Assembly: GCF_003568845.1 (NCBI RefSeq)
Contig: NZ_CP030127.1
Coordinates: 713,501 to 777,500, forward strand
From: Indioceanicola profundi
GTDB lineage: Bacteria > Pseudomonadota > Alphaproteobacteria > Azospirillales > Azospirillaceae
DNA length: 64,000 nt
Direction of reading: 5' to 3'
Below the pieces are notes generated by a model. That model saw only the letters and a list, made by a program, of their open reading frames with translations, did no database searches and was not told the DNA's origin. The position numbers were made by a program, and so were the translations under genes. Below, in pieces: positions 1-64,000 of the stretch (position 1 is its first letter; the number at the start of each line of letters is the position of its first letter).

Positions 1-1657
1 TCGCCGCCTTGCGCACCGCGCTTGCTGAAGCGCAGGCGAAGGCAGCTGACGCCGAGGCCCGGCTGGCCCAGGCGGAGGCTGAGCGCTCCGACGATCAGGC
101 CCGGATCGCCACCCTGATCCTCCAGATCGAGAAGCTCCAGCGCGAGCTCTATGGCCAGCGCTCGGAGCGCAAGGCCCGGCTGCTGGATCAGCTCGAGCTG
201 GAGCTGGAAGAGTTGGAGACCAGCGCCAGCGAGGACGAGCTTATTGCCGAACAGGCCGCGGCCAGGACCACGACAGTGGCGGCGTTTACCCGCAAGCGCC
301 CGGCACGCAGAGCGTTCCCTGAGCATCTGCCCCGCGAGCGTGTCGTCATCCCGGCGCCGACCAGCTGCCCGTGCTGCGGGTCGACGCGGCTGAGCAAGCT
401 GGGCGAGACGGTGACGGAGAGTGCCGAGCGCATTCCCGCCTCCTACAAGATCATCCAGACGGTGCGGGAGAAGGTGAGCTGTCGGGATTGCGAGCGGATC
501 AGCCAAGCGCCGGCGCCGTTCCATGCCACGCCCCGGGGCTGGGCCGGACCGAACCTGCTGGCCACCATCCTGGTCGACAAGCTCGCCCATCACTTGCCGC
601 TGAACCGCCAGTGCGAGCGCTTTGCCCGCGAGGGGCTGCCGGTCAGCCTGTCCACCGCCGCCGATCAGGTCGGCCATGCCTGCGCCACCTTGAGGCCGCT
701 CCATACCCTGCTGGAAAAACACGTCCTGGCGGCTGAACGCCTGCACGGTGACGACACCACGGTGCCGGTGCTGGCGAAGGGCAAGACCGATACCGGCCGG
801 CTCTGGGTCTATGCTCGCGATGATCGTCCCTTTGCCGGCCAGGCCCCGCCGGCGGCGGTGTTCTACTACTCACACGACCGCAGCGGCTCGCATCCGGAGG
901 CGCACCTGGCCGGCTATGCAGGCCTGCTCCAAGCCGACGCCTATGCCGGCTACGACCGGCTGTACGCGCCGACCCGGAAGCCGGGACCGGTCACCGACGC
1001 CCTTTGTTGGGCACATGCACGTCGCAAGTTTTTCGAGCTGGCGGACATCGCCGCCAAAGCGCGCCGGGGCGGGAAGGCGCCGGAGATTTCTCCGGTGGCG
1101 CTGGAGGCGGTGACGCGCATCGACGTGCTGTTCAGCCTGGAGCGCGAGATCAACGGCCTGCCGGCGGTGCAGCGCCTGGACATCCGGCAGGAGAAGGCGA
1201 AGCCCCTGGTCGATGAGCTCGAGACCTGGATGCGCGACCATCGCGCGGCGATGTCGAGACACGCTCCTGTGGCGAAGGCGCTGGATTATATGCTGACCCG
1301 CTGGCCGAGGTTCACCCGGTTCCTGACGGACGGCCGCGTCTGCCTGACCAACAATGCGGCCGAAAGAGCGCTGCGCGGTGTGGCTCTCGGGCGCCGGGCC
1401 TGGATGTTCGCGGGCAGCGACCGGGGCGGCCAGCGTGCTGCGTTCATGTACGGTCTGATGATCTCCGCCAAGCTGAACAGCATCGATCCCCAGGCCTGGC
1501 TGGCCGATGTCCTGGCCCGCATCAACGACCTGCCCCAGAACCGCCTGCACGAGTTGCTCCCCTGGGAATGGAAAGCGCTCCAGGAGGCCAAGCCGGCGGC
1601 CTGACGATCAGCCGGCCAGCAGCGCGAAACTACCCGCGTCATTCACCGGATGGATAC
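1..1657 (+). mobile_element. IS66-family element, right part
   Basis: The window opens inside an IS66-type insertion sequence. The tnpC-like transposase fills 9-1604. The probable right terminus lies at about 1642-1657, where TTCACCGGATGGATAC reads on the opposite strand as a GTA-starting end, as expected for IS66 inverted repeats. The left end and any tnpA/tnpB genes lie outside the window, so the target duplication cannot be checked. The following 8 bases are GAACCCGT. The exact boundary is inference from the end pattern. Confidence 0.55.
9..1604 (+). CDS. tnpC: IS66 family transposase (TnpC)
   Basis: DDE transposase that cuts and joins the IS66 ends. The 531 residues visible show a charged coiled-coil/leucine-zipper N-terminus (about 1-75), a zinc-ribbon-like cysteine set (SCPCCG near residue 120 and SCRDC near 158), and the DDE core. 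The first Asp is in LHGDD (about 248), the next in QADAYAGYD, and the Glu in NNAAERALRG. This order and length match IS66 TnpC. The first in-window start is a TTG at 9, so the true start is probably just upstream of the window. No internal stop is seen, so the protein may be functional. Confidence 0.9.
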   Translation: MRTALAEAQAKAADAEARLAQAEAERSDDQARIATLILQIEKLQRELYGQRSERKARLLDQLELELEELETSASEDELIAEQAAARTTTVAAFTRKRPARRAFPEHLPRERVVIPAPTSCPCCGSTRLSKLGETVTESAERIPASYKIIQTVREKVSCRDCERISQAPAPFHATPRGWAGPNLLATILVDKLAHHLPLNRQCERFAREGLPVSLSTAADQVGHACATLRPLHTLLEKHVLAAERLHGDDTTVPVLAKGKTDTGRLWVYARDDRPFAGQAPPAAVFYYSHDRSGSHPEAHLAGYAGLLQADAYAGYDRLYAPTRKPGPVTDALCWAHARRKFFELADIAAKARRGGKAPEISPVALEAVTRIDVLFSLEREINGLPAVQRLDIRQEKAKPLVDELETWMRDHRAAMSRHAPVAKALDYMLTRWPRFTRFLTDGRVCLTNNAAERALRGVALGRRAWMFAGSDRGGQRAAFMYGLMISAKLNSIDPQAWLADVLARINDLPQNRLHELLPWEWKALQEAKPAA

Positions 1658-1678
1658 GAACCCGTCTTCCCTCTTCCA

Positions 1679-1705
1679 ACGGCGCCCGTTCAGGGCGCCG
1701 TTTTT
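1679..1705 (+). terminator. Rho-independent terminator-like hairpin
   Basis: ACGGCGCC (1679-1686) pairs with GGCGCCGT (1694-1701) across a 7-base loop and is followed by a short T run (1702-1705). It lies just beyond the IS66 right end, so it may belong to host DNA flanking the element. Confidence 0.6.
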
Positions 1706-2032
1706 CGTTCCGGACCCCTGCAGAATGGCTGCCGAAACCTGAAATGCAGTCCCAATCGAAGGTAAATATTACCACCTTCGAAATCTCCGCACAGGCAAGA
1801 GCTGCCTACAGAACGCCAACGATTTCAAAGGCGTGTCCAAGGTGGTGGCAAGTCATCACCTGGGGACAATCTCTGGACCGTCTGTAACAATCCCTGTCGT
1901 TAACGAATCCGTTAACCTTTTCCGGCCAGCGTCATCGTCATAACCGCGCCCCACGCCGAAAGTGGTCGAGGGGATTTTAGATCCAGGAGCATGTGAAAAC
2001 TCACGTGTACCGTGAAGTAGGGATTAGAACTG
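1706..2032. other. Intergenic leader of the modular enzyme gene, with palindrome
   Basis: No gene is seen here. The clearest structure is a perfect inverted repeat, GTTAACG (1899-1905) / CGTTAAC (1910-1916), with a 4-base spacer, about 120 bases upstream of the gene at 2033. It is a plausible operator, but no regulator can be assigned. The start codon at 2033 is preceded by a weak purine stretch (AGGGA near 2015-2020). Confidence 0.4.
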
Positions 2033-4858
2033 ATGACGAAGCCTCGTGTCTTCATTTCCTCCGATATTGGCGGAAGCGACAAGGACGATGATCAATCTCT
2101 TGTCCATGCACTTCTTTATGCCGATGACCTGCGAATTGAAGGCCTGGTGTCTTCTCCTGCACCCCATGGCGGTCGCGCCAAGGACATCCATGAGGTGATC
2201 GATGCGTACGCCAAGGATTACGCGAACCTCAAGAGCCACTCCTCGGACTATCCCACGCCGGATTATCTGCGCTCGGTGACGCACCAGGGTTCGACCAGCG
2301 CCCAGCCCTCGGCCGGCTACTCCAACTCCACCGCCGGTTCGCGCGCCATCGTTGAGGCCGCCCGCGAGGGGTCGGCGTCCGATCCGCTCTACATCCTGAC
2401 CTGGGGCGCCATGACCGATGTCGCCCAGGCGCTGCATGATGCGCCGGACATCGTGAACAAGATCCGCCTGCTCTCGATCGGGGCCACCAACACGACCTTC
2501 GACAAGAACGCCCGCAACTACATCTACAACAACATGGATAAGGGCGAGGCGTTCGAGAACCTCTGGTGGGTCGAGAACAACTCCACCTTCCGCGGCATGT
2601 ACGCCAGCTCCAGCGGCGCCAACGATCCCTCGATCCACAATGGCTGGATCGACGCCAACGCCAAGGGCCACGGCGCGCTCGGTGCTTACTTCGACAAGAT
2701 GACCACCGACCTCTACGGGGCGGGTTCGGTCGACGGCCTGAAGATGGGCGACACCCCCTCGCTCATGTACCTGCTGGACAATGCCGACAACAACAATCCC
2801 GGCGCCAACGGCTGGGGCGGCAAGTTCGTGAAGACCGGTCACGCTCAGAACTACTGGACGGACAGCAAGGCGTCCGGCGACAAGCTCGGCTCCTATGCGG
2901 GTGCCAAGACCGTCGCTGAAGACCGCAGCGCCTATCTCAAGGACTTCGCCGCCCGTCTGGACCGCGCCAAATCCTCGGGCGACAACAAGGATGAGAGCCC
3001 GGCTCCGGCTCCGTCAAAGCCCACTCCGGCGCCGACGCCGGAACCGGCGAAACCCGCCCCGGCTCCGGAGGCGTCCAAGCCCACTCCGGCTCCCGAAGCT
3101 CCGAAGCCCGCTCCGGTCCCTGAGCCCAGCAAGCCGTCCGAACCGGCCCCCGTTTCCTCTGGTGCGACGTTCTCCGTCGGCACGACGGAAGCGGAGACGC
3201 TGGACCTGTCCGGCGGCTATGTCCGCGAGAGCCGCGGCGCTTCCTCGAACGGCGGCAACATCAAGCTCGAGGGCTCCGGCGCTGCCGAGGGCACCTTCGA
3301 CGGCGCGTCCGGCACCTACAAGATGGTGGTCGGCTGGCTGAACGAGAACGACGGTGCGGCCGAGTTTGCGGTCGAGGTCAACGGCAAGACCGTGAATTCC
3401 TGGACCGGAAACGGCGGAAGCAACGGCGAGGCCACCCGCAGCTTCACCGTCGAGCTGACGGAAGGCGATAAGATTAGCCTGGCTGGCGAGCAGAAAGAGT
3501 GGGAACAGGCCCGCTTCGACTGGGTAAAGCTGGAAGCCACTGACAGCACGCCGGCCCCGCAGCCTGCACCTCAGGCGTCCGAGCCGGAGCTTGTTGAGGT
3601 TGCCAAGCCGGTGCCGGCCCCTGTCACCTCCGGTGCGACGTTCTCCGTCGGCACGACGGAAGCGGAGACGCTGGACCTGTCCGGCGGCTACGTCCGCGAG
3701 AGCCGTGGCGCTTCCTCGAACGGTGGCAACATTATGCTCGAGGGCTCCGGCGCTGCCGAGGGCACCTTCGACGGCGCGTCCGGCACCTACAAGATGGTGG
3801 TCGGCTGGCTGAACGAGAACGACGGTGCGGCCGAGTTCGCTGTCAAGGTCAATGGCAAGACCGTGAATTCCTGGACCGGAACCGGCGGCAACAACGGCGA
3901 GGCCACCCGCAGCTTCACTGTTGAGCTGAAGGAAGGTGACAAGATCAGCCTGGCCGGCGAGCAGAAGGAGTGGGAACAGGCCCGCTTCGACTGGGTAAAG
4001 CTGGAAAAGACCGACGGTTCTGCTCCGGCACCTGTTTCCGAGCCGAAGCCGGCTGTCGAGGCTAAGCCGACCCTGGTTGCTGAGCCGAAGCCGGCCCCGG
4101 AGCCTGTTGCGCAGCCGAAGCCGGAGCCGGTGAAGGCCGATGCTGCCGGTCTTCAGAACGGTGATTTCGACGCCTTCGCCTTTGTGGGTCAGTCGAACGC
4201 GGCCGGTCACTTCTTCAAGCGCGGCGGGGACCAGTCCGGCGGCTCGCTCGGCAGCGACATGTTCGAGAAGACCCTGTCGGCCAAGCTGGACGGGGCGGTG
4301 AAGACCATCAACGCCGCCAGCTCGGGCAGCGGTTCGAACGAGAAGGTGGACGGTTCGAACTACTGGTGGAACCTCAGCCAGGACAAGCCCGGCCCGGCGC
4401 TGCGCGAGGCCGTGTCCAAGATCAAGGCCGGTCTCGGCGGCAAGGATCTCGACGGCTTCATCTGGGCCCAGGGCGAGGACGACGCCCGTGCGGTCAAGAG
4501 CGACTGGAGCAACCTGTCCGAGGTGGTGAACGACTTCACCACCGCCACCAGGAAGGTGTTCGCCTACCTGCAGGACCAGTTCGGGGACGATCTGCCGATC
4601 TTCGTCCAGGAGCTGGGCACCTTCCGCCAGGACAATGCTTGGCTGGACGGCCCCGTCGGGGCGCTGGACAAGCTCCGCGAGGCCCAGTCCAAGCTGATCT
4701 CCGGCATGGATGACGTGTATCTGGGCGCAAAGACCGACGGTCTGCCGGCGCACGACCAGATCCACTTCAACAACGATGCCTATGGCGACATCGCCGTGCG
4801 CCTCGCCAACTCCGTCGCCGTCACGTTGGTTGGCCAGCACTACGACGACATCGCTTAA
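2033..4858 (+). CDS. Modular enzyme: DUF1593/nucleoside-hydrolase-like, two CBM-like modules, SGNH acetylesterase-like
   Basis: A 941-residue protein of four modules joined by Pro/Ala/Glu-Lys-rich linkers. Residues 1-315 resemble DUF1593 (nucleoside-hydrolase fold): the acidic motif DIGGSDKDDDQ is near the start and LTWGAMTDVAQAL follows. Residues about 377-501 and 534-657 are two beta-rich modules, ending FDWVKLE as in CBM6/35-like carbohydrate-binding modules, with about five differences over 124 residues. Residues about 709-941 look like a sialate O-acetylesterase/SGNH domain: GQSN nucleophile block (near 720), WAQGEDD, and a late DQIHFN block. Together these suggest deacetylation or hydrolysis of polysaccharide. 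No signal peptide is visible at the N-terminus, which is odd for such a layout. Substrate and export route are unknown. Confidence 0.75.
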   Translation: MTKPRVFISSDIGGSDKDDDQSLVHALLYADDLRIEGLVSSPAPHGGRAKDIHEVIDAYAKDYANLKSHSSDYPTPDYLRSVTHQGSTSAQPSAGYSNSTAGSRAIVEAAREGSASDPLYILTWGAMTDVAQALHDAPDIVNKIRLLSIGATNTTFDKNARNYIYNNMDKGEAFENLWWVENNSTFRGMYASSSGANDPSIHNGWIDANAKGHGALGAYFDKMTTDLYGAGSVDGLKMGDTPSLMYLLDNADNNNPGANGWGGKFVKTGHAQNYWTDSKASGDKLGSYAGAKTVAEDRSAYLKDFAARLDRAKSSGDNKDESPAPAPSKPTPAPTPEPAKPAPAPEASKPTPAPEAPKPAPVPEPSKPSEPAPVSSGATFSVGTTEAETLDLSGGYVRESRGASSNGGNIKLEGSGAAEGTFDGASGTYKMVVGWLNENDGAAEFAVEVNGKTVNSWTGNGGSNGEATRSFTVELTEGDKISLAGEQKEWEQARFDWVKLEATDSTPAPQPAPQASEPELVEVAKPVPAPVTSGATFSVGTTEAETLDLSGGYVRESRGASSNGGNIMLEGSGAAEGTFDGASGTYKMVVGWLNENDGAAEFAVKVNGKTVNSWTGTGGNNGEATRSFTVELKEGDKISLAGEQKEWEQARFDWVKLEKTDGSAPAPVSEPKPAVEAKPTLVAEPKPAPEPVAQPKPEPVKADAAGLQNGDFDAFAFVGQSNAAGHFFKRGGDQSGGSLGSDMFEKTLSAKLDGAVKTINAASSGSGSNEKVDGSNYWWNLSQDKPGPALREAVSKIKAGLGGKDLDGFIWAQGEDDARAVKSDWSNLSEVVNDFTTATRKVFAYLQDQFGDDLPIFVQELGTFRQDNAWLDGPVGALDKLREAQSKLISGMDDVYLGAKTDGLPAHDQIHFNNDAYGDIAVRLANSVAVTLVGQHYDDIA
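3161..4005 (+). repeat. Intragenic duplication of a 374-bp CBM-like module
   Basis: The segments 3161-3534 and 3632-4005 are almost identical at DNA level, with a period of 471 bp (157 codons). They encode the two carbohydrate-binding-like modules of the 941-residue enzyme. The frame is preserved and the linkers between them differ. High nucleotide identity implies a recent duplication or ongoing gene conversion. Confidence 0.9.
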
Positions 4859-4873
4859 GAAGCGTCCTCTCAG

Positions 4874-4911
4874 CCGGCCGCAAGGATGTTCCTTGCGGCC
4901 GGTTTCCTTTT
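4874..4911 (+). terminator. Strong rho-independent terminator
   Basis: CCGGCCGCAAGG (4874-4885) and CCTTGCGGCCGG (4891-4902) form a perfect 12-bp stem with a 5-base loop, followed by a T-rich tract (TTTCCTTTT). It sits 16 bases after the stop of the modular enzyme gene. Confidence 0.9.
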
Positions 4912-4960
4912 GTTCCGGCTGATCAGGTGGGCCGGGCAGGGGCCTCGCGCTTGCTGAAGC

Positions 4961-5524
4961 CTATCGGGCGGCCAGACCGGCAGCCACATACTCTCCAATT
5001 GCAAGGCACGCCGTAAGTCCGGGCGATTCGATGCCGTAGAGGCAAGCAAGTCCCGGAACGCCCGTCTCCTTAGGGAAATCGATCCGGAAATCGGCAAATC
5101 CGCCGCCCGGACCCGATAGTTTCGGTCGGATGCCCGTGTAGCCCGGCTGAAGCCGCGCTTCCTCCAGTCCGGGATAGTAGCTGCGAATAGCCGTCAGGAA
5201 CCGCTCACGGCGGCTGTCGTCGAAAGTATAATCAACCTCTTCGATCCAGCGGACGTCCGGCCCGAACTTGGCCTGGCCTCCCAGATCAACAGTAACATGC
5301 ACGCCCAGCCCGCCATCCTCAGGCACTGGATAGACCAGTCGCCCGAAGGGGCTGCGACCGCTCAACACGTAGTAATGTCCGATTGCCAGATGTCGCGCCG
5401 GCACCCGATCCGCCTGAACACCCAGGCCGAGAGCCAGATTCTGCGCGCCCAGGCCGGCCGCATCCACTACCGTGCGGCAAGCCAGCCGCATAGGCTCGGC
5501 CCCGCCGATATCCAGTTCCGGGCC
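4961..5524 (-). pseudogene. lhgO: L-2-hydroxyglutarate oxidase-like gene, C-terminal part
   Basis: C-terminal half of an FAD-dependent oxidase of the DAO/LhgO family, which oxidises L-2-hydroxyglutarate to 2-oxoglutarate. From the codons for GPELDIGGAEP onward it shows the family pattern: CRTVVDAAGLGAQ, then GHYYVLSGRSPFGRLVYPVP, then the C-terminal FAD-site segment around GYTGIRPKLSGPG and LYGIESPGLTACLAIG. The 5' part of the gene lies beyond the insertion, at 5821-6378, in the same orientation. The open frame reaches 5563 only by reading into the inserted element. Not functional unless the halves are made separately and assemble. Confidence 0.85.
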
Positions 5525-5820
5525 TCTCGCCTTGATTAAGGCGGCCACAAACCCACTGTACAAATCATGAACGAAACGGCCCTCTCCCTGCGCGACTTCA
5601 ACCGCCTCTTCCCGGACGAAGAGGCCGCTCGCGCTTACGGGTCAAGGCTTTGCGCCATGACCGATCCGGGAGCAGGGGGGCCCCCGCCGACCCACGACTG
5701 ACCAATCCTTACTTAGGTGGGGTGAAGCCGGTCCTGGTGAGGTCTACCGGAAGCCGAAAGGCTTCCAAATCGCCCAAGACTCAAGCTCTAGTGGCTGCAT
5801 GAGCTAAGGCGATAGTGCCC
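5520..5820 (+). mobile_element. Deletion derivative of an IS1595-like/tnpB element, inserted in lhgO
   Basis: A 0.3-kb insert opposite to lhgO. Left to right it holds a GGG-starting end with the hairpin CGCCTTGATTAAGGCG (5529-5544), then an IS1595-type transposase start (5567-5637; MNETALSLRDFNRLFPDEE). It then jumps directly into the last 54 codons of a TnpB gene (5638-5802), and ends at GCGATAGTGCCC (5809-5820). Each piece has a close counterpart, in the same order, in the 32065-34092 element. The two coding pieces are in different frames, so nothing functional is encoded. The left boundary is uncertain by about 5 bases. Confidence 0.75.
5638..5802 (+). pseudogene. tnpB: TnpB C-terminal fragment (54 codons)
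   Basis: Translates to RVKALRHDRSGSRGAPADP and onward to KTQALVAA and a stop, aligning along its whole length with the C-terminus of the TnpB at 32083-32757. Only the tail survives; the RuvC and zinc-finger parts are deleted. In TnpB systems this 3' end and the adjacent element end encode the guide (omega) RNA, so the fragment could still be transcribed as RNA. That last point is inference. Confidence 0.75.
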
Positions 5821-6378
5821 AGAGTCCAATTCCGGCCCATCGACGCCGATGCGCCCGCCCAGAACCGGCGTGTGCAACAGCACCGCTCCGCCAGAATTCT
5901 CGATGTCGCCCTGTAGGTTCAGCATCAGCGCATGGCTGTCGATGATTCCGGAGGAGGGGGAGAGCAGGCCAGTTACCGCCTCCACCTTCGGCTCCATGTC
6001 CCTCACCGCCGCACGATCCAGCATCTGTAGATCCGTTACGCTGTTTGCTGCGGCAAGGGTGCGGTAGCCCTCCAGCGTCGCATGATGCTCCGGCCGAGTG
6101 CCGACGATCAGCTTCCCGCATTGCCGATGGGCAATTCCACGCTCCCGGCAATACGCATAAAGTCGATCCCGGCCTTTCACGCAGAGCTGCGCCTTCAATG
6201 TCCCGGCCGGATAATAGATGCCGGCATGGACCACTTCGGAATTACGGCTGCTGGTTTCCTGGCCGATTCCCGCGCCGCGCTCCAGCACCAGCACTTCGCG
6301 ACCGCTCAATGCCAGCGCTCTTCCAACCGCCAACCCGACCACGCCGGCTCCGACGACCACGCAGTCCACCGTCTCCAT
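5821..6378 (-). pseudogene. lhgO: L-2-hydroxyglutarate oxidase-like gene, N-terminal part
   Basis: N-terminal half of the same split gene. It begins with a Rossmann FAD-binding loop, VVVGAGVVGLAVGRAL (GxGxxG, residues about 9-20), then LVLERG. It next has the family motif SSRNSEVVHAGIYYP, where the FAD-histidine contact lies, and LSPSSGIIDSHALMLNLQ. The frame runs into the inserted element and stops at 5788 after 11 foreign codons. The start ATG at 6378 is the first in frame. The codons for GPELD at the break are repeated in the downstream half. Confidence 0.85.
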
Positions 6379-6530
6379 GTCCTCTCCCAGGCAACCGTGC
6401 TCATGAATCAGTCATAGCAGATGACCTTCCTTGCGTGCGACCAACGCATGGATGGAGAAACGCTTACAGTGAATTCGCTTGGGACAAGCGCAAACGGACA
6501 GCGTAATCTCCCCGAACGCTGGGGGATCAG

Positions 6531-6749
6531 ATGAAGACAGAACCGGACGACGAGAATCCCATGGAAGCCGTGCAAGAGCTGGCCGCCGAAATGGCGCAAC
6601 GGCACCGCGCGCACGATACGGAAGCTCTTGCACGCTTCGTCGAAGAATGCCGCGCCCTGGGGATCGATCCCGCGAAGCAGCGCGTGACGCCGCTGGTTTA
6701 TGCACTCGCAGTCGCCGGGGCAGTACAGCCCAGGAACCCGAAGAAGTAA
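6531..6749 (+). CDS. Small hypothetical protein (72 aa)
   Basis: A short acidic/helical protein, starting MKTEPDDENPMEAVQ and containing ARFVEECRALGIDPAK. The start ATG is preceded by a GGGGGATCAG ribosome-binding-like stretch. It sits between the divergent lhgO fragment and the first ISNCY element. The residue composition looks like a real protein rather than a frame shadow, but I recognise no family. There is no membrane segment. Confidence 0.4.
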   Translation: MKTEPDDENPMEAVQELAAEMAQRHRAHDTEALARFVEECRALGIDPAKQRVTPLVYALAVAGAVQPRNPKK

Positions 6750-6910
6750 GGTATCAACAGCTCCCGTAGTGAGCACGCCGGACCATTTGTTTTCCATAAT
6801 CATGCTTATCGGCAAAGTCATGTGTAAGCGCCATATAGAGATGTCACCCCCTGGCCAGATTGAAATGTCACTCTGTGTGGCCGCTTTACAGCCGCTCAGG
6901 GAGACATCCG

Positions 6911-8285
6911 ATGACGGTGGTGACCATGACCCGATTGGAATTGTCGCGCGTCGAGGTTCTCGTTCAGCTTGAGGCTGGCAAGCTGACGGTTGGTGCGGCG
7001 GCGGAGATTTTGGGCTTATGCCGGCGCCAGGTGCTGCGGCTGCGTAAGCGGTACCGGCACTCTGGTCCGGCTGGGCTGGTGTCCGGCCATCGCGGCTGGC
7101 CGAGCAATCATCGTCTGCCGGAGGATGTCCGGGCCACGGCGCTGGCGCTGGTACGGGCGCGCTATGCGGATTTCGGCCCGACGCTGGCGGCTGCCGGAGG
7201 ATGTCCGGGCCACGGCGCTGGCGCTGGTACGGGCGCGCTATGCGGATTTCGGCCCGACGCTGGCGGCCGAAAAGCTGGCCGAGTTGCACGGGATCAAGCT
7301 CAGCCGGGAGACGCTGCGGGGCTGGATGATTGCCGATGGCCTCTGGCTGGAGCGGCGGATGCGGGCCCGGGCCGTCCACCAGCCGCGCTATCGCCGCGAC
7401 TGCCCTGGCGAGCTGGTGCAGATTGATGGCTGCGAACACTGGTGGTTTGAGCAGCGCGGTCCGCACTGCACGCTGCTGGTCTTTGTGGACGATGCCACCA
7501 GCCGGCTGATGCATCTGAAGTTCGTGCCCTCGGAGAGTGCCTTGGCCTATCTGCAGGCCACGCGGGACTACATTGCCGCCTATGGCAAGCCGATCGCCTT
7601 TTACAGCGACAAGCACGGTATTTTCCGGGTGAACCGGCCCGGCGCCCAGCTGCGTGGCGACGGCATGACCCAGTTCGGTCGGGCGCTGCATGATCTCAAC
7701 ATCGACATCCTGTGCGCCAACAGCTGTCAGGCCAAGGGCCGGGTGGAACGGGCGCACCTCACCTTGCAGGATCGCTTGGTCAAGGAGCTGCGGCTGCAAG
7801 GGATCTCCACTGTGGAGGCGGCGAACCGGTTCCTGCCGGGCTTCATTGCCGATTACAACCAGCGCTTTGGCAAGGCGCCGCGCAATTCCAAGGATGTGCA
7901 CCGGCCGCTGGCGCCGTATGAGAGTTTGGACGAGGCGCTGGCCTGGCGCGAGCAGCGTACCGTCACGGCAAACCTGACCCTGCACTACAACAAGGTGATG
8001 TTCCTGCTGGAGCCCAACCGGATCACCCGGGCCGCGGCCCGGCAGCGGGTGACCGTGTATGATTATCCTGATGGCCGGCTGGCGATCCGCTGGAAAGGCG
8101 TCGACCTGCCCTATCGCGCCTTCGACAAGCTGCGGCAGGTGGACCAGGGCGCCATCGTCGACAACAAGCGCTTATCTGCAGCCCTGGCGTTTGCGGCAGA
8201 AGCACAGGCAGAGCGGCCACGTCGGCGCAACAACAACCTCAAGCGCACGGCCCAGTCCAGGGGATTGATGTCGCTGTCGAGCTGA
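6911..8285 (+). pseudogene. ISNCY family transposase, frameshifted by a 76-bp tandem duplication
   Basis: Transposase with an N-terminal helix-turn-helix (LTVGAAAEILGLCRRQVLRL) and an rve/DDE core (VQIDGCEHWWFE, FVDDATSRLMHLKF, KGRVERAHLTLQDRLVKEL), close to the copy at 8494. Bases 7115-7190 are repeated exactly at 7191-7266. Since 76 is not a multiple of 3, the frame is lost: the first 94 or so codons are in one frame and the rest in another, open from 6990 to 8285. Removing one copy would restore a single frame. The start ATG at 6911 follows AGGGAG. Confidence 0.9.
7115..7266 (+). repeat. Exact 76-bp tandem duplication
   Basis: Two adjacent identical 76-base units (7115-7190 and 7191-7266), each starting CTGCCGGAGGATGTCC, lie inside the transposase gene. 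The duplication is what breaks the reading frame. The two copies show no divergence, so the event is recent, or reversible by slippage or recombination. Confidence 0.95.
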
Positions 8286-8288
8286 GCC

Positions 8289-8335
8289 GCGGGCGGGGCG
8301 CTGCGCGCAATGGAGGGGCTGCGCGCCCCGCCCGC
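8289..8335 (+). terminator. Long GC-rich hairpin after ISNCY transposase 1
   Basis: GCGGGCGGGGCGC (8289-8301) pairs perfectly with GCGCCCCGCCCGC (8323-8335). No T run follows, so it may terminate weakly or act as a transcription or translation barrier at the 3' end of the element. Confidence 0.45.
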
Positions 8336-8400
8336 CCCGGCCAGCAGTGACATCTCTATCCTGCACAAACAGCGACATCTCTACTTGGCACCGACATCAT

Positions 8401-9550
8401 GTGTAAGCGGGTGTAGACGCCGGATAGTGATGTCACCGCCCTGCCGGATAGAAGTGTCACCCTCTTCCTGGGTGCGTGTCCAGGGAGGCGGCGATGGTGC
8501 TCGTGATGATGAGTTCGCGGGAGCTGCGACGAGTGGAGGTGCTGGCCGAGGTGGCCGGTGGACACATGGCGGCAGCGGTGGCAGCAGGCCACCTGGGCGT
8601 CAGCCGCCGCCAGCTGTTCCGGCTGCTGGCGCGGTTCCGGGCCGAAGGCCCGGCCGGTATGGCGTCGCGCCGGCGCGGCCGGCCGAGTAACCGGCGCACG
8701 CCCGCGGCGGTGCGCGACCAAGCCCTAACGCTGGTGCGCGAGCGCTACGCCGACTTCGGCCCGACGCTGGCGGCGGAGAAGCTATTGGCGCTGCACGGCG
8801 TCAAGGTGGGCCGCGAGACCCTGCGGGGCTGGATGGCCGCCGCGGGCCTGTGGACCAGCCGCAAGGCGCACCTCGCCCGGGTGCACCAGCCCAGACCCCG
8901 GCGCGAGCGGCTGGGCGAACTGGTCCAGGTGGATGGCTGCGAGCACCCCTGGCTGGAGGACCGCGGCCCTGCCTGCTCGCTGCTGGTGTTTGTGGACGAC
9001 GCCACCAGCCGGCTCATGCACCTGAAGTTCGTGCCGGCCGAGAGCGCGCTGGCTTACATGCAGGCGACGCGCGACTACGTGGCCGCCTACGGAAAGCCGC
9101 TGGCCCTTTACTCCGACCGCCACGGCATCTTCCGGGTGAACCGTGAGGCCAAGCGTGGCGACGGCATGACCCAGTTCGGGCGGGCGCTGCGGGACCTGGA
9201 CATCCAGATCCTGTGCGCGCCCTCTCCGCAGGCCAAGGGGCGTGTGGAGCGGGCGCACCTCACGCTCCAGGACCGCCTCGTCAAGGAACTGCGCCTGGCC
9301 GGCGCCTGCACCGTGGAGGCGGCGAACTGGCTGCTGCCGGGCTTCGTGGCCGACTATAACAGACGTTTCGCCAAGCCTGCGCGCTGCCCGGACGACGCGC
9401 ACCGCCGCTTGGCGCCCTACGAGAACCTGGATGAGGCGCTGGCCTGGCGCGAGGACCGCACGGTCACCGCCGCGCTGACGTTGCACTACAACCGCATGAT
9501 GCTCATCCTGGACCGCGGCCACCGGGTGGCCCGGGCTATGGCGCGACAAT
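8401..9550 (+). mobile_element. ISNCY-type element, copy 2 (3'-truncated)
   Basis: The left end starts TGTGTAAGCG at about 8401 and carries two ATGTCACC-type boxes (near 8430 and 8455), like copy 1. The right end is missing, because the next IS starts at about 9555-9566. It abuts copy 1 head to tail, but is clearly divergent from it in sequence, so this is not a simple duplication. Confidence 0.6.
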
Positions 9551-9558
9551 CTGAGTGA
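8494..9558 (+). pseudogene. ISNCY family transposase, C-terminally truncated
   Basis: Same family as the gene at 6911: an HTH segment (AGHLGVSRRQLFRLLARF) and a DDE/rve core (VQVDGCEHPWLED, FVDDATSRLMHL, KGRVERAHLTLQDRL). The ATG at 8494 follows AGGGAG at a good distance. Aligned with copy 1, it stops about 85 residues early, right after HYNRMMLIL and a few more residues. There the sequence passes into the end of the next insertion element, so the tail is lost. The catalytic residues are retained, but activity is doubtful. Confidence 0.85.
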
Positions 9559-9565
9559 GAGACGT

Positions 9566-11205
9566 GTTGCCTCATCCGAGAATGCTCCCATGAGCCGCAC
9601 CTGTTGCCTCACGCGGATGCTCCCGGGGGAGCATCCGCGTGAGCGTCTAATTTGTTGCCGCTGCCGAACACCAGTGCATGGGCGTGCTCCATGCGCCAGA
9701 TCTTGAGCCGCCGCTGCAGGGTGCGTATCTGGCCATCGGGGTACCGGCCGGGATGTTCGCCTTGCAGGCGGTCCAGGAACTCGCAGCTGGTTCGCCAGGG
9801 CTCTGCGAGAAACCAGTCGCGCAATTGGCTGTCCACCGCGGCGAATGGGTCAGGGCGTCGGCGACCACGCTTCTGCTTGGCCTTCGGCAGGGCCGTGGGC
9901 CTAACCTCCCCACCCTGCCAAGCCGTGCGCATGCCAGCGAGAAACGCGTCCAGCGGCGGCGGATCCTCCTTGCCTGATGGGGCTGCCGCGACCTTATCGG
10001 CGATGGCGACCAGAGCCGCCTGCCCGGAGCGGATGTCCCGCAGCAGCCGAACCGGATCGAGTGCTTGGACCATCCCCTTCAGTTCGGATTTGGTCTCGGA
10101 CGGTGTCTGCGGATGTGCCTGCAAGCGCTGGCAGGGCGTTGCCGGTGCTTGATGCCGTTTCCGCACCTTCGCTCCGTCACGCTCCTTGCTGACCAGCTTG
10201 AACGAGGGTTGGTAGAAGTTGACGAACCGGCGCACGTCGGCATAGAGCCGGCCCAGGCAGGCAGCGGCCTCAAGCCCTTCCAGGCGCCGGTAGCCCACGA
10301 TGCAGCGGACCACCGCCCCGTTCTTCTGCTCCACCCAGGCTTGGTCGTTCTTGCGGTAAGGGCGGCAGCGGGTGAACTCCACCCCGGCTTCAGCGCACCA
10401 GGCCTGCAGGGTCTCGTTCATGAAGACGCTGTCATTGTCTGTGTCCAGGCCGAGTAGCGGGAACGGCAGCATCTTCACAACCTCGTCCAGCACCTGGGTG
10501 AGCAGGCGCTGCTCACGCACCAGCAGCGGCGCGCACTCCGTCCAGCCGGTGGCGATATCGGTGAGCACCAAGGTCTGCAGATAGCTGCCCTTCGTGGCCG
10601 TCCCGCAATGGAGCACCAGGTCGGCCTCCATGAACCCGGGCGGCGGGTTGTTCCAGTCTTGGTGGGTGCGCACCGGAATGCTGGCCCGCACGGCCGAGGC
10701 GGGTGGCCGCCGACGGGAGCGCCCGGCACTCTCCCGCATGGGCCGCAAGGCACGGTCGATGGAAGCTGAACTCATCGCCAGCAGCTGTTCCTTGACGCCT
10801 GGATCAAGACGGAGGTGGCTATGGCGCTCCATGCCCTCCACCAGCAGCGGCAGCATGGCCTTAAGCCGCTTGCCGCAGACCCGGTCCGATGCCTCCCAGA
10901 TCACAACGAGCGCCTCGCGCGTCGCGTCGGTGTAGGTTCGGCGGGCCGGCCGGACCGTTTCCCTCGGCCCGGGACCAGACCGCAGCAGGCGCATCGCGTG
11001 CTTGCGATGCAGCCCTGTCACGGCCGTGAACTCGTCCAGGATCGCCTTCTTCTCCGCCCGCGTCGACAGACCGTATCGTGCTGCCACCGCCGCCACCAGC
11101 TCATCGCGCGTCGCCATGCTTACCTTCCTCATCGTACCCCCCGGCCCGATCGTCCTGGGGAGCATTCTATGTGAGGCAACGGCCCAGCTTCCGGGAGCAT
11201 TTCTG
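9566..11205 (-). mobile_element. Insertion sequence with iterated GTTGCCTCA...ATGCTCCC ends
   Basis: Both ends carry copies of GTTGCCTCA followed by 5-6 bases and ATGCTCCC. Two direct copies lie on the left (9566-9589 and 9603-9624). An inverted copy lies on the right (11158-11180), with a further inverted half (GGGAGCATTTC) at 11193-11203. They enclose one transposase gene. It interrupts the ISNCY copy 2 transposase at about 9550. I cannot name the IS family with certainty; the transposase is of the rve/integrase-core type. Confidence 0.65.
9609..11117 (-). CDS. rve/integrase-core transposase of an unassigned IS
   Basis: A 502-residue transposase. The N-terminus, with DEFTAVTGLHRKHAMRLLR, looks like a DNA-binding helix-turn-helix. 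The central integrase-type core contains FMEADLVLHCG, LDTDNDSVFMN and YRKNDQAWVEQKNG, giving an Asp-Asp-Glu set. The tail is basic, with a KQKRGRRRPDP patch. The ATG at 11117 follows GAGGAAGG, which is better placed than upstream starts. The stop overlaps the left terminal repeat region. No internal stop is seen, so it may be active. Confidence 0.8.
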   Translation of the reverse strand: MATRDELVAAVAARYGLSTRAEKKAILDEFTAVTGLHRKHAMRLLRSGPGPRETVRPARRTYTDATREALVVIWEASDRVCGKRLKAMLPLLVEGMERHSHLRLDPGVKEQLLAMSSASIDRALRPMRESAGRSRRRPPASAVRASIPVRTHQDWNNPPPGFMEADLVLHCGTATKGSYLQTLVLTDIATGWTECAPLLVREQRLLTQVLDEVVKMLPFPLLGLDTDNDSVFMNETLQAWCAEAGVEFTRCRPYRKNDQAWVEQKNGAVVRCIVGYRRLEGLEAAACLGRLYADVRRFVNFYQPSFKLVSKERDGAKVRKRHQAPATPCQRLQAHPQTPSETKSELKGMVQALDPVRLLRDIRSGQAALVAIADKVAAAPSGKEDPPPLDAFLAGMRTAWQGGEVRPTALPKAKQKRGRRRPDPFAAVDSQLRDWFLAEPWRTSCEFLDRLQGEHPGRYPDGQIRTLQRRLKIWRMEHAHALVFGSGNKLDAHADAPPGASA

Positions 11206-11228
11206 GCGAGGTGTCAGGCGACATGTGA

Positions 11229-12941
11229 AACTGGGCTCTTCCGCAGATTTGGTGATGGACTGGGTCATGCGGCGATGAGCCTATGGCGGAGCAGGCTGAT
11301 GCTGGCGCGGCCGTACATGGCGCGCTTGATCAGCTTCAGCTTGGTGATCTTGCCCTCGACCGGACCCGTGCTCCAGGGCAGTGACAAGGCGGCTTCAACG
11401 GCGGCCCGGTCACGCCGGAGGCCCTCGGCAAAGCCGCCGAGCACTCCCCCGCGCGCATCGGCAAGCCAGGCCGGGAACGCGGCTTTGTCCTTCGCCCGGA
11501 CCATATCCGAGAACCGCCTGGCCAGCGCTGTCGCAGCCGGGATCTCACCCTCACCGGCCAGCACCTCGTCCACATACGCGGCGTCCATCCCGGTCGGCTT
11601 GGAGCTGCCCAGCAGCATGCGGGCGAGTTGGCGGGTGCTGGGCCGGCGCCAAGTCGGCTGTGCTGGAGCGGGAGCATAGGCGGGATCGCCGTTCCGGAGC
11701 CGGGCAACGGTAGCCCGGACCAGAATGACCTTGCCTGGATAGCCCTGCTGCTGGATGTCCCGCCACAGCTGGGTGGCATTGTGGCACCCCTCACCCAGGC
11801 GCTTGCGCAGATAGGGAAGGAACGGGTCAATGATGCTGGCGCGCCCACCCTTCTTCCAGTCGCGTGGGCGGCCCTCGTGCAACCAACGCCGGATCGTGTT
11901 GCGGCTCAGGCCGGTTTCCCGCCGGATGGCCCGCAATCCCATGCCGGCGTGAGCTAGACGGGCCACCTCCTCAAAGCGCTGCACCCGGTCCGCTTGGGCA
12001 GCTCTCTGCCGCAGCTCTGCTTTGGTCGGCACCTTGGGCCCTGGTTCCGGCAGCGCTCCAACGGCTCTGGCCAGAACAGCCTTGGCCGCATCGCGCAGGC
12101 GGGGCCAGTTGCGGTCGAGCACGGTCTGGAATGCATCCGTGCTGTTGCGGAGCAAATGCCAACGGTCGGCAACCTGAATGGCCTCAGGCGCGCCAACTCG
12201 GATGCCCTCGGCATAGGCGTTGGCCCGGTCGCGGGCAACTACCTCCACGCCGGGATGGTCCTTCAGCCAAGCCGCAAAGGTGGCACCCTCGCGGTCAGGC
12301 AGGAGATCCACGACCTTGTGAGTTTCCAGATCGAGCAGGATGGTGCCGTATCGCTGACCGCGGCGCCAGGCGAAGTCGTCCACGCCCAGCAGACGTGGCG
12401 TTTGTGCCAGCGGCACGGCTCTGCGCTGAACGAGACGGAGCAGGCTGTCATCACTGACCGTCATGGCGAGCCGCTGGGACAGGTGGGATCCGGCCGATCC
12501 GCCCAGAGCCAATCCGATCTGGTGAAGAATGCCCGCCATTCTGCCGGTTCGGCGCGCCCAGGCCGGCACCTCTGGCAGGCGCTCGGCAAAGATCCGGCGG
12601 GGGCAACCGCGTCTCGTACAGCGGAACTTGCGTGCTCTCACCACCAACGCCACAGCCCGCCCCTGCCACGGCAAGTCGGCCAGGGTGCGCCGGTAGCGGC
12701 CATGTACATGGCTGCTCCGCTGCTGGCAAATGGGGCAGGTCGCCGTGCCGGGCACCGGCTCGACGATGATGCTGATCTTGGCGGGCTCCGGCACAACCTG
12801 CTCAACCGAGAGGCCAGCCGGAATGAGAGGAAGAATGCGTCTGGGCACAATGCATAACAGGCAACGGGTAGGTTCCCGTTATGTGCGCATCCGCGGCCGG
12901 CCAGCCTAGGGCCATCACCAAATCTGCGGAAGAGCCCAGTT
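11229..12941 (-). mobile_element. ISL3 family element with perfect 30-bp inverted repeats
   Basis: Bases 11229-11258 and 12912-12941 are exact inverted copies of each other (30 of 30), containing GGGCTCTTCCGCAG as in ISL3-family ends. One transposase fills the interior. The 8 bases outside each end (ACATGTGA and CCTGATGT) do not match, so no target duplication remains at these coordinates. The ends and gene look intact. Confidence 0.9.
11265..12848 (-). CDS. ISL3 family transposase
   Basis: A 527-residue ISL3 transposase. It has an N-terminal zinc finger (CPICQQ and RKFRCTRRGCPRRIF, residues about 37-95), then the helix-turn-helix region. The catalytic core shows LGVDDFAWRRGQRYG (first Asp), VARDRANAYAEG (second Asp) and the C-terminal STGPVEGKITKLKLIKR with the Glu, and MYGRASISLLRHR at the end, all family hallmarks. 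A second HTH (GLRAIRRETGLSRNTIRRWL) sits in the middle. Full length, no frameshift, flanked by intact inverted repeats. Confidence 0.93.
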   Translation of the reverse strand: MPRRILPLIPAGLSVEQVVPEPAKISIIVEPVPGTATCPICQQRSSHVHGRYRRTLADLPWQGRAVALVVRARKFRCTRRGCPRRIFAERLPEVPAWARRTGRMAGILHQIGLALGGSAGSHLSQRLAMTVSDDSLLRLVQRRAVPLAQTPRLLGVDDFAWRRGQRYGTILLDLETHKVVDLLPDREGATFAAWLKDHPGVEVVARDRANAYAEGIRVGAPEAIQVADRWHLLRNSTDAFQTVLDRNWPRLRDAAKAVLARAVGALPEPGPKVPTKAELRQRAAQADRVQRFEEVARLAHAGMGLRAIRRETGLSRNTIRRWLHEGRPRDWKKGGRASIIDPFLPYLRKRLGEGCHNATQLWRDIQQQGYPGKVILVRATVARLRNGDPAYAPAPAQPTWRRPSTRQLARMLLGSSKPTGMDAAYVDEVLAGEGEIPAATALARRFSDMVRAKDKAAFPAWLADARGGVLGGFAEGLRRDRAAVEAALSLPWSTGPVEGKITKLKLIKRAMYGRASISLLRHRLIAA

Positions 12942-13419
12942 CCTGATGTCGCTTGATACGAGGCAATGCGGTTCTCACCTTGATTGCCGCGCAGCAGTCA
13001 GCAGCTTCCAGCCGCCGCGCGGGGGCAGTCTGCGGAGCCGGCTGTAAATACCGGCAGGTCTTCACCTCGTGCAAAGCCGGACTGGTATGGTCATGACGGG
13101 CTTCCGACGGCAGGGCACGTGAGGTGAGCACAGCTCTTGCGCCGGTCTGGGGGGCTCGCCGGCCTTATCCGACCGGCGCAGGTTTCTGCGGGCTTCAAGG
13201 CACCAAGGCTGCCGCAGCCCCTCTCCCGCCCCGCGGGCCGGCTCGCCAGCCGTGTCTTTGGTGCAGCATCCCCCGCCAGGGCAGCCTGATGGTGAGGTTG
13301 CTGTGGAATGCAGGTGGTACCCTTGGAGCCGTGTGGAGGTCGGGATGCGCAGAACGGCAATGCGGAAGTCGGCGATCCGCCGCTAGGCGCGGCAAAGACC
13401 CGCGACAACGGATCTGGTC
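12942..13419. other. Gene-free stretch beside ISL3
   Basis: No open frame here has protein-like composition, and no recognisable repeat or RNA was found. It separates the ISL3 right end from the recombinase remnant and may contain further unrecognised debris of the island. Confidence 0.3.
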
Positions 13420-14146
13420 ATGGCGGGCGGCGCGCACGGCCGGGTGGCCCTGCCCGCCAGTTCAGACACCGTGGCGCCGTATCTCGCCAACCGCGCGACG
13501 CGGCTCCGGCCGGCCACCGGCTGGACCGTGCCGCCCCGCTGCTGGTGGAAGCCCGACGCAGTATTCGACGTATGCTGGGCACGCGGCCTCGGCCGAAGGC
13601 AGCCCTGATGCTGGCGGACTGCGGGCCATGCTGGCCACATTGGGCCCGGGTCTGGCGGGGCAGCGCGACCGAGCCCTCCTGCTTATTGGCTTCGTCGGGG
13701 CCTTCCGGCGGTCGGAGTTGGTGGGGCTGGATGTGGAGATTACCAGCGCAGGTCTGCGGCTGCGCCTCCAGCCCGGCAAGGCCGATGCTGGCGGCCCCGG
13801 CAGATGGCAGGAGCGGAGCTGAGAACCGGTCCGCTGTTCCGGCCGGTGGATCGCTGGGGCCGGATCGGCTGCCAGCGCCTGGGGACCGGGTAGTGGCCTT
13901 GGTAGTGAGGCGCACGGCGATTGCGGCCCAGCATGCGGCCGGCGTGCCGGCAAATGTGGCCCAGGCGCCGGCGGCAGATCTGGCCAGCCATTTCCTGCGG
14001 TTGGGCTTTGTGACTGAAGCGGCCTTGGCCGGAGCGATCCCGTGGGAAATCATGCAGTAGACCGGGCACCGGCAGGCCCGCAGCGTGGAAGCCTATGTGC
14101 GCTTGACGGCCGAGGCCGGCTGCAGATCAGCGCCGCGGCTTAAGCT
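13420..14146 (+). pseudogene. Decayed tyrosine recombinase / phage-type integrase
   Basis: Fragments in different frames together follow the tyrosine-recombinase plan. First a core-binding-like piece (SSDTVAPYLANRATRLRPAT), then IRRMLGTRPRPKAAL, then in another frame LLIGFVGAFRRSELVGLDVE with the first catalytic Arg. Later come TGPLFRPVDRWGRIG, then a SHFLRLGFVTEAALAG segment where HxLR is expected (here SHFLR), and TGHRQARSVEAYVR around the second His. A stop (TAG at 14058) and at least two frame changes show it is dead. It may be the former integrase of this island. Confidence 0.7.
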
Positions 14147-14254
14147 CTAGCGGTCCACGCAAGAACAAGTGGTGTTTGGCGGCCAGGCGCCACCGCCCTT
14201 TGCAGCGATATTTGCCTGAACAGGCGGACTTGGCCTTGAAAGCCCTTGTTGTGT

Positions 14255-14289
14255 CAAATGACATTGATTACGTATATGCATGTCATTTG
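14255..14289 (+). promoter_or_regulatory. Palindromic operator upstream of the Xre-RES module
   Basis: CAAATGACAT (14255-14264) and ATGTCATTTG (14280-14289) form a perfect 10-bp inverted repeat with a 15-bp spacer. The far arm ends 17 bases before the antitoxin start. Antitoxins of this class usually repress their own promoter by binding such palindromes. Autoregulation here is inferred from position and symmetry. Confidence 0.65.
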
Positions 14290-14306
14290 GTGGGGAGAGG
14301 GCGGTT

Positions 14307-14717
14307 ATGCCACAGCTGCTGAGGACCACGGTCGAAGATCCGGCGACTGTTGACGTCACGCCGGCAGAGGCCGCCGCCATGATGCGCGCAGTCTTCAACC
14401 TCTTCGTCCGCTGGGGCGTGAATGATACCCAGGCCCGCATATTGCTGGGCCAGCCGAGCCCGTCCACCTTCTACCGCTGGAAGCGCGGCGACATCAGCAG
14501 CGTGCCCCGGGACACCGCCTGGCGTCTCGGCGACCTCATGGGCATTCACAAGGCCCTGCGATACATGTTTGCCGAGCCGGTGCGGGCCTATGACTGGATC
14601 AAGAAGCCCAACGCGGCATTTGCCGGCAAGTCGGCCCTCGACCGCATGCTCGCCGGTGCGCCGAGCGATATCACGGCCGTGCGCGCCTATCTCGACGCGG
14701 AGCGCAGCGGATGGTAG
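14307..14717 (+). CDS. Antitoxin of Xre/MbcA/ParS type (DUF2384)
   Basis: A 136-residue antitoxin. The N-terminal part carries an Xre-like HTH: MMRAVFNLFVRWGVNDTQAR, then ILLGQPSPSTFYRWKRG, where the recognition helix would lie. The C-terminal part has the DUF2384 toxin-binding pattern (GIHKALRYMFAEP, YDWIKKPNAAFAGKSALDRMLAG). The ATG at 14307 follows GGGGAGAGG at a good distance; an in-frame ATG at 14280 falls inside the operator and is less likely. The stop TAG (14715-14717) overlaps the toxin start ATG (14711), so translation is coupled. It should neutralise the RES toxin and repress the operon. Confidence 0.88.
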   Translation: MPQLLRTTVEDPATVDVTPAEAAAMMRAVFNLFVRWGVNDTQARILLGQPSPSTFYRWKRGDISSVPRDTAWRLGDLMGIHKALRYMFAEPVRAYDWIKKPNAAFAGKSALDRMLAGAPSDITAVRAYLDAERSGW

Positions 14718-15409
14718 CGCCGCCAACCGAGAACATCGATTGGCGCCCCGCTTACCGCATCATCCGCACCATCTACCCGCCGGTGTTCCTGTTCGAGGAC
14801 ATCGCGGATCCGGCCGACTGGGATCTGATCGCCAGCGCCGAAGCCAAGACCAACCCGCGGGTCCGGGACCAGGTCGGCAATCTGAGCCTTGTGCCGGCGG
14901 ACAAGCGGCTGTCCGGCCCCACCGCCAGCCTTGCCATGGGGGCGTTCACGCATGCCTCTCCGGACCGGCCCGGCCGGTTTTCCGACGGCTCCTACGGGAT
15001 CTGGTACTGCGGGGACAGGTTCGAGGTGGCGCTCATGGAAACCGTGCACCACCATGAACGCTTCATGCGGCGGACACATGAACCGGCCGGCAGCAGCCAG
15101 TTCAGGGAGCTGAACGCCCGGGTGGCGTGCGCGCTGCACAGCATCCGCGGCGGCGGGTTCGACGCCTGCCTCGACCCGGACAGCTGGGCGGCAGGCCAGG
15201 CGCTCGGGGCCAGCCTGCGGGCATCCGGAGGCAATGGTATTCTCTACCCCAGCGTCCGATATCCGGCCGGCAATGCGGCGGCGCTGTTCTGGCCGAACCT
15301 TATCAGCCTGCCCATCACCCAGGCCCGGACCCTCTATTATCATTGGGATGGCGCCCGGGTCAGCCGGTACTTCATCGCTGGCGGCGCGAACTGGTATGGG
15401 CTTCCCTGA
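14711..15409 (+). CDS. RES-domain toxin (NAD+-degrading type)
   Basis: A 232-residue RES-family toxin. Characterised relatives degrade NAD+ by phosphorolysis or hydrolysis. Visible family features are the early Arg in RIIRTIYPP, the segment SDGSYGIWYCGDRFEVALMET with the Tyr and Glu positions of the active site, and the late ASGGNGILYPSVRYPAGNAAALFWP with the Arg/Ser/Gly signature that names the fold. Length is typical. It overlaps the antitoxin gene by 7 bases. In this IS-rich island it probably acts as a stability module. Confidence 0.88.
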   Translation: MVAPPTENIDWRPAYRIIRTIYPPVFLFEDIADPADWDLIASAEAKTNPRVRDQVGNLSLVPADKRLSGPTASLAMGAFTHASPDRPGRFSDGSYGIWYCGDRFEVALMETVHHHERFMRRTHEPAGSSQFRELNARVACALHSIRGGGFDACLDPDSWAAGQALGASLRASGGNGILYPSVRYPAGNAAALFWPNLISLPITQARTLYYHWDGARVSRYFIAGGANWYGLP

Positions 15410-15689
15410 GCCCGGCTCCGCTGGGCCGCCCCGGGCGGCGGCGTGGACCAACTCGTCGCTCCGCGACGACCGGCTGCCATATCATCCCTGGGCGCCGGCA
15501 TCGCGCAGCTGCACGGGGGCATGCCCACGGCGGCGGTTCAGAAATCGCCAGCGCGCCCACGCGGCCAGTAGACTCAGGACGCCCGGGCAGGCGGAGGAGA
15601 ACTTGGTGCTTTGGACAGATTGGCGGCGTGGCGACACTATCGCCGGGGGATGGTCAGGCCGCCAATGATGCTGTGAGAACCCTCCTGTC
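15410..15689. other. Gap between RES toxin gene and IS3 remnant
   Basis: No supported gene, RNA or clear repeat. Possible frames on either strand have low-complexity, shadow-like composition. Confidence 0.3.
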
Positions 15690-15719
15690 CCGGGCCTCCC
15701 CCGGACAGGATCGACTGAC

Positions 15720-15950
15720 ACAGTTTGTTGGGGGGCATCCAGCCAAGGCGGAATCCGGCCAAGCTGTGTTGTAGGCCCTGGTCCGCCGGGAGAGGCCGTA
15801 GCGCACCTCCGATCCGGTGTCGAATGCATGCGGGTAGATGCACGCGGACTTGAGCTATCGCCAGAGCCGCTCGATGAACACGCAATATATCCAGCGTCCC
15901 CGCCCGTCCATCCAGATCCGCACGCCTGCACCCCTTCGCACCGTGGCGAA
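15720..15950 (-). pseudogene. IS3 OrfB C-terminal remnant
   Basis: Translates as GVRIWMDGRGRWIYCVFIERLWR, a TAG stop, then LKSACIYPHAFDTGSEVRYGL and RAYNTAWPDSALAGCPPTN. This follows the C-terminal third of IS3-family OrfB, where SMDGKGRWLDNVFVERLWRSVK and a YN-RRPH motif are usual. RRPH is not retained. The in-frame stop and the missing upstream core show it is nonfunctional. Confidence 0.7.
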
Positions 15951-16189
15951 GCGGCGGCTGGTGAGCTGGCTGCCCTGTCGTGCCATCCGCCGCGCACCCG
16001 CTATCGCCCGACCGCACAGCCCTATTAGCGGAGATGGCGGGCCATCCGCCGCGCCCGGAGAACGGTCCCTCCAGGACCGCTTCGTCGATCAGCCGCTTCC
16101 GCTCCCGAATCCGCGGGCTCTCGCTAGCAGGCCTCTGTGCTGAGGCTTATCATCTTCCGCCTTTGCTCGATGCGCACCGACCGAAAGCC

Positions 16190-16447
16190 TTAGACAAAAA
16201 CCAGCTGGCCGATTTTGGCGTGCAACCGGTTCAATTCCGCCTCGCTCGTCTCCTGGGTCACCTCCATCTTGCCGTTGAAGCTGGCCGCCATGCCCTCTCG
16301 TGCTTGCTGTTTCCAGGCTGCCGCCAGTGGCTGATGCATACCGAGGTTCGAGGTCAGTTCCGCCAGGGTCAGTTCACTCTTGGCCGCGTTCAGCGCCACC
16401 TTTCCATTGTGACGTCCGCCCAATACCGCTTGCGTTGCCACGCCCAT
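16190..16447 (-). pseudogene. IS3 OrfA-like (HTH, transposase_8) remnant
   Basis: An 85-residue frame with KVALNAAKSELTLAELTSN, then LGMHQPLAAAWKQQAREGM and ending ELNRLHAKIGQLVFV. These match the HTH and leucine-zipper segments of IS3 OrfA, where KVALEAIKGEKTLAELA and LYAKIGQLKVE are typical. The usual N-terminal lead is degraded. It precedes OrfB scraps in the same orientation. Confidence 0.65.
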
Positions 16448-16492
16448 TCTCCCAGGCCTCTTCTCAACTCCCGGACCAGCTGATTACCCAGT

Positions 16493-18046
16493 TCAGATTC
16501 CCGGGGGCACCTCAAAAGCCTTGGCAAATATTGCCTCGATCTTCTCCACTTCCTCGTCGTTCAGGGCCGCGAACTCCCTTGCGCGGGCTCGGTTAGAGAC
16601 CTTTCCGCTATTCTGTTTGAGAAAGCGGAAGAGCAGGTCGACGGTGCGCTCGGGCATGTCGACCATGGCTTGTATGCGGTTGTGGAACTCGTCGTAGCGA
16701 CGAAGAAAGTCCGTCTCGTAGGGAAGGTCATGCTCGATTGTTCGCTGGACGCAGTCATAGAGGAATTCGGCGTGGGGGGTTGCGTCGAAGAAACGGTAGA
16801 AATCTGCGGTGTCGTTCAGAACCCGGACGTTGAACTGCGCCGTCGGCTCCCAGCTGACATGCGGCAGCAGGCGTTGCGAGTAGGTCTCGAGCGTTTCCCG
16901 GTAGCAGTCGATCTGGTCGAGGATCGCCGCGGAGACAGGAAAGACAAGGCCGGGCGGATTGTAGCCGCGCTCAGCCAGGACATGGTGGATCAGATAGCGG
17001 TGAAGACGGCCGTTTCCGTCTTCGAACGGATGAATATAGATAAAGCCGAACGCCAGGACCGCTGCGGCGATGACGGCGTCCATCTTCTGCGCCGGCCCCT
17101 GGGCGAAGGCGATCATACCGCGGACCAGCGCCGGCAAATCCTCGGCCTTTGCGCTGATATGGTCGGGCAATGGCAGCCGCGTGTCTCGGTCATGCTCGCC
17201 GACAAAGCCGCCTTCGTCCCGGAAGCCGAGCTTTATAAAGCGGGCATCGCCGATGACAATGCGTTGCAGGCGGAGCAGCTCGTCAGTGTCGAGGGGCTTG
17301 CGGCCGGCCTCGCCGATGGCACGGCCCCAGCGCTGGATACGGTCCTGCGGCGGGTGTTCGCCCTCGATTGCATAGCTTGATTTTGAGTCTTTAAGCAGCA
17401 GGAAGGCGGCAGTGCGGGCGAGCAAATCGCGCGGTATGTCCGCGACAATGTCCTTCGCCCGCTGCGGCAAGTCGAGGGCAATGAGCTTTTCAAGCTTCTC
17501 GGTCCGGAAGACCAGTGGGCAGAATGATGAGGTGCCGGGCAGGTTGTTTCTCAGCCGGTAGCGTGGGGCTGTTTCGCCCGCGACTCCCCATTGCAGGCTG
17601 GTATCCAGAACGTCGGTGTATTTACCGGTCTGCGCGTCCGGCAGGTCAAGCCTGTCGGCGTTCAGCCATTCATACAGGAACCAGATGCGCCGGGCATATG
17701 TCCCGGTTGGTTTAGCACGGACCAGCGCTTCAACAGGGGTAGGCCCAGTCGCGAGGAAGAGCCGCTTCAAGACCGCGAGGTCGAGCCCCTCATATTTAAG
17801 GGCGAAGGTCAGGTGGCCGTCCAGGCTCGCGGCCGGCGCATGGCGCGGCGTCAGGATGCGCCAGCCATCCCGTTCAAGAACACGGTGGCGCGCACCGATG
17901 GCGCAGAGAAGGCGTGGCAGCGGCACTTTCAGCCCGTACGCACCGATTAGAGCGCTGTAGCCCGCAGGACTCGCGGTCTCAGGAAGCCGTCTCTCCTGAA
18001 AAACGGATACGGGCCCTGAAAACGGAATCTGTATAGCCAAAGCCAT
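16493..18046 (-). CDS. Fic family protein (probable AMP-transferase) with inhibitory motif
   Basis: A 517-residue Fic-domain protein. Fic enzymes usually transfer AMP from ATP to a hydroxyl side chain of a target protein. The catalytic motif HPFEDGNGRLHRYLIHHVL (HPFxDGNGR, about residues 340-360) is complete. The inhibitory helix motif S/TxxxE(G/N) is present as SYAIEGE, about 115 residues earlier, placing it in the class with an N-terminal inhibitory helix. The N-terminal 200 residues look like a DUF/HTH-type substrate or DNA-contact region (RRIWFLYEWLNADRLDLPDAQ). It lies among IS debris, but is itself intact. The start ATG is at 18046. Its target is unknown. Confidence 0.9.
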   Translation of the reverse strand: MALAIQIPFSGPVSVFQERRLPETASPAGYSALIGAYGLKVPLPRLLCAIGARHRVLERDGWRILTPRHAPAASLDGHLTFALKYEGLDLAVLKRLFLATGPTPVEALVRAKPTGTYARRIWFLYEWLNADRLDLPDAQTGKYTDVLDTSLQWGVAGETAPRYRLRNNLPGTSSFCPLVFRTEKLEKLIALDLPQRAKDIVADIPRDLLARTAAFLLLKDSKSSYAIEGEHPPQDRIQRWGRAIGEAGRKPLDTDELLRLQRIVIGDARFIKLGFRDEGGFVGEHDRDTRLPLPDHISAKAEDLPALVRGMIAFAQGPAQKMDAVIAAAVLAFGFIYIHPFEDGNGRLHRYLIHHVLAERGYNPPGLVFPVSAAILDQIDCYRETLETYSQRLLPHVSWEPTAQFNVRVLNDTADFYRFFDATPHAEFLYDCVQRTIEHDLPYETDFLRRYDEFHNRIQAMVDMPERTVDLLFRFLKQNSGKVSNRARAREFAALNDEEVEKIEAIFAKAFEVPPGI

Positions 18047-18155
18047 GAAAATCGTGCCTCTTGCGGTCTGGTCCCCTGGAAATCCCTATCCTGAAAGCCG
18101 ATTCTGACACATGAAAATTGGTGCCAAAAGTCCATTTTCCTGAAAATGGATTCTG
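17995..18155 (+). repeat. Four dispersed 17-bp repeats at the start of the fic gene
   Basis: Variants of CCTGAAAANNGGATTCTG occur at 17995-18011, 18015-18031, 18090-18106 and 18139-18155, all in one orientation. The last overlaps a perfect palindrome, CCATTTTC (18132-18139) / GAAAATGG (18142-18149). Two copies fall inside the first codons of fic and two upstream of it. They may be protein-binding sites controlling fic, or remnants of a mobile end. Confidence 0.6.
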
Positions 18156-18439
18156 GGCAACCTATTGACCACAACCGGTTTGCCGGATGCAACGACGCGC
18201 ACGCCGCCCCCTGGCACCGCATTGGCCTTTTCCCCAGTGAGCGGTCCGGCCCCATTCCGAGCTCCGATGTTGGTGGGCGAGGATCTCCCGGACCGTGATG
18301 ATACAGGCAAAGGGGCGGTTGGCGGCATCGGTTCAGCCAGGAAAGGGGCGCTCCACCATCTAGCGGGGGCTGCTACGGGTGGGCGGGCATTGCCACGCGA
18401 TCCCCACCCCTGCGGCGGATATGGCAGGTGACTTGAATG
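18156..18439. other. Debris between fic and the IS630 remnant
   Basis: No intact gene. On the minus strand, near 18295-18365, a short run reads (stop)MVERPFPG(stop)TDAANR, reminiscent of the VVERTFAWLNR motif at the C-terminus of IS5-family transposases, but too short to claim. The rest shows nothing recognisable. Confidence 0.3.
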
Positions 18440-18735
18440 GGGTGGCCTGCAACGCGCGGCACACCAGCGCTTGCTTTTGATTATGCCTGCGGAGGCAGGT
18501 GTCGGATATTCCCCGCCCCAGGATGTCCGGTCGGTCCTGCTCGACCGCGTGCCCGGTCTTTTTTGCGTGTGACGCCGTGGCGCTTGAAGAAGCGATGCAC
18601 CGCGTCGGTGCCGACAGGCAGCCCGCGTTCGGCCAGGCGGCGCTGTATGTCCACCAGCGTGATATTGCACTGCTCCCCCTAGAGACCGAGAATGCAGTCG
18701 GCATGCGCCTTGATCCGGTGCGGGTGGTTGTCCTG
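18440..18735 (-). pseudogene. IS630-family transposase remnant
   Basis: The minus strand encodes HPHRIKAHADCILGL, a TAG stop, then GEQCNITLVDIQRRLAERG and LPVGTDAVHRFFKRHGVTRKK. After a frame change at an A-run comes TGHAVEQDRPDI. This is the N-terminal half of an IS630 transposase (HTH and linker before the DDE core). The stop, the frameshift and the absence of a catalytic core show that it is dead. Confidence 0.7.
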
Positions 18736-19188
18736 TGGCATCGGGGCTGGGCTGCCGGTTGCCCGCATACGTGCGCATCAGCGGATCGCCGCCGATGGGG
18801 CGATCCCGAAACGGGCAGCGGCAGCTCATTTCCTCATTCGCGATCGCCGCAACTACGCGGCGACGAAGATCCTTCGAAAGTCGACACCCCGTCCCAGGCC
18901 AGCCTCCAAACCCCGCATGCGGGCTGAATCAGAAATTCAGACCATCGGAAATCCCTCGCGATTCCCGCCATATGGAGCCAGCTCTAATGACCCCGGCCGA
19001 GGTATTCGCGGCTCAGCTGGAAGCGCTCTCCAGAAACCGCTAGCCTCCCCCCCCCTCGCCTGTCGCACTTCAGCGTGAAATCTCACTCTCCCCGACTGGT
19101 ATCCGGATCAAAGCCGGTGCGTCCGCGATGTGATTTACGGCTGCTTAAGCGGCGTCATGACAGCATGGGTGCGGAAGGAGACCATCCC
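18736..19188. other. Gene-free stretch before the PilZ gene
   Basis: No supported gene. The frame of the PilZ gene is open further upstream (from 19075), but that part is basic and shadow-like. The border between IS debris and the conserved flagellar neighbourhood falls here. Confidence 0.3.
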
Positions 19189-19797
19189 GTGCGCATGACG
19201 TTCCTGGAGAAGCGCCGGCAACTGCGCGAACCGGTTAAGGCCGGAAGCGCCAAGGTGAACGGCCATACGCTCAGGATCATGAACTGGAGTCTGAACGGAT
19301 TCCTGCTCGATGGCGTGGATGGGGAGATTGTTGCCGGACGCCGCTTCTCGGTGGACATCGATCTGGTCGCCATAAGCGGTGAGCGTTTTACCTTTCCGGC
19401 CGAGGCACGGGTGGCGAGGGTGCCGGGACTAGGCCGCCTTGCCGCCACCTATGTCTGCCTTGATAGCCAGGTAGCGCCGCGCATCGTCCGCCACTTCAAT
19501 CCCCTGCCGGGAGATCGTATGCGGGTGCTGAACGATGCGGCGGCGGCGCGCGACGAGGACGTACATCCAACATCTCCTCCGCCGCCTGCACAGGCCGATC
19601 CCGCCGACGACAAGGTGCGGCTGTCGGACATGGTCGTCGCGGCCCGCGAAGTTTCCCAACTGAAATGCGACTTTGCCCGGCGCTTCCATCCTGACACTGC
19701 CCCGCGGGATGAGACCCACGCCATGCGGGCGGAACTTTTCAAGGAGTTCTGGGACGTTCTGGATGCAGCCGAAAAGCGGTTGCGCGGCCAGAGTTGA
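19189..19797 (+). CDS. PilZ-domain protein (c-di-GMP sensor candidate)
   Basis: A protein of about 202 residues with a PilZ domain in its first 110 residues. The two c-di-GMP-binding motifs are present: RxxxR as RRQLR, and NxSxxG as NWSLNG, with the expected spacing. A Pro/Ala linker follows. The last 60 residues (CDFARRFHPDTAPRD, then FKEFWDVLDAAEKRL) form a helical tail vaguely like a J-domain helix with its HPD. GTG at 19189 is preferred because GGAGA precedes it at 7 bases; ATGs at 19165 and 19195 are alternatives. It lies at the edge of the flagellar cluster, fitting a role in c-di-GMP control of motility (inference). Confidence 0.8.
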   Translation: MRMTFLEKRRQLREPVKAGSAKVNGHTLRIMNWSLNGFLLDGVDGEIVAGRRFSVDIDLVAISGERFTFPAEARVARVPGLGRLAATYVCLDSQVAPRIVRHFNPLPGDRMRVLNDAAAARDEDVHPTSPPPPAQADPADDKVRLSDMVVAAREVSQLKCDFARRFHPDTAPRDETHAMRAELFKEFWDVLDAAEKRLRGQS

Positions 19798-19845
19798 ACT
19801 GGAGCGGAGCTGCGGGTGCGCAACACCGCTCCCGCGCTCTCTATG

Positions 19846-20082
19846 TCAGCAGCGCCCCGCGGCTTCCACCGTCAGCAGGTCCTGAAGCATGTGGCGCCGG
19901 TGCAGTGCCGGGACGTGATCGAGTCCCTCCGGCACTTCCACCCGCCAGTCCGCCAGTTCCGCACCTTCAGCGAGGCAGGTCAGCATCTCCATCAATCGCG
20001 AGAGACCCTGCTCATCGCTGTAATCGGCCGCAAGGTCGAGAAGATCGTGGAGTTCGCTGCGAAGGGAAGATGCCTGGCTCAT
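19846..20082 (-). CDS. Small hypothetical protein (78 aa) downstream of FliK-like gene
   Basis: Starts MSQASSLRSELHDLLDLA and is leucine/acid rich and helical. The ATG at 20082 has a G-rich stretch (GGGGGACC) 8-12 bases upstream. It has the same orientation as the fliF-fliG run, whose last gene ends at 20230, so it may be the terminal gene of that operon. No family recognised. It could be a small chaperone or regulator, but nothing proves this. Confidence 0.45.
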   Translation of the reverse strand: MSQASSLRSELHDLLDLAADYSDEQGLSRLMEMLTCLAEGAELADWRVEVPEGLDHVPALHRRHMLQDLLTVEAAGRC

Positions 20083-20229
20083 TGGGTAGGTCCCCCATGT
20101 TGGGACTGGCAACCGGATCTGTTCTGCCGGTCGTCGCGCCGTCGTTGGATAAAATTTAATACGACCGCGGTTAAAGCTGGTTTAAAAATGCCTCGTATTC
20201 TCTTCAACTTCCGGCGGATATCGCGCCGA

Positions 20230-21708
20230 TTAGGTGGAGGTTTCGCAGGTCGACGACCGGCCTGACGGCATCAGTTCCGGCATTTCAGGCGCGGTGCCCC
20301 ACCTTATGCCAAGTCGGCCTTCAGCAACCGTTTTGAGCGCGCTGTGGAGCACGGCTTCGAAGGCGGCCCGGACCGGTGGCTCCGGTTCCGCGGCCAGGGA
20401 GAGGATCAGGCCCAGCTCCCTCCCCGCCATCCTGCCGCAGATCTGCACAGCGCCAAGTTCGCCAAAATTCAGGCCGACCACGAACCGGGTGGAAGCCGGG
20501 ACGATATCCTGCGGCCCGGTGATGTCCTCTTCCTCCCGATAAATGGGACCATGATCCATTGCCGTGGCCAGCAGAACCGAACCCAGCTCCTCTCCGTCCA
20601 GATAGGGAACCAGAACGGTCGACCAGCTCCGGCCGTCGGGCGTGATGCGCTGCTCCTCGGCCATTTGCGCGTCCAGCATATTGAGTGCCGCCGTCTCGGC
20701 GCGGGTGAGGTGCCGCAGCCCCTCCTCTCCGATCCAGGTTCGTACCCCGCCATTGCGCACGCCGATCAGGTAAAGCATCAGGGCAAGACCGCCCAAACGG
20801 TCGGGTCGTGGCAGCAGCGCGGCCATGCGCGCCATTATTCCCGGATGGGCAAAGGCGGCAAGTAGCTGCTGGTCTGGACGCGGCGGCAATGGAGCTTCGT
20901 CAGGCAGCGGTTCGGCAGCCACGCCGATCCCGCTCGAGGATGCGTCAGACCGGCTCCCCGCGCCACTTGGCCGAAGACCGGCCTGTCGCATCAGATCGCC
21001 GGCTTGGCTTGGCGAGCTTCCTCGTACTCCTGCCACCGCCTGGGCCGTTTCCACGCCGACCGAAAGGCGCGGCCCGTCGCCGGCCTGAAGCGGCGCTGCA
21101 GGCGGAGTGAAATTGCGCTGGTTCGCCGCCGCCGTGGTCGCGAGAAGCCCGGCATTGGCCGCTGGCGCATGGGCCGATCCCGGCATGTTCGGCTGCGCGC
21201 CGGGACCTGCCGTCCCGGCCGCTGCTTGCCCTTGGACCATTTGGCCTACCCTCACAGGCTGCGGCGCATCCGCAGCATGTCGCAATGCTGGCATCAGCAT
21301 GCCGCGCAGCCCCGCCTCCGCACCGCCGATAGCCCGCGCGCTGACCGGGCCGGTTCCTGTCGGGAGCGTCGGCGCGCGGCTTCCGGGTTCGGCCCGGACG
21401 ACCACCTCGCTCGCACGGCTTCCGGGACCCAAGGTAATTGCAAGCTCGCTGCCCGGCAGGGCCGCCGGCCACGCTCCCGGCAATGGCCGTAGCAGGACTG
21501 TTCCGGACTTGGTCGCAAGAGGAAGAAGCCCATCCGGGGTGGCGCTGCCCAGAATGCCGCTCACAGTCAGCGGGCCGCCCCCGGACAGGTCCGGGGGGCG
21601 GGAGATGATCACCGCCTGTACCGTGGGAAGCCGCACGCCTGCTGTCGGCGCTCTGTCCACGCCGCCAATGCTCCCCACCCCAGCCGGGCCGCCCAGCTTG
21701 TCAGACAT
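20230..21708 (-). CDS. FliK-like / flagellar cluster protein with disordered N-terminus
   Basis: A 492-residue protein. The first 280 or so residues are rich in Ala, Gly and Pro with no fold visible. The C-terminal 200 are conserved-looking, with PRPDRLGGLALMLYLIGVRN, SWSTVLVPYLDGEELG and RFVVGLNFGELGAVQICGRM, ending in a variable tail. This layout (long low-complexity region, then a compact C-domain) and its place after fliG suggest a hook-length-control (FliK-like) role. I do not see a clear FliK signature, so the call is tentative. It starts 14 bases after the fliG stop, in the same operon. Confidence 0.5.
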   Translation of the reverse strand: MSDKLGGPAGVGSIGGVDRAPTAGVRLPTVQAVIISRPPDLSGGGPLTVSGILGSATPDGLLPLATKSGTVLLRPLPGAWPAALPGSELAITLGPGSRASEVVVRAEPGSRAPTLPTGTGPVSARAIGGAEAGLRGMLMPALRHAADAPQPVRVGQMVQGQAAAGTAGPGAQPNMPGSAHAPAANAGLLATTAAANQRNFTPPAAPLQAGDGPRLSVGVETAQAVAGVRGSSPSQAGDLMRQAGLRPSGAGSRSDASSSGIGVAAEPLPDEAPLPPRPDQQLLAAFAHPGIMARMAALLPRPDRLGGLALMLYLIGVRNGGVRTWIGEEGLRHLTRAETAALNMLDAQMAEEQRITPDGRSWSTVLVPYLDGEELGSVLLATAMDHGPIYREEEDITGPQDIVPASTRFVVGLNFGELGAVQICGRMAGRELGLILSLAAEPEPPVRAAFEAVLHSALKTVAEGRLGIRWGTAPEMPELMPSGRSSTCETST

Positions 21709-21721
21709 GAGAGCCTGCCGG

Positions 21722-22744
21722 TCAGTAGATTAGTTGCGCCGCCGGATCGCCTTGGCGGGTGATCAGGATGCTGCCATCCTCCGCCAATTGCTTGGCGGTG
21801 CGCAGGATGCCATTGCGCGCATCCTCCACGTCGCGCGCACGCACGGCCCCCATGAGTTCGATCTCTTCGCGCAGTAGATTGCTGGCGCGCTCCGACATGT
21901 TCGACAGGAAGACCTCCTGCAACGAATTGTCCAACCCCTTGAGCGCATAGGCAAGCTGGTCCCCGTCGCAGTTGCGGATCAGGACCTGGATGGCAGGCGG
22001 CTCCAGACGCGCCAGATCCTCGAAGGTGAACATGAGTTGCTTGATCCGTTGCGCGCTCTCTGGAAGCTTGCGCTCGAGCGGCTCCATGATGCTGTCGAAC
22101 AGCTCCCGGTCGGTGCGGTTCAGGATTTCCGCCATGATGGCGTGGCTGTCATGGCCGTGGGTCCGGACATAGTTGGCCATGAACTCGCTGCGCAGGGTCT
22201 TCTCCACATCTTCCAGCACGTCTCGCGGCACCGCCTCCATTTTGATGATGCGGCCCACCACCATCTGGATCAGGTTCTGCGGCAGGAGCGCCAGGACCTT
22301 GGCCGCATGTTCCGGACGGATTTTGGTCAGCACCACGGCGATGGTCTGCGGGTGCTCGTTGCGCAGATAGTTTGCCAGCACCTGTTCATTCACATTCGAC
22401 ATCTTCTCCCACATGGTCCGGCCGGCCGGACCACGCAACTCAGCCAGGATTTCCTGGACCCGATCACCCGGCATGAACTTGGCGAGGAAGCGTTCGGTGG
22501 AGTCGAAGCTGCCCGCAATCTCGCCCGTGCCGGCGAAGCGCTCGGTGAAATCCCGGATCAGCCGCTCGACCACCTTGCCGGATACGGTGCCCAGCCCAGC
22601 CATGGCATAGGAGACATCGCGGATTTCGTCATCCTCCAGCCGTTCCATCAGGCGGGACCCGCGCTCTTCCCCCAGCGCCAGCAGGATGACGGCTGTCTTC
22701 TCCAGGCCGGACAGAGACTTCACATCGCTACGGATTTTCAGCAT
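21722..22744 (-). CDS. fliG: Flagellar motor switch protein FliG (copy 1)
   Basis: A 340-residue rotor protein that links the MS ring (FliF) to FliM/FliN and contacts the stator. All three domains are present: the N-terminal FliF-binding part (LSGLEKTAVILLALGEE), the middle domain with the EHPQT motif (NEHPQTIAVVLTKI), and the C-terminal domain with the charged helix (MFTFEDLARLEPPAIQVL, then LKGLDNSLQEVFLSNMSERA). It lies 3' of flhB' and 5' of the FliK-like gene, unlike the usual fliF-fliG-fliH order. A paralogue of identical length sits at 59537-60559. Confidence 0.95.
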   Translation of the reverse strand: MLKIRSDVKSLSGLEKTAVILLALGEERGSRLMERLEDDEIRDVSYAMAGLGTVSGKVVERLIRDFTERFAGTGEIAGSFDSTERFLAKFMPGDRVQEILAELRGPAGRTMWEKMSNVNEQVLANYLRNEHPQTIAVVLTKIRPEHAAKVLALLPQNLIQMVVGRIIKMEAVPRDVLEDVEKTLRSEFMANYVRTHGHDSHAIMAEILNRTDRELFDSIMEPLERKLPESAQRIKQLMFTFEDLARLEPPAIQVLIRNCDGDQLAYALKGLDNSLQEVFLSNMSERASNLLREEIELMGAVRARDVEDARNGILRTAKQLAEDGSILITRQGDPAAQLIY

Positions 22745-22758
22745 TGCTCACTCCACGG

Positions 22759-23085
22759 TCAGGCCTGGTCGGGGCCGGGGGATTGTACTGGGGAACTGGC
22801 GCGCTCCGCGGCCAGCCAGCGATTCAGCCGATAGAGGTGCGACAGCACCTCCGCCACTGCAATGACGGCCTCGGGCGGGATCTGCGCCCCCTCGTCGACA
22901 GCGGCAAGAATGGCAGCAAGGTCGGAATCCTCCCGCACGGGAATGCCATTGGCAAAGGCCAGCGCCACGATGCGCTCCGCCACCGCGCCACGCCCGCTGG
23001 CCACCACGTGCGGCAGGGCGTCGGAGCCTTGGTCATACCGCAGGGCGGCGGCTCGGGCGGCCGGGCGGAACGGAGGCGCGGTCAT
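22759..23085 (-). CDS. Stand-alone FlhB C-terminal-domain-like protein
   Basis: A 108-residue protein matching the cytoplasmic export-switch domain of FlhB/YscU without its membrane part. It has AAALRYDQGSDALPHVVASG, then AERIVALAFANGIPVREDSDLAA and IPPEAVIAVAEVLSHLYRLN. The NPTH autocleavage site is absent, as usual in such short homologues. Its ATG overlaps the fliP stop by 4 bases (ATGA). Likely modulates or substitutes the substrate-specificity switch of the flagellar export gate (inference from family). Confidence 0.85.
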   Translation of the reverse strand: MTAPPFRPAARAAALRYDQGSDALPHVVASGRGAVAERIVALAFANGIPVREDSDLAAILAAVDEGAQIPPEAVIAVAEVLSHLYRLNRWLAAERASSPVQSPGPDQA

Positions 23086-23879
23086 CCGACACCCCCGTAG
23101 CTGCGCACCAGGCTCTGCGCCACCAGCAGCCAGCCGTCCACCAGGACAAAGAAGATGATCTTGAACGGCAGTGAGATGATCACCGGCGGCAGCATCATCA
23201 TGCCCATGGCCATCAGCACCGCTGCCACGATCATGTCGATCACCAGGAAGGGCAGGAACAGCAGGAAGCCGATCTCGAACGCCCGGCGCAGTTCGGAGAT
23301 CACGAAGGCGGCGATCAGAGTACGCAGGTCCGGTCTCGCGGCGGCTTCGGTATGCGGATCGGCCGCTATGGCCGGCGCGATCACGGACGGCGGCGCAGCC
23401 GGCTCCGCACCGTTCTGGAAGGCCTGGAAAACGGCAAGATCCTTCGGCCGTACATGAACCGCCATGAAATCGCGGAACGGCTCCACCACCCGCTCGAACG
23501 CCTGTTCCTCCGTGATCTGGCCGTCCACCAGCGGCTGCACCCCCTCGCTCCAGGACCGGTCCAGGGTAGGCGCCATGATGTAGGCGGTCAGCAGCAGGCC
23601 GAGCCCGATCAGCACCATGTTCGGCGGCGTCTGCTGAAGCCCCAGCGCCGAGCGCAGCAGTGACAGGACCACCACGATGCGGGTGAAGCTGGTGACCATG
23701 ACCAGGATGCCCGGCGCAACCGACAGCACGGTGACAAGGGCGACGATCTGAACCAAGCGGCCAGAAAAACTGCCCTCTCCGCCCATATCCATGGTCAGCG
23801 ACTGCGCCGCCGCCGGTGCGGCGGCCGTCATGAGCCCGATGGTAAGGGAGAGGAGGAGAAGCAAGCGCCCGAAATACAT
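23082..23879 (-). CDS. fliP: Flagellar export gate protein FliP
   Basis: Inner-membrane component of the flagellar type III export gate. A signal-peptide-like N-terminus (LLLLLSLTIGLMTAAAPAAAQ) is followed by family blocks: VTSFTRIVVVLSLLRSALG, QTPPNMVLIGLGLLLTAYIM, a periplasmic loop, then FVISELRRAFEIGFLLFLPF and MMLPPVIISLPFKIIFFVL. About 265 residues from ATG 23879. The frame is open further upstream to 23978, but that extension lacks family similarity. fliO was not seen between fliN and fliP. Confidence 0.95.
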   Translation of the reverse strand: MYFGRLLLLLSLTIGLMTAAAPAAAQSLTMDMGGEGSFSGRLVQIVALVTVLSVAPGILVMVTSFTRIVVVLSLLRSALGLQQTPPNMVLIGLGLLLTAYIMAPTLDRSWSEGVQPLVDGQITEEQAFERVVEPFRDFMAVHVRPKDLAVFQAFQNGAEPAAPPSVIAPAIAADPHTEAAARPDLRTLIAAFVISELRRAFEIGFLLFLPFLVIDMIVAAVLMAMGMMMLPPVIISLPFKIIFFVLVDGWLLVAQSLVRSYGGVG

Positions 23880-24004
23880 GGAAATCGTCCTTCTGGACGT
23901 CGCAGGGATTGATCCCGCGCAGAGATGCCGATTGGGGAATGAAAGCGTGGAAGCGCGTCTGCCGGCCCCGATCCGCATATCGCCGCTCCCCGCCCGCCTG
24001 TGCG

Positions 24005-24355
24005 TCAGAACAGGCCCAGATCCGCCTTGACGATTTCCGTCATGGTGACGCCCAGGTTGCCGTCATCCACGATCACGACCTCGCCACGGGCAATCAGCCG
24101 GTCGTTGACATAGACGTCCACCGCCTCTCCCACCTTCCGGTTCAACTCCACCACCGCTCCGCGGCCGAGCTTCAGGAGCTGGCTGACCGGCATCTGGGTC
24201 CGGCCCAAGACCACCTGCACATTGACGGGCACGTTGAAGATGGCGCGCATCTCGTCCCGCTCCTGCACCGCGGCGGCGTCTTCGGCCGGAGCGCTCGTGA
24301 TCGAGGCTGAGGCCGTCTCGCTGACAGGGGGAAAGGTCGTCTGGGTCGTGGTCAT
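24005..24355 (-). CDS. fliN: Flagellar motor switch protein FliN
   Basis: A 116-residue C-ring protein. After a Thr/Ser/Ala-rich N-terminus comes the SpoA/FliN domain: AIFNVPVNVQVVLGRTQMP, then LLKLGRGAVVELNRKVGE, DVYVNDRLIARGEVVIVDD and a hydrophobic end. The ATG at 24355 follows AAGGACC and is preferred over an upstream TTG at 24385. It overlaps or abuts fliH in the order fliF-fliH-fliN-fliP. Confidence 0.95.
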   Translation of the reverse strand: MTTTQTTFPPVSETASASITSAPAEDAAAVQERDEMRAIFNVPVNVQVVLGRTQMPVSQLLKLGRGAVVELNRKVGEAVDVYVNDRLIARGEVVIVDDGNLGVTMTEIVKADLGLF

Positions 24356-24381
24356 GGTTTGGTCCTTGCTGGCTGTTCTGT

Positions 24382-25056
24382 TCAATGGGAGTCACGGGCG
24401 CGGACGGTCAGGCGGCTGACCGCGATGGCGACGGCGTCCGCCACCTGACGTTCGACGGTGCGGGGATCGCGGGCCGCCCCGCCGGCGCCCCAGTCCGCCC
24501 GGGCGGTGCCGGGCGGCAGCGATGGGTCGGCCGCCAGGTCCACGACACCGCCGAATCCGGCCGCTTCCTGGACTTTCGCGAGATCGCGGCTGAGCCGTTC
24601 CAGGGCAGATGGCGCGACCCGCAGGCGTAGGCAGGGCCGACCGATGGCAGCCTCCAACGTCTCCCGGACCAGCGTATCGAGTTCCGCCTCCGCCACCGCG
24701 TCGAGCAGCGGCGGCGCCAAGCGCGTCACCAGCGCCGTCACCACCTTGACCGCATCGTGCTCCAGTTCCGCCTGGAAGCCGTGCAGGCTGCCAGCGACGC
24801 TTTTCAGCGCGGTCTCCACCGCTGCAAGGGTCTGGGCGGCCTGCGCCTCTGCCGACTGGTGGGCATTCTGGACACCGCGCTCGAACCCGTCGCGCTCACC
24901 GACCTCCAGCCCCTGCTTGAAGGCACGGTCGCGAACCGCTTCCAGATCGGCCTCCGTAAAGCCGCCAAGGACTGGTTCAAGGGCTGGCGGATCGATCCCC
25001 TCGGGCACCAGATCCGCCGGAAAATGCGTGTCGAACAGGAAAGGGCGGGTCATCAC
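24382..25056 (-). CDS. fliH: Flagellar assembly protein FliH
   Basis: A 224-residue regulator/escort of the export ATPase FliI. It has a short Phe/Pro-rich N-terminus, a charged coiled-coil middle (FTEADLEAVRDRAFKQGLEVG with repeated small residues), and a C-terminal FliH/HrpE-like domain with TLVRETLEAAIGRP and LRLRVAPSALERL. Its ATG overlaps the fliF stop (ATGA). No fliI is in this window. Sequence conservation of FliH is weak, so the call leans on context and architecture. Confidence 0.85.
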   Translation of the reverse strand: MMTRPFLFDTHFPADLVPEGIDPPALEPVLGGFTEADLEAVRDRAFKQGLEVGERDGFERGVQNAHQSAEAQAAQTLAAVETALKSVAGSLHGFQAELEHDAVKVVTALVTRLAPPLLDAVAEAELDTLVRETLEAAIGRPCLRLRVAPSALERLSRDLAKVQEAAGFGGVVDLAADPSLPPGTARADWGAGGAARDPRTVERQVADAVAIAVSRLTVRARDSH

Positions 25057-26717
25057 GTTCCCTCATAGATCCAGGTGCGCAGCGCGGTGATGCATTCCTC
25101 GGGATGCTCGTCCACGATGCTGGCCAGCCGCTTCAGCGCCGCAGCGCTTACGCCGCCATCGACGGACCGGAGGTCGATCAGCTCCTCCAACTCCCGCTCC
25201 AGCGTTGTCTCTTCGCCAGCTGCACCGGCGGCTGCGAGAGCAGTGCCGCCGGCATGGGTGAGTTGGGGCGCATCGGTCTCGGCCCGCGCATCGGTGAGCT
25301 GGGGGGTGCCGTCGGCGGCCTGTGCAGGTGTCGCGGCCGCTTCCGTGCGGCGCTGAAGCAGCGGCCGGAGAACCAACGCCAGCAGGATCAGCGCCACGAT
25401 GCCTGCCACAGCCCATTGCAGCAGGCGGGCCCAGTCCGGACCGAGCCCGGTCGGCGCGGCAACATCCGCCGTCATCTCCGGCGCAGGCTCTGCCAGGAAG
25501 CGGAGGTTCTCGACCGTGACCATATCGCCTCTGCTATCGGAGAAGCCGATGGCGGTACGGACCACATTCTCGACCTGGCGCAGCTCCTCCGCTGTGCGGG
25601 GCGTGTAGGTGGACTGACCATCGGCACCGGTCGCGTAACTCCCGTTCACCACGACGGCAACGGCGAGGCGGCGGATTTCACCGGCGTCCTGCACCCTTTC
25701 CCGCAGCTTGGAGCTGATCTCGAAGTTGGTCGTTTCTTCCTCGCGCTGGCTTTCGCTCCGGGCCGTGGCTGAAGCGTTGTTGACGTCCTCCAACGGAAGG
25801 TTCTGTTCGACCGTGGTCGGCTGATCCAGCGTACGGTCGGTGGAGTTCTCCCGCTCTTCGACCATCTGGACGGAGCGCGCGACGCGGCTGTTGGGGTCGA
25901 AAGTCTGCTCCCGCAGGGTCTCGCGGCCTAGATCCACCTCTGCTGCCACCTGAACACGGACATTCCCTGGACCGAACATCGGCATCAGCATCTGCTCGAT
26001 GGATCGCGCCATGCGCTGTTCCACGGAGACTCGCATCTCCTCCGCCCGGACCAAGGCGACGCCATCGTTCTGGCCATCGCCCGCCAGCACGACGCCGTTT
26101 GTGTCCATCACCGTGACCGCCCCTGAAGCGAGGCCCGGCACAGCGGCGGAAACGAGGTGCCGGACCGCCAGGGCTTGGCCGCGGTCAAGCCCGGCGCCCG
26201 CCGTTCGGACCACGACCGAGGCGCTGGCCGGCTGCGTCTGCGGGCTGAATGCCTCCGGGTCCGGCAGTGAAAGATGGACGCGGGCGGATTTTACGCCGTT
26301 CAGGGTCTGGATGGTCCGGCCCAGTTCCCCTTCCAGCGCCCGCACCCGGTTCAAGCGCTGCATGAAGGAGGTGAGGCCGAGCGCGCCCTGATCGTCGAAC
26401 AGTTCGTATCCAGCACCGCCGGCGCTGGGCAGGCCCTGTTGCGCCAGCATCATGCGGGTCCGGGCGATCTGCGCTTCCGGCACTTGGATGGTGCCGCTGG
26501 CGGCCACCTCGTGCGGAACTTTCATGGCCTGAAGTTGACTGACAATCCGGCCAGCCTCCGCATCGTCGAGCCCGGCATAGAGAAGCCCCATCCGCGGCTG
26601 GGATACCCCGGCTGCGACCAGGGCCATGGCCAGGAGCACGGCAGCCGCCGCAACCCCCAGGATGATAAGGCGCTGCCGGCCCAAGGCCCGGAGTGTCTGA
26701 AGAAGGTTCGCCACCAC
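25053..26717 (-). CDS. fliF: Flagellar MS-ring protein FliF
   Basis: A 554-residue MS-ring protein. It has an N-terminal membrane helix (LIILGVAAAAVLLAMALVAA), then the YscJ/FliF periplasmic region: YAGLDDAEAGRIVSQLQAM, YELFDDQGALGLTSFMQRLN, LEGELGRTIQTLNGVKSARV and HLSLPDP. A variable loop follows, then the second membrane helix (AGIVALILLALVLRPLL) and a C-terminal FliG-binding tail. The start is GTG at 26717. First gene of a minus-strand operon, divergent from fliL. Confidence 0.95.
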   Translation of the reverse strand: MVANLLQTLRALGRQRLIILGVAAAAVLLAMALVAAGVSQPRMGLLYAGLDDAEAGRIVSQLQAMKVPHEVAASGTIQVPEAQIARTRMMLAQQGLPSAGGAGYELFDDQGALGLTSFMQRLNRVRALEGELGRTIQTLNGVKSARVHLSLPDPEAFSPQTQPASASVVVRTAGAGLDRGQALAVRHLVSAAVPGLASGAVTVMDTNGVVLAGDGQNDGVALVRAEEMRVSVEQRMARSIEQMLMPMFGPGNVRVQVAAEVDLGRETLREQTFDPNSRVARSVQMVEERENSTDRTLDQPTTVEQNLPLEDVNNASATARSESQREEETTNFEISSKLRERVQDAGEIRRLAVAVVVNGSYATGADGQSTYTPRTAEELRQVENVVRTAIGFSDSRGDMVTVENLRFLAEPAPEMTADVAAPTGLGPDWARLLQWAVAGIVALILLALVLRPLLQRRTEAAATPAQAADGTPQLTDARAETDAPQLTHAGGTALAAAGAAGEETTLERELEELIDLRSVDGGVSAAALKRLASIVDEHPEECITALRTWIYEGT

Positions 26718-26908
26718 GCCACCGGATCTTTAACGTTTCTGGAAACCGGCCGCGGCTATGTTCCGACCGCAACCAGAATGCACCTTAGCCGGGCCTCTTT
26801 TAACGGGCGTAAAAAACGGCGGCGGGCAGCTGAAGAGAAAACTGGATAAAATACTTCGGTTCTTCTTGCGCGCTTCGCTTGAAAACTGAATTCCGGGGCA
26901 CAGGACAG
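26718..26908. promoter_or_regulatory. Divergent intergenic region fliF / fliL
   Basis: 191 bases separate the starts of the two flagellar transcription units and must hold promoters for both. AT-rich stretches occur near 26795-26815 and 26838-26850. I find no convincing sigma-54 (GG-N10-GC) or sigma-28 pair, so the promoter class is not assigned. Confidence 0.4.
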
Positions 26909-27388
26909 ATGGCTGAAAGCACGTTCGACCGGATGAGTAAGCAGCTTTCACCGCCGCAGGATGGAGTCAGGCGGCGGCGTCTGCTGATCGTTGCCGCAGC
27001 CGGGCTCTGTGCCGGGTTTGTGGGGCTTGGAGCCGGCATCTGGCGCGACTGGATCGGGGAGCAGTTGGCCGAGCCGACGCCCGCACCGACCGCTACCTTC
27101 CATCAGCTGGCTGATCTCACCGTCAATCTCCGCCAGACCGCCTCGGTCAAGCTGATGAAAATCGGCCTGACCCTCCGGGTCCCATCCAATCAGATTGCAG
27201 AGCTGACAGCGCTGGAGCCGGTCATTATCGACGGGCTCACCCCCTATCTGCGCCAACTCGACGAGCACGATCTGGAAGGTGCTTCGGGACTGGAGAAGCT
27301 CCGCGCCGACCTGATCCATCGCATCCGTCTGCTGGCGGAGCCTGTGGAGGTGAATGACGTCCTGTTACGCACTCTGATCCTGCAGTAG
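26909..27388 (+). CDS. fliL: Flagellar basal-body-associated protein FliL
   Basis: A 159-residue stator-associated inner-membrane protein. It has a basic N-terminus (RRRRLLIVAAAGLCAGFVGLG) with one membrane helix, then a periplasmic stomatin-like FliL domain: FHQLADLTVNLRQTASVKLM, then ALEPVIIDGLTPYLRQLD and the conserved ending RIRLLAEPVEVNDVLLRTLI. The ATG at 26909 is used because AGGACAG precedes it; an upstream ATG-like start at 26879 is less likely. Nine bases separate it from fliM. Confidence 0.93.
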   Translation: MAESTFDRMSKQLSPPQDGVRRRRLLIVAAAGLCAGFVGLGAGIWRDWIGEQLAEPTPAPTATFHQLADLTVNLRQTASVKLMKIGLTLRVPSNQIAELTALEPVIIDGLTPYLRQLDEHDLEGASGLEKLRADLIHRIRLLAEPVEVNDVLLRTLILQ

Positions 27389-27397
27389 GGCCAAGCC

Positions 27398-28474
27398 ATG
27401 AGCGACACCAGCATCGACAGCACGGTCGGCAGCATGACGGACGAGGGCGATGACGAGTCCATCGTCTGGGAAACCGCGCTCGCCGCCGAGGCTGAGCGCG
27501 TTCTGAGCCAGACGGAGATCGACCGTCTGCTGAACCTGGATGACAGCAGCGCGCCCAGCAAGCGCAGCGTCATCGACCAGATCGTCAATTCCAGCTTCGT
27601 GAACTACGACCGACTTCCAATGCTGGATGTAGTTTTCGACCGGCTGGTGCGCTTGCTGAACACCAGCTTCCGCAATCTCACTTCCGGCAATGTCGAGGTC
27701 AGCGTCGCCGGCATCCAGTCGGTCCGTTTCGGCGACTTCCTCTACAATGTGCCCCTGCCCTCGTTGATCTCCGTCGTCAAGGCGGAGGAGTGGGACAGCA
27801 ACTTTCTGCTGACCGTGGACAGTGAGCTGATCTACAGCATCGTGGACATTCTGCTGGGCGGCCGCCGCAGCGAGCCCGCCCCTATCGATGGGCGGCCCTA
27901 TACGGTGATCGAGCGGGCGCTGGCAGAGCGGGTAATCAAGCTGGTGCTGAAGGATCTTGGCTCCGCCTTCGCCCCCCTGTCGGCTGTGCGCTTCCTGCCG
28001 GAACGGGTGGAAACCAATCCGCAATTCGCGGTGATCACCCGCTCAAACAACGCGACCATCACGGCGCGTTTTCAGGTCCAGCTCGACGGCCGCGGCGGGT
28101 TCATCAACATCGCCATCCCCTATGCGGCTCTGGAGCCGGTCCGAGACCTGCTGTTGCAGATGTTCATGGGTGAGAAGTTCGGCCGCGACAGCATGTGGGA
28201 ATCCCACCTGAAGACGGAGCTGCGCCGGACTAATGTCGACCTCTCGGCCGTGCTGGCCAGCGTGCAGGTCAGCCTGACCGATTTGTTGTCCTGGAAAAAG
28301 GGCACGGAACTGCGGCTGGAACTCCGGCCCGACGCGAAGGTCACCTTGAGCTGCGGGCAGGTCCCCATGTTCCAGGGCGACATGGGCCAGCGAAATGGCC
28401 GGCTGGCCCTGCGCATCGATGCCGACCTCGGCGCCCAGGATGAGGTGATCCATGGCCTTCTCAATAACCGCTGA
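27398..28474 (+). CDS. fliM: Flagellar motor switch protein FliM
   Basis: A 358-residue C-ring protein. The N-terminal part carries the LSQTEIDRLL motif that binds phosphorylated CheY. The middle domain has FVNYDRLPMLDVVFDRLVRL, then FLYNVPLPSLISVVKAEEW and a GG-pair region, DILLGGRRSEP. The C-terminal FliN-like domain follows, with LLSWKKGTELRLELRPDAKV. An acidic extension precedes the CheY-binding peptide. Its 3' end overlaps the next gene by 23 bases. Confidence 0.95.
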   Translation: MSDTSIDSTVGSMTDEGDDESIVWETALAAEAERVLSQTEIDRLLNLDDSSAPSKRSVIDQIVNSSFVNYDRLPMLDVVFDRLVRLLNTSFRNLTSGNVEVSVAGIQSVRFGDFLYNVPLPSLISVVKAEEWDSNFLLTVDSELIYSIVDILLGGRRSEPAPIDGRPYTVIERALAERVIKLVLKDLGSAFAPLSAVRFLPERVETNPQFAVITRSNNATITARFQVQLDGRGGFINIAIPYAALEPVRDLLLQMFMGEKFGRDSMWESHLKTELRRTNVDLSAVLASVQVSLTDLLSWKKGTELRLELRPDAKVTLSCGQVPMFQGDMGQRNGRLALRIDADLGAQDEVIHGLLNNR

Positions 28475-29000
28475 CGCGCTCGGCCCTTTGCTCAGTCTCG
28501 GCATGGCCGGGCTGTTCCTCGGCACGCTCATCTATCTGGCGCGTTTAAACCAGCGCCTCGGCGCGCTACGCGGCGCACAGTCAGAACTGCATGGCCTCCT
28601 GCGCGCCTGCTCCGACAATGTGGATTCGGCAGAGAAGTCCATCACCGCCCTGCGCGCCGCGGCGCAGTCCATGGCCGGCGACCTGGGACGATCCCTGGAA
28701 CAGGCAGAGCGCCTGAAAGCGGACATCGATGCCACGTGCGCCGCCGCCGCGCGCCTTCTGGACCGGCTGTCGGAGGAACCGGCCGTTGGCGAAATGAAAG
28801 CTGCCGCCCCGGCTGTCGCTACCCGGTCCGAGTCCCCCCGCCCGGAGGTCCGGCCTCCGTCTACCGCCCAGGCCGACACCGGTGAAGAACAGGCGGCCTC
28901 CGTGCCTGCCCCGGTCGAGCCGCGCTGGACGGAAAAGCTGCGCCCGGAAGGTGAGCGTACAGCGATGCGCCTTTTCCGCGACACCATCCGCGCCCTCTGA
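28452..29000 (+). CDS. DUF6468-like membrane protein of the flagellar cluster
   Basis: A 182-residue protein with one N-terminal membrane helix (LGPLLSLGMAGLFLGTLIYLA), then a coiled coil (LNQRLGALRGAQSELHGLL to about residue 105) and a Pro/Ala/Glu-rich tail. It overlaps the 3' end of fliM, a position where alphaproteobacteria carry a DUF6468 protein. Function not established; likely part of motor assembly or placement, by context only. Confidence 0.7.
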   Translation: MAFSITADALGPLLSLGMAGLFLGTLIYLARLNQRLGALRGAQSELHGLLRACSDNVDSAEKSITALRAAAQSMAGDLGRSLEQAERLKADIDATCAAAARLLDRLSEEPAVGEMKAAAPAVATRSESPRPEVRPPSTAQADTGEEQAASVPAPVEPRWTEKLRPEGERTAMRLFRDTIRAL

Positions 29001-29011
29001 CGGAGCGTTAC

Positions 29012-29701
29012 ATGCCCCGCCCGCGTCTTCTTCCCGTCGTTATTGCCGCTTCCGCCATTGCGGTTCCGCTTTATGCCAGCGGCATGGCCGGCCTGTTCGG
29101 TCCAGCCTCCGCCCAACCTACCCCGCAGGCAAATACCCCGGCCGCCATTGAGGCCCCGGCTTCGCGGCGGGAACCCGGATTCACCGACCTTTTGCAGCCG
29201 GGAGAAAAGCAAACGCCAGCACCGGCGGCCCAGCCGGTCAACTCATGCTCTCCGGCCCTGGTCGATCTGCTGGCCGCAGAGCGGAAGGCGTTGGACGCCC
29301 GTGCAGCCGAACTTGAACTCATGGAAGAGTATCTGGAGGCAGTCCGGCAGCGGGCCGCGGAACAGGTTGCGGCGCTCGAATCGGTTCGCGTCGAGGTGGC
29401 CGCCCTGGTCGACCGCCGTAGCGTCATGGCCGAGGCGGACCTGAACCGCTTGGTCGCCATCTATGGGAACATGAAGCCAAAGGATGCTGCGCGCCTGCTG
29501 AACGGCACGGAAACGCAAATCGTCGTCGGCCTGCTGGATCGGATGGAAGAGCGCCGGGCCGCCCCGATCCTGGCGGAGATGGAGGCTGCCAAGGTCAACG
29601 ACCTTACCCGGATGCTGGCCGTGCGCCGGCAGTTCGAAGGCGACCGCCCGCCGCCGCAATCGGCCGAAGCCTTGCCGCTGACCACGGTGCCGCGGATGTA
29701 G
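29012..29701 (+). CDS. motE: MotE-like periplasmic motility protein (MgtE_N domain)
   Basis: A 229-residue protein. It has a signal anchor (LPVVIAASAIAVPLYASG), a Pro-rich linker, a coiled coil (AAERKALDARAAELELMEEY and on), and a C-terminal MgtE_N-like helical repeat: IYGNMKPKDAARLLNGTE, then GLLDRMEERRAAPILAEME and TRMLAVRRQF. This is the layout of MotE, the chaperone of periplasmic MotC in rhizobia. No motC lies in the window, so the partner is unknown. Last gene of the fliL-fliM-DUF6468-motE unit. Confidence 0.8.
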   Translation: MPRPRLLPVVIAASAIAVPLYASGMAGLFGPASAQPTPQANTPAAIEAPASRREPGFTDLLQPGEKQTPAPAAQPVNSCSPALVDLLAAERKALDARAAELELMEEYLEAVRQRAAEQVAALESVRVEVAALVDRRSVMAEADLNRLVAIYGNMKPKDAARLLNGTETQIVVGLLDRMEERRAAPILAEMEAAKVNDLTRMLAVRRQFEGDRPPPQSAEALPLTTVPRM

Positions 29702-29723
29702 CGGCGCTGCAGTCGGCAAACGG

Positions 29724-29891
29724 TCAGAACCAGAAGGACAGGCCCGTCACGAGGGACAGCCTGTCCGCCTCTTCGCCTTCCGTGCGGACCAGTTCGGCCG
29801 TACGGCCCAGCCTCCTCTCCCAGGCCAGGCCCACATAGGGCGCGAACTTCCGCGCGATCTCATACTTCAGCCGGATGCCGGCACCGGCATG
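29724..29891 (-). pseudogene. copB: Copper resistance protein B, C-terminal remnant
   Basis: Minus-strand reading HAGAGIRLKYEIARKFAPYV, then GLAWERRLGRTAELVRTEG and a final LVTGLSFWF with stop. This is the last two beta-strands of the outer-membrane copper protein CopB, including its typical aromatic C-terminus. It overlaps the 3' end of the copA fragment in another frame, so an internal deletion has joined copA to copB. Confidence 0.8.
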
Positions 29892-30421
29892 TGTGAAGCC
29901 GGCAACAGCACGACATAGTCCCGATCGGCCCAGATCGGATCGCGGCCGGCAGGCTCAATGACGATGGCCCCATACATCCCCGCCTGTTCCTGCATGGCGG
30001 AGTGGCTGTGATACCAGTAGGTGCCGGCCTGCCGCAGCTTGAGACGGTAGGTGTAGGTGCCGCCGGGCGGGATGGCCTCATACCCGTTGAAGCCCGGCGC
30101 GCCGTCCATCACCCCCTCCAGCAACAGGCCGTGCCAGTGCATGGAGGTCGGCTCCGCCAGACGGTTGGTGACCCGGATCACCACCTCCTGTCCCTCCCGC
30201 CAGAAGAGGGTTGGGGCCGGAATGGAGCTCCCCATGGAGATGGCTGGACTGGTCCGTCCGTCGATGGTGATCCGGGTCGGCTGGACCAGCAGGTCCAGCG
30301 TCTGATCGGCGGACGCGAAGCTCCGCCGTTCGGGATGAATGGTAAAGACGCCGGCCAGCCCAGCCACTCCGGCCAGACGCAACGCATCCCGCCGGCTTAG
30401 CCCCCTGTCTGAACTGCTCAT
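29867..30421 (-). pseudogene. copA: Multicopper oxidase CopA, N-terminal fragment
   Basis: The first 180 or so residues of CopA, the periplasmic copper oxidase. It has a TAT signal (LSRRDALRLAGVAGLAGVF), then PTRITIDGRTSPAISMGSSI, the first copper motif MHWHGLLLEG and the second WYHSHSAMQEQAGMYG. After DRDYVVLLPAS the sequence leaves the family and stops 7 codons later in copB sequence. About two-thirds of CopA, with the other cupredoxin domains and the C-terminal copper motifs, is missing, so it cannot be a working oxidase. Confidence 0.88.
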
Positions 30422-30436
30422 TTCCGATGGCTCCGA

Positions 30437-30601
30437 TCAGCGGGACACGTGCAGGCCGCCAGCCATTCCGGCTTCGTAATGACCGGGCATCGAGCATGCG
30501 AATTCCAGTGTTCCGGCTTCAGTGAAGGTCCATGCCACCTCCTCCGTGCCGCCCGGCTCGACCAGCAGGGTCGCGATGGCTGCATGTCCATCGATGCCAA
30601 C
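30437..30601 (-). pseudogene. Cupredoxin C-terminal remnant
   Basis: Minus-strand reading VGIDGHAAIATLLVEPGG, then TEEVAWTFTEAGTLEFACSM and PGHYEAGMAGGLHVSR with stop. It is the C-terminal half of a plastocyanin/azurin-like copper protein. It carries the Cys, His and Met type-1 copper ligands (C-x4-H-x4-M spacing), but lacks the N-terminal half with the first His, and any start codon. It lies 16 bases upstream of copA in the same orientation. Confidence 0.7.
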
Positions 30602-30654
30602 TCATGGAGAATGTGTCTGGAACCGCGCCCGATCTTATCTGGACCCATAATATA

Positions 30655-30679
30655 GGCTTGTCTTATCCGCTCACAAGCC
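30655..30679. promoter_or_regulatory. Palindrome with lac-operator-like core
   Basis: GGCTTGT (30655-30661) and ACAAGCC (30673-30679) are perfect inverted arms around an 11-base core. The minus strand contains TTGTGAGCGGATAA, identical to 14 bases of the E. coli lac operator. It is followed by TATATT at promoter-like distance ahead of the cupredoxin remnant. It could be a LacI-type operator or the GT4 terminator stem; no T run follows. Confidence 0.4.
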
Positions 30680-30701
30680 AAGTGCGTCCGCAGCCCTTAG
30701 C

Positions 30702-31826
30702 TCAGGCAGCCACCACCTCGCTGCGGCTGAACGCTCCCGTCCGCCTCAGCAGATCCAGATAGCCGCGCTCCATGGCTTCAGTCGGAAACAAGGCCAATGC
30801 CCGCGCTTGGTTCGCAGCACCGATCCTGGCCCGGAGAGCCGGGCTGGACAGCAGATCGGTCATCGCCCGGACCAAAGCCATGACATCCTGCGGCGGGACG
30901 ATGAAGGGTCGGTTGGACGGTGCAACCATCTCAGGTACGTCGCCGACCGCCGGCGCGACCACCGGCCGCCCGGCGGCCATGGCTTCCATCAATGCGTGTG
31001 GCATCTGTGCCGCATCGGATGTCAGTGCGAACAGGTCGAAGCGTCCCAGGACAAGTTCCGGCCGGCGCAGGCGTCCGGCAAAGATCACCCTACCCGTAAG
31101 CCCCAGGGCATCGGCCATTCCCTCAAGATCGCCACGATCAGGCCCATCGCCGACGATCAGCAGCTTCGCCGCCGTCGGAAGCTGGGATACGGCGCGGAGC
31201 AGGCGGATTATGCCCTGCCCAGAAACCAGGGGGGCGATGGCGCCAAGCACCAAATCGCCTGCCCGTACGCCAAGCCGTTCCAGGGTTGCTTCACAAGGAG
31301 GACGGACAAACCGATAGGCATCTATCCCATTCGGAATGTGGTGCAGCTTGTCCTGCGGTACCCGCCATTGGCTGGAAGCAATGCGGTGCAGAGCCTTGGA
31401 GGGAACTACAACTTGAATTCCCTGGCACAGGGCGGCCCTCCGTTCCTGCATTCTTGGATGATCCGCGTCCGCTATTTCCGCCACATCCACCGAATCCTCG
31501 ATGTGGATGTGTGGCACGGTGTGCCCGCCCCGGCCGGCCCTACCCCAGCCCAACGCTTCCCAACCATAGGTCAGAAGAATGTCGGGCCGCATTTCGTCCA
31601 GTAATGACTGTTTGACGCCAGCATGGTTCAGCAACCTTGCCGAGCCCGGCGTCAGTACATTCATGGGAATGTCAGCGGGGATCATGATTCGAGCTGCCGT
31701 GTCCCCGTTCAGGGAAACAACGGTATGCCGGATTTCCCCGGTACCGATTAGACCGGCAAGCCGCCCAAGCCGCAACTGCGGCCCGTCGATACCAAATCCG
31801 GGAAAGACGTGCAGCAGATGAGGCAC
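30702..31826 (-). CDS. Glycosyltransferase family 4
   Basis: A 374-residue GT-B enzyme. It has the N-terminal acceptor domain (LLHVFPGFGIDGPQLRLGRLA), the linker IPNGIDAYRF, and a C-terminal nucleotide-sugar domain with LLIVGDGPDRGDLEGMADAL and the GT4 signature around LFALTSDAAQMPHALMEAMA and GRPVVAPAVGDVPEMV. It probably adds a sugar to a cell-surface polysaccharide. No neighbouring polysaccharide genes specify the product. Its last codons and 3' flank share a short near-match with the end of the IS1595/tnpB element. Confidence 0.88.
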   Translation of the reverse strand: MPHLLHVFPGFGIDGPQLRLGRLAGLIGTGEIRHTVVSLNGDTAARIMIPADIPMNVLTPGSARLLNHAGVKQSLLDEMRPDILLTYGWEALGWGRAGRGGHTVPHIHIEDSVDVAEIADADHPRMQERRAALCQGIQVVVPSKALHRIASSQWRVPQDKLHHIPNGIDAYRFVRPPCEATLERLGVRAGDLVLGAIAPLVSGQGIIRLLRAVSQLPTAAKLLIVGDGPDRGDLEGMADALGLTGRVIFAGRLRRPELVLGRFDLFALTSDAAQMPHALMEAMAAGRPVVAPAVGDVPEMVAPSNRPFIVPPQDVMALVRAMTDLLSSPALRARIGAANQARALALFPTEAMERGYLDLLRRTGAFSRSEVVAA

Positions 31827-32064
31827 CCGTCCACCCCATGTGTCATTTTTAGGACAGTGTAACGTGTAGAAAGTGGGGTTGGCTCAGTAGCAAAGGCTTA
31901 TCAGAGGAATAGTGGGATCAATCGCGTCCTGATTACCCAATCTGCACAGGGGTGAATCCAACACAACCCGCGGCATTCAACGGACGGCGGGAACCAGACC
32001 GCGCCACGTTGCGGCATACGGGAACATGGCCATGTTCCCGTGCGGGCGACCATATCTCAGGAGA
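31827..32064. other. Intergenic stretch between GT4 and the IS1595/tnpB element
   Basis: Carries the upstream region of the minus-strand GT4 gene. GGGAACATGGCCATGTTCCC near 32020-32039 is a perfect palindrome (two 10-base arms, no loop). No gene was found. Confidence 0.4.
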
Positions 32065-32082
32065 GGGCACTATCGCTTTAAC

Positions 32083-32757
32083 TCAGGCAGCCACAAGGGC
32101 TCGAGTTTTCGGCGATTTGGGAACCTTACGGCTTCCGATGGACCTCACCATGACTGGCTTCACCCTACCGAAGTAGGGGTTTGCCAGTCGCGGGTCGGCG
32201 GGGGCACCCCGGCTCCCGGATCGGTTAGAGCGTAATGCCCTGACCCGTCGCTCACCGAACCCGCGCACGAGGTCGGCGAGGACCGCAGCCTTGCTCTGGA
32301 ACAGCCAACCGTTAGGGTGCGCACGGCGCACTTCGATGTTGGCTGCCGCATTGAGGTCGGCATGCATTGTCTTACCGCACCAGAGACACTTGAAGGTACT
32401 CTGGTCGCGGCGGTTTCTTTTGTCCCCGTAGCCACAGCAGGAACAGGTCTGGCTGCTGTAGGCCGGGTTGACTTCCGTGGACGTGATGCCGTGGCGGTCC
32501 TTCATGTCCGCCAGCCTAGCCTTGATGATCGACCGCCCGCAGTTGCGCAGGATGGCGTTCAGGCGGCGGGACAGATCCGAGTGCCGGAAATCCAGACGCT
32601 TCAGCACCGGTCCTGCGGGCTTGCCGCCGGCCACGAGCTTGTTCAGCACGCGACCGATCTCGGTGCGCAGGAACCCGCACATGTCGTCCACCAGGTCGCG
32701 ATACCGCTTGCTGTCGCGGGGCTTTCGCCCGGCTCTCTGCTGGCTGGCGGCGATCAT
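32083..32757 (-). pseudogene. tnpB: TnpB C-terminal frame (RuvC II/III, zinc finger)
   Basis: The second reading frame of a frameshifted TnpB. It continues the upstream frame (RLISMIAASQQRAGRKPRDS) and holds the RuvC-II Glu in ITSTEVNPAYSSQTCSCCG. It also has the two zinc-finger pairs (CSCCG and FKCLWCGKTMHA) and the RuvC-III Asp in HADLNAAANIE. A basic tail ends ALVAA. The three-acid RuvC set is complete when the two frames are joined. TnpB proteins are RNA-guided DNA endonucleases of transposons and ancestors of Cas12. Its 3' end and the adjacent element end would encode the guide RNA. Confidence 0.85.
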
Positions 32758-32762
32758 GGAGA

Positions 32763-33629
32763 TCAGGCGTCGTAGCGCCGGAGTTGCTTCAGCCAGCCCT
32801 GACCGAGCAGTTGGCCCTCGCTGGTGGCGAACAGCATGTATAAGCCGAAGTCGAGTGCGATCACGCCGCTGCCGTCGTAAGCTGCGCGGGAGGCGGTACA
32901 GGACTCCCCCATGTCGGTGACGATGCCGAAGGTCAGCCGTCCGTCACGCTGGTTGACCTGGATGCCGTCGGTGGCCCGGCCGGGTCTCCGGTCATGGTAA
33001 GCATGGATCAGCAGTGGGACGGCGATCTTGCGCCCTTTCTCCCTGGTGGAGAGGTTGACCCACCAACCGACTTGGCCGCCCTGCATCGCCTTTACGGGCT
33101 TAGCAATGGAGCCCACCCGGTGGTCCAGCCGCATGGAGATGCGGGACAGGTCCGGAGGGCGGTGTTCGCTCATGACATGGTGCGTAATCGACCGGGCCAG
33201 CCGCCGGATCTCGACGGAAATGATCTCGCCCGTTCCCTTCATCACCACGTCCGTGCGGGAGAACCAAGCGCCCGCGCGGTTGATGGTATGAAGCATGTGC
33301 TTGGTGTCGGACGGCAGGCTGCTGGCGTTCACCGTATCGCGGAACTCGTTGGCCCGGTTGCTCACCCAGCCCTGCAACTGCACCACGACCTGATAGCGGC
33401 ACATTTGGACCCGGTTGGCCGCGCCGATGACGGCGGCGAAGGTTACCTTGTCCACGTCGTGATTCCTGTCGAACCGGCCCGTCTCGAAGAACAGCCGCCA
33501 CTGCTCGCGGCCCAGCAGCACCGCACCAGCCCGATAGGCCCGCAGCAGGGCCAGCACCGCCTGCTCCTTGCTCACCGTCAGGTTCGACGGCAGCATGACG
33601 GGCGGATGGGCGGGCTTGGTCCGTGCCAT
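32763..33629 (-). pseudogene. tnpB: TnpB N-terminal frame (REC/WED-like, RuvC I)
   Basis: First 288 residues of the TnpB-like protein. The N-terminus (LPSNLTVSKEQAVLALLRAY) and the long helical and beta region leading to GVIALDFGLYMLFATSEGQ correspond to the recognition part and the first RuvC Asp. The frame ends LRRYDA and stop. Adding one base in the GACGCC run near 32767 would continue it into RLISMIAASQQ of the downstream frame. So a single-base loss, a sequencing error or recoding splits the gene. Joined length is about 510 residues, long for TnpB. A second possible start is the ATG at 33597. Confidence 0.8.
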
Positions 33630-34044
33630 CAGGCGGTTATGTGTTGGGATGACCCGCGTGACGACATCGCCCCCGCGACCAGCAGCAGCGGCCGCTTTGT
33701 TCCACGCCCCTTCGGATTGGCCGGAGGCGGCTCGTTGTCGTCATCCTTGTGCTCGGGCTTGGCTCGCTTGCGCGGCGGTGCCCCGGCGTAGGTCTCGTCA
33801 ATCTCGACGATGACCGAAAGCAGCGGGTTCTGCTCCGCCATCATGGCCCTGATCCGATGATCGAGATGCCAAGCCGTCTCGGAGGACACGCCCAGCATAT
33901 CGGCCATCTTGACGGCGCTACGGAGCCGCAGGCAGGATACACGGGGCCGTCGGGTCACCGGGACTGCTCGAACCATGCACGCGCCGCCTCTTCGTCGGGA
34001 AAAAGCCGGTTGAAGTCGCGCAGGGAGAGAGCCGCTTCGTTTAT
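33630..34044 (-). pseudogene. IS1595-family (ISXO2-like) DDE transposase remnant
   Basis: Begins INEAALSLRDFNRLFPDEE (ATA in place of ATG) and runs AARAWFEQSR. Then a stop stands where Trp is expected, followed by PDGPVYPACGS, where one zinc-ribbon Cys has become Tyr. About 60 residues are then missing. It resumes as VKMADMLGVSSETAWHLDHR and IRAMM, then VIVEIDETYAG with the first catalytic Asp and PKGRGTKRPLLLVA. After a further frame change it reads RGGDVVTRVIPTHNR, where it meets tnpB. The other catalytic residues are absent. Clearly dead. Confidence 0.85.
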
Positions 34045-34112
34045 GCTTTGCACATAGAACTTAGGGGGCGCCTTAGTCAAGGCGTTAGTCCCACCAAGAG
34101 ATATCGCGGAGT

Positions 34113-34376
34113 TCAGCTAAGCAGTTTGGCTGTCATCCAGATGAGTCCGGTCCAGACAGCCAGGCTGAATACCAGTAGGACCGATACGCTGACCAGCAAT
34201 GGCACCCGCCGCTCATCCGGGCCGGCATCCGGCTCTTCCATCGGATAGGGAAGCACAGGCATCCGGCCATCGGCATCCCGGCTAGCCATCGGTGCAGCCT
34301 GCTTGGAAACTTCCCGGCCAGACACAGCCAACCGGGACAGCGTTGCCGTCGAAGAGGTGGTGACGGTCTGGTGCAT
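34113..34376 (-). CDS. Small C-tail-anchored membrane protein (87 aa)
   Basis: Starts MHQTVTTSSTATLSRLAVSG after a good ribosome-binding site (GGAGAAGG). It has a polar, Pro/Glu/Asp-rich middle and one C-terminal membrane helix (LLVSVSVLLVFSLAVWTGLI), followed by a few residues. I recognise no family. It stands alone between the IS1595-like end and the Rmf-like gene. Confidence 0.55.
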   Translation of the reverse strand: MHQTVTTSSTATLSRLAVSGREVSKQAAPMASRDADGRMPVLPYPMEEPDAGPDERRVPLLVSVSVLLVFSLAVWTGLIWMTAKLLS

Positions 34377-34573
34377 GGCCTTCTCCTTCCGATGGCGACC
34401 GGTGATTCTGGGCGGCCACTGCACGCCCGCCCCAGCCTCTTTAGGAGGATATATTAGGCCAACCACCCCCTCCGCGTCGACATGCCCGTGCGAATCTACC
34501 CCAAAATTTCGGCACAGAAAGTAGGGAGATGTCGGCGGGTAGGCTAGGCTGTTGATGCAAACCCGAAATTCAA

Positions 34574-34759
34574 TCAGCAACTCGCTGCCGGACCAGCGCC
34601 AGCCTCGCGCATCCAACCGTCCAGCCAAGCAGCAGACGCATCTGGTTCCTCTCCGAACGGGTTATCAACAACCGTCTCTCCGCGTTTGCGGGCAGCCATT
34701 CCCATCACATGGGCCAGCAGGTTGAAGCCAGTGAGTTCGGCGGTCGAGGCGGGCAACAT
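34574..34759 (-). CDS. Small Rmf/CrpP-like protein (61 aa)
   Basis: The core GMAARKRGETVVDNPFG, then AAWLDGWMREAG follows the pattern of ribosome-modulation-factor/CrpP-type proteins (G-x-AA-x-x-x-G, an NP-aromatic pair, and W-x-x-GW near the end). The ATG at 34759 has GAAGGGA upstream and is preferred over GTG at 34789. In E. coli, Rmf dimerises idle ribosomes; whether this homologue does is unknown. The similarity is by motif only. Confidence 0.55.
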   Translation of the reverse strand: MLPASTAELTGFNLLAHVMGMAARKRGETVVDNPFGEEPDASAAWLDGWMREAGAGPAASC

Positions 34760-34876
34760 CGCGGGTGTCCCTTCAGGTGATGCGCCCACAATAGGACATC
34801 AGCCCCGCTCCCTCGTTGATGTATGTCAATTGCGTCGGCGAGCGAACCTTTCCCCGACCTGTCCTCTGCAACAAGC

Positions 34877-36481
34877 TCAGACCTGCGCCAGGTCGGCCCT
34901 GCCCTGCTCCACCGCGAAGATCGCGCGCGTCGACAGATTTCCACCGGGTCGGCTCACCTGGTCCAGTACTTTGAAATGCGTCTGAAACAGGTTCGGCGTG
35001 ACGTCACACACGACATATCCGCGCTGATCGTTCAACAGCTTGAGATGCGGGTTCTCGGCCAGGATACCGGCACTCCACGGGCGATGCTCTCCGCCGTCGC
35101 CGCCCGAACTGATGGAGGTGGTTACGAACTCGGCGGCGACCTTCTCCGAATCCGGGTTCATGGGGTCGCGGTGGACTTCCCCTGCGTAGTTCTGGTGCTC
35201 ATCCCCTGTCAGAATGATGGTATTGCGCTGCTTGCGGCGGCCCAGGAATTCGGTCAGCCGTCGGCGCGGCTTCAAGTAGGCGTCCCAGCTGTCCAGATTT
35301 CGCACATCCCGTTCGGACGGATCGCGGTCCAGCGGCATGAACATGATCTGCTGGGCCAACACGTTCCAGTTCGCCCGTGACTTGTCGATCCCTTCCAGCA
35401 ACCACTTTTCCTGCCGCTCCCCCAGCACGGTCGCCTCCTCCGAATCCACCGCTTCGCAGGCTTTTTTGAAGCCGTCGCCGCAGGGTTGGTCGCTGCGGTA
35501 CTGGCGGGTATCAAGGACATTCATGTCCAAGAGCGAGCCGAAACCGAACCGGCGGAAAAGCTGCATCTCAGGTCCCAGCGGCCAGGAACTGCGCCGGAAC
35601 GGCAGATGCTCATAATAGGCCTGCGCCGCAGCGACGCGCCGTAGCAGGAAGATCTCCGGCGCGACATCATCGTCCCCGTGCGCCTCCACCCAGTTGTTGA
35701 CCACCTCGTGGTCATCCCAGACGCTGATCCAGGCCGCCGCCGCATGGGCGAGCTGAAGGTTCGGGTCCATTTTGTACAAGGCGTAGCGCCGACGATAATC
35801 GTCCAGGCTGAAGCACTCGCCTTCGGGCACAGGACGGACGGTGGGCAGCATCGTTTCCGTATACCGGCTGAAGAAAAGCGGCCGGCTGCCATACTCGTAG
35901 ATGTAGTCGCCGTAATGATAGACGAAGTCCAGATCGGCCTCTGCCGCTAGATGGCTGTAGGCCGTATACAGCCCCTGAGACCACTCCTGGCAGCCGGCAA
36001 CAGCGAAGCGCAGCCTCTCCACCGCAGCGCCCGCTGCCGGGGCGGTCCGGGCCCGCCCGGTGATGCTGCGCTCCCGGCCGGACGTGAATCGGTACCAGTA
36101 TGGCCGGCCGGGCTCGAGCCCGGTCACCTCCACATGCACGGCATGGGCTAACTCCGGCCGGGCAACGGCGGTACCGCTCTGCACCACCTTGCGGAAGCGC
36201 TCATCCGCCGCGACCTGCCATTCAACCTCCATGCCGTCCCGTGGCATGCCATGGCCGGGTTCGAAGGGCCGGGGGGCCAGACGCGTCCAGATCACGAACC
36301 CGTCCGGCAACGGGTCGCCTGCGGCGACGCCGAGCTGGAAGGGATATTCGACGAAAGTGGGCTGCGCCAGCGCACGGGACGGCGCAAACGGAATGGAAAG
36401 GGCGGCGGTGGCCGCCGCACCGAAGGTCTGGATGAGCTGCCGGCGGGTCAGCCGCCGCGGATCGATCACGGAACGTTTCAT
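34877..36481 (-). CDS. phoD: Alkaline phosphatase PhoD
   Basis: A 534-residue secreted metallophosphatase releasing phosphate from mono- and diesters. The N-terminal TAT signal is RRLTRRQLIQTFGAAAT, with a later ALA cleavage motif. A fibronectin-like N-domain (EYPFQLGVAAGDPLPDGFVI) is followed by the catalytic domain: FAVAGCQEW, FVYHYGDYIYEYG, ISVWDDHEVVNNW, FMPLDRDP and ILTGDEHQNYAGE, all metal-ligand blocks. It lies 136 bases after phoX in the same direction, so the two probably act together in phosphate scavenging. Confidence 0.93.
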   Translation of the reverse strand: MKRSVIDPRRLTRRQLIQTFGAAATAALSIPFAPSRALAQPTFVEYPFQLGVAAGDPLPDGFVIWTRLAPRPFEPGHGMPRDGMEVEWQVAADERFRKVVQSGTAVARPELAHAVHVEVTGLEPGRPYWYRFTSGRERSITGRARTAPAAGAAVERLRFAVAGCQEWSQGLYTAYSHLAAEADLDFVYHYGDYIYEYGSRPLFFSRYTETMLPTVRPVPEGECFSLDDYRRRYALYKMDPNLQLAHAAAAWISVWDDHEVVNNWVEAHGDDDVAPEIFLLRRVAAAQAYYEHLPFRRSSWPLGPEMQLFRRFGFGSLLDMNVLDTRQYRSDQPCGDGFKKACEAVDSEEATVLGERQEKWLLEGIDKSRANWNVLAQQIMFMPLDRDPSERDVRNLDSWDAYLKPRRRLTEFLGRRKQRNTIILTGDEHQNYAGEVHRDPMNPDSEKVAAEFVTTSISSGGDGGEHRPWSAGILAENPHLKLLNDQRGYVVCDVTPNLFQTHFKVLDQVSRPGGNLSTRAIFAVEQGRADLAQV

Positions 36482-36563
36482 GGAACCCGGCCAGTGGTGC
36501 GGCCCGGCGCCCGAGGGAGTAGGCGCCGGACACTTTCGATATATGGCTTTACACGCCAGCCGA

Positions 36564-36594
36564 GCTCCTACTCAACCCTTCTGATAGTAGGAGC
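36564..36594. other. Inverted repeat between phoX and phoD
   Basis: GCTCCTACT (36564-36572) and AGTAGGAGC (36586-36594) are perfect 9-bp arms around a 13-base loop, in the 136-base gap between phoX and phoD. No T run follows on either strand, so it looks more like a processing or attenuation hairpin or an operator than a terminator. Confidence 0.5.
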
Positions 36595-36617
36595 CGCGCG
36601 AACCCGGAATGGACGGA

Positions 36618-38678
36618 TCAGCTTCCGATGATTCCCCCGTCCTGCTTGGTGACGACGACCACGCTGGGACGCGGCGGAACCTTGTCGTTGAAGTCGGGCC
36701 AGCGAGTTCCTGGATGGGCGAAGGTCGCGCGTTCACCCGCATCCAGGAAGTCCTCTACCCCGTCCACGCCCGGGTGCTGAACCGAGAGGAACAGCGTCTT
36801 GTCATCGGGCGTGAAGCAGGGACCGCACATTTCCGCCCCGACCGGCACGCGGAAGAAACGCTTGGACGTACCGCGCAGCGGCCCCTCCGTCTCCATGGCG
36901 AACAGCCCGTCGGCGACGCCGCTGGTCCACTGCCACTTGCTGCCCTGGTCGGTCGACACCCAGACACGGCCCTTGCCATCGATCGCGCAGTTGTCGGGGC
37001 AGGCAAACCAGCCGTTCTCGGTTGTTGCCGGATTGAACACGGCCTGGGTCTGTGGGGCGGCAGGGTTGCCCGCCTGCACCAGGATTTCCCATTGGTAGGT
37101 CTCGGCCGTGTGGTCGCCGTCGGGAGGAGTCATCTCCACGATATGACCCCACAGGTTCTGGGCGCGGGGGTTCGCCGCATCCACGAAGCCGATTGGGGCG
37201 TGACGGACAGGATCGGCCGGCTTGCGGGCATCATTGTTGGTCAGCATCGCATAGACCTTGTTGGTCTTGGGATTGACCTCGATGTCCTCGGGCCGGTCCA
37301 TTCGAGTGGCCCCCATCAATGTGGCGGCATGGCGGGCATTGATGACCACGTCGCCCTGGTCGTTGAAACCGTTCTCCGACGTCACCGGTCCTTGCCCATG
37401 CACCAGGGGCAGCCAGGTCACGGTCCCATCCTCGTTGTAGCGCGCGGCATACAGAGTGCCGTCCGTCAGCAGCTCCATATTGGCCTTACGGTCGTCCGGA
37501 CTGAACTTTCCGGCCGAGACGAAGCGGTAGACGAACTCGAACCGCTGATCGTCGCCCATATAGACGACAACGCGCCCGTCCTTATTCACCGCGACGCCCG
37601 CCCCCTCATGCTTGAAGCGGCCAAGCGCGGTTTGCTTGCGCGGCGTGGACGTCGGATCGTAGGGGTCGATTTCGACGACCCAGCCGAACCGGTTCGCCTC
37701 GTGCGGCTCCTTATTCACGTCCCAGCGCTCATCGTGCAGTCCCCAAAGGTACCACATGCCGGGAATGCCATAACGGTCGTAGTTCTTCTGCTCCGGGTGG
37801 GAGGCATCAACCGTGCCGATGAAATATCCGTCGATGTTCTCCTCGCAGGTCAGGAACGTGCCCCAGGGGGTGACGCCCCCGGCACAGTTGTTGACCATGC
37901 CGATGACCGTCCGCCCTTCCGGGTCCGCCTTGGTCTGCATACGGCGGTGGCCGGCAGCCGGCCCGCTGATCGCCATCCTTGTTTCCAGTGCGGTGATACG
38001 GCGGTTGTAGCTGCCGTCCTTGACGTAGCTCCACTTCCCATCGGCGCCCCGCCGGATCTCCACGATGCTGCCGCCATGGGCGGCCATCTCGATCTCCGAA
38101 ATCTGCTTCGTGTATCGCTGAACCAGCTCTTCCGGCGTCAGCCTGTCCTGTCCCTCCGGAACGAAGCCGGGGAACATGACATCGCGTTCCGTATATTCGT
38201 GGTTCACCCAGAGCAGGCCATGATCGGCCGAATCGCCGCCTTGCGGCAGCGGAAGGAAGCCAACGAAGTCGCAGTTATAGCCGAACTGCCTGAGCTGGCT
38301 TTCCACTGTCTGCGCATAGGGATCGAATTCAGGCGCGTCGGCGAAGATCGGATCGCCCCAGCGGATCAGGATATCGGCGTTGTAACCTGGCGAGACATGG
38401 TGGGTCTGGTCCACTCCGTGCGGCACCTCGGTAAAGCCGAAGCTGGGAACCGCCCCCGCGGCAGCCTGCGCCTGAGCGGGCCGGGCGCCTGCCAGGATCG
38501 GCGGCACCAGGGCAGCCAGGGCGGTGGTGGCCAGCGCGCCGCGGAGAATGTCACGCCGCCCGAAGCGCCGCTGAACCACCTCTCCAAGCGTCGGCGAATC
38601 GGCCGGGCTGGCCGGGCGGTCCTGAAGGGCTTCGAATTCTTCGGCGGTGGTCAGCGGGACCAGGTGGTGGGCGCTCAT
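36618..38678 (-). CDS. phoX: PhoX-type alkaline phosphatase (DUF839)
   Basis: A 686-residue PhoX-family phosphatase, a calcium/iron enzyme exported by TAT. The signal RRFGRRDILRGALATTALAA lies about 40 residues in, as usual for PhoX. Family blocks include LLWVNHEYTERDVMFPGF, MVNNCAGGVTPWGTFLTCEE, then RFGWVVEIDPYDP and ARYNEDGTVTWLPLVHGQGP, and near the end FTPDDKTLFLSVQHPG. It is upstream of phoD. A PhoB-box-like pair lies at 38829-38846. Confidence 0.92.
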   Translation of the reverse strand: MSAHHLVPLTTAEEFEALQDRPASPADSPTLGEVVQRRFGRRDILRGALATTALAALVPPILAGARPAQAQAAAGAVPSFGFTEVPHGVDQTHHVSPGYNADILIRWGDPIFADAPEFDPYAQTVESQLRQFGYNCDFVGFLPLPQGGDSADHGLLWVNHEYTERDVMFPGFVPEGQDRLTPEELVQRYTKQISEIEMAAHGGSIVEIRRGADGKWSYVKDGSYNRRITALETRMAISGPAAGHRRMQTKADPEGRTVIGMVNNCAGGVTPWGTFLTCEENIDGYFIGTVDASHPEQKNYDRYGIPGMWYLWGLHDERWDVNKEPHEANRFGWVVEIDPYDPTSTPRKQTALGRFKHEGAGVAVNKDGRVVVYMGDDQRFEFVYRFVSAGKFSPDDRKANMELLTDGTLYAARYNEDGTVTWLPLVHGQGPVTSENGFNDQGDVVINARHAATLMGATRMDRPEDIEVNPKTNKVYAMLTNNDARKPADPVRHAPIGFVDAANPRAQNLWGHIVEMTPPDGDHTAETYQWEILVQAGNPAAPQTQAVFNPATTENGWFACPDNCAIDGKGRVWVSTDQGSKWQWTSGVADGLFAMETEGPLRGTSKRFFRVPVGAEMCGPCFTPDDKTLFLSVQHPGVDGVEDFLDAGERATFAHPGTRWPDFNDKVPPRPSVVVVTKQDGGIIGS

Positions 38679-38828
38679 CTACGCAGGCTCCAGTACGATC
38701 GGGTGCAGGCATGCCGACGCCTACCTGACATGGAGCGTCGGCGGACTGCAACACACAGCCACACGGGCGCCGCCACCGGCGCCCGGCTGCTGCTCGAAGC
38801 CTGCTTATAGCCGTTGAAGGCTACAGAA

Positions 38829-38846
38829 ATCTGACAAAGAAACAGG
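38829..38846 (-). promoter_or_regulatory. Possible PhoB box upstream of phoX
   Basis: On the minus strand TTGTCAG-ATTT-CTGTAGC resembles two CTGTCAT half-sites at an 11-base period, with about five of seven matches each. It lies about 150 bases before the phoX start. Plausible, but not strong. No phoB/phoR genes are in the window. Confidence 0.35.
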
Positions 38847-38868
38847 TGGAACGGTCCGTCGCGCCCTG

Positions 38869-40089
38869 CTAATGAGCGGCCGCAAGTTCCCGCAGCCAAT
38901 CCGCGGCCCGGCCGCGGATGCGGTCCCAGCGGAACCGCTCCGACGTCAGCTGGAACGCGTTCTCCGCCAGCCTGTCGGCAAGAGCCTTGTCGGTGCAGAG
39001 GGTGAAGATGTCCTCGGCAATCGCATGGGGAGTATCCGAAATCAAGGCGCTGGTCCGATCCCGCAACGCAAGTCCCTCGGCCCCCACCGGGGTGGTTGAA
39101 AGCGGGATGCGGTTCGCCATGGCCTCCAGGACCTTCAGCTTGGTCCCTCCCCCGAGCCGGAGCGGCGCCACGAACACGTCATAGCCAGCCAGGGCGTCCG
39201 CCAGATCGTCGACGAAGCCGCGGAAGCGAACCGGCCCCGCATAGGCTTCCCGCATGGCCTGTGTCGTGCCGGGGCCGATCACATCAAGCATCAGGCCGGG
39301 CAGCCGGTCGCTGAGGAGCGGATGGATTTCGCGGGCGAAGAACTCGACCGCATCCAGATTCGGCCCGTACTGCATGTTCCCGACGAAGACCAGACGGGGC
39401 GCCGCCCCATTCCGACCAGACCGGCGGGGACGCAAAGTCGGCATGGCGACCCCGTTCGGCACAGTGTGGACGTTGCCCATCCCGAACATCTTCAGATAGT
39501 CCCTGTCCTCGTCGGAGCAGACGACTGTCGCCAGATAGCGCCGGGCACCCATTGTCTCCCGGTACCAGAGGCGAAGCCCACGGGGCAGCATGCGGATGGA
39601 TTGGCGTGGGGAAGCCTTCTCGCGAAGTTCGCGGAAATGCTTCTTATGCTCGACATCGTCCAGATCAAGGATCGTCTTACCCGACCAGGCCCGCAGCAAC
39701 GGAGCAAGCTCGCGCCGTTCGACCCAGATGAGGTCATAGGAATCCAACTGAATCCCCTCGAGCGCACGGGCGAAGCGATGCAGCAGAGGCAACCGCTCGG
39801 GACCCACGATCTCCCCGGTGCGGACAAAGTTGCGGAGCGTGTCCACCAAGCTGGTGCTTTCCCCTTCACCCGTCTCCACTGCAATCATCTCCTCGCAGAA
39901 CGAGGATAGGCTCGCCTGTGCTGCATCGCTCGGCGGAGGCGGAGAGACCAGCGTAACGGCGAAATCGCGGCTGCAGCCCTGAATCAGATTGGCGATGCGT
40001 ACATGCTGCCCACGGTCGAGCGGATAGGGGAAAACCGGCGACAGGAACAGAAGACGGGGCTTTTCGCCCGACAGGCTGCTTTGGATCAT
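38869..40089 (-). CDS. Glycosyltransferase (GT4, exosortase/PEP-CTERM-type sugar transferase-like)
   Basis: A 406-residue GT-B glycosyltransferase. The N-domain has LLFLSPVFPYPLDRGQHVRI, then a LDLDDVEHKKHFRELRE segment typical of the TIGR03087-like group. The C-domain has LVFVGNMQYGPNLDAVEFF, LMLDVIGPGT, RFRGFVDDLADALAGYDVFV and APLRLGGGTKLKVLEAMA. It probably builds a surface glycan. It stands alone, divergent from the nucleoside transporter operon; subgroup assignment is by motif memory. Confidence 0.85.
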   Translation of the reverse strand: MIQSSLSGEKPRLLFLSPVFPYPLDRGQHVRIANLIQGCSRDFAVTLVSPPPPSDAAQASLSSFCEEMIAVETGEGESTSLVDTLRNFVRTGEIVGPERLPLLHRFARALEGIQLDSYDLIWVERRELAPLLRAWSGKTILDLDDVEHKKHFRELREKASPRQSIRMLPRGLRLWYRETMGARRYLATVVCSDEDRDYLKMFGMGNVHTVPNGVAMPTLRPRRSGRNGAAPRLVFVGNMQYGPNLDAVEFFAREIHPLLSDRLPGLMLDVIGPGTTQAMREAYAGPVRFRGFVDDLADALAGYDVFVAPLRLGGGTKLKVLEAMANRIPLSTTPVGAEGLALRDRTSALISDTPHAIAEDIFTLCTDKALADRLAENAFQLTSERFRWDRIRGRAADWLRELAAAH

Positions 40090-40151
40090 GATCGTCCCTT
40101 ACGTATCGGACCCGCCGGTCTCTACTTTTTTGCGTCCAGTCGAAGGGGCGG

Positions 40152-40216
40152 ATCGCAATGGATTCCCCGCCCCCGATGCCGAGCGCTGAACATCGCAGCC
40201 GCCGATCCATTGCGAT
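40152..40216. repeat. 12-bp inverted repeat in the GT4/BMP divergent region
   Basis: ATCGCAATGGAT (40152-40163) and ATCCATTGCGAT (40205-40216) are perfect arms 41 bases apart, in the 357-base divergent region 40090-40446. Not followed by T runs. It could be two binding sites for a dimeric regulator of either gene. Confidence 0.5.
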
Positions 40217-40277
40217 GCGAAAAAGAGGCGGGCCTGTTGTAATCGCCCGATTTCTCAGGGATTCCGGGACTTGAGCG

Positions 40278-40297
40278 GCCCAATGACAAAATTGGGC
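40278..40297 (+). promoter_or_regulatory. Hairpin in the leader of the nucleoside ABC operon
   Basis: GCCCAAT (40278-40284) and ATTGGGC (40291-40297) form a perfect 7-bp stem with a 6-base loop, about 150 bases before the BMP gene. It could be an operator or a leader structure. No known riboswitch pattern is recognised. The rest of 40298-40446 shows nothing clear. Confidence 0.4.
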
Positions 40298-40446
40298 ACC
40301 CTCGCATCCGAACTTTGCCTCGGCAGCTATGGCCCTGCTTGCCCCGGAACGGCGACCTGTTTAGCTTGGGACCGGTTCCCACCGGAACTTCGCCACATTC
40401 GCCTTTCACAAGGGTTCCGCCCCGCCCTCCCGGATACGGATTACCG

Positions 40447-41445
40447 ATGACTCTTCGCCTTCGTCCCGTTCTCGCCGGCTTCGCCCTTCTGCTCGCGACC
40501 GCCCTGCCCGCACACGCCTTCGAACCCGCCATCGTCTTCGACATGGGCGGCCGGTTCGACAAGTCCTTCAATGAGGGCGCGAATATGGGAGCGGAGCGCT
40601 TCCAGAAGGAAACGGGCGTCAAGTACCGCTGGTTCGAGGTCACGAACGAGGCGCAGCGGGAGCAGTTCCTGCGCCGCCTTGCGCAGCGCAACACGGATGT
40701 GATCGTCGCCGTCGGCTTCTCCATGGCCCCGGCAGTGGAAAAGGTCGCGAAGGAATTTCCGAAGGTGAAGTTCACCGTGATCGACGGTGCGGTGGACCTG
40801 CCCAATGTGCAGTCCGTCAGCTTCGCCGAGCATGAGGGCTCCTACCTTGTCGGCATGCTGGCGGCGATGGCCAGCAAGACCGATACGGTGGGGTTTGTCG
40901 GCGGCATGGACATCCCCCTGATCCGTCGTTTCGCCTGCGGTTATGAGCAGGGCGTGAAGGCTGTCGAGCCTGAAACCACGATCCTGGTCAACATGGCCGG
41001 AACGACCCCGGCCGCCTGGTCGGACCCGACCCGCGGAGCCGAGCTAGCGCGTAGCCAGTTCGACCGCGGCGCGGATGTGATCTTTGCCGCAGCCGGCCAG
41101 ACCGGAATGGGCGTGCTACAGGCGGCCAAGGATTCCGGCAAGCTGGCCATCGGCGTGGATTCCAATCAGAATCATCTCTTCCCCGGCAACGTGCTTACCA
41201 GCATGGTCAAGCGGGTCGACACGGCCGCCTACAGCGCCTTCAAGACAGCACAGGACGGTACCTGGAAGCCGGGCGTCGCCGTTCTCGGCCTCAAGGATGA
41301 GGGTGTCGATTGGGCCTTGGACGAGAACAACGAGCCGCTCATCAGCGATGAGATGAAGGCCGCTGTGGAATCCGCGAAGGACGAGATCAAGAACGGCACG
41401 CGCACGGTCGCCAACTATGACGACCAAAGCGGCTGCAAGTACTGA
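40447..41445 (+). CDS. BMP-family ABC transporter substrate-binding protein
   Basis: A 332-residue periplasmic binding protein of the BMP/Med/TmpC family, which captures purine nucleosides or related compounds. It has a Sec signal (LRPVLAGFALLLATALPAHA). The mature protein starts FEPAIVFDMGGRFDKSFNEG, then QREQFLRRLAQRNTDVIVAV, FVGGMDIPLIRRFACGYEQG and FAAAGQTGMGVLQAAKDSG, all family blocks. The ATG at 40447 is chosen because the signal peptide starts there. First gene of an operon with ATPase and two permeases. Confidence 0.92.
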   Translation: MTLRLRPVLAGFALLLATALPAHAFEPAIVFDMGGRFDKSFNEGANMGAERFQKETGVKYRWFEVTNEAQREQFLRRLAQRNTDVIVAVGFSMAPAVEKVAKEFPKVKFTVIDGAVDLPNVQSVSFAEHEGSYLVGMLAAMASKTDTVGFVGGMDIPLIRRFACGYEQGVKAVEPETTILVNMAGTTPAAWSDPTRGAELARSQFDRGADVIFAAAGQTGMGVLQAAKDSGKLAIGVDSNQNHLFPGNVLTSMVKRVDTAAYSAFKTAQDGTWKPGVAVLGLKDEGVDWALDENNEPLISDEMKAAVESAKDEIKNGTRTVANYDDQSGCKY

Positions 41446-41520
41446 GAAAAGGCTGCAATTCCGGGGTGATTGGGGTAGTGATAGCGGGGCTCCCCACAGG
41501 GGTGTCCCGCTTCCCTTCCC

Positions 41521-43113
41521 TTGTGCAGGCCGGAAACGCTGCCCTTGTCGTCCGATGCCACGTCCCGTGCTTCCTCCGCTGCCGCGGCGCCCGCGGTCGA
41601 GCTGGTGGGAATCGATAAAAGCTTTGGCCCCGTTCACGCCAACCGCAATGTCCATCTGACAATCGCGCGCGGCACCATCCACGGCCTCGTGGGTGAGAAC
41701 GGCGCCGGAAAATCCACCTTGATGAGCATCCTGTACGGCTTTTACCAAGCCGATGCGGGCGAAATCCGCGTCAGCGGCAAGCCGGTGCGTATCAAGGGGC
41801 CGGAAGACGCCATCCGGCTGGGGATCGGCATGGTCCACCAACATTTCATGCTGGTGGAGACCTTCACCGTCCTGGAGAACCTCCTTCTGGGCGCCGAGGG
41901 CGGAGCCCTGCTCAGCCCGGCCATGGCCCGCGCCAGGGCCGAGGTGGAGGAGCTGGAGCGTGCCTTCGGGCTGGAGGTGCCCCTCGACCGTGTCGTCGGG
42001 GAATTGCCGGTCGGCATCCAGCAGAGGGTCGAAATCCTGAAGGCGCTGTACCGCGGCGCCGAGGTGCTGATCCTGGACGAACCCACGGCCGTGCTTTCCC
42101 CGCCGGAGGTGGAGCAGCTTTTCCGGATTCTGGACCGGCTGCGGGCAGAGGGGCGGACCGTCCTGCTGATCACCCACAAGCTCAAGGAGATCATGGCGAT
42201 CACGGATGCCGTTTCCGTGCTGCGCCAGGGCCAAGTGGTGGCGGAGTTCCGCACAGCGGAGACCAGCCGGCAGGAGCTCGCGGATGCCATGGTAGGGCGC
42301 AAAGCCGTGCTGACCATCGACAAAACCCCGGCTCAGCCCGGGCCAGCGCTTTTAACGGCCCACAAGTTGGGCGTGGTGGATGGGCGCGGCGTCGCCCGCC
42401 TGGTCGATGCCAGTTTCGAACTGCGCGCCGGCGAAATCGTCGGCATTGCGGGCGTTGCCGGCAACGGCCAGTCGGAACTTCTGGAAATCCTGTCCGGTAT
42501 GCTGCGCCCGACCACCGGCAGGCTCGACGTGAAGGGCACGGTGATCGAGCACGGAACCGGGTACACGCCAGCGGATGCCCGGGCGATGGGCATCGCGCAT
42601 GTGCCGGAGGACCGGTTGAAGCTCGCCATGATCAAGCCCTTCGCCGCGCATGAGAGCGCGATCCTGGGCTATCACGACGATGCCGAGCTGGGTTCAGGAT
42701 GGATGCTGTCCTGGCGAAAGGTGATGGCGCGCACGGCCGAGTTGATGCAACGCTTCGACGTCCGCCCGCCCAACCCGATGCTGCGCTCCTCCCTTTTCTC
42801 CGGCGGCAATCAGCAGAAGCTGGTGATGGCGCGGGAGATCACAAAAGACCCCGACGTTCTTCTGGTTGGCCAGCCGACCCGCGGCGTAGATATCGGGGCC
42901 ATTGCCTTCATCCACCAGGAACTAGTCGCCCTGCGTGACCGTGGCAAGGCTATCCTGCTGGTCTCGGCCGAGTTGGAGGAGATACTGGCCTTGAGCGATC
43001 GGGTGCTGGTCATGTGCGGCGGCCGCATCGTTGGAGAGATGCCGAGGTCGGAGGCCACCGAGGCGCGGATCGGCCCGATGATGGCCGGCATTTCTGAGGG
43101 AGAGGCGGCATGA
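41521..43113 (+). CDS. Nucleoside-type ABC transporter ATPase (two NBDs)
   Basis: About 530 residues with two ATPase domains in tandem, as in YufO/RbsA-like proteins. NBD1: GENGAGKST (Walker A), VHQHFMLVETF, LPVGIQQRVEILKAL (signature) and LILDEPTAVL (Walker B). NBD2: a degenerate Walker A (GVAGNGQSELLE), a good signature SGGNQQKLVMAREI, and LLVGQPTRGVDIG, with Gln in place of the catalytic Glu. It powers uptake with the adjacent permeases. The start is uncertain: TTG at 41521 or TTG at 41545. It ends 4 bases inside the next gene. Confidence 0.9.
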   Translation: MCRPETLPLSSDATSRASSAAAAPAVELVGIDKSFGPVHANRNVHLTIARGTIHGLVGENGAGKSTLMSILYGFYQADAGEIRVSGKPVRIKGPEDAIRLGIGMVHQHFMLVETFTVLENLLLGAEGGALLSPAMARARAEVEELERAFGLEVPLDRVVGELPVGIQQRVEILKALYRGAEVLILDEPTAVLSPPEVEQLFRILDRLRAEGRTVLLITHKLKEIMAITDAVSVLRQGQVVAEFRTAETSRQELADAMVGRKAVLTIDKTPAQPGPALLTAHKLGVVDGRGVARLVDASFELRAGEIVGIAGVAGNGQSELLEILSGMLRPTTGRLDVKGTVIEHGTGYTPADARAMGIAHVPEDRLKLAMIKPFAAHESAILGYHDDAELGSGWMLSWRKVMARTAELMQRFDVRPPNPMLRSSLFSGGNQQKLVMAREITKDPDVLLVGQPTRGVDIGAIAFIHQELVALRDRGKAILLVSAELEEILALSDRVLVMCGGRIVGEMPRSEATEARIGPMMAGISEGEAA

Positions 43114-44228
43114 GCCCGCAGACCGGTTCGGGCGAACTGCCCCGCTGGGCCACGATCGTGGCCCTTCCCCTCATCAATGTCGGCATTGCGCTACTGGTCT
43201 CCGCCCTTGTCATCCTGTCCATCGGCGAGGACCCGCTCGCAGCGCTCGGCATCATGGTCCAAGGCGCGTTCGGCAGCGGGCTTGGCATCGGCTACACGCT
43301 GTACTACGCGACCAGCCTGATCTTCACCGGACTTTGCGTTGCCGTAGCCTTTCATGCCGGGCTGTTCAATATTGGCGGCGAAGGGCAGGCCTATATCGGC
43401 GGTCTTGGCGTCGGTATCGCCTGCCTTGCCCTGGGCGGCTGGCCCTGGTGGCTAGCCCTTCCGGTGACGGTCCTGGCCGGAATGGCGTTCGGCGCCGCCT
43501 GGGCGCTGATACCGGGTTATCTCCAGGCGTACCGGGGAAGCCATGTCGTCATCACGACGATCATGTTCAATTTCATTGCTTCCGCCCTCATGGTCTATCT
43601 GCTGGTCAACGTCCTGATCAATCCCGGCCAGATGAGCCCGGAGAGCCGCGAGTTCGACCCCAGCCTCTTCTTGCCGCAGATGCATGAGATGCTGGCCGTG
43701 CTGGGCATGGAAGTGGACGCCACGCCGCTGAACCTTTCCTTCCTGATCGCGCTTCTGGCCTGCGTGCTGATCTGGCTGTACATCTGGCACACGCGCGCCG
43801 GGTTCCGCCTGCGCACAGTTGGCGCCAATGAGGACGCAGCCCGCTATGCCGGCATCGATCCTCGCCGCACCATCCTGATCGCAATGCTACTCAGCGGGGC
43901 GATGGCGGGTCTGCTGGGGCTCAATGAGGTGCAAGGCGTCCAGCACCGTCTCATGCTGAACTTCACCGCCGGCCTCGGCTTCACCGGCATCGCCGTCGCC
44001 CTGATGGGGCGGGCGCACCCGGCGGGGATCGTGCCCGCGGCGATCCTGTTCGGCGCGCTCTACCAGGGCGGGGCCGAACTGGCCTTCGAGTACCAGAACA
44101 TCAGCCCGGAACTGGTGGTGGTGATCCAGGGCGTGGTGATCCTGTTCGCCGGGGCGTTGGAACACATGTTCAAGCCGGCCCTTTCCCGACTTTTCCGCCC
44201 GCGGCGGACCATCCCCGCGGAGGCCTGA
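43110..44228 (+). CDS. ABC transporter permease 1 (nucleoside type)
   Basis: A 372-residue inner-membrane permease with eight to ten hydrophobic segments. Family blocks are AFHAGLFNIGGEGQAYIGGL, YRGSHVVITTIMFNFIASAL, and TVGANEDAARYAGIDPRR, the cytoplasmic coupling loop. Then GLNEVQGVQHRLMLNFTAGL and FTGIAVALMGRAHP. It overlaps the ATPase gene by 4 bases. With the second permease it forms the channel. Confidence 0.92.
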   Translation: MSPQTGSGELPRWATIVALPLINVGIALLVSALVILSIGEDPLAALGIMVQGAFGSGLGIGYTLYYATSLIFTGLCVAVAFHAGLFNIGGEGQAYIGGLGVGIACLALGGWPWWLALPVTVLAGMAFGAAWALIPGYLQAYRGSHVVITTIMFNFIASALMVYLLVNVLINPGQMSPESREFDPSLFLPQMHEMLAVLGMEVDATPLNLSFLIALLACVLIWLYIWHTRAGFRLRTVGANEDAARYAGIDPRRTILIAMLLSGAMAGLLGLNEVQGVQHRLMLNFTAGLGFTGIAVALMGRAHPAGIVPAAILFGALYQGGAELAFEYQNISPELVVVIQGVVILFAGALEHMFKPALSRLFRPRRTIPAEA

Positions 44229-44232
44229 GATC

Positions 44233-45201
44233 ATGGACTTCCTCCAGATCCTGTCGCTGCTCGACAGTACGATCCGTCTGGCGGCCCCGCTTATCCTGGC
44301 GGCGCTTGCTGGCCTGTTTTCCGAGCGGGCCGGCGTGGTCGATATCGGCCTTGAAGGCAAGATGCTGGCCGGCGCCTTCGCCGCCGCCGCGGCTGGTGCC
44401 GCCACCGGATCGGCCTGGATCGGGCTGCTGGCCGGCATCACCGCTTCCCTGGTCCTGGCCGCCGTTCACGGTTTCGCCTGCATCAGCCAGAAGGGCAATC
44501 AGGTTGTCTCCGGCGTTGCCATAAACACCATTGCAGCGGGCCTGACAGCCGTTCTGGCCCAGGCCTGGTTCGAGTTGGGCGGACGGACGCCAAGTCTCGA
44601 CGGAGCGTCCCGCTTCGCTGCAATCGACCTGCCATTGGCGCAGACACTGTCCGGCATCCCCTTGCTGGGGCCGGTCTATGCGGAACTGGTCAGCGGGCAC
44701 AATCTGCTCGTCTACATCGCCTTTCTGGCTGTGCCGCTGGCGGCCTGGATCGCCTACCGCACCCGCTTCGGATTGCGGCTGCGCGCTGTGGGTGAGAACC
44801 CGGCCGCAGTGGATACGGCCGGCATCTCCGTCCCTGTCCTGCGCTATCAGGCCGTGGCAATCGCAGGAGTGTTGTGCGGCATCGCCGGTGCGTATCTTTC
44901 CACGGCGCAAGGCGCCGGCTTCCAGGAAAACATGACGGCCGGCAAGGGCTATCTCGCCCTCGCCGCTCTGATCCTCGGTAAGTGGAAGCCGGTCCCGACC
45001 CTGATGGCCTGTCTGCTCTTTGCCTTTGCCGATGCGCTTCAGACCCGACTTCAGGGCGTTCCGCTTCCCGGCATCGGCGAGGTCCCCGTTCAGGTGATCG
45101 AGGCGCTGCCCTATATCCTGACCGTTCTGCTGCTGGCTGGCTTCGTAGGCCGTGCCATTCCGCCCAAAGCCGCTGGCCTGCCTTATACGAAAGACCGGTG
45201 A
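44233..45201 (+). CDS. ABC transporter permease 2 (nucleoside type)
   Basis: A 322-residue permease with about eight membrane segments. It has the family start LLDSTIRLAAPLILAALAGL, then FSERAGVVDIGLEGKMLAGA and the coupling loop RAVGENPAAVDTAGISVPVL. Later GAYLSTAQGAGFQENMTAGK and GYLALAALILGKWKP occur. It starts 4 bases after permease 1. Last gene of the operon; no substrate-specific enzyme follows directly. Confidence 0.92.
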   Translation: MDFLQILSLLDSTIRLAAPLILAALAGLFSERAGVVDIGLEGKMLAGAFAAAAAGAATGSAWIGLLAGITASLVLAAVHGFACISQKGNQVVSGVAINTIAAGLTAVLAQAWFELGGRTPSLDGASRFAAIDLPLAQTLSGIPLLGPVYAELVSGHNLLVYIAFLAVPLAAWIAYRTRFGLRLRAVGENPAAVDTAGISVPVLRYQAVAIAGVLCGIAGAYLSTAQGAGFQENMTAGKGYLALAALILGKWKPVPTLMACLLFAFADALQTRLQGVPLPGIGEVPVQVIEALPYILTVLLLAGFVGRAIPPKAAGLPYTKDR

Positions 45202-45632
45202 GCATGCATGGCGGACGGTGAGATAGCGGAGCTTCTGCGCCTCCCTTTTCCACCAGGAAGGTCTGACGCCTGCAGGCCTTTCCCTTGTGGAATATTGCCG
45301 GACTGACTGCATGGTGCGGCAGCCTTCCAGAGGTGATCAGCCTTAGCCAGAGGCCGCCCAACCAGACACATAGGTCTGGCTGGCCTCTTTGGCTCGCCCA
45401 TTAGTGATCCGAATTCCATCCAGATGCCCGGACCGGACCAGTCATGGCGCGGTGCCAGCCATGCCATCAGCTGCTCAGGCGACAGCGTCCAGAACAGGCT
45501 TTTCGACTAGAGCTCCTGATGCGAAGCACCTCGCCGCCAGGGCACATGCATACCTGGGGAGGCGGCGAGTTCTACTAGATGGCTTTGTCGAAAGCAGGTC
45601 TCACCTCCTGACGGTTCGCCAACAAATACGAA
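45202..45632. other. Intergenic stretch with long hairpin
   Basis: No supported gene. A long imperfect hairpin is visible: CTCGCCGCC (45530-45538) with GGCGGCGAG (45561-45569), and inside it CCAGG/CCTGG. Just after, GGCTTTGTCGAAAGC (45581-45595) recalls IS5-type ends but is not enough to claim one. The rest is featureless. Confidence 0.4.
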
Positions 45633-45659
45633 AGCCCCGCCGGATTTTCCGGCGGGGCT
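45633..45659 (-). terminator. Terminator of the TonB-receptor gene
   Basis: AGCCCCGCCGGA (45633-45644) and TCCGGCGGGGCT (45648-45659) form a perfect 12-bp stem with a 3-base loop. On the minus strand it is followed by TTTCGTATTTG. A second hairpin, GGAAGGGC/GCCCTTCC (about 45670-45699), lies between it and the receptor stop. Confidence 0.85.
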
Positions 45660-45721
45660 TCTGTGTAGTTGGAAGGGCGGTCCAGCAGGGCTGCCCTTCC
45701 CGATAGTTCTGTTCCTGTGGA

Positions 45722-48700
45722 TCAGAACTCGTAGCGGACGCCGACCTGCATCTGCCACACCGAACGGCGCGACTGCGTCGTGGTGCGCACGTCGGTCAGA
45801 CCGGTATAAACGTACCGGCCCGTTACCGGGTCGATGGACGGGGTGACAACCGGCGCCACATACGGGAAGCCGACCTGCTCCAGACGGCCCCAATCGCTGT
45901 TCAGCAGATTGGTGAGGTTCTGGATGTCGAACGTCAGAACCGCGCGGTGACCCTCGAAGAAGGCCGGGATTTCCTGCCGGAGGGACAGGTCCACGGTATG
46001 GACCCAGTCACTGCGGTGGGAGTTGCGCGGGGCAATCTCGCCACGGTACTTGCCCAGCCCGTTGTCTTCGATGAAGGCATCGAGCTGCTCGCAGGTCAGA
46101 TCTCCGGTGACAAAGACATCGGCGCTTGCGCCGCTGCCCAGGACGCCACAGCTCTCCGGCACATAGAAGAGCTGGCGGTCACGGCTGTTCTGTCGAGAGT
46201 CGCCGAACACATTGCCGCCGTCGCGGAACGTGTAGCTGTAGGGCAGGCCGGAGCGATGCTCACCAATCAGGGTGACTGTCGTCTTGAACCCTTCCAGGAA
46301 GTCCTTCGTCCAGGACGCCGTCCACGAGACACGGTGCTTGATCTCGTAGTTGGAAGTCGCCTTTTCCGGGTCGTTGATGTCGGACGTCGCGACGTTGTCC
46401 CAGTTGGACAGAGCCGTGGAGCTGGTGCCGGGGCTCACATCCTCGACATCCTGCCAAGTGTACCCGACGAAGGTGCCGAAGTCGCCGAAGTCGGACATCC
46501 AGGTCTTGTCCAGACCGGCAGTCAGGACGAGACGATTGCCTTCGCTGGTGTTGGTCAGCAGCAGGTCGTTACCGCTGGGAGCGCCCGCGACGCGGGTGTA
46601 GAGCGGACGTCCATCCGGCAGGGTGCCATTCTGAACGTAGCGGATGTTCTTCCAGAGAACGGCGTCGCGCGTTTCGGCGTAGGTGCCGTCTAGGGTCAGG
46701 CGGAAGTCGGTGCCTACGCCCGGGATGTCGAAGTCGTGCTGCAGCGACAGGGCGAACTGCCACTCGGACGCGATGTCGAAATCCGGATCAAGCGCGTTCA
46801 CATCGCCTTGACCTTCCAGCGTGCTCTGACGATCGAGCAGAACCTGCGGCAGATCGAAACCGTTGACGTTGTCCAGAACCGCCGAAACCGGGAACGGCAG
46901 CCCCGTGCTGTTACGGCTGATATCCTGGGTGGTCGTGATGACACCCGTGTTACTGTAGCTGTTGGACAGCCAGACGTTCGGGGTGCCGCCGCCGAAGATG
47001 CCCACACCGCCGCTGATGACGGTGCGGTCGGTCAGGTCATAGGTGAAGCCAAGGCGCGGGGACCAAAGGTCGCGGCCGTCGAGCGTCTCCGAATTGGAAA
47101 AGCCGTAGCGATTTGCGAAGACTTGGTTGGACGCTGGGCGGTCCTTCGATTCAAACCAGTCGTAGCGCAGGCCGAAGGTTACTTCCAGATCGCTCGTAAC
47201 GTTCCAGCGATCTTCCAGATAGAGGCTGTTGGTGTCGTAACCGAAATTGGCAGCGGCATCATTGGCATTGTTCGAAAGAGCGTTCTGATAGCTCAGCGAC
47301 GAGGCGCGCCGGTTCCGCAGATCATCGATGCTGGCGAACTCATAGACGCCTTCCGCCCGCTGGACGAAGAGGTTGAAGATTTCCAGTTCTTCGCGCTCGA
47401 AGCCGGCGGTCAGGGTGTGATCGCCAAGCAGATACTCGCCCTTCAGCTTAAGGGTATTGAGGTCGTTCGTCAGGTAGTTGGCATGACGCGACTCGTCCGG
47501 ACCAGCGAAGACGGTGCCACCGGACGGGGTGGCAATCTCGAACTTGGCGAACTCGGTCCCGCGCAGGCTCTCCTGCCGGGTCTCGACTTCCTTCCGGCCG
47601 ACCTTTAACTCCGTCGAGAAATTCTCGGTCCAGCTGGAGTAGAGCTGACCCGTGAACTGCTCCAGGGTGATGGCGCGGTTATAGAGCGTGGAAAGGGTCG
47701 ACAGCTCCCGGAAGCTCGTGCTGTTTCCGGTGTTGCTGGTGTCGTTGCCTTCTGTCCGCTGATAGGTGAACGTCGCGCGATGGTTGTCGTTGATGTTCCA
47801 GTCGACGCGGGCCAGGAGCTTCTCGTCGCTGGTCGGGATCGCGGCGCCAAGCGCGCCGGCATCGAACCCGTACACCGTATCCATGATGCTGAGGATTTCA
47901 GCATATTCGGCAGTCGTGATGCCAGGCACCTCGTTCGGCGCGCCGGACCCGGTCGGGCCGAATTCCTGGGGCTCCTCGGTCTCGAGCTTCTCGTAGTTCA
48001 CGAAGAAGAACAACTTGTCCCGGACAATCGGGCCACCCAGCGTGCCGCCGTACGTCTTCTCCTTGAAGGTGAAGTCGTAGTTGTTGTCCTTGCTCTTGTC
48101 GCCGATCAGGCTGTCGTCGGTGTAGTAGTAGTAGGCAGAGCCGTGGAAATCGTTATCGCCAGACTTGGTGACGATATTGATCAAGCCGCCCTGGAACCCG
48201 CTGTACTCGACGTCGAACGGGTTGGTGACGACCGCCACCTGTTCGATCGCATCCAGAGAAATCGGCGAGCGCTGAGTCGGGTAGCCGTTGTTGTTCAGGC
48301 CGAAATCGTCGTTCTGGCGCACACCGTCAACGGAAAGCTGGTTGAAGCGGTTGTTCGCGCCGGCGATCGAGATGGCGTCGGAGTTGGTCGGATCGATGAA
48401 GACGCGCGGATCGATGCGCAGCGCTGACTTCAGATCACGGTTGACCGTCGGGGCGTTACGGATCGCTTCCTCACCGAAGGTCCGGCCGGTGCCGGCAACC
48501 TGCTGCGTGATCCGCTCACCCGTGACGATGATTTCTTCAAGCGCGGTCTGCTGCTGACCCGACGCCTCGAGAACCAGATCGATGGCGGTCGGCTCACCCA
48601 AGCGGATGAAAACACCCTCGATGGTCTGACGCGGATATCCCTGTCCGGAGAAGGTCACGTTGTACGGACCACCGACGCGGAGACCCGCGGCGTTGAACCG

Positions 48701-48949
48701 GCCACCGGCATTCACAGTCGAGGTGGTACGCGTGCCCGACGGCACGTGAAGGACTTCCACCGTGGCGCCCACTGCAGGCTCGCCGTTCGACTGCAGGATC
48801 AGACCCGTCATCGAAGACGTGGTTTCCTGGGCGATGGCGGGAACGGCGAAAGACGATGAGACGGCGATGGCGAGTGCGCCTGTGCCGAGCTTAAGCACGT
48901 TGAGGTGCCGCCGCAGCAGCGCGGCAGCCTGAATGTTCCGAATGGTCAT
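45722..48949 (-). CDS. Oar-like TonB-dependent outer-membrane receptor with carboxypeptidase-like N-domain
   Basis: A 1075-residue outer-membrane receptor. The signal peptide has a clear cut site (SSFAVPAIAQE, near residue 40). A carboxypeptidase-regulatory-like beta domain covers about 45-125 (LILQSNGEPAVGATVEVLHV). The plug is about 130-260 (IRNAPTVNRDLKSALRIDPR, then ISIAGANNRFNQLSVDGVRQ and GGLINIVTKSG). The long barrel ends in MQVGVRYEF, with the C-terminal Phe needed for Bam-mediated insertion. This is the OmpA-related/Oar group. The ATG at 48949 follows AGGGG. Divergent from cpdB, so nucleotide or nucleic-acid-derived substrates are possible (inference). Confidence 0.9.
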   Translation of the reverse strand: MTIRNIQAAALLRRHLNVLKLGTGALAIAVSSSFAVPAIAQETTSSMTGLILQSNGEPAVGATVEVLHVPSGTRTTSTVNAGGRFNAAGLRVGGPYNVTFSGQGYPRQTIEGVFIRLGEPTAIDLVLEASGQQQTALEEIIVTGERITQQVAGTGRTFGEEAIRNAPTVNRDLKSALRIDPRVFIDPTNSDAISIAGANNRFNQLSVDGVRQNDDFGLNNNGYPTQRSPISLDAIEQVAVVTNPFDVEYSGFQGGLINIVTKSGDNDFHGSAYYYYTDDSLIGDKSKDNNYDFTFKEKTYGGTLGGPIVRDKLFFFVNYEKLETEEPQEFGPTGSGAPNEVPGITTAEYAEILSIMDTVYGFDAGALGAAIPTSDEKLLARVDWNINDNHRATFTYQRTEGNDTSNTGNSTSFRELSTLSTLYNRAITLEQFTGQLYSSWTENFSTELKVGRKEVETRQESLRGTEFAKFEIATPSGGTVFAGPDESRHANYLTNDLNTLKLKGEYLLGDHTLTAGFEREELEIFNLFVQRAEGVYEFASIDDLRNRRASSLSYQNALSNNANDAAANFGYDTNSLYLEDRWNVTSDLEVTFGLRYDWFESKDRPASNQVFANRYGFSNSETLDGRDLWSPRLGFTYDLTDRTVISGGVGIFGGGTPNVWLSNSYSNTGVITTTQDISRNSTGLPFPVSAVLDNVNGFDLPQVLLDRQSTLEGQGDVNALDPDFDIASEWQFALSLQHDFDIPGVGTDFRLTLDGTYAETRDAVLWKNIRYVQNGTLPDGRPLYTRVAGAPSGNDLLLTNTSEGNRLVLTAGLDKTWMSDFGDFGTFVGYTWQDVEDVSPGTSSTALSNWDNVATSDINDPEKATSNYEIKHRVSWTASWTKDFLEGFKTTVTLIGEHRSGLPYSYTFRDGGNVFGDSRQNSRDRQLFYVPESCGVLGSGASADVFVTGDLTCEQLDAFIEDNGLGKYRGEIAPRNSHRSDWVHTVDLSLRQEIPAFFEGHRAVLTFDIQNLTNLLNSDWGRLEQVGFPYVAPVVTPSIDPVTGRYVYTGLTDVRTTTQSRRSVWQMQVGVRYEF

Positions 48950-49260
48950 GGATAAGCCCCTAATTAACCGGACCGGAATGGCAGCGGAAGGAACCAGATG
49001 CGCGTGTCGATAGGGTCACGAAATTATGACACTCACGTTACAGCGCCAGAGACTTCTAAGGCTTTAGGGCTAATGCGGGCTATATCTCGCAACGGCGTAG
49101 CAAATCGGCCACACGTTCCGCAGTGCGGCAGACGTAAAATCCTTTTACAGCCCGGAAGCTACGGGCTGGGCAAAGCCGGATTGCGGCGGCGCACTGAATC
49201 CGGTATCGCCACCCCCGAAGGGCCCCCGCAGGGCCAAATGCACTGAGCAGGAGACGGCGC
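48950..49260. promoter_or_regulatory. Divergent region TonB receptor / cpdB
   Basis: 311 bases between two divergent starts. AT-rich parts near 49018-49032 and 49058-49090 are the likely promoters. No inverted repeat stands out. Nothing else is seen. Confidence 0.35.
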
Positions 49261-51228
49261 GTGGCGTGCATGCATCGATTCGGATATGCCCTGACGATAG
49301 GCATAGGTCTGGGCTTCGGTTTCGCCGGCGTCGGCATTGCGGGGGAGCGGGTCACGCTCCAGGTCCTGAACACGACCGACCTGCACATGAATTTGAAAGA
49401 TTACGACTACTATGTCGACAAACCGGATGCTTCCATCGGCCTGACCCGTGTCGCGTCCCTGATTCGTGCAGCGCGAGCGGAAAATCCGAATACGGTGCTG
49501 GTGGATAATGGCGACCTGATCCAGGGCACGCCGATGGGCGACTGGGTGGCGCGGGAGCGGGGCGTTCCCGCCGACCTTCCCCACCCCGCCATGGCCGCTT
49601 TGAATCTGCTGGGCTATGATGCCGCCGTCCTCGGCAATCACGAATTCAACTACGGTCTGGATTTCCTCGGCCAGACCTATGCCGGCGCGCGGTTCCCGGT
49701 GCTGGCCGGCAACGTCTTCAAAGTGGACGGCGACCAGGACCCGTCGAACGACAAGCCGCTCTATCCGGCCTATACCATCCTGACCCGTACGGTTAAGGAT
49801 GCGGAGGGAATGCCGCACGAGTTGCGCATCGGGGTGCTGGGCCTGCTGACCCCGCAGATCATGGTCTGGGACCGCGACAAGCTGGAAGGCCGCGTGACGA
49901 CGCGGGATATCGTGGACACGGCCCGGGACGTCGTACCGCAGATCAAGGCGGCGGGTGCCGATGTCGTGATCGCGCTGAGCCACGCCGGAATCTCGCCGCT
50001 CCCTCGCGAAGGAGGAGAGGAGCAGGCCAGCGCTTATCTGACGGAGATCGACGGGATTGACGCCGTCGTGACCGGCCACAGCCACCGCATCTTCCCCAGC
50101 GCTGAGTTCGAAGGCTTTCCGGGCGCTGACCTTGCCACCGGCACCGTCAATGGCAAGCCGCTGATCATGGCCGGCCAGTTCGGCAGCCATCTGGGCGTGA
50201 TGAAGCTGGTGCTGGAGCGTACGGGAGACCGCTGGTCGGTGGTCGACGCCAAGGCGGAGGCACGCCCGGTACAGGAACGGAAGGACGGTCGCACTGTGTC
50301 CGCGGCGGATGCCGATCCGGAGGTGTCCGCCCTGCTCGCCGATGCGCACCGGGGCACTTTGGATTACGTCCGTCGGCCTGTAGGCCGCACCACGGGCCCG
50401 ATCCACAGCTTCTTCGCCTTCCTGGGCGACAGCCCCGCGGTGGAGTTGGTGGCTGAGGCTCAGCGCGCCTATGTGGAAAAGGCGCTGCAGGGCACGCCGC
50501 ATGCCGGGCTTCCCATCCTTTCCTCGGTCGCGCCGTTCAAGTCCGGCGGGCGGCCCGGCGTGGATTACTATACCGACATAGCGACAGGTGAGATCGCGAT
50601 CCGAAACGTCGCCGACCTCTATGTCTACCCCAACCAGTTGGCCGCCGTGCGCCTGACCGGCGCACAGGTCCGGGAATGGCTGGAGATGTCGTCCCGCGCG
50701 TTGAATGTGCTCGATCCGACAAGCGCGGAACCGCAGATGCTGATCAACCGCCGCACGCCCTCCTACAACTTCGACATCATTGATGGCGTGACCTATACGA
50801 TCGATCTTACGCAGCCCTACCGCTATGGCCGGGAGGGTCTTGAACATCCCGATGCGCATCGGATCGTCGACCTGCGCTACCTGGGCAAGCCGGTGGAGGA
50901 CGACCAGGAGTTCATCGTGGTCACAAACAATTACCGTGCGAATGGCGGCGGCGGGTTCCCCGGCCTGGACGGAAGTACCGTGGTTTATCAGTCGCCCGAC
51001 ACGGTTCAGCAGGCGATTATTGATCACATCCGGTCGAAGGGCGTGGTGGAGCCATCCACGGACGGCACTTTCCGCCTTGCCCCGGTCAAGGCACCGGTTA
51101 CGGTGCTCTACGACACGAATCCCAAGGCTACCGCCCTGGCCGATGCACTGCCGGGGGTGACCTATCATGGGCCGGGTGAGGAAGGTTACGCCTTGTTCCG
51201 CATCGACCTGTCGGGTACTGCGCAATGA
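49261..51228 (+). CDS. cpdB: 2',3'-cyclic-nucleotide 2'-phosphodiesterase / 3'-nucleotidase
   Basis: A 655-residue periplasmic enzyme that opens 2',3'-cyclic nucleotides and removes the 3'-phosphate, giving nucleosides. After a signal peptide come the metallophosphatase blocks: TTDLHMN, LVDNGDLIQGTPMG, LGNHEFNYG, ALSHAGISP and VTGHSHRIFP. The C-terminal nucleotide-binding domain follows, with GGRPGVDYYTDIATGEIAIR and NNYRANGGGGFPG. GTG at 49261 is preferred because AGGAGA precedes it; the ATG at 49270 is possible. It ends overlapping the next gene by 4 bases. Confidence 0.93.
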   Translation: MACMHRFGYALTIGIGLGFGFAGVGIAGERVTLQVLNTTDLHMNLKDYDYYVDKPDASIGLTRVASLIRAARAENPNTVLVDNGDLIQGTPMGDWVARERGVPADLPHPAMAALNLLGYDAAVLGNHEFNYGLDFLGQTYAGARFPVLAGNVFKVDGDQDPSNDKPLYPAYTILTRTVKDAEGMPHELRIGVLGLLTPQIMVWDRDKLEGRVTTRDIVDTARDVVPQIKAAGADVVIALSHAGISPLPREGGEEQASAYLTEIDGIDAVVTGHSHRIFPSAEFEGFPGADLATGTVNGKPLIMAGQFGSHLGVMKLVLERTGDRWSVVDAKAEARPVQERKDGRTVSAADADPEVSALLADAHRGTLDYVRRPVGRTTGPIHSFFAFLGDSPAVELVAEAQRAYVEKALQGTPHAGLPILSSVAPFKSGGRPGVDYYTDIATGEIAIRNVADLYVYPNQLAAVRLTGAQVREWLEMSSRALNVLDPTSAEPQMLINRRTPSYNFDIIDGVTYTIDLTQPYRYGREGLEHPDAHRIVDLRYLGKPVEDDQEFIVVTNNYRANGGGGFPGLDGSTVVYQSPDTVQQAIIDHIRSKGVVEPSTDGTFRLAPVKAPVTVLYDTNPKATALADALPGVTYHGPGEEGYALFRIDLSGTAQ

Positions 51229-51761
51229 CGGGACGGCCGCGGGTCTATCTGGCGGGTCCCGAAGTCTTCCTGCCCGATCCGCATGCCGCTACGGCCGAGA
51301 TGAAGCGGCTTTGCGCCGGGCTTGGGCTAGAGGGCGTGTTTCCGCAGGACGCTGCCCTCCGCCGACTAGCCGACGAGGCAATGGCCGCCTTCGCCGCCCG
51401 CATCCGACAGGCCAACATCGACCTGATCCGGAGAGCCGATGCCCTTATCGCAAATGTCAGCCCGTTCCGAGGCCCCGGTTCGGACGATGGCACCGCGTTC
51501 GAAATCGGGTTTGCCGCCGCGCTGTGCAAGCCGGTCTTCGCCTGGAGCGCCGAAAGCGGGACATTGCTGGAGCGGACTCGGCGGCGGATGCAAGTTCATG
51601 CGTCCGGGACCTGCTGGCGCGATGAGAAGGGAATGGAGGTCGAGGATTTCGGCCTCCCCGTCAATCTGATGCTGGTGGCCCCCGCCCTGCCTGTAGTCCA
51701 TCCCGACTTCCAGAGCGCCGCCAGCCTCTGTGCCAGATGGCTCCGGGCGCAGGCGCCCTGA
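51225..51761 (+). CDS. Nucleoside 2-deoxyribosyltransferase
   Basis: A 178-residue salvage enzyme. The family cleaves or transfers the deoxyribose of nucleosides, or hydrolyses dNMPs. Motifs are YLAGPEVFLPDPHA at the start, the Asp-rich IDLIRRADALIANVSPFRG, and GSDDGTAFEIGFAAALCKPV with the catalytic Glu. Its start codon overlaps the cpdB stop (ATGA), so the two are co-translated. Together they convert nucleotides to free bases, though this protein lacks a signal peptide and acts in the cytoplasm. Confidence 0.9.
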   Translation: MTGRPRVYLAGPEVFLPDPHAATAEMKRLCAGLGLEGVFPQDAALRRLADEAMAAFAARIRQANIDLIRRADALIANVSPFRGPGSDDGTAFEIGFAAALCKPVFAWSAESGTLLERTRRRMQVHASGTCWRDEKGMEVEDFGLPVNLMLVAPALPVVHPDFQSAASLCARWLRAQAP

Positions 51762-51768
51762 AAAGAGA

Positions 51769-51802
51769 AGCGCCCGCGGGGGCGGACCCGCGGGCGCTTT
51801 TT
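51769..51802 (+). terminator. Rho-independent terminator after the cpdB operon
   Basis: AGCGCCCGCGGG (51769-51780) pairs with CCCGCGGGCGCT (51787-51798) across 6 bases, followed by TTTT. It lies 8 bases after the deoxyribosyltransferase stop. Confidence 0.92.
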
Positions 51803-51841
51803 GATGCTTTGGAACAGGCTGATCGCCGGAAGCAGCCGGCT

Positions 51842-52078
51842 TCAGGCGGCGTTCTGCGCAGTCGGCTCAAGGCGGCGGAACCGTTCCGCGTTCAGCACGA
51901 CCTCGAGCGCCAGCGACAGACGGTCGCTTGACCGGCCATCAACCAGAAACTCGACATGAGCCGGATGCCCAGGCCGCTGGTGCACGGCATGGACGAGCAG
52001 TCGGCGCTTCGGCAGCTTCACTTCCTCCAGCCAATCCCCCGGCTTGGGCGGATCGGGCGCGCGCCTGGACATGACCAT
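51842..52078 (-). CDS. Small hypothetical protein (78 aa)
   Basis: Starts MVMSRRAPDPPKPGDWLEEV and contains RRLLVHAVHQRPGHPAHVEF, then FLVDGRSSDRLSLALEVV. The GGGAG before ATG 52078 and the protein-like composition support it, and it is convergent to the cpdB operon. No family recognised. No membrane segment. Confidence 0.5.
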   Translation of the reverse strand: MVMSRRAPDPPKPGDWLEEVKLPKRRLLVHAVHQRPGHPAHVEFLVDGRSSDRLSLALEVVLNAERFRRLEPTAQNAA

Positions 52079-52327
52079 TTGTAAGGACTCCCTCGGAAAA
52101 AGGCCCGGCTCCGGCCCGCGCCAGCCCAGTCCTCGACCGGTGGCGCAGGCGGACGGCCCGGAGCGGGACTATACCCCAACTTCGGCCAGCAGAGGTATAG
52201 CTGCCGTGCGGCCCTTTTGGGACAAGCGTTGGGCGTGGCGGCAATGCACCACTTGCGCCGGCGGGTGCGATGTCCTCCCTCGCGGATTGTTGGTCCTTCC
52301 ATTCACGAACCGCGCGGGCGCACAGGG
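52079..52327. other. Divergent gap between the 78-aa gene and dedA
   Basis: No gene seen. The open frame of the dedA gene extends upstream to 52217, but its extra residues are not family-like. CGCGCGCC near 52050-52060 is simple GC. Confidence 0.3.
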
Positions 52328-52984
52328 ATGTTCGACTGGATCCTTTCCGTCATCCAGCAGGCCGGGTATCTGGGCCTGCTTTTCCTTATGTTTATCGAGA
52401 ATATTTTCCCTCCAATTCCGTCTGAGCTCGTCATGCCGCTGGCCGGCTTTCTCGCGGCACGCGGAGAGATGCACCCGCTTCTCGTCGTGCTGGTCGGGAC
52501 AGCGGGCTCGGTACTCGGCGCCCTGCCCTGGTACTGGATCGGCCGACGTGTCGGACGGGACAGGCTTCTGCACTTTGTGCGCCGCCACGGATTCTGGCTG
52601 ACCCTGTCGTGCGAGGAGGCGGACCGGGCAAATGAGTGGTTCCGGCGGAAGGGTTGGCTTGCCGTTCTGCTGGGCCGGCTGGTGCCGGGAGTCCGTACAT
52701 TGATCAGCGTGCCGGCCGGAATTGCCCGCATGGGCCTGCCTCGGTTCCTGCTGCTCACCGCCATTGGGTCCCTGGGCTGGACAGGCGTTCTGGTCGCTGC
52801 CGGATATCTGCTTGAAAGCCAGTATCGCCGCGTCGAGTCCTATGTAGACCCAATTTCAACCGCGATCGTGGCGGGTCTGCTGGCTGTCTATCTTTACCGG
52901 ATCGCGCGCGGGCTGGCCCGGCGCTGGGCCGAGCACGCGAAGCCATCCGCCGGACAACAGCCATCTGCCGGGCGCGGAACCTGA
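52328..52984 (+). CDS. DedA family membrane protein
   Basis: A 218-residue inner-membrane protein of the DedA/VTT superfamily, whose members flip or help recycle polyprenyl phosphate or phospholipid. Family marks are LMFIENIFPPIPSELVMPLA near the N-terminus with the acidic pair, then LGALPWYWIGRRVGRDRL, and the conserved GRLVPGVRTLISVPAG re-entrant arm. Four to five membrane helices are visible. The ATG at 52328 is the family-like start. It ends 111 bases before fhs. Confidence 0.88.
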   Translation: MFDWILSVIQQAGYLGLLFLMFIENIFPPIPSELVMPLAGFLAARGEMHPLLVVLVGTAGSVLGALPWYWIGRRVGRDRLLHFVRRHGFWLTLSCEEADRANEWFRRKGWLAVLLGRLVPGVRTLISVPAGIARMGLPRFLLLTAIGSLGWTGVLVAAGYLLESQYRRVESYVDPISTAIVAGLLAVYLYRIARGLARRWAEHAKPSAGQQPSAGRGT

Positions 52985-53095
52985 CCAGCTGGCCAGGACT
53001 TCGTGCATCATTCTTCAGTTCGGCGGGCGATCCTGGCATTGTGGCCGCGCTGCCCGGAAGGGCCAGGAGATCATTGCACTAGACGGGAGCCATCA

Positions 53096-54775
53096 GTGCG
53101 GAATGAGGAACAGGGCGATCTGGCCATCGCCCGCCGTGTCACATTGAAGCCGATCGAAGACATTGCGGAGCAATTGGGCGTTCCGGCCCACGCCCTGTAC
53201 CGATACGGTCCACACAAGGCCAAGCTGGCTGCAAGCTGGGCGGAACGCCTGCCGGAGCCGCGCGGCAAGCTGATCCTGGTGACGGCGATCAGCCCCACCC
53301 CGGCCGGAGAAGGGAAAACCACGACCACCATCGGCCTGGGGGATGCGCTCCGCCGGTCCGGCCGGAAGGTGGCGATCTGCCTGCGGGAGCCCAGCGTGGG
53401 CCCGGTTTTCGGGGCCAAGGGATGCGCCACAGGCGGCGGCTATGCCCAGGTTGGCCCGATGGACGAGATCAACCTGCACTTCACCGGCGACCTGCATGCG
53501 GTCGGGGCCGCCAACAACCTTCTGGCCGCCCTGATCGACAATCACATCTACTGGGGCAACAAGCTCGGCATCGACCCGCGCCGGATTACGTGGCGGCGTT
53601 CCATGGATCTGAATGACCGGGCGCTCCGCAATCTGGTGATCGGCCTCGGCGGCCCGGCGAACGGCGTTCCGCGGGAGGACGGGTTCGACATCACCGTGGC
53701 GTCGGAGATCATGGCGATCCTCTGCCTCGCCGCCAGCCTCTCCGACCTGGAGCAGCGTCTGGCCCGGATCATCGTTGCGCAGACCCAGGACAAGCGGCCA
53801 GTGACGGCCGCAGACCTGGACGCCGTCGGGGCCATGACCGCCCTGCTGAAGGATGCGCTGTCGCCCAACCTAGTCCAGACGCTGGAGGGGACGCCGGCCC
53901 TGGTCCATGGAGGTCCCTTCGCCAATATCGCCCACGGCTGCAATTCTGTCATGGCGACCCGTACCGGGCTGGCCTTGGCCGACTATGTGGTGACGGAAGC
54001 CGGGTTCGGCGCCGATCTGGGGGCTGAGAAGTTCATGGACATCAAGTGTCGCCAAGCCGGACTCGCCCCCGCGGCAACGGTCCTGGTCGCGACCGTCCGT
54101 GCGCTGAAGATGCATGGCGGCGTGCCCAAGGCCAACCTGGCCACCGAAAATGTCGATGCGGTGCGCGCCGGGGCCGTCAATCTGGTGCGGCATATCGAGA
54201 ACCTGCAGAAGTTCGGGGTTCCGGTCGCGGTCGCCATCAATCGCTTCGTCCAGGACACGCCCGCGGAGTTGGACGCGGTTGCGGAGATCTGCGGCGACTT
54301 GGGAGTGAACACCCATCTCTGCTCCCACTGGGCCGAGGGGGGCGCCGGGGCAATGTCCCTGGCAGAGGACGTGGCCCGGCTGGCGGATAGCGGTCAGGGA
54401 CGCTTCGCCCCGATTTACTCTGCAGAGCTTCCACTTGAAGAGAAAATCCGCACCATCGCCAAGGAAATTTATCGGGCGGAGGATGTGGAAATTCCGGCCG
54501 GCGTCCGTGCCCGGCTAAAGGAGATCGAGGCGCGCGGCTTCGGCCATGCCCCGGTCTGCATGGCCAAGACCCAGTACAGCTTCTCCACCGATCCGGACGC
54601 CCGCGGCGCTCCGACCGGCTTCACGTTGCCGGTCCGCGAGGTGCGGCTGTCCGCGGGAGCCGGTTTCGTCGTGGTTCTGTGCGGCGACATCATGACCATG
54701 CCGGGCCTGCCCAGGGTCCCAGCAGCCGCTGGCATCGGCATGAGTGAAGCGGGTCAGGTGGTCGGTCTAAGCTGA
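53096..54775 (+). CDS. fhs: Formate-tetrahydrofolate ligase
   Basis: A 559-residue FTHFS, making 10-formyl-tetrahydrofolate from formate, THF and ATP. The full family order is visible: [20 protein letters not shown] with the P-loop, [69 protein letters not shown], and a C-terminal [16 protein letters not shown] with [16 protein letters not shown] at 53096 is supported by GGGAG and gives the family length. Likely feeds one-carbon units into purine synthesis; a nearby nucleotide salvage operon may be coincidence. Confidence 0.96.
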
Positions 54776-54800
54776 CGACCGACCGGACCTTGAAAAGCAA

Positions 54801-54824
54801 ACGGGAGGGCCGAAGCCCTCCCGT
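54801..54824. terminator. Bidirectional terminator between fhs and dctM
   Basis: ACGGGAGGGC (54801-54810) and GCCCTCCCGT (54815-54824) form a perfect 10-bp stem with loop CGAA, between two convergent genes. T runs are short, so strength is uncertain. Confidence 0.7.
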
Positions 54825-54850
54825 TATCTCTGCGCCTCTCCAGAAACCTG

Positions 54851-56176
54851 TCAGTTCCCGTACAGAACGCCCGGCAGCCACATGGCGATTCCGGGGAAGA
54901 TGTAGAGGATCAGCAGCGAGAGAAGCACGATGGTGAGGAATGGGATCATGCCCATGAAGATGTGGCCAAGCTCGATGCCCTTCGGCGCTACGCCCTTCAG
55001 ATAGAAGGCGGACATGGCCATTGGCGGGGTCAGGAAGCTGGTCTGGATGTTCAGCGCCACCAGAACCCCGAAGAACACCGGGTCGATGCCGTAATTATCC
55101 AGCAACGGCAGGAAGATTGGGACGAAGATGATGATGATCTCCGTCCACTCCAGCGGCCAGCCCAGGATGAAGATGATCAGCTGGGTCAGCAACAGGAACT
55201 GCCAGGGCTCCAGCCCGAGCCCGTCGAACCAGCCCTCCACCACATGGTGCCCGCCCAGCAGGGAGAAGACCGACGCGAAGATGTAGCTGCCGACGAACAG
55301 CCAGCACACCATCGCGGAGGCGCGGCCCGTGAGGAACACCGCCTCCTTCAACTTGGTCCAGCTGAACGCGCGGTAGGCGATGGCGAGGACAATGGCGCCC
55401 AAAGCTCCGATACCTGCCGCTTCATGCGGTGTTGCGAGGCCGAACAGGATCGCGCCCAACACCGCCAGGATCAGCACCGCCAGCGGCACGAAGGAGGTCA
55501 GCAGCATCCAGGTGACCTGCCCTACGGATATGCCCGTCACCAGTTCCTTCGGCAAGGGCGGGGCCAGCCGCGGGCTGATGGCAGCCCGGCCGATGACATA
55601 GACGGAATAGAGGCCCGCCAGCATCAGACCCGGAATCAGCGCCGCGGCATAAAGCCGGACCACCGATTCCGCGGCCATCGCGCCATACAGGATCAGCATG
55701 ATCGACGGCGGGATCAGGATGCCGAGGCAACCGCCCGCGGCGATGACGCCCGTCGCCAGCTTCTTGTCGTAATTGGCCTTGAGCATTGCCGGTAATGCCA
55801 GCACCCCCATCAGCGTCACCACCGCGCCGACGATGCCGGTCGCCGTGGCGAACAGGGCGCAGGTCACGAGGGTTGCGACGGCGAGCGAGCCCGGTACATG
55901 ACGGAGTGCGACCTGGATGGACCCGAACAAGCGGTCGAGGATGTTCGACCGCTCGATCATGTAGCCCATGAACAGGAACAGCGGCACCGAGATAAGCACG
56001 TCATTGGACATGACGTTGTAGCCGCGCTGAACCAGCAGCGGGAAAATCGCATCGCCCACGGCATAGTAGCCGAACATCACTGACAGAGCGACAAGGGTGA
56101 AGGCAATGGGGAAGCCAAGCAGGATGGTGAAGATGAACACCACCAGCATGACGACCCCAACCATGGGATCGCTCAT
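54851..56176 (-). CDS. dctM: TRAP transporter large permease (DctM)
   Basis: A 441-residue membrane protein with about 12 hydrophobic segments. It is the large subunit of a TRAP transporter, which uses the sodium/proton gradient. Blocks: VFIFTILLGFPIAFTLVALS, VMSNDVLISVPLFLFMGYMI, AGGCLGILIPPSIMLILYG, then TEIIIIFVPIFLPLLDNYGI. Its ATG overlaps the dctQ stop (ATGA). Confidence 0.95.
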   Translation of the reverse strand: MSDPMVGVVMLVVFIFTILLGFPIAFTLVALSVMFGYYAVGDAIFPLLVQRGYNVMSNDVLISVPLFLFMGYMIERSNILDRLFGSIQVALRHVPGSLAVATLVTCALFATATGIVGAVVTLMGVLALPAMLKANYDKKLATGVIAAGGCLGILIPPSIMLILYGAMAAESVVRLYAAALIPGLMLAGLYSVYVIGRAAISPRLAPPLPKELVTGISVGQVTWMLLTSFVPLAVLILAVLGAILFGLATPHEAAGIGALGAIVLAIAYRAFSWTKLKEAVFLTGRASAMVCWLFVGSYIFASVFSLLGGHHVVEGWFDGLGLEPWQFLLLTQLIIFILGWPLEWTEIIIIFVPIFLPLLDNYGIDPVFFGVLVALNIQTSFLTPPMAMSAFYLKGVAPKGIELGHIFMGMIPFLTIVLLSLLILYIFPGIAMWLPGVLYGN

Positions 56177-56793
56177 CGCACACCTCCGCCCTGTTCTGCA
56201 TGTTCGTGCGCGAACCGGTCGTCCTGGTCCTGCACCGCATGTTGCTCCAGCATCATTTCTTCAAGTTCGACCACATCGTGCAGGCGCTGGGGCCATGTGC
56301 CCGTCCGCATGCAGATGACGCAACGCGCCACCTCCACCAGTCCCTGGAGCAGGAGCAGCACCCCGACGATGGGGATCAGGGCCTTGTAGGGGTAGATCGG
56401 CGGTCCGTCCGGGGTGAAGGAGCTGTGCTCGTTCATCCGCCAGGACATCTCGGCGAAGAAGTAGCCGGAATAGATCAGCGCCAGAACGCCTGGAAAATAG
56501 AAGATGATGTAGAGCACCAGGTCGATAAGCGCCTGCCGCCGCGGGGCCCACAGCCGGTACAGGAAATCGCCCCGGACATGACCATTGCGGGACAGCAGAT
56601 AGGGTCCGCACATCAGGAACAGCGAACCGTAGAGGATGTAGCTGGTGTCATACGCCCAGGCCGTCGGCTGGGACAGAACGTAGCGCATGAACACTTCGTA
56701 TGTGACCACGAAGGTGAGCAGCAAGATGCACCAGGAGAAGAGCTTGCCGACCCAGGTGCTCAGCAGATCGATGCCGATCAGGAGTCTCTGCAT
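56173..56793 (-). CDS. dctQ: TRAP transporter small permease (DctQ)
   Basis: A 206-residue protein with four membrane helices (LFSWCILLLTFVVTYEVFMR, then a QPTAWAYDTSYILYGSLFLM region) and a longer acidic C-terminal tail than usual (DVVELEEMMLEQHAVQDQDD). Its position between dctP and dctM defines it. It bridges the large permease and is needed for transport. Confidence 0.9.
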   Translation of the reverse strand: MQRLLIGIDLLSTWVGKLFSWCILLLTFVVTYEVFMRYVLSQPTAWAYDTSYILYGSLFLMCGPYLLSRNGHVRGDFLYRLWAPRRQALIDLVLYIIFYFPGVLALIYSGYFFAEMSWRMNEHSSFTPDGPPIYPYKALIPIVGVLLLLQGLVEVARCVICMRTGTWPQRLHDVVELEEMMLEQHAVQDQDDRFAHEHAEQGGGVR

Positions 56794-56897
56794 GGACCGT
56801 CTCGGAAATGGCAGCCGGAAAGAATGGCCCCGCCAATCCTGGCGGGGCCGTCGAAGCTGAACCGGAGCGGCGGCCAGAAGGACGCCGCTCCAACCAA

Positions 56898-58076
56898 TCA
56901 GGAGTTCTTGAAGAAGTGGTTGTAGGCCATTTCCTGCGGCGCCTCGAATTCCAGATCGAAGCCCACTACCCGCTGGGCCCAGGCCCGCTGGCTGTCCAGC
57001 ACCTTCTTAAAGAAGGGATCCTTGGAGCGGTTTTCGATCACCTTGTCCCAGGCCTGGAGCTGGGCCTGCAGGATGTTCTCCGGCGTCTTCGTGACCTTGA
57101 CGCCTGCATCCTTCAGCGCCTTGAGGTCCTTGGAGTAGCGGTCCATCGCCTTCCACGCCATGTCGGCGGATGCAGCCTCGGCCCCGGTTTCAAGTATGGC
57201 CTGCAGCTCCTGCGGCAGGCCTTCAAACTTGGACCGGTTAAAGATGACTTCGAAGCATTCGCAGCTCTGGTGATAGCTGCCCACCACGTAGTTCTTCGCC
57301 ACGTCCTGGAATCCAAGTGCCCGATCGGAGGACGGGTTGTTGAACTCCGCACCGTCCAGAAGACCGCGATCCAGGGCAGGGACAATGTCCGGACCGCCCA
57401 TGATCGTAACCGCGACACCCATTTCCTTATAGAGATCGGCGGCAAGGCCAACAGTTCGGTACTTCATGCCCTTCAGGTCGTCGGCAGATTTGATTTCCTT
57501 GCGGAACCAACCGAGCGGCTGCGTGGGCATTGGACCGTAGAGAAAGCCGACCAAGTCCAGCTTGAGGACGTCTCGGAGAAGCTCGTTGTAGAGTTCCTTC
57601 CCACCACCATACTTGATCCAGCCAAGCATCTGGTTAGCGCGCCAGCCATAAGCTGGCGGAGTGCCGAATAGGGAAAAGGCCCCATGCTTGCCGAACCAGT
57701 AGGCGGAAACGCCATGGCCGCCGTCCAGCGCGCCGGCAATGATCGCGTCCTGGAGCTGAAGAGCGCCCACGACTGCACCGGCGGGCAGAACTTCCAGCTT
57801 CAGGCGACCGCCGGACAGCTTGTTGACCGTGTTGGCGTAGTCGGTAGCGAATTCGTGGAAGATATCACGCGCTGGCCAAGTGCTCTGGAAACGCAGAGTC
57901 GTGGTCTGAGCGCGGGAAACATTGGGCATTGCGACGGTGCCGACCGCGGCCGCGGCAGCACCGACACCGGCAGTGCCGAGGAATTTGCGGCGGCTTGCGG
58001 ATGCGGGCTCGGCCGCGGTTCCGGACGCCTCGGCCGTAACCTGGACAGATTCATCCTGCACGATCTTATTCGACAT
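56898..58076 (-). CDS. dctP: TRAP transporter substrate-binding protein (DctP, TakP-like)
   Basis: A 392-residue periplasmic binding protein. It has a TAT signal (SASRRKFLGTAGVGAAAAAV), which fits a cofactor-bearing or fast-folding protein. The mature part starts TTTLRFQSTWPARDIFHEFA and includes FGTPPAYGWRANQMLGWIKY, GWFRKEIKSADDLKGMKYR, LLDGAEFNNPSSDRALGFQD and YHQSCECFEVIFN. These match the 2-oxoacid/mannitol-type (TakP) group, so a keto or hydroxy acid is a likely substrate. Operon order is dctP-dctQ-dctM, with 104 bases between the first two. Confidence 0.92.
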   Translation of the reverse strand: MSNKIVQDESVQVTAEASGTAAEPASASRRKFLGTAGVGAAAAAVGTVAMPNVSRAQTTTLRFQSTWPARDIFHEFATDYANTVNKLSGGRLKLEVLPAGAVVGALQLQDAIIAGALDGGHGVSAYWFGKHGAFSLFGTPPAYGWRANQMLGWIKYGGGKELYNELLRDVLKLDLVGFLYGPMPTQPLGWFRKEIKSADDLKGMKYRTVGLAADLYKEMGVAVTIMGGPDIVPALDRGLLDGAEFNNPSSDRALGFQDVAKNYVVGSYHQSCECFEVIFNRSKFEGLPQELQAILETGAEAASADMAWKAMDRYSKDLKALKDAGVKVTKTPENILQAQLQAWDKVIENRSKDPFFKKVLDSQRAWAQRVVGFDLEFEAPQEMAYNHFFKNS

Positions 58077-58299
58077 GAATGCGCTCCTCCGTCTTTTGCC
58101 CTTCCGCGGGCTTCACTGATAATTGGACAGGCCTGTTGATGAGCCTGCCGATTGAGACCCCGCCCCGTATTCCGGAGAGGCGGCAATCTCTAAGCATCCC
58201 AACTTATCCAAAATATAATCATATTGCGACTCAGTTTGTGCACTCCGCACAAAGTTGCTGAGGGGGCAAAGGGTGGTCGGCCCTCTCCTTCAGTGCCAG

Positions 58300-58773
58300 T
58301 CAGGGCGAACCACCTTCGGGGAGGGTCCGCGCCCGCACCATCCCAATGCCCAGCATGCTCATTACGACTTCGTCATACTGGTTCAGCACCTCCATGCGCT
58401 GCCGCACCGTCCCCATTTCCGGCCGTGATCGGGACCGGCGGACCTCCAGGGTCGTGAAGCGCAGGCGCAGCGTGTCGCCCGGTCGCACCGGCTTCAGCCA
58501 GCGCAACTCGTCGATTCCAGGAGAGCCGAGCGAGGTCTCCGGCGACAGGATTTCATCCACCATCATGCGCATCATGATGCCGGCCGTATGCCAGCCGCTG
58601 GCCACGAGCCCGCCGAAATGGGTTGTCTTTCCAGCCTCGGCATCCAGATGGAAGGGCTGAGGGTCGTAGCGGCGGGCAAAATCGAGGATTTCCTCCTCGC
58701 TCACCGTGTAGCTTCCAACCTCGATCGTCTCGCCAGCCGTCATGTCCTCGAGATAGCGTACCGGTCCCGGCAT
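58300..58773 (-). CDS. MaoC-like hotdog-fold dehydratase
   Basis: A 157-residue enzyme of the MaoC/(R)-enoyl-CoA hydratase superfamily. It has the single hotdog fold: [20 protein letters not shown], then [18 protein letters not shown] with the catalytic Asp/His block, [20 protein letters not shown] and the C-terminal [20 protein letters not shown]. Probably hydrates acyl-CoA. Divergent from bfr. The ATG at 58773 is the first in frame. Confidence 0.92.
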
Positions 58774-58932
58774 GTGTTCCTCCGCGGTTCATGGTCACGC
58801 CGCATGGTGGACCGGCGGAAACCTTGCCAGCAATACCGGTTGGAGGAGGAGACATGGCGGCGCCGGACGTGCCATCATACCGCCGGGAACAATCGAACCC
58901 GATCGAAAAGACCGCAACGAATAGGCCAGACC

Positions 58933-59415
58933 ATGCAGGGCGATCCGACCGTCATCAAGCACCTGAACAGCGTGCTCACCAATGAGCTGACCGCCATCAA
59001 CCAGTACTTCCTTCATGCCCGGATCCTGAAGAACTGGGGCGTCATGGACCTGGCGAAGAAAGTCTACGACGAGTCCATCGGCGAGATGAAGCACGCCGAC
59101 CTGCTGATCGAGCGTATCCTCTTCCTGGAAGGCCTGCCGAACCTCCAAGATCTGCACAAGCTCCTGATAGGCGAGGATGTGCCGGAAGTTCTGGCCTCCG
59201 ACCTGAAGGTCGAGCAGCGCGGCCGGGCCGGCGTGCTGGAAGCGATGGCCTATTGCGAGCAGGTGCGCGACTACCAGACCAAGGAAATCTTCCGCCACAT
59301 CCTTGAGGAGACGGAGGAACATATCGACTGGATCGAGACCCAGCTCGGCCTGATCGACAAGATCGGCGTGCAGAACTACATCCAGCAGCAGATGGGCAGC
59401 GGCGATCCGACCTGA
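58933..59415 (+). CDS. bfr: Bacterioferritin
   Basis: A 160-residue ferritin-like iron store. Ferroxidase ligands are in place: Glu in [17 protein letters not shown] (about 18), Glu/His in [12 protein letters not shown] (51, 54), Glu in [17 protein letters not shown] (about 94), and Glu/His in [10 protein letters not shown] (127, 130). The heme-binding Met52 (GEMKH) is present, so this is a haem-type subunit. The ATG at 58933 gives normal family length; the open frame extends upstream but is unlike the family. Confidence 0.95.
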
Positions 59416-59536
59416 GTTCTGAGGTCCCGGTCGTAAGCCGCGTTTATTGATTTCGTAACGGCCTTCCCACATGATGTAGCCCAGTCGGGGTCCCCACGCC
59501 CCGATTGGACCCGTTTGCGCTGGGTAGGGGCCTGTT

Positions 59537-60559
59537 ATGGCAATCCGTGTTCGCGAGGATTACCGCGGCCTGACCGGGCCTGAAAAAGCATCCATTCTGA
59601 TGCTGGCCCTGGGCGAGGACCACGCGTCCAAGCTCTTTGCCCTGATGGGCGATGACGAGATAAAGGAAATCTCTCAGACCATGGCGAATCTGGGTTCGGT
59701 CAGCTCCAACATCGTGGAGCGGCTGTTCGTCGAGTTCGCCGAGCAGATCAGTTCCACCGGGTCGCTGGTCGGCACCTTCGACAGCACCGAACGGCTGTTG
59801 AACAAGGTCCTGCCCAAGGACAAGGTCGATACCATCATGGAGGAGATCCGTGGTCCGGCCGGCCGGACCATGTGGGACAAGCTGACCAACGTGAACGAGC
59901 AGGTGCTCGCCAATTATCTGAAGAACGAATACCCGCAGACCGTTGCCGTGATCCTGTCGAAGATCAAGGGAGAGCACTCGGCGCGCGTGCTGGCGCTACT
60001 GCCGGAAAGCTTCGCAATGGAAGTGGTCATGCGCATGCTGCGCATGGAGGCGGTCCAGAAGGAAGTGGTCGACGACATTGAGCGCACGCTGCGCACCGAG
60101 TTCATGTCCAACCTGGCCCGCACCAACCGCCGCGATGCCCACGAGATGATGGCGGAAATCTTCAACTCGCTGGACCGCAATACGGAAAGCCGCTTCCTGG
60201 CAGCACTTGAGGAGCGCAACCGCGACAGCGCGGAGCGCATCCGCGCCCTCATGTTCACCTTCGAGGATCTGGGCAAGCTGGACCCGTCCGGCATCCAATC
60301 CATCTTGCGCACCGTGGACAAGCAGAAGCTTGCCACGGCCTTGAAGGGCGCGTCGGAGACGCTGAAGGATCTGTTCTTCACAAACATGTCTGAACGCGCC
60401 GCCAAAATCATGCGCGAGGACATGGCCGCCATGGGCCCAGTGCGCCTGCGCGACGTGGACGAAGCGCAGATGTACATGGTGCAGCTTGCCAAGGACATGG
60501 CGGCGCGCGGCGAAATCGTCATTGCCTCCGGCAAAGGTGAGGACGAGCTGGTCTACTGA
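59537..60559 (+). CDS. fliG: Flagellar motor switch protein FliG (copy 2)
   Basis: A second 340-residue FliG, clearly different from that at 21722. It has [20 protein letters not shown] in the FliF-binding domain, [14 protein letters not shown] (EYPQT for EHPQT) in the middle domain, and [40 protein letters not shown] and a final GKGEDELVY. No other flagellar gene is adjacent: bfr lies upstream and a monooxygenase downstream. It may serve a second flagellar system encoded elsewhere. Confidence 0.95.
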
Positions 60560-60584
60560 TCGGACCTGCTCCGTCCCGGGTCCA

Positions 60585-60613
60585 CGCGGCGCCCGGCTCT
60601 CGTGGGCGCCGCG
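60585..60613 (+). terminator. GC-rich hairpin after the second fliG
   Basis: CGCGGCGCCC (60585-60594) and GGGCGCCGCG (60604-60613) are perfect 10-bp arms with a 9-base loop, 26 bases after the fliG stop. No T run follows, so termination would be weak. Confidence 0.5.
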
Positions 60614-60639
60614 GCAGTGCTGGATACTACTCTCGGAAC

Positions 60640-60758
60640 CGGAGCCGGACGGGAACGTGCCGACGCGCTTGGCCCCGATGGTTCATCTGGCGAAGCCCTT
60701 CACGTCGATCGAGCTCATGCCTGTTGTTATAGACGTCCTGGCCGCCAGGAGGTCCTGA
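60640..60758 (+). pseudogene. Possible response-regulator receiver fragment
   Basis: The frame ending at 60758 reads MVHLAKPFTSIELMPVVIDV and then LAARRS. This resembles the last helix of a CheY-like receiver domain, where KPF(S/T)xxEL with the conserved Lys is typical. The rest of the domain, with its Asp, is missing. Too short to be sure. Confidence 0.35.
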
Positions 60759-61121
60759 CAGCATACCCGTTGTCTCTGTTTCGTCCTGCGACAGATGTCG
60801 CGCCGGGGTGTGACGCGTGTCGCACTTCTGCGACAGGTGGATCCTCCACCAGAACCGACAACGGGACCCGATAATCTCCCCCTCCCCACTTGGCCCTCGT
60901 CCAGATCGGCAGGGATCACGCTGAATAGCTTGATTCCAATATATTAGTTTTCACCTCGCCTTTTCCGCCGGACCCGTGTGGCAGCCGATACGGCGCACAT
61001 TGGCGCGGAGCTTGCTTCTTGCCGATGGCAGGACCGCACCACGGTCCGATGATGGGGCGGACGGAGCCCATGGCATCTGCTCGCCCTGCGTAGAAACGAG
61101 AAGAACTGGACAGGGGTGGAA
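60759..61121. other. Gene-free leader of the monooxygenase gene
   Basis: No supported gene. GTGTCGCAC/TTCTGCGACA-like sequence near 60812-60838 has partial symmetry, and an AT-rich element (CCAATATATTAGTTTTC, 60937-60953) is a good promoter candidate. Confidence 0.35.
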
Positions 61122-62954
61122 ATGTACGAGGATACGAAGGAGATGACTGCCGCTGCCTCCTCTCCGATCGGGGCGACCGCCGTCCTGAAGGACTGGATTG
61201 CACGTTTTGCCGCGGCCCTGGACCGCGGCGACATCGCCGGAGCTGCCGAGCTTTTTGTCAAGGATGGCTTCTGGCGCGACCTGGTGTCCTTCACCTGGAA
61301 CATCCATACGTCCGAAGGCCGGGATGAAATCGCCGAGATGCTGACCCATACGTTGGACGGCACGCGCCCGTCCGGCTGGCAGCTTGAGGGAGAGGCGACG
61401 GAAGCGGATGGAGTGATCGAGGGCTGGCTGGCCTTCGAGACCGAGTTGGGCCGCGGGCGCGGTTATATCCGGCTGAAAGACGGCAGGTGCTGGACCCTGC
61501 TTACCAGCCTGCGGGAGTTGAAGGGGTTTGAGGAAAAGCGTGGTCGCGCGCGACCTCTGGGCGCGCAGCACGGCGCCGGGCATGCGGATCGCAGGAATTG
61601 GCTGGAACGCAAGACCCAGGAAGAGGCGGAGCTGGGCTATGCTCGCCAGCCCTACTGCCTGATTGTCGGCGGCGGTCAAGGCGGCCTTGGCCTTGCCGCC
61701 CGCTTGAGGCAGTTGGAAGTGCCGACCATCGTGGTTGATAAACATCCGCGCCCGGGTGACCAGTGGCGGTCCCGCTACAAGTCCCTCTGCCTGCACGATC
61801 CGGTCTGGTACGACCACATGCCGTACCTTCCCTTCCCGGACAATTGGCCCGTCTTCACGCCGAAGGACAAGATCGGCGACTGGCTGGAGATGTACGCGAA
61901 GGTCATGGAGCTGAATGTCTGGAACTCCACCTCCTGCATCTCCGCCCGTTACGACGAGGCGAAGCAGGAATGGGAGGTGGAAGTCGACCGCAGTGGTGAG
62001 CGCGTCGTCCTGCGGCCCAAGCAATTGATCCTGGCCACCGGCATGTCCGGCGTGCCGCACATGCCGGACTATCCGGGCATGGACCGGTTCCGCGGACAGC
62101 AGCACCATAGCAGCCAGCACCCTGGAGGCGATGCATTCCGCGGCAAGCGCGTGGTGGTGGTCGGCTCCAACAACAGCGCCCACGACATCTGTGCCGACCT
62201 CTGGGAAAACGGCGCGGATGTGACCATGGTCCAGCGCTCATCCACCCACATTTCCCGGTCGGAGACGCTGATGGACGTGGTCCTCGGCCCGCTCTATTCG
62301 GAGAGTGCCGTGGAGGCCGGCATCACAGCCGAGAAGGCGGACATGATTTTCGCCTCCATCCCCTACAAAATCATGCCGGATTTCCACCGCCCAGCTTTCG
62401 AGGAGGTGAAGCGCCGTGACAAGGATTTCTACGAACGCCTTGAAAAGTCGGGGTTCATGCTCGATTTCGGAGATGACGATTCTGGCCTGTTCATGAAGTA
62501 TCTGCGACGGGGCTCCGGATACTATATCGATGTCGGCGCTTCGGAGTTGATCGCCGACGGCAAGATCAAGCTGCAACGCGGCAGCATCGACCATATCGAA
62601 GAGGACGGCCTTGTCCTTACCGATGGCACCAGACTGCCGGCCGACGTGATTGTCTATGCTACTGGCTTCGGCTCGATGAACGGCTGGGCCGCCAAACTGA
62701 TCTCGCAGGAGGTGGCCGACAAGGTCGGCAAGTGCTGGGGCTATGGGTCGGGTACGACCAAGGACCCCGGACCCTGGCAGGGGGAGCTGCGCAACATGTG
62801 GAAACCTACCCGGCAGGACGGTCTCTGGTTCCATGGAGGCAATCTGCACCAGTCCCGGCACTATTCCCTTTACCTTGCCCTCCAGCTGAAGGCGCGGATG
62901 GAAGGGCTGCCGACCCCCGTCTACAATCTCGCCGAAACCCATCATCGAAGCTGA
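61122..62954 (+). CDS. Flavin-containing monooxygenase with N-terminal SnoaL-like domain
   Basis: A 610-residue protein. Residues about 1-150 look like a SnoaL/NTF2-like fold (LKDWIARFAAALDRGDIAGA, then WRDLVSFTWNIHTSEGRDEI). Then comes a flavin monooxygenase: the FAD loop VGGGQGGLGLAARLRQL, VDKHPRPGDQWRSRYKSLCL, ILATGMSGVPHMPDYPGM, the NADPH loop VVVVGSNNSAHDICADLWEN, and a C-terminal VIVYATGFGSMNGWA. It probably oxygenates or oxidises a small ketone or amine. The ATG at 61122 follows AGGGGTGG; GTG at 61116 is an alternative. Confidence 0.9.
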   Translation: MYEDTKEMTAAASSPIGATAVLKDWIARFAAALDRGDIAGAAELFVKDGFWRDLVSFTWNIHTSEGRDEIAEMLTHTLDGTRPSGWQLEGEATEADGVIEGWLAFETELGRGRGYIRLKDGRCWTLLTSLRELKGFEEKRGRARPLGAQHGAGHADRRNWLERKTQEEAELGYARQPYCLIVGGGQGGLGLAARLRQLEVPTIVVDKHPRPGDQWRSRYKSLCLHDPVWYDHMPYLPFPDNWPVFTPKDKIGDWLEMYAKVMELNVWNSTSCISARYDEAKQEWEVEVDRSGERVVLRPKQLILATGMSGVPHMPDYPGMDRFRGQQHHSSQHPGGDAFRGKRVVVVGSNNSAHDICADLWENGADVTMVQRSSTHISRSETLMDVVLGPLYSESAVEAGITAEKADMIFASIPYKIMPDFHRPAFEEVKRRDKDFYERLEKSGFMLDFGDDDSGLFMKYLRRGSGYYIDVGASELIADGKIKLQRGSIDHIEEDGLVLTDGTRLPADVIVYATGFGSMNGWAAKLISQEVADKVGKCWGYGSGTTKDPGPWQGELRNMWKPTRQDGLWFHGGNLHQSRHYSLYLALQLKARMEGLPTPVYNLAETHHRS

Positions 62955-62997
62955 GGACCGGCCCAGACCCAGCTTCCTGAACGGTAATACCGCTCCG

Positions 62998-63024
62998 CCG
63001 CCGTGCCCCGCACGGCGGCTTTTC
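62998..63024 (+). terminator. Rho-independent terminator after the monooxygenase gene
   Basis: GCCGCCGTGC (62998-63007) and GCACGGCGGC (63011-63020) form a perfect 10-bp stem with loop CCC, followed by TTTT. Confidence 0.92.
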
Positions 63025-63251
63025 TTATGCGCACTGGTCCAGGCTGTTGAACTTTGGTCGAGTTGTGACGGTGCAGGGTCCATGCCACGCTGGCAGATCA
63101 ACGGGCCACGCCGAACGGTCACGGCGGCGTGCCGGGTCTGCACAGGCAATAGAAGGAAAGGACCGGAAGCCCCGGACGACGCATGCGGTGGAGGCAGAGC
63201 CGGACAGGGGGGCGCCGCCGGCCGGACAGAATAAGAACACGGGAGGAAGTC
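63025..63251. other. Upstream region of the AcoR-like regulator gene
   Basis: No gene seen. GGGAGGAAG (63240-63248) is a strong ribosome-binding site for the ATG at 63252. I see no clear promoter or operator. Confidence 0.35.
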
Positions 63252-64000
63252 ATGGGCAGCGCGATCGCACACCATACCGCCCTGATCGCCGCAACGGTGG
63301 AGGGCCGGATCAAAGAAAGCTTGCGCCCGGTGGATCTCACGGTCGCACAGTCCTGGGCGCGCTCGATCAACGCCTACCGCCTGGACCCCGGCCGCACCTC
63401 CGAACCGCGGATATTGAGCCAGGGCTCTCTGCGCCCCTATCGGGACAGGGTCGAACCCCTTCTCCATCTTGCCAGGTCAAGCCTCCTGGCGCTGCACCGG
63501 CAGGTCCGCGACGCCGGTTATGTCGTGCTGATGACCGATGCCGGCGGAATCACCGTGGATTATCTTGGCGATCCGGACAGGGACGGCGAACTCCGCCGGG
63601 CCGGGCTGTATCTCGGATCGCTCTGGTCGGAACCCGAGGAAGGCACCTGCGGCGTCGGAACCTGCATTGTCGAGAAGAAGACCGTTACCATCCACAAGGC
63701 TGAGCATTTCCGTGCGCCGAACATCACATTGACCTGCACGGCCGCACCGGTCCTTGCTCCGGATGGCGAGCTGCTGGCCGTGATTGATGTCTCTTCCCTG
63801 TCTTCTCCTGATGACAAGAGGGCACAGACCCTGGTCCGGCACTTCGTCTCCAGGGCAGCGCTGCTGATTGAAAACTCCAATTTCTGCCGTAGCTTTCCGG
63901 ACCATCTGCTGATCAAAATCAGCAATGACAAGGAGTTGGCGGAGATTCTTCCGGATGGACTTCTGGCAATCGACACGCATGGCCGTGTCGTCGCCGCAAA
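63252..64000 (+). CDS. AcoR-like sigma-54-dependent regulator, N-terminal part (runs off the window)
   Basis: An open frame of 249 codons from ATG 63252 to the window end without a stop, preceded by GGGAGGAAG. It matches the sensor half of AcoR-type regulators: an early VAQSWARSINAYRLDPG, then a GAF domain (GYVVLMTDAGGITVDYLGDP and LWSEPEEGTCGVGTCIVEKK). HFRAPNITLTCTAAPVLAPD and LLAVIDVSS follow. A PAS-like start comes next (PDGLLAIDTHGRVVAA). The AAA+ sigma-54 and Fis domains would lie outside the window. It may control the monooxygenase upstream. Confidence 0.85.
   Translation, partial: MGSAIAHHTALIAATVEGRIKESLRPVDLTVAQSWARSINAYRLDPGRTSEPRILSQGSLRPYRDRVEPLLHLARSSLLALHRQVRDAGYVVLMTDAGGITVDYLGDPDRDGELRRAGLYLGSLWSEPEEGTCGVGTCIVEKKTVTIHKAEHFRAPNITLTCTAAPVLAPDGELLAVIDVSSLSSPDDKRAQTLVRHFVSRAALLIENSNFCRSFPDHLLIKISNDKELAEILPDGLLAIDTHGRVVAA

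What the first reader, a model, noticed from the sequence alone, without database searches (positions are those of the whole stretch)
32065..34092. A TnpB gene carried behind an IS1595-like DDE transposase, within shared ends
TnpB normally travels with a Y1 (IS200/605) or serine (IS607) transposase, or alone. Here it follows directly on an IS1595-type transposase remnant, with a TGATG stop-start overlap. The outer ends read GGGACTAACGCC... and, inverted, GGGCACTATCGC..., an imperfect terminal repeat. The same transposase start and the same tnpB tail recur in the same order at 5520-5820. This argues that the pair moved as one unit rather than by a chance local insertion. If real, it would be a DDE-transposon-associated TnpB lineage.
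Basis: partly seen in the sequence, partly recalled or inferred. Interest (0 to 1): 0.75.

Follow-up and report, generated by a model that had tools for sequence, protein, structure and literature searches.

The report
TnpB nuclease carried by IS1595 transposons
An RNA-guided nuclease related to CRISPR Cas12 (TnpB), which published work places in only two other transposon families in bacteria, turns out to be a lasting part of a widespread but rare IS1595-type (DDE) bacterial transposon, one end of which appears to serve both as transposase site and as guide-RNA scaffold.

Summary
The finding is real and its interpretation is largely right. The window element (minus strand, 34093 to 32065) is a decayed copy: IS1595 transposase remnant, TGATG overlap, frameshifted tnpB. 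A second copy in the same genome has an intact 519-residue TnpB and a perfect 8-bp duplication inside a terC gene; 12 related genomes carry that site uninterrupted. The window also holds a remnant with both ends (5519-5820). Related elements occur in Azospirillum, Parvibaculum, Acidocella, Caenispirillum, a Salipiger plasmid, Methylacidimicrobium, MAGs and viral contigs, several with whole transposase, tnpB and 8-bp duplications. Both enzymes keep their catalytic residues. RTA precedes all 7 perfect duplications (10 of 10 with decayed ones) but 0 of 7 in tnpB-less IS1595 elements. The tnpB 3' end carries covarying helices, one formed by the right terminal repeat itself. Best reading: TnpB uses an RNA running out of the right end, with the duplication as first guide bases and RTA as motif, to cut empty sites and so retain the transposon. 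The composite structure is shown by sequence; RNA and cleavage are inferred. [quoted passage not shown] New variant of a known kind.

The parts
34102..34105 (-). GATA directly before the left duplication: candidate target-adjacent motif (RTA)
   Evidence: RTA before all 10 two-sided insertion sites of the clade
34094..34101 (-). left copy of the 8-bp target duplication, TCTCTTGG (decayed)
34073..34093 (-). left terminal repeat, TGGGACTAACGCCTTGACTAA
33629..34044 (-). IS1595-family transposase remnant with internal deletion and in-frame stop
   Evidence: NF033547 match over 33629-33976; start aligned to the second copy
32083..33629 (-). tnpB, broken by a 1-nt frameshift near 32760, RuvC-II Glu to Lys; start overlaps the transposase stop (TGATG)
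32223..32245 (-). 9-pair covarying hairpin within the tnpB 3' coding end (helix A of the predicted guide-RNA scaffold)
32065..32137 (-). 3' part of the predicted guide-RNA scaffold (helices C, E, D), ending at the right end
   Evidence: 85.9 bits (this sequence was in the model)
32065..32085 (-). right terminal repeat; its GCGAT stretch is also the 3' strand of helix E
32057..32064 (-). right copy of the duplication, TCTCCTGA; predicted first bases of the guide
5507..5518 (+). GATA (5507-5510) and left duplication TCCAGTTC (5511-5518) of the remnant
5519..5820 (+). deletion remnant keeping the left end with transposase start and the right end with tnpB tail
5748..5820 (+). predicted guide-RNA 3' scaffold, well preserved in the remnant
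   Evidence: 91 bits (this sequence was in the model)
5825..5832 (+). right copy of the duplication, TCCAATTC (7 of 8), after 4 extra bases

Best explanation
It is a composite transposon in which an IS1595-type DDE transposase and an RNA-guided nuclease, TnpB, form one operon between shared terminal repeats. Step 1 (strongly supported by sequence): the whole unit inserts with an 8-bp target duplication, and in this clade directly downstream of RTA. Step 2 (inferred, backed by covariation): an RNA from the 3' end of tnpB folds so that the right terminal repeat is one strand of its last helix, and runs out of the element, so that the duplication plus right flank become the guide. Step 3 (inferred): TnpB with this RNA recognises RTA plus guide, which stand together only at the empty site; the left junction matches only the 8 duplicated bases and the right junction lacks RTA, so the filled site is spared. 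Step 4 (inferred from the IS200/605 precedent): cutting of empty sites leads to repair from a filled copy, so the transposon is kept or copied. The window copy is a dead relic of this element.
For: Unit structure: two large copies plus a two-ended remnant in one genome; perfect duplication and empty site in 12 relatives; transposase and tnpB adjacent, often overlapping as TGATG, in many taxa. One clade: transposase tree 98/91 against 42 tnpB-less relatives, none of which has this tnpB in the fetched flanks. Active enzymes: D136 D212 E253 K273 and D264 E348 D429 invariant. RNA: covarying helices, model finds held-out L026 at 7.6e-9. Motif: RTA 10 of 10 against 0 of 7 in tnpB-less IS1595 elements, background 0.93%. 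Precedent: PMC11870625, PMC10711439.
Against: No RNA or cleavage data. RTA may be only a transposase preference; the nearest member without visible tnpB (L049) also has GTA, though an IS256 element lies right behind its transposase. Viral contig L118, without a recognisable duplication, lacks RTA. Helix E could act as DNA (a repeated transposase site). Distant members match the RNA model weakly (L031, L032) or not significantly (Salipiger). In eukaryotic DDE transposons the duplication is predicted to be part of the scaffold, not the guide (PMC10711439).
Confidence: 0.75

Rival explanations
1. TnpB is a passenger without homing: it moves with the IS1595 transposase as one unit, RTA is only the transposase's target preference, and TnpB does something else or little.
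For: The RTA motif cannot be separated from transposase preference here; L049 shows GTA without visible tnpB; tnpB is broken in the window copy.
Against: The RuvC triad is kept across members only about 45-50% identical, tnpB survives in copies whose transposase is lost (C3, L026, L036, L039), and covarying RNA helices end at the terminal repeat. tnpB-less relatives do not use RTA.
Confidence: 0.17
2. Chance nesting: an IS605- or IS607-type tnpB element inserted behind an IS1595 element, locally.
For: Nearest outside TnpBs are IS607-type; nested mobile elements are common.
Against: Same order, overlap and ends in many taxa, with 8-bp duplications round the whole and an empty site; no Y1 or serine transposase nor IS605-type ends seen at the member loci; both proteins form matching clades.
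Confidence: 0.02
3. The TnpB has been recruited for another job, such as a nuclease-dead regulator (TldR-like) or a host function.
For: tnpB outlives the transposase in several copies; the window copy lost the RuvC-II Glu.
Against: The triad is intact in the other members; copies lie in unrelated places, including broken genes, a plasmid and viral contigs; the window copy is also frameshifted, so it is simply decayed.
Confidence: 0.06

Closest known systems
IS1595-family transposons without tnpB
   Same: DDE transposase of the same family, terminal repeats of the type CGNNNCTAT, 8-bp duplications; ISApl4 also has 8-bp repeats (PMC12561309).
   Different: No tnpB in the fetched flanks, no RTA before the duplication in 7 sites, and a separate branch of the transposase tree.
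IS607 transposons with TnpB
   Same: Transposase gene followed by an overlapping or adjacent tnpB; nearest TnpBs by sequence, about 34-36% identical.
   Different: Serine recombinase instead of a DDE transposase; no target duplication; in ISXfa1 the first right-flanking base is scaffold and the motif is GGG (PMC10711439).
IS200/IS605 transposons with TnpB (ISDra2)
   Same: tnpB 3' end next to the right end, guide from the right flank, motif at the left flank; TnpB cuts sites that lack the element (PMC11870625).
   Different: Y1 single-strand transposase, no inverted terminal repeats or duplication; here DDE transposase, terminal repeats and 8-bp duplications.
Fanzor in eukaryotic DDE transposons
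   Same: TnpB-family nuclease captured by DDE transposons, terminal repeat part of the predicted RNA scaffold (PMC10711439, PMC3627910).
   Different: Bacterial; canonical TnpB active-site signatures; duplication is variable here and so more likely guide than scaffold; independent capture.

Membership tests
IS1595 family transposon | IS1595-type transposase with DDE-K residues | tested here: met
   NF033547 151-157 bits over a cut-off of 75 in intact relatives; D136, D212, E253, K273 invariant. The window remnant alone scores 48.
IS1595 family transposon | inverted terminal repeats and 8-bp target duplication | tested here: met
   Seven sites with perfect 8-bp duplications; empty site.
TnpB RNA-guided nuclease | RuvC Asp-Glu-Asp triad and TNB zinc ribbon | tested here: met
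   D264, E348, D429 and the Cys residues invariant; PF07282 over cut-off in the window copy. NF040570 85-90 bits is under its cut-off of 100, so a divergent branch. The window copy has Lys for Glu.
TnpB RNA-guided nuclease | guide RNA overlapping the tnpB 3' end and running out of the right end | tested here: inconclusive
   Covarying helices up to the right end; no RNA data.
TnpB RNA-guided nuclease | RNA-guided DNA cleavage next to a motif | not testable with these tools
   Needs an assay; RTA is a prediction from insertion sites.
IS200/IS605 transposon | Y1 (HUH) transposase, no target duplication | tested here: not met
   DDE transposase and 8-bp duplications instead; no Y1 gene among ORFs round the members examined.
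IS607 transposon | serine recombinase partner | tested here: not met
   The partner gene is an IS1595 transposase in every member where it is kept; serine recombinases were seen only with the outside TnpBs.
Fanzor | D-P-G and alternative Glu signatures | tested here: not met
   DFG or DYG and canonical Glu in the LVLERL strand, signatures as described in PMC10711439.

The most novel reading that the evidence does not exclude
A bacterial DDE transposon lineage with its own RNA-guided homing nuclease, in which the right terminal repeat has two jobs (transposase site and last helix of the guide-RNA scaffold) and so co-varies with the tnpB 3' coding end, and in which RTA-linked insertion supplies the nuclease's motif while the 8-bp duplication is the start of the guide.
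Probability: 0.68. Interest if true: 0.83.

Novelty: new variant of a known kind. Interest (0 to 1): 0.77.

Why it matters
[quoted passage not shown] This lineage is a bacterial counter-example and a parallel to Fanzor capture. It makes testable how a guide-RNA nuclease adapts to a new transposition chemistry: where the scaffold ends, where the guide starts, how the motif is matched. It also offers intact TnpBs of about 511-555 residues with a predicted motif (RTA).

Tried and rejected
Rfam on the locus: nothing. AlphaFold model of the Parvibaculum TnpB from 7 sequences: mean pLDDT 49, not used and not searched. Class-wide TnpB search of 385 genomes found only the own genome; the order-wide search added nothing; a viral scan with the Salipiger TnpB found none. 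Automatic duplication scans of L049 and L008-L011 found none, and most tnpB-less controls gave no clear duplication, leaving 7 independent control sites after L089/L103 were counted once and the poor candidates L087 and L104 set aside; the p-values printed used other counts (12 sites against 6) and are not relied on. RNAalifold over all 13 ends gave a weak, mixed structure because distant members misalign, so pairs were counted on close members with helices chosen after looking at folds of the same sequences. Left ends of L030 and L037 could not be placed. Literature: no held paper joins IS1595 and TnpB as one element; key subscription papers (such as the 2009 IS1595 family paper and, from memory, a 2023 TnpB/Cas12 classification) were not found in the library, so an earlier mention cannot be excluded.

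Full report
What is there. The element lies on the minus strand from 34093 to 32065. Along that strand: motif GATA (34105-34102), decayed duplication TCTCTTGG, left terminal repeat TGGGACTAACGCC, a transposase remnant of the IS1595 family, a TGATG overlap at 33629, tnpB with the TnpB zinc-ribbon domain, its stop codon, a short spacer, the right terminal repeat GCGATAGTGCCC, and TCTCCTGA. Against a second copy in the same genome (C3:373542-375582, L007), the window tnpB has a 1-nt frameshift and Lys for the RuvC-II Glu, so this copy is dead. The C3 copy has an intact 519-residue TnpB but a transposase open only for 136 residues, broken at a different place. The 5519-5820 stretch keeps both ends only, inside a split gene.

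One unit, not two. The C3 copy sits in a gene that reads as terC (identified from its sequence, by knowledge of the family) between perfect duplications TTCTCCAT. Joining its flanks gives 308 bases that 12 other genomes of the family match across the site end to end, at 76-84% identity. So the transposase remnant and tnpB arrived together, with the 8-bp duplication that IS1595 elements make.

Relatives. Searches gave Azospirillum (G026 = A. oryzae L029, G035 = L027, G038 = L028), Methylacidimicrobium (L030), Parvibaculum (L031), Acidocella (L032), a Trueperaceae MAG (L033), a Gemmatimonadetes MAG (L034), Caenispirillum (L035), Acidiphilium fragments (L037, L038), a Salipiger plasmid annotated as 'IS1595 family transposase' followed by 'zinc ribbon domain-containing protein' (L040/L048), and viral contigs L046, L117, L118. 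The transposase, whole or as a remnant, lies directly before tnpB in nearly all of them. In L027, L028, L031, L032 and L033 the genes overlap as TGATG; in Salipiger TAA is followed at once by ATG. L036 and L039 keep only the last transposase codons before the overlap. L026 has lost the transposase and L038 is fragmentary. Perfect 8-bp duplications flank L028, L031, L033, L035, L046 and L048 besides C3; L027 has 7 of 8. MAG and viral assignments need care. The element is rare: 4 of 82 genomes in the family, and only the own genome of 385 sampled in the class.

Enzymes. D136, D212, E253 and K273 are invariant in the transposase; D264, E348 and D429 in TnpB. Intact transposases score 151-157 bits against a cut-off of 75; intact TnpBs score 85-90 against NF040570's cut-off of 100, so they are a divergent branch. 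The nearest TnpBs outside are IS607-type ones. In the TnpB tree the IS607-type rows, with one solo Mycobacterium row, form a group (97/98) apart from all IS1595-linked rows; the one IS605 row is too long to root it. In the transposase tree the tnpB-linked rows plus L049 are separated from 42 tnpB-less IS1595 rows with 98/91 support. No tnpB of this type lies in the fetched flanks of the tnpB-less loci. This fits one capture followed by long joint descent.

Insertion sites. The four bases before the left duplication are GGTA (C3), AATA (L028), CATA (L031), GGTA (L033), GGTA (L035), GATA (L046) and AGTA (L048) for the perfect duplications, and GATA at the three decayed ones (window, 5519 remnant, L027): RTA in 10 of 10. 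Three left ends without a usable right side (L047, L049, L117) also have GTA; L118, without a recognisable duplication, does not. RTA makes up 0.93% of positions in these sequences. Seven tnpB-less IS1595 insertions with 8-bp duplications (7 or 8 of 8 matching) show CTT (L050), AGG (L084), GGA (L101) and AAA (L086, L089, L092, L097); the transposases of L050, L084, L086 and L092 fall in the sister branch. Whether the transposase chooses RTA or the nuclease selects for it cannot be separated here.

The RNA. In 7 members a 9-pair hairpin inside the tnpB 3' coding end is 98.4% paired with 10 double changes (slid controls 0-3). Nearer the end, further helices show 13 double changes in 8 members (slid controls 0-6). 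The outermost, helix E, uses the right terminal repeat as its 3' strand: GGCGAT goes with ATCGCC or ATCGTC upstream, CCTGAT with ATCAGG, CTTGAT with ATCAGT. The shuffle counts ignore relatedness and the helices were chosen on these sequences, so this is support, not proof. A covariance model from 8 sequences found the left-out L026 at 7.6e-9, and L032 and L031 weakly but in the right place (0.015, 0.024); unrelated matches had E of 0.67 or more, and the Salipiger match in the right place was not significant (1.8).

How it would work. If the RNA runs out of the right end, its guide is the duplication plus right flank. The empty site has RTA directly before that sequence; the filled site does not (left: 8 matching bases only; right: the terminal repeat instead of RTA). 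TnpB would then cut empty sites only, as described for IS200/605 TnpB, which acts as a gene drive in plasmids (PMC11870625). Insertion as a unit is strongly supported by sequence; RNA, cutting and retention are inferred.

Known or new. [quoted passage not shown] No held paper joins IS1595 and TnpB as one element, but most subscription papers are not held. I rate it a new variant of a known kind.

Noticed in passing
window 6990-8285 and 8476-9558: Two neighbouring, similar open frames in the same direction that read like integrase-core (DDE) transposases; possibly two related insertion sequences side by side.
   Followed up: no
window 4961-5563 and 5788-6378: An FAD-dependent oxidoreductase gene (minus strand) split by the 302-bp two-ended remnant.
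   Followed up: partly
L049 4960-5060 (Candidatus Methylocalor cossyra plasmid OZ026885.1): An IS1595 transposase of the tnpB-linked clade whose stop overlaps an ATG (ATGA), with an IS256 element directly behind it; its tnpB may have been lost to that insertion.
   Followed up: partly
L032, L033, L046 against L007, L028, L030, L031: The transposase and TnpB trees are not fully congruent: L046 groups with Acidocella L032 by transposase but with L030 by TnpB, which may point to exchange between elements.
   Followed up: no
alignment A4, the GGGG loop of the second hairpin and the last CCC of the element: A conserved GGGG loop could pair with the CCC just before the guide, a possible counterpart of the pseudoknot described for other TnpB RNAs; not tested.
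   Followed up: no
L117 (IMGVR_UViG_3300025534_000006): A viral contig copy in which the transposase is fused by internal deletion to the tnpB tail, with both ends kept.
   Followed up: partly
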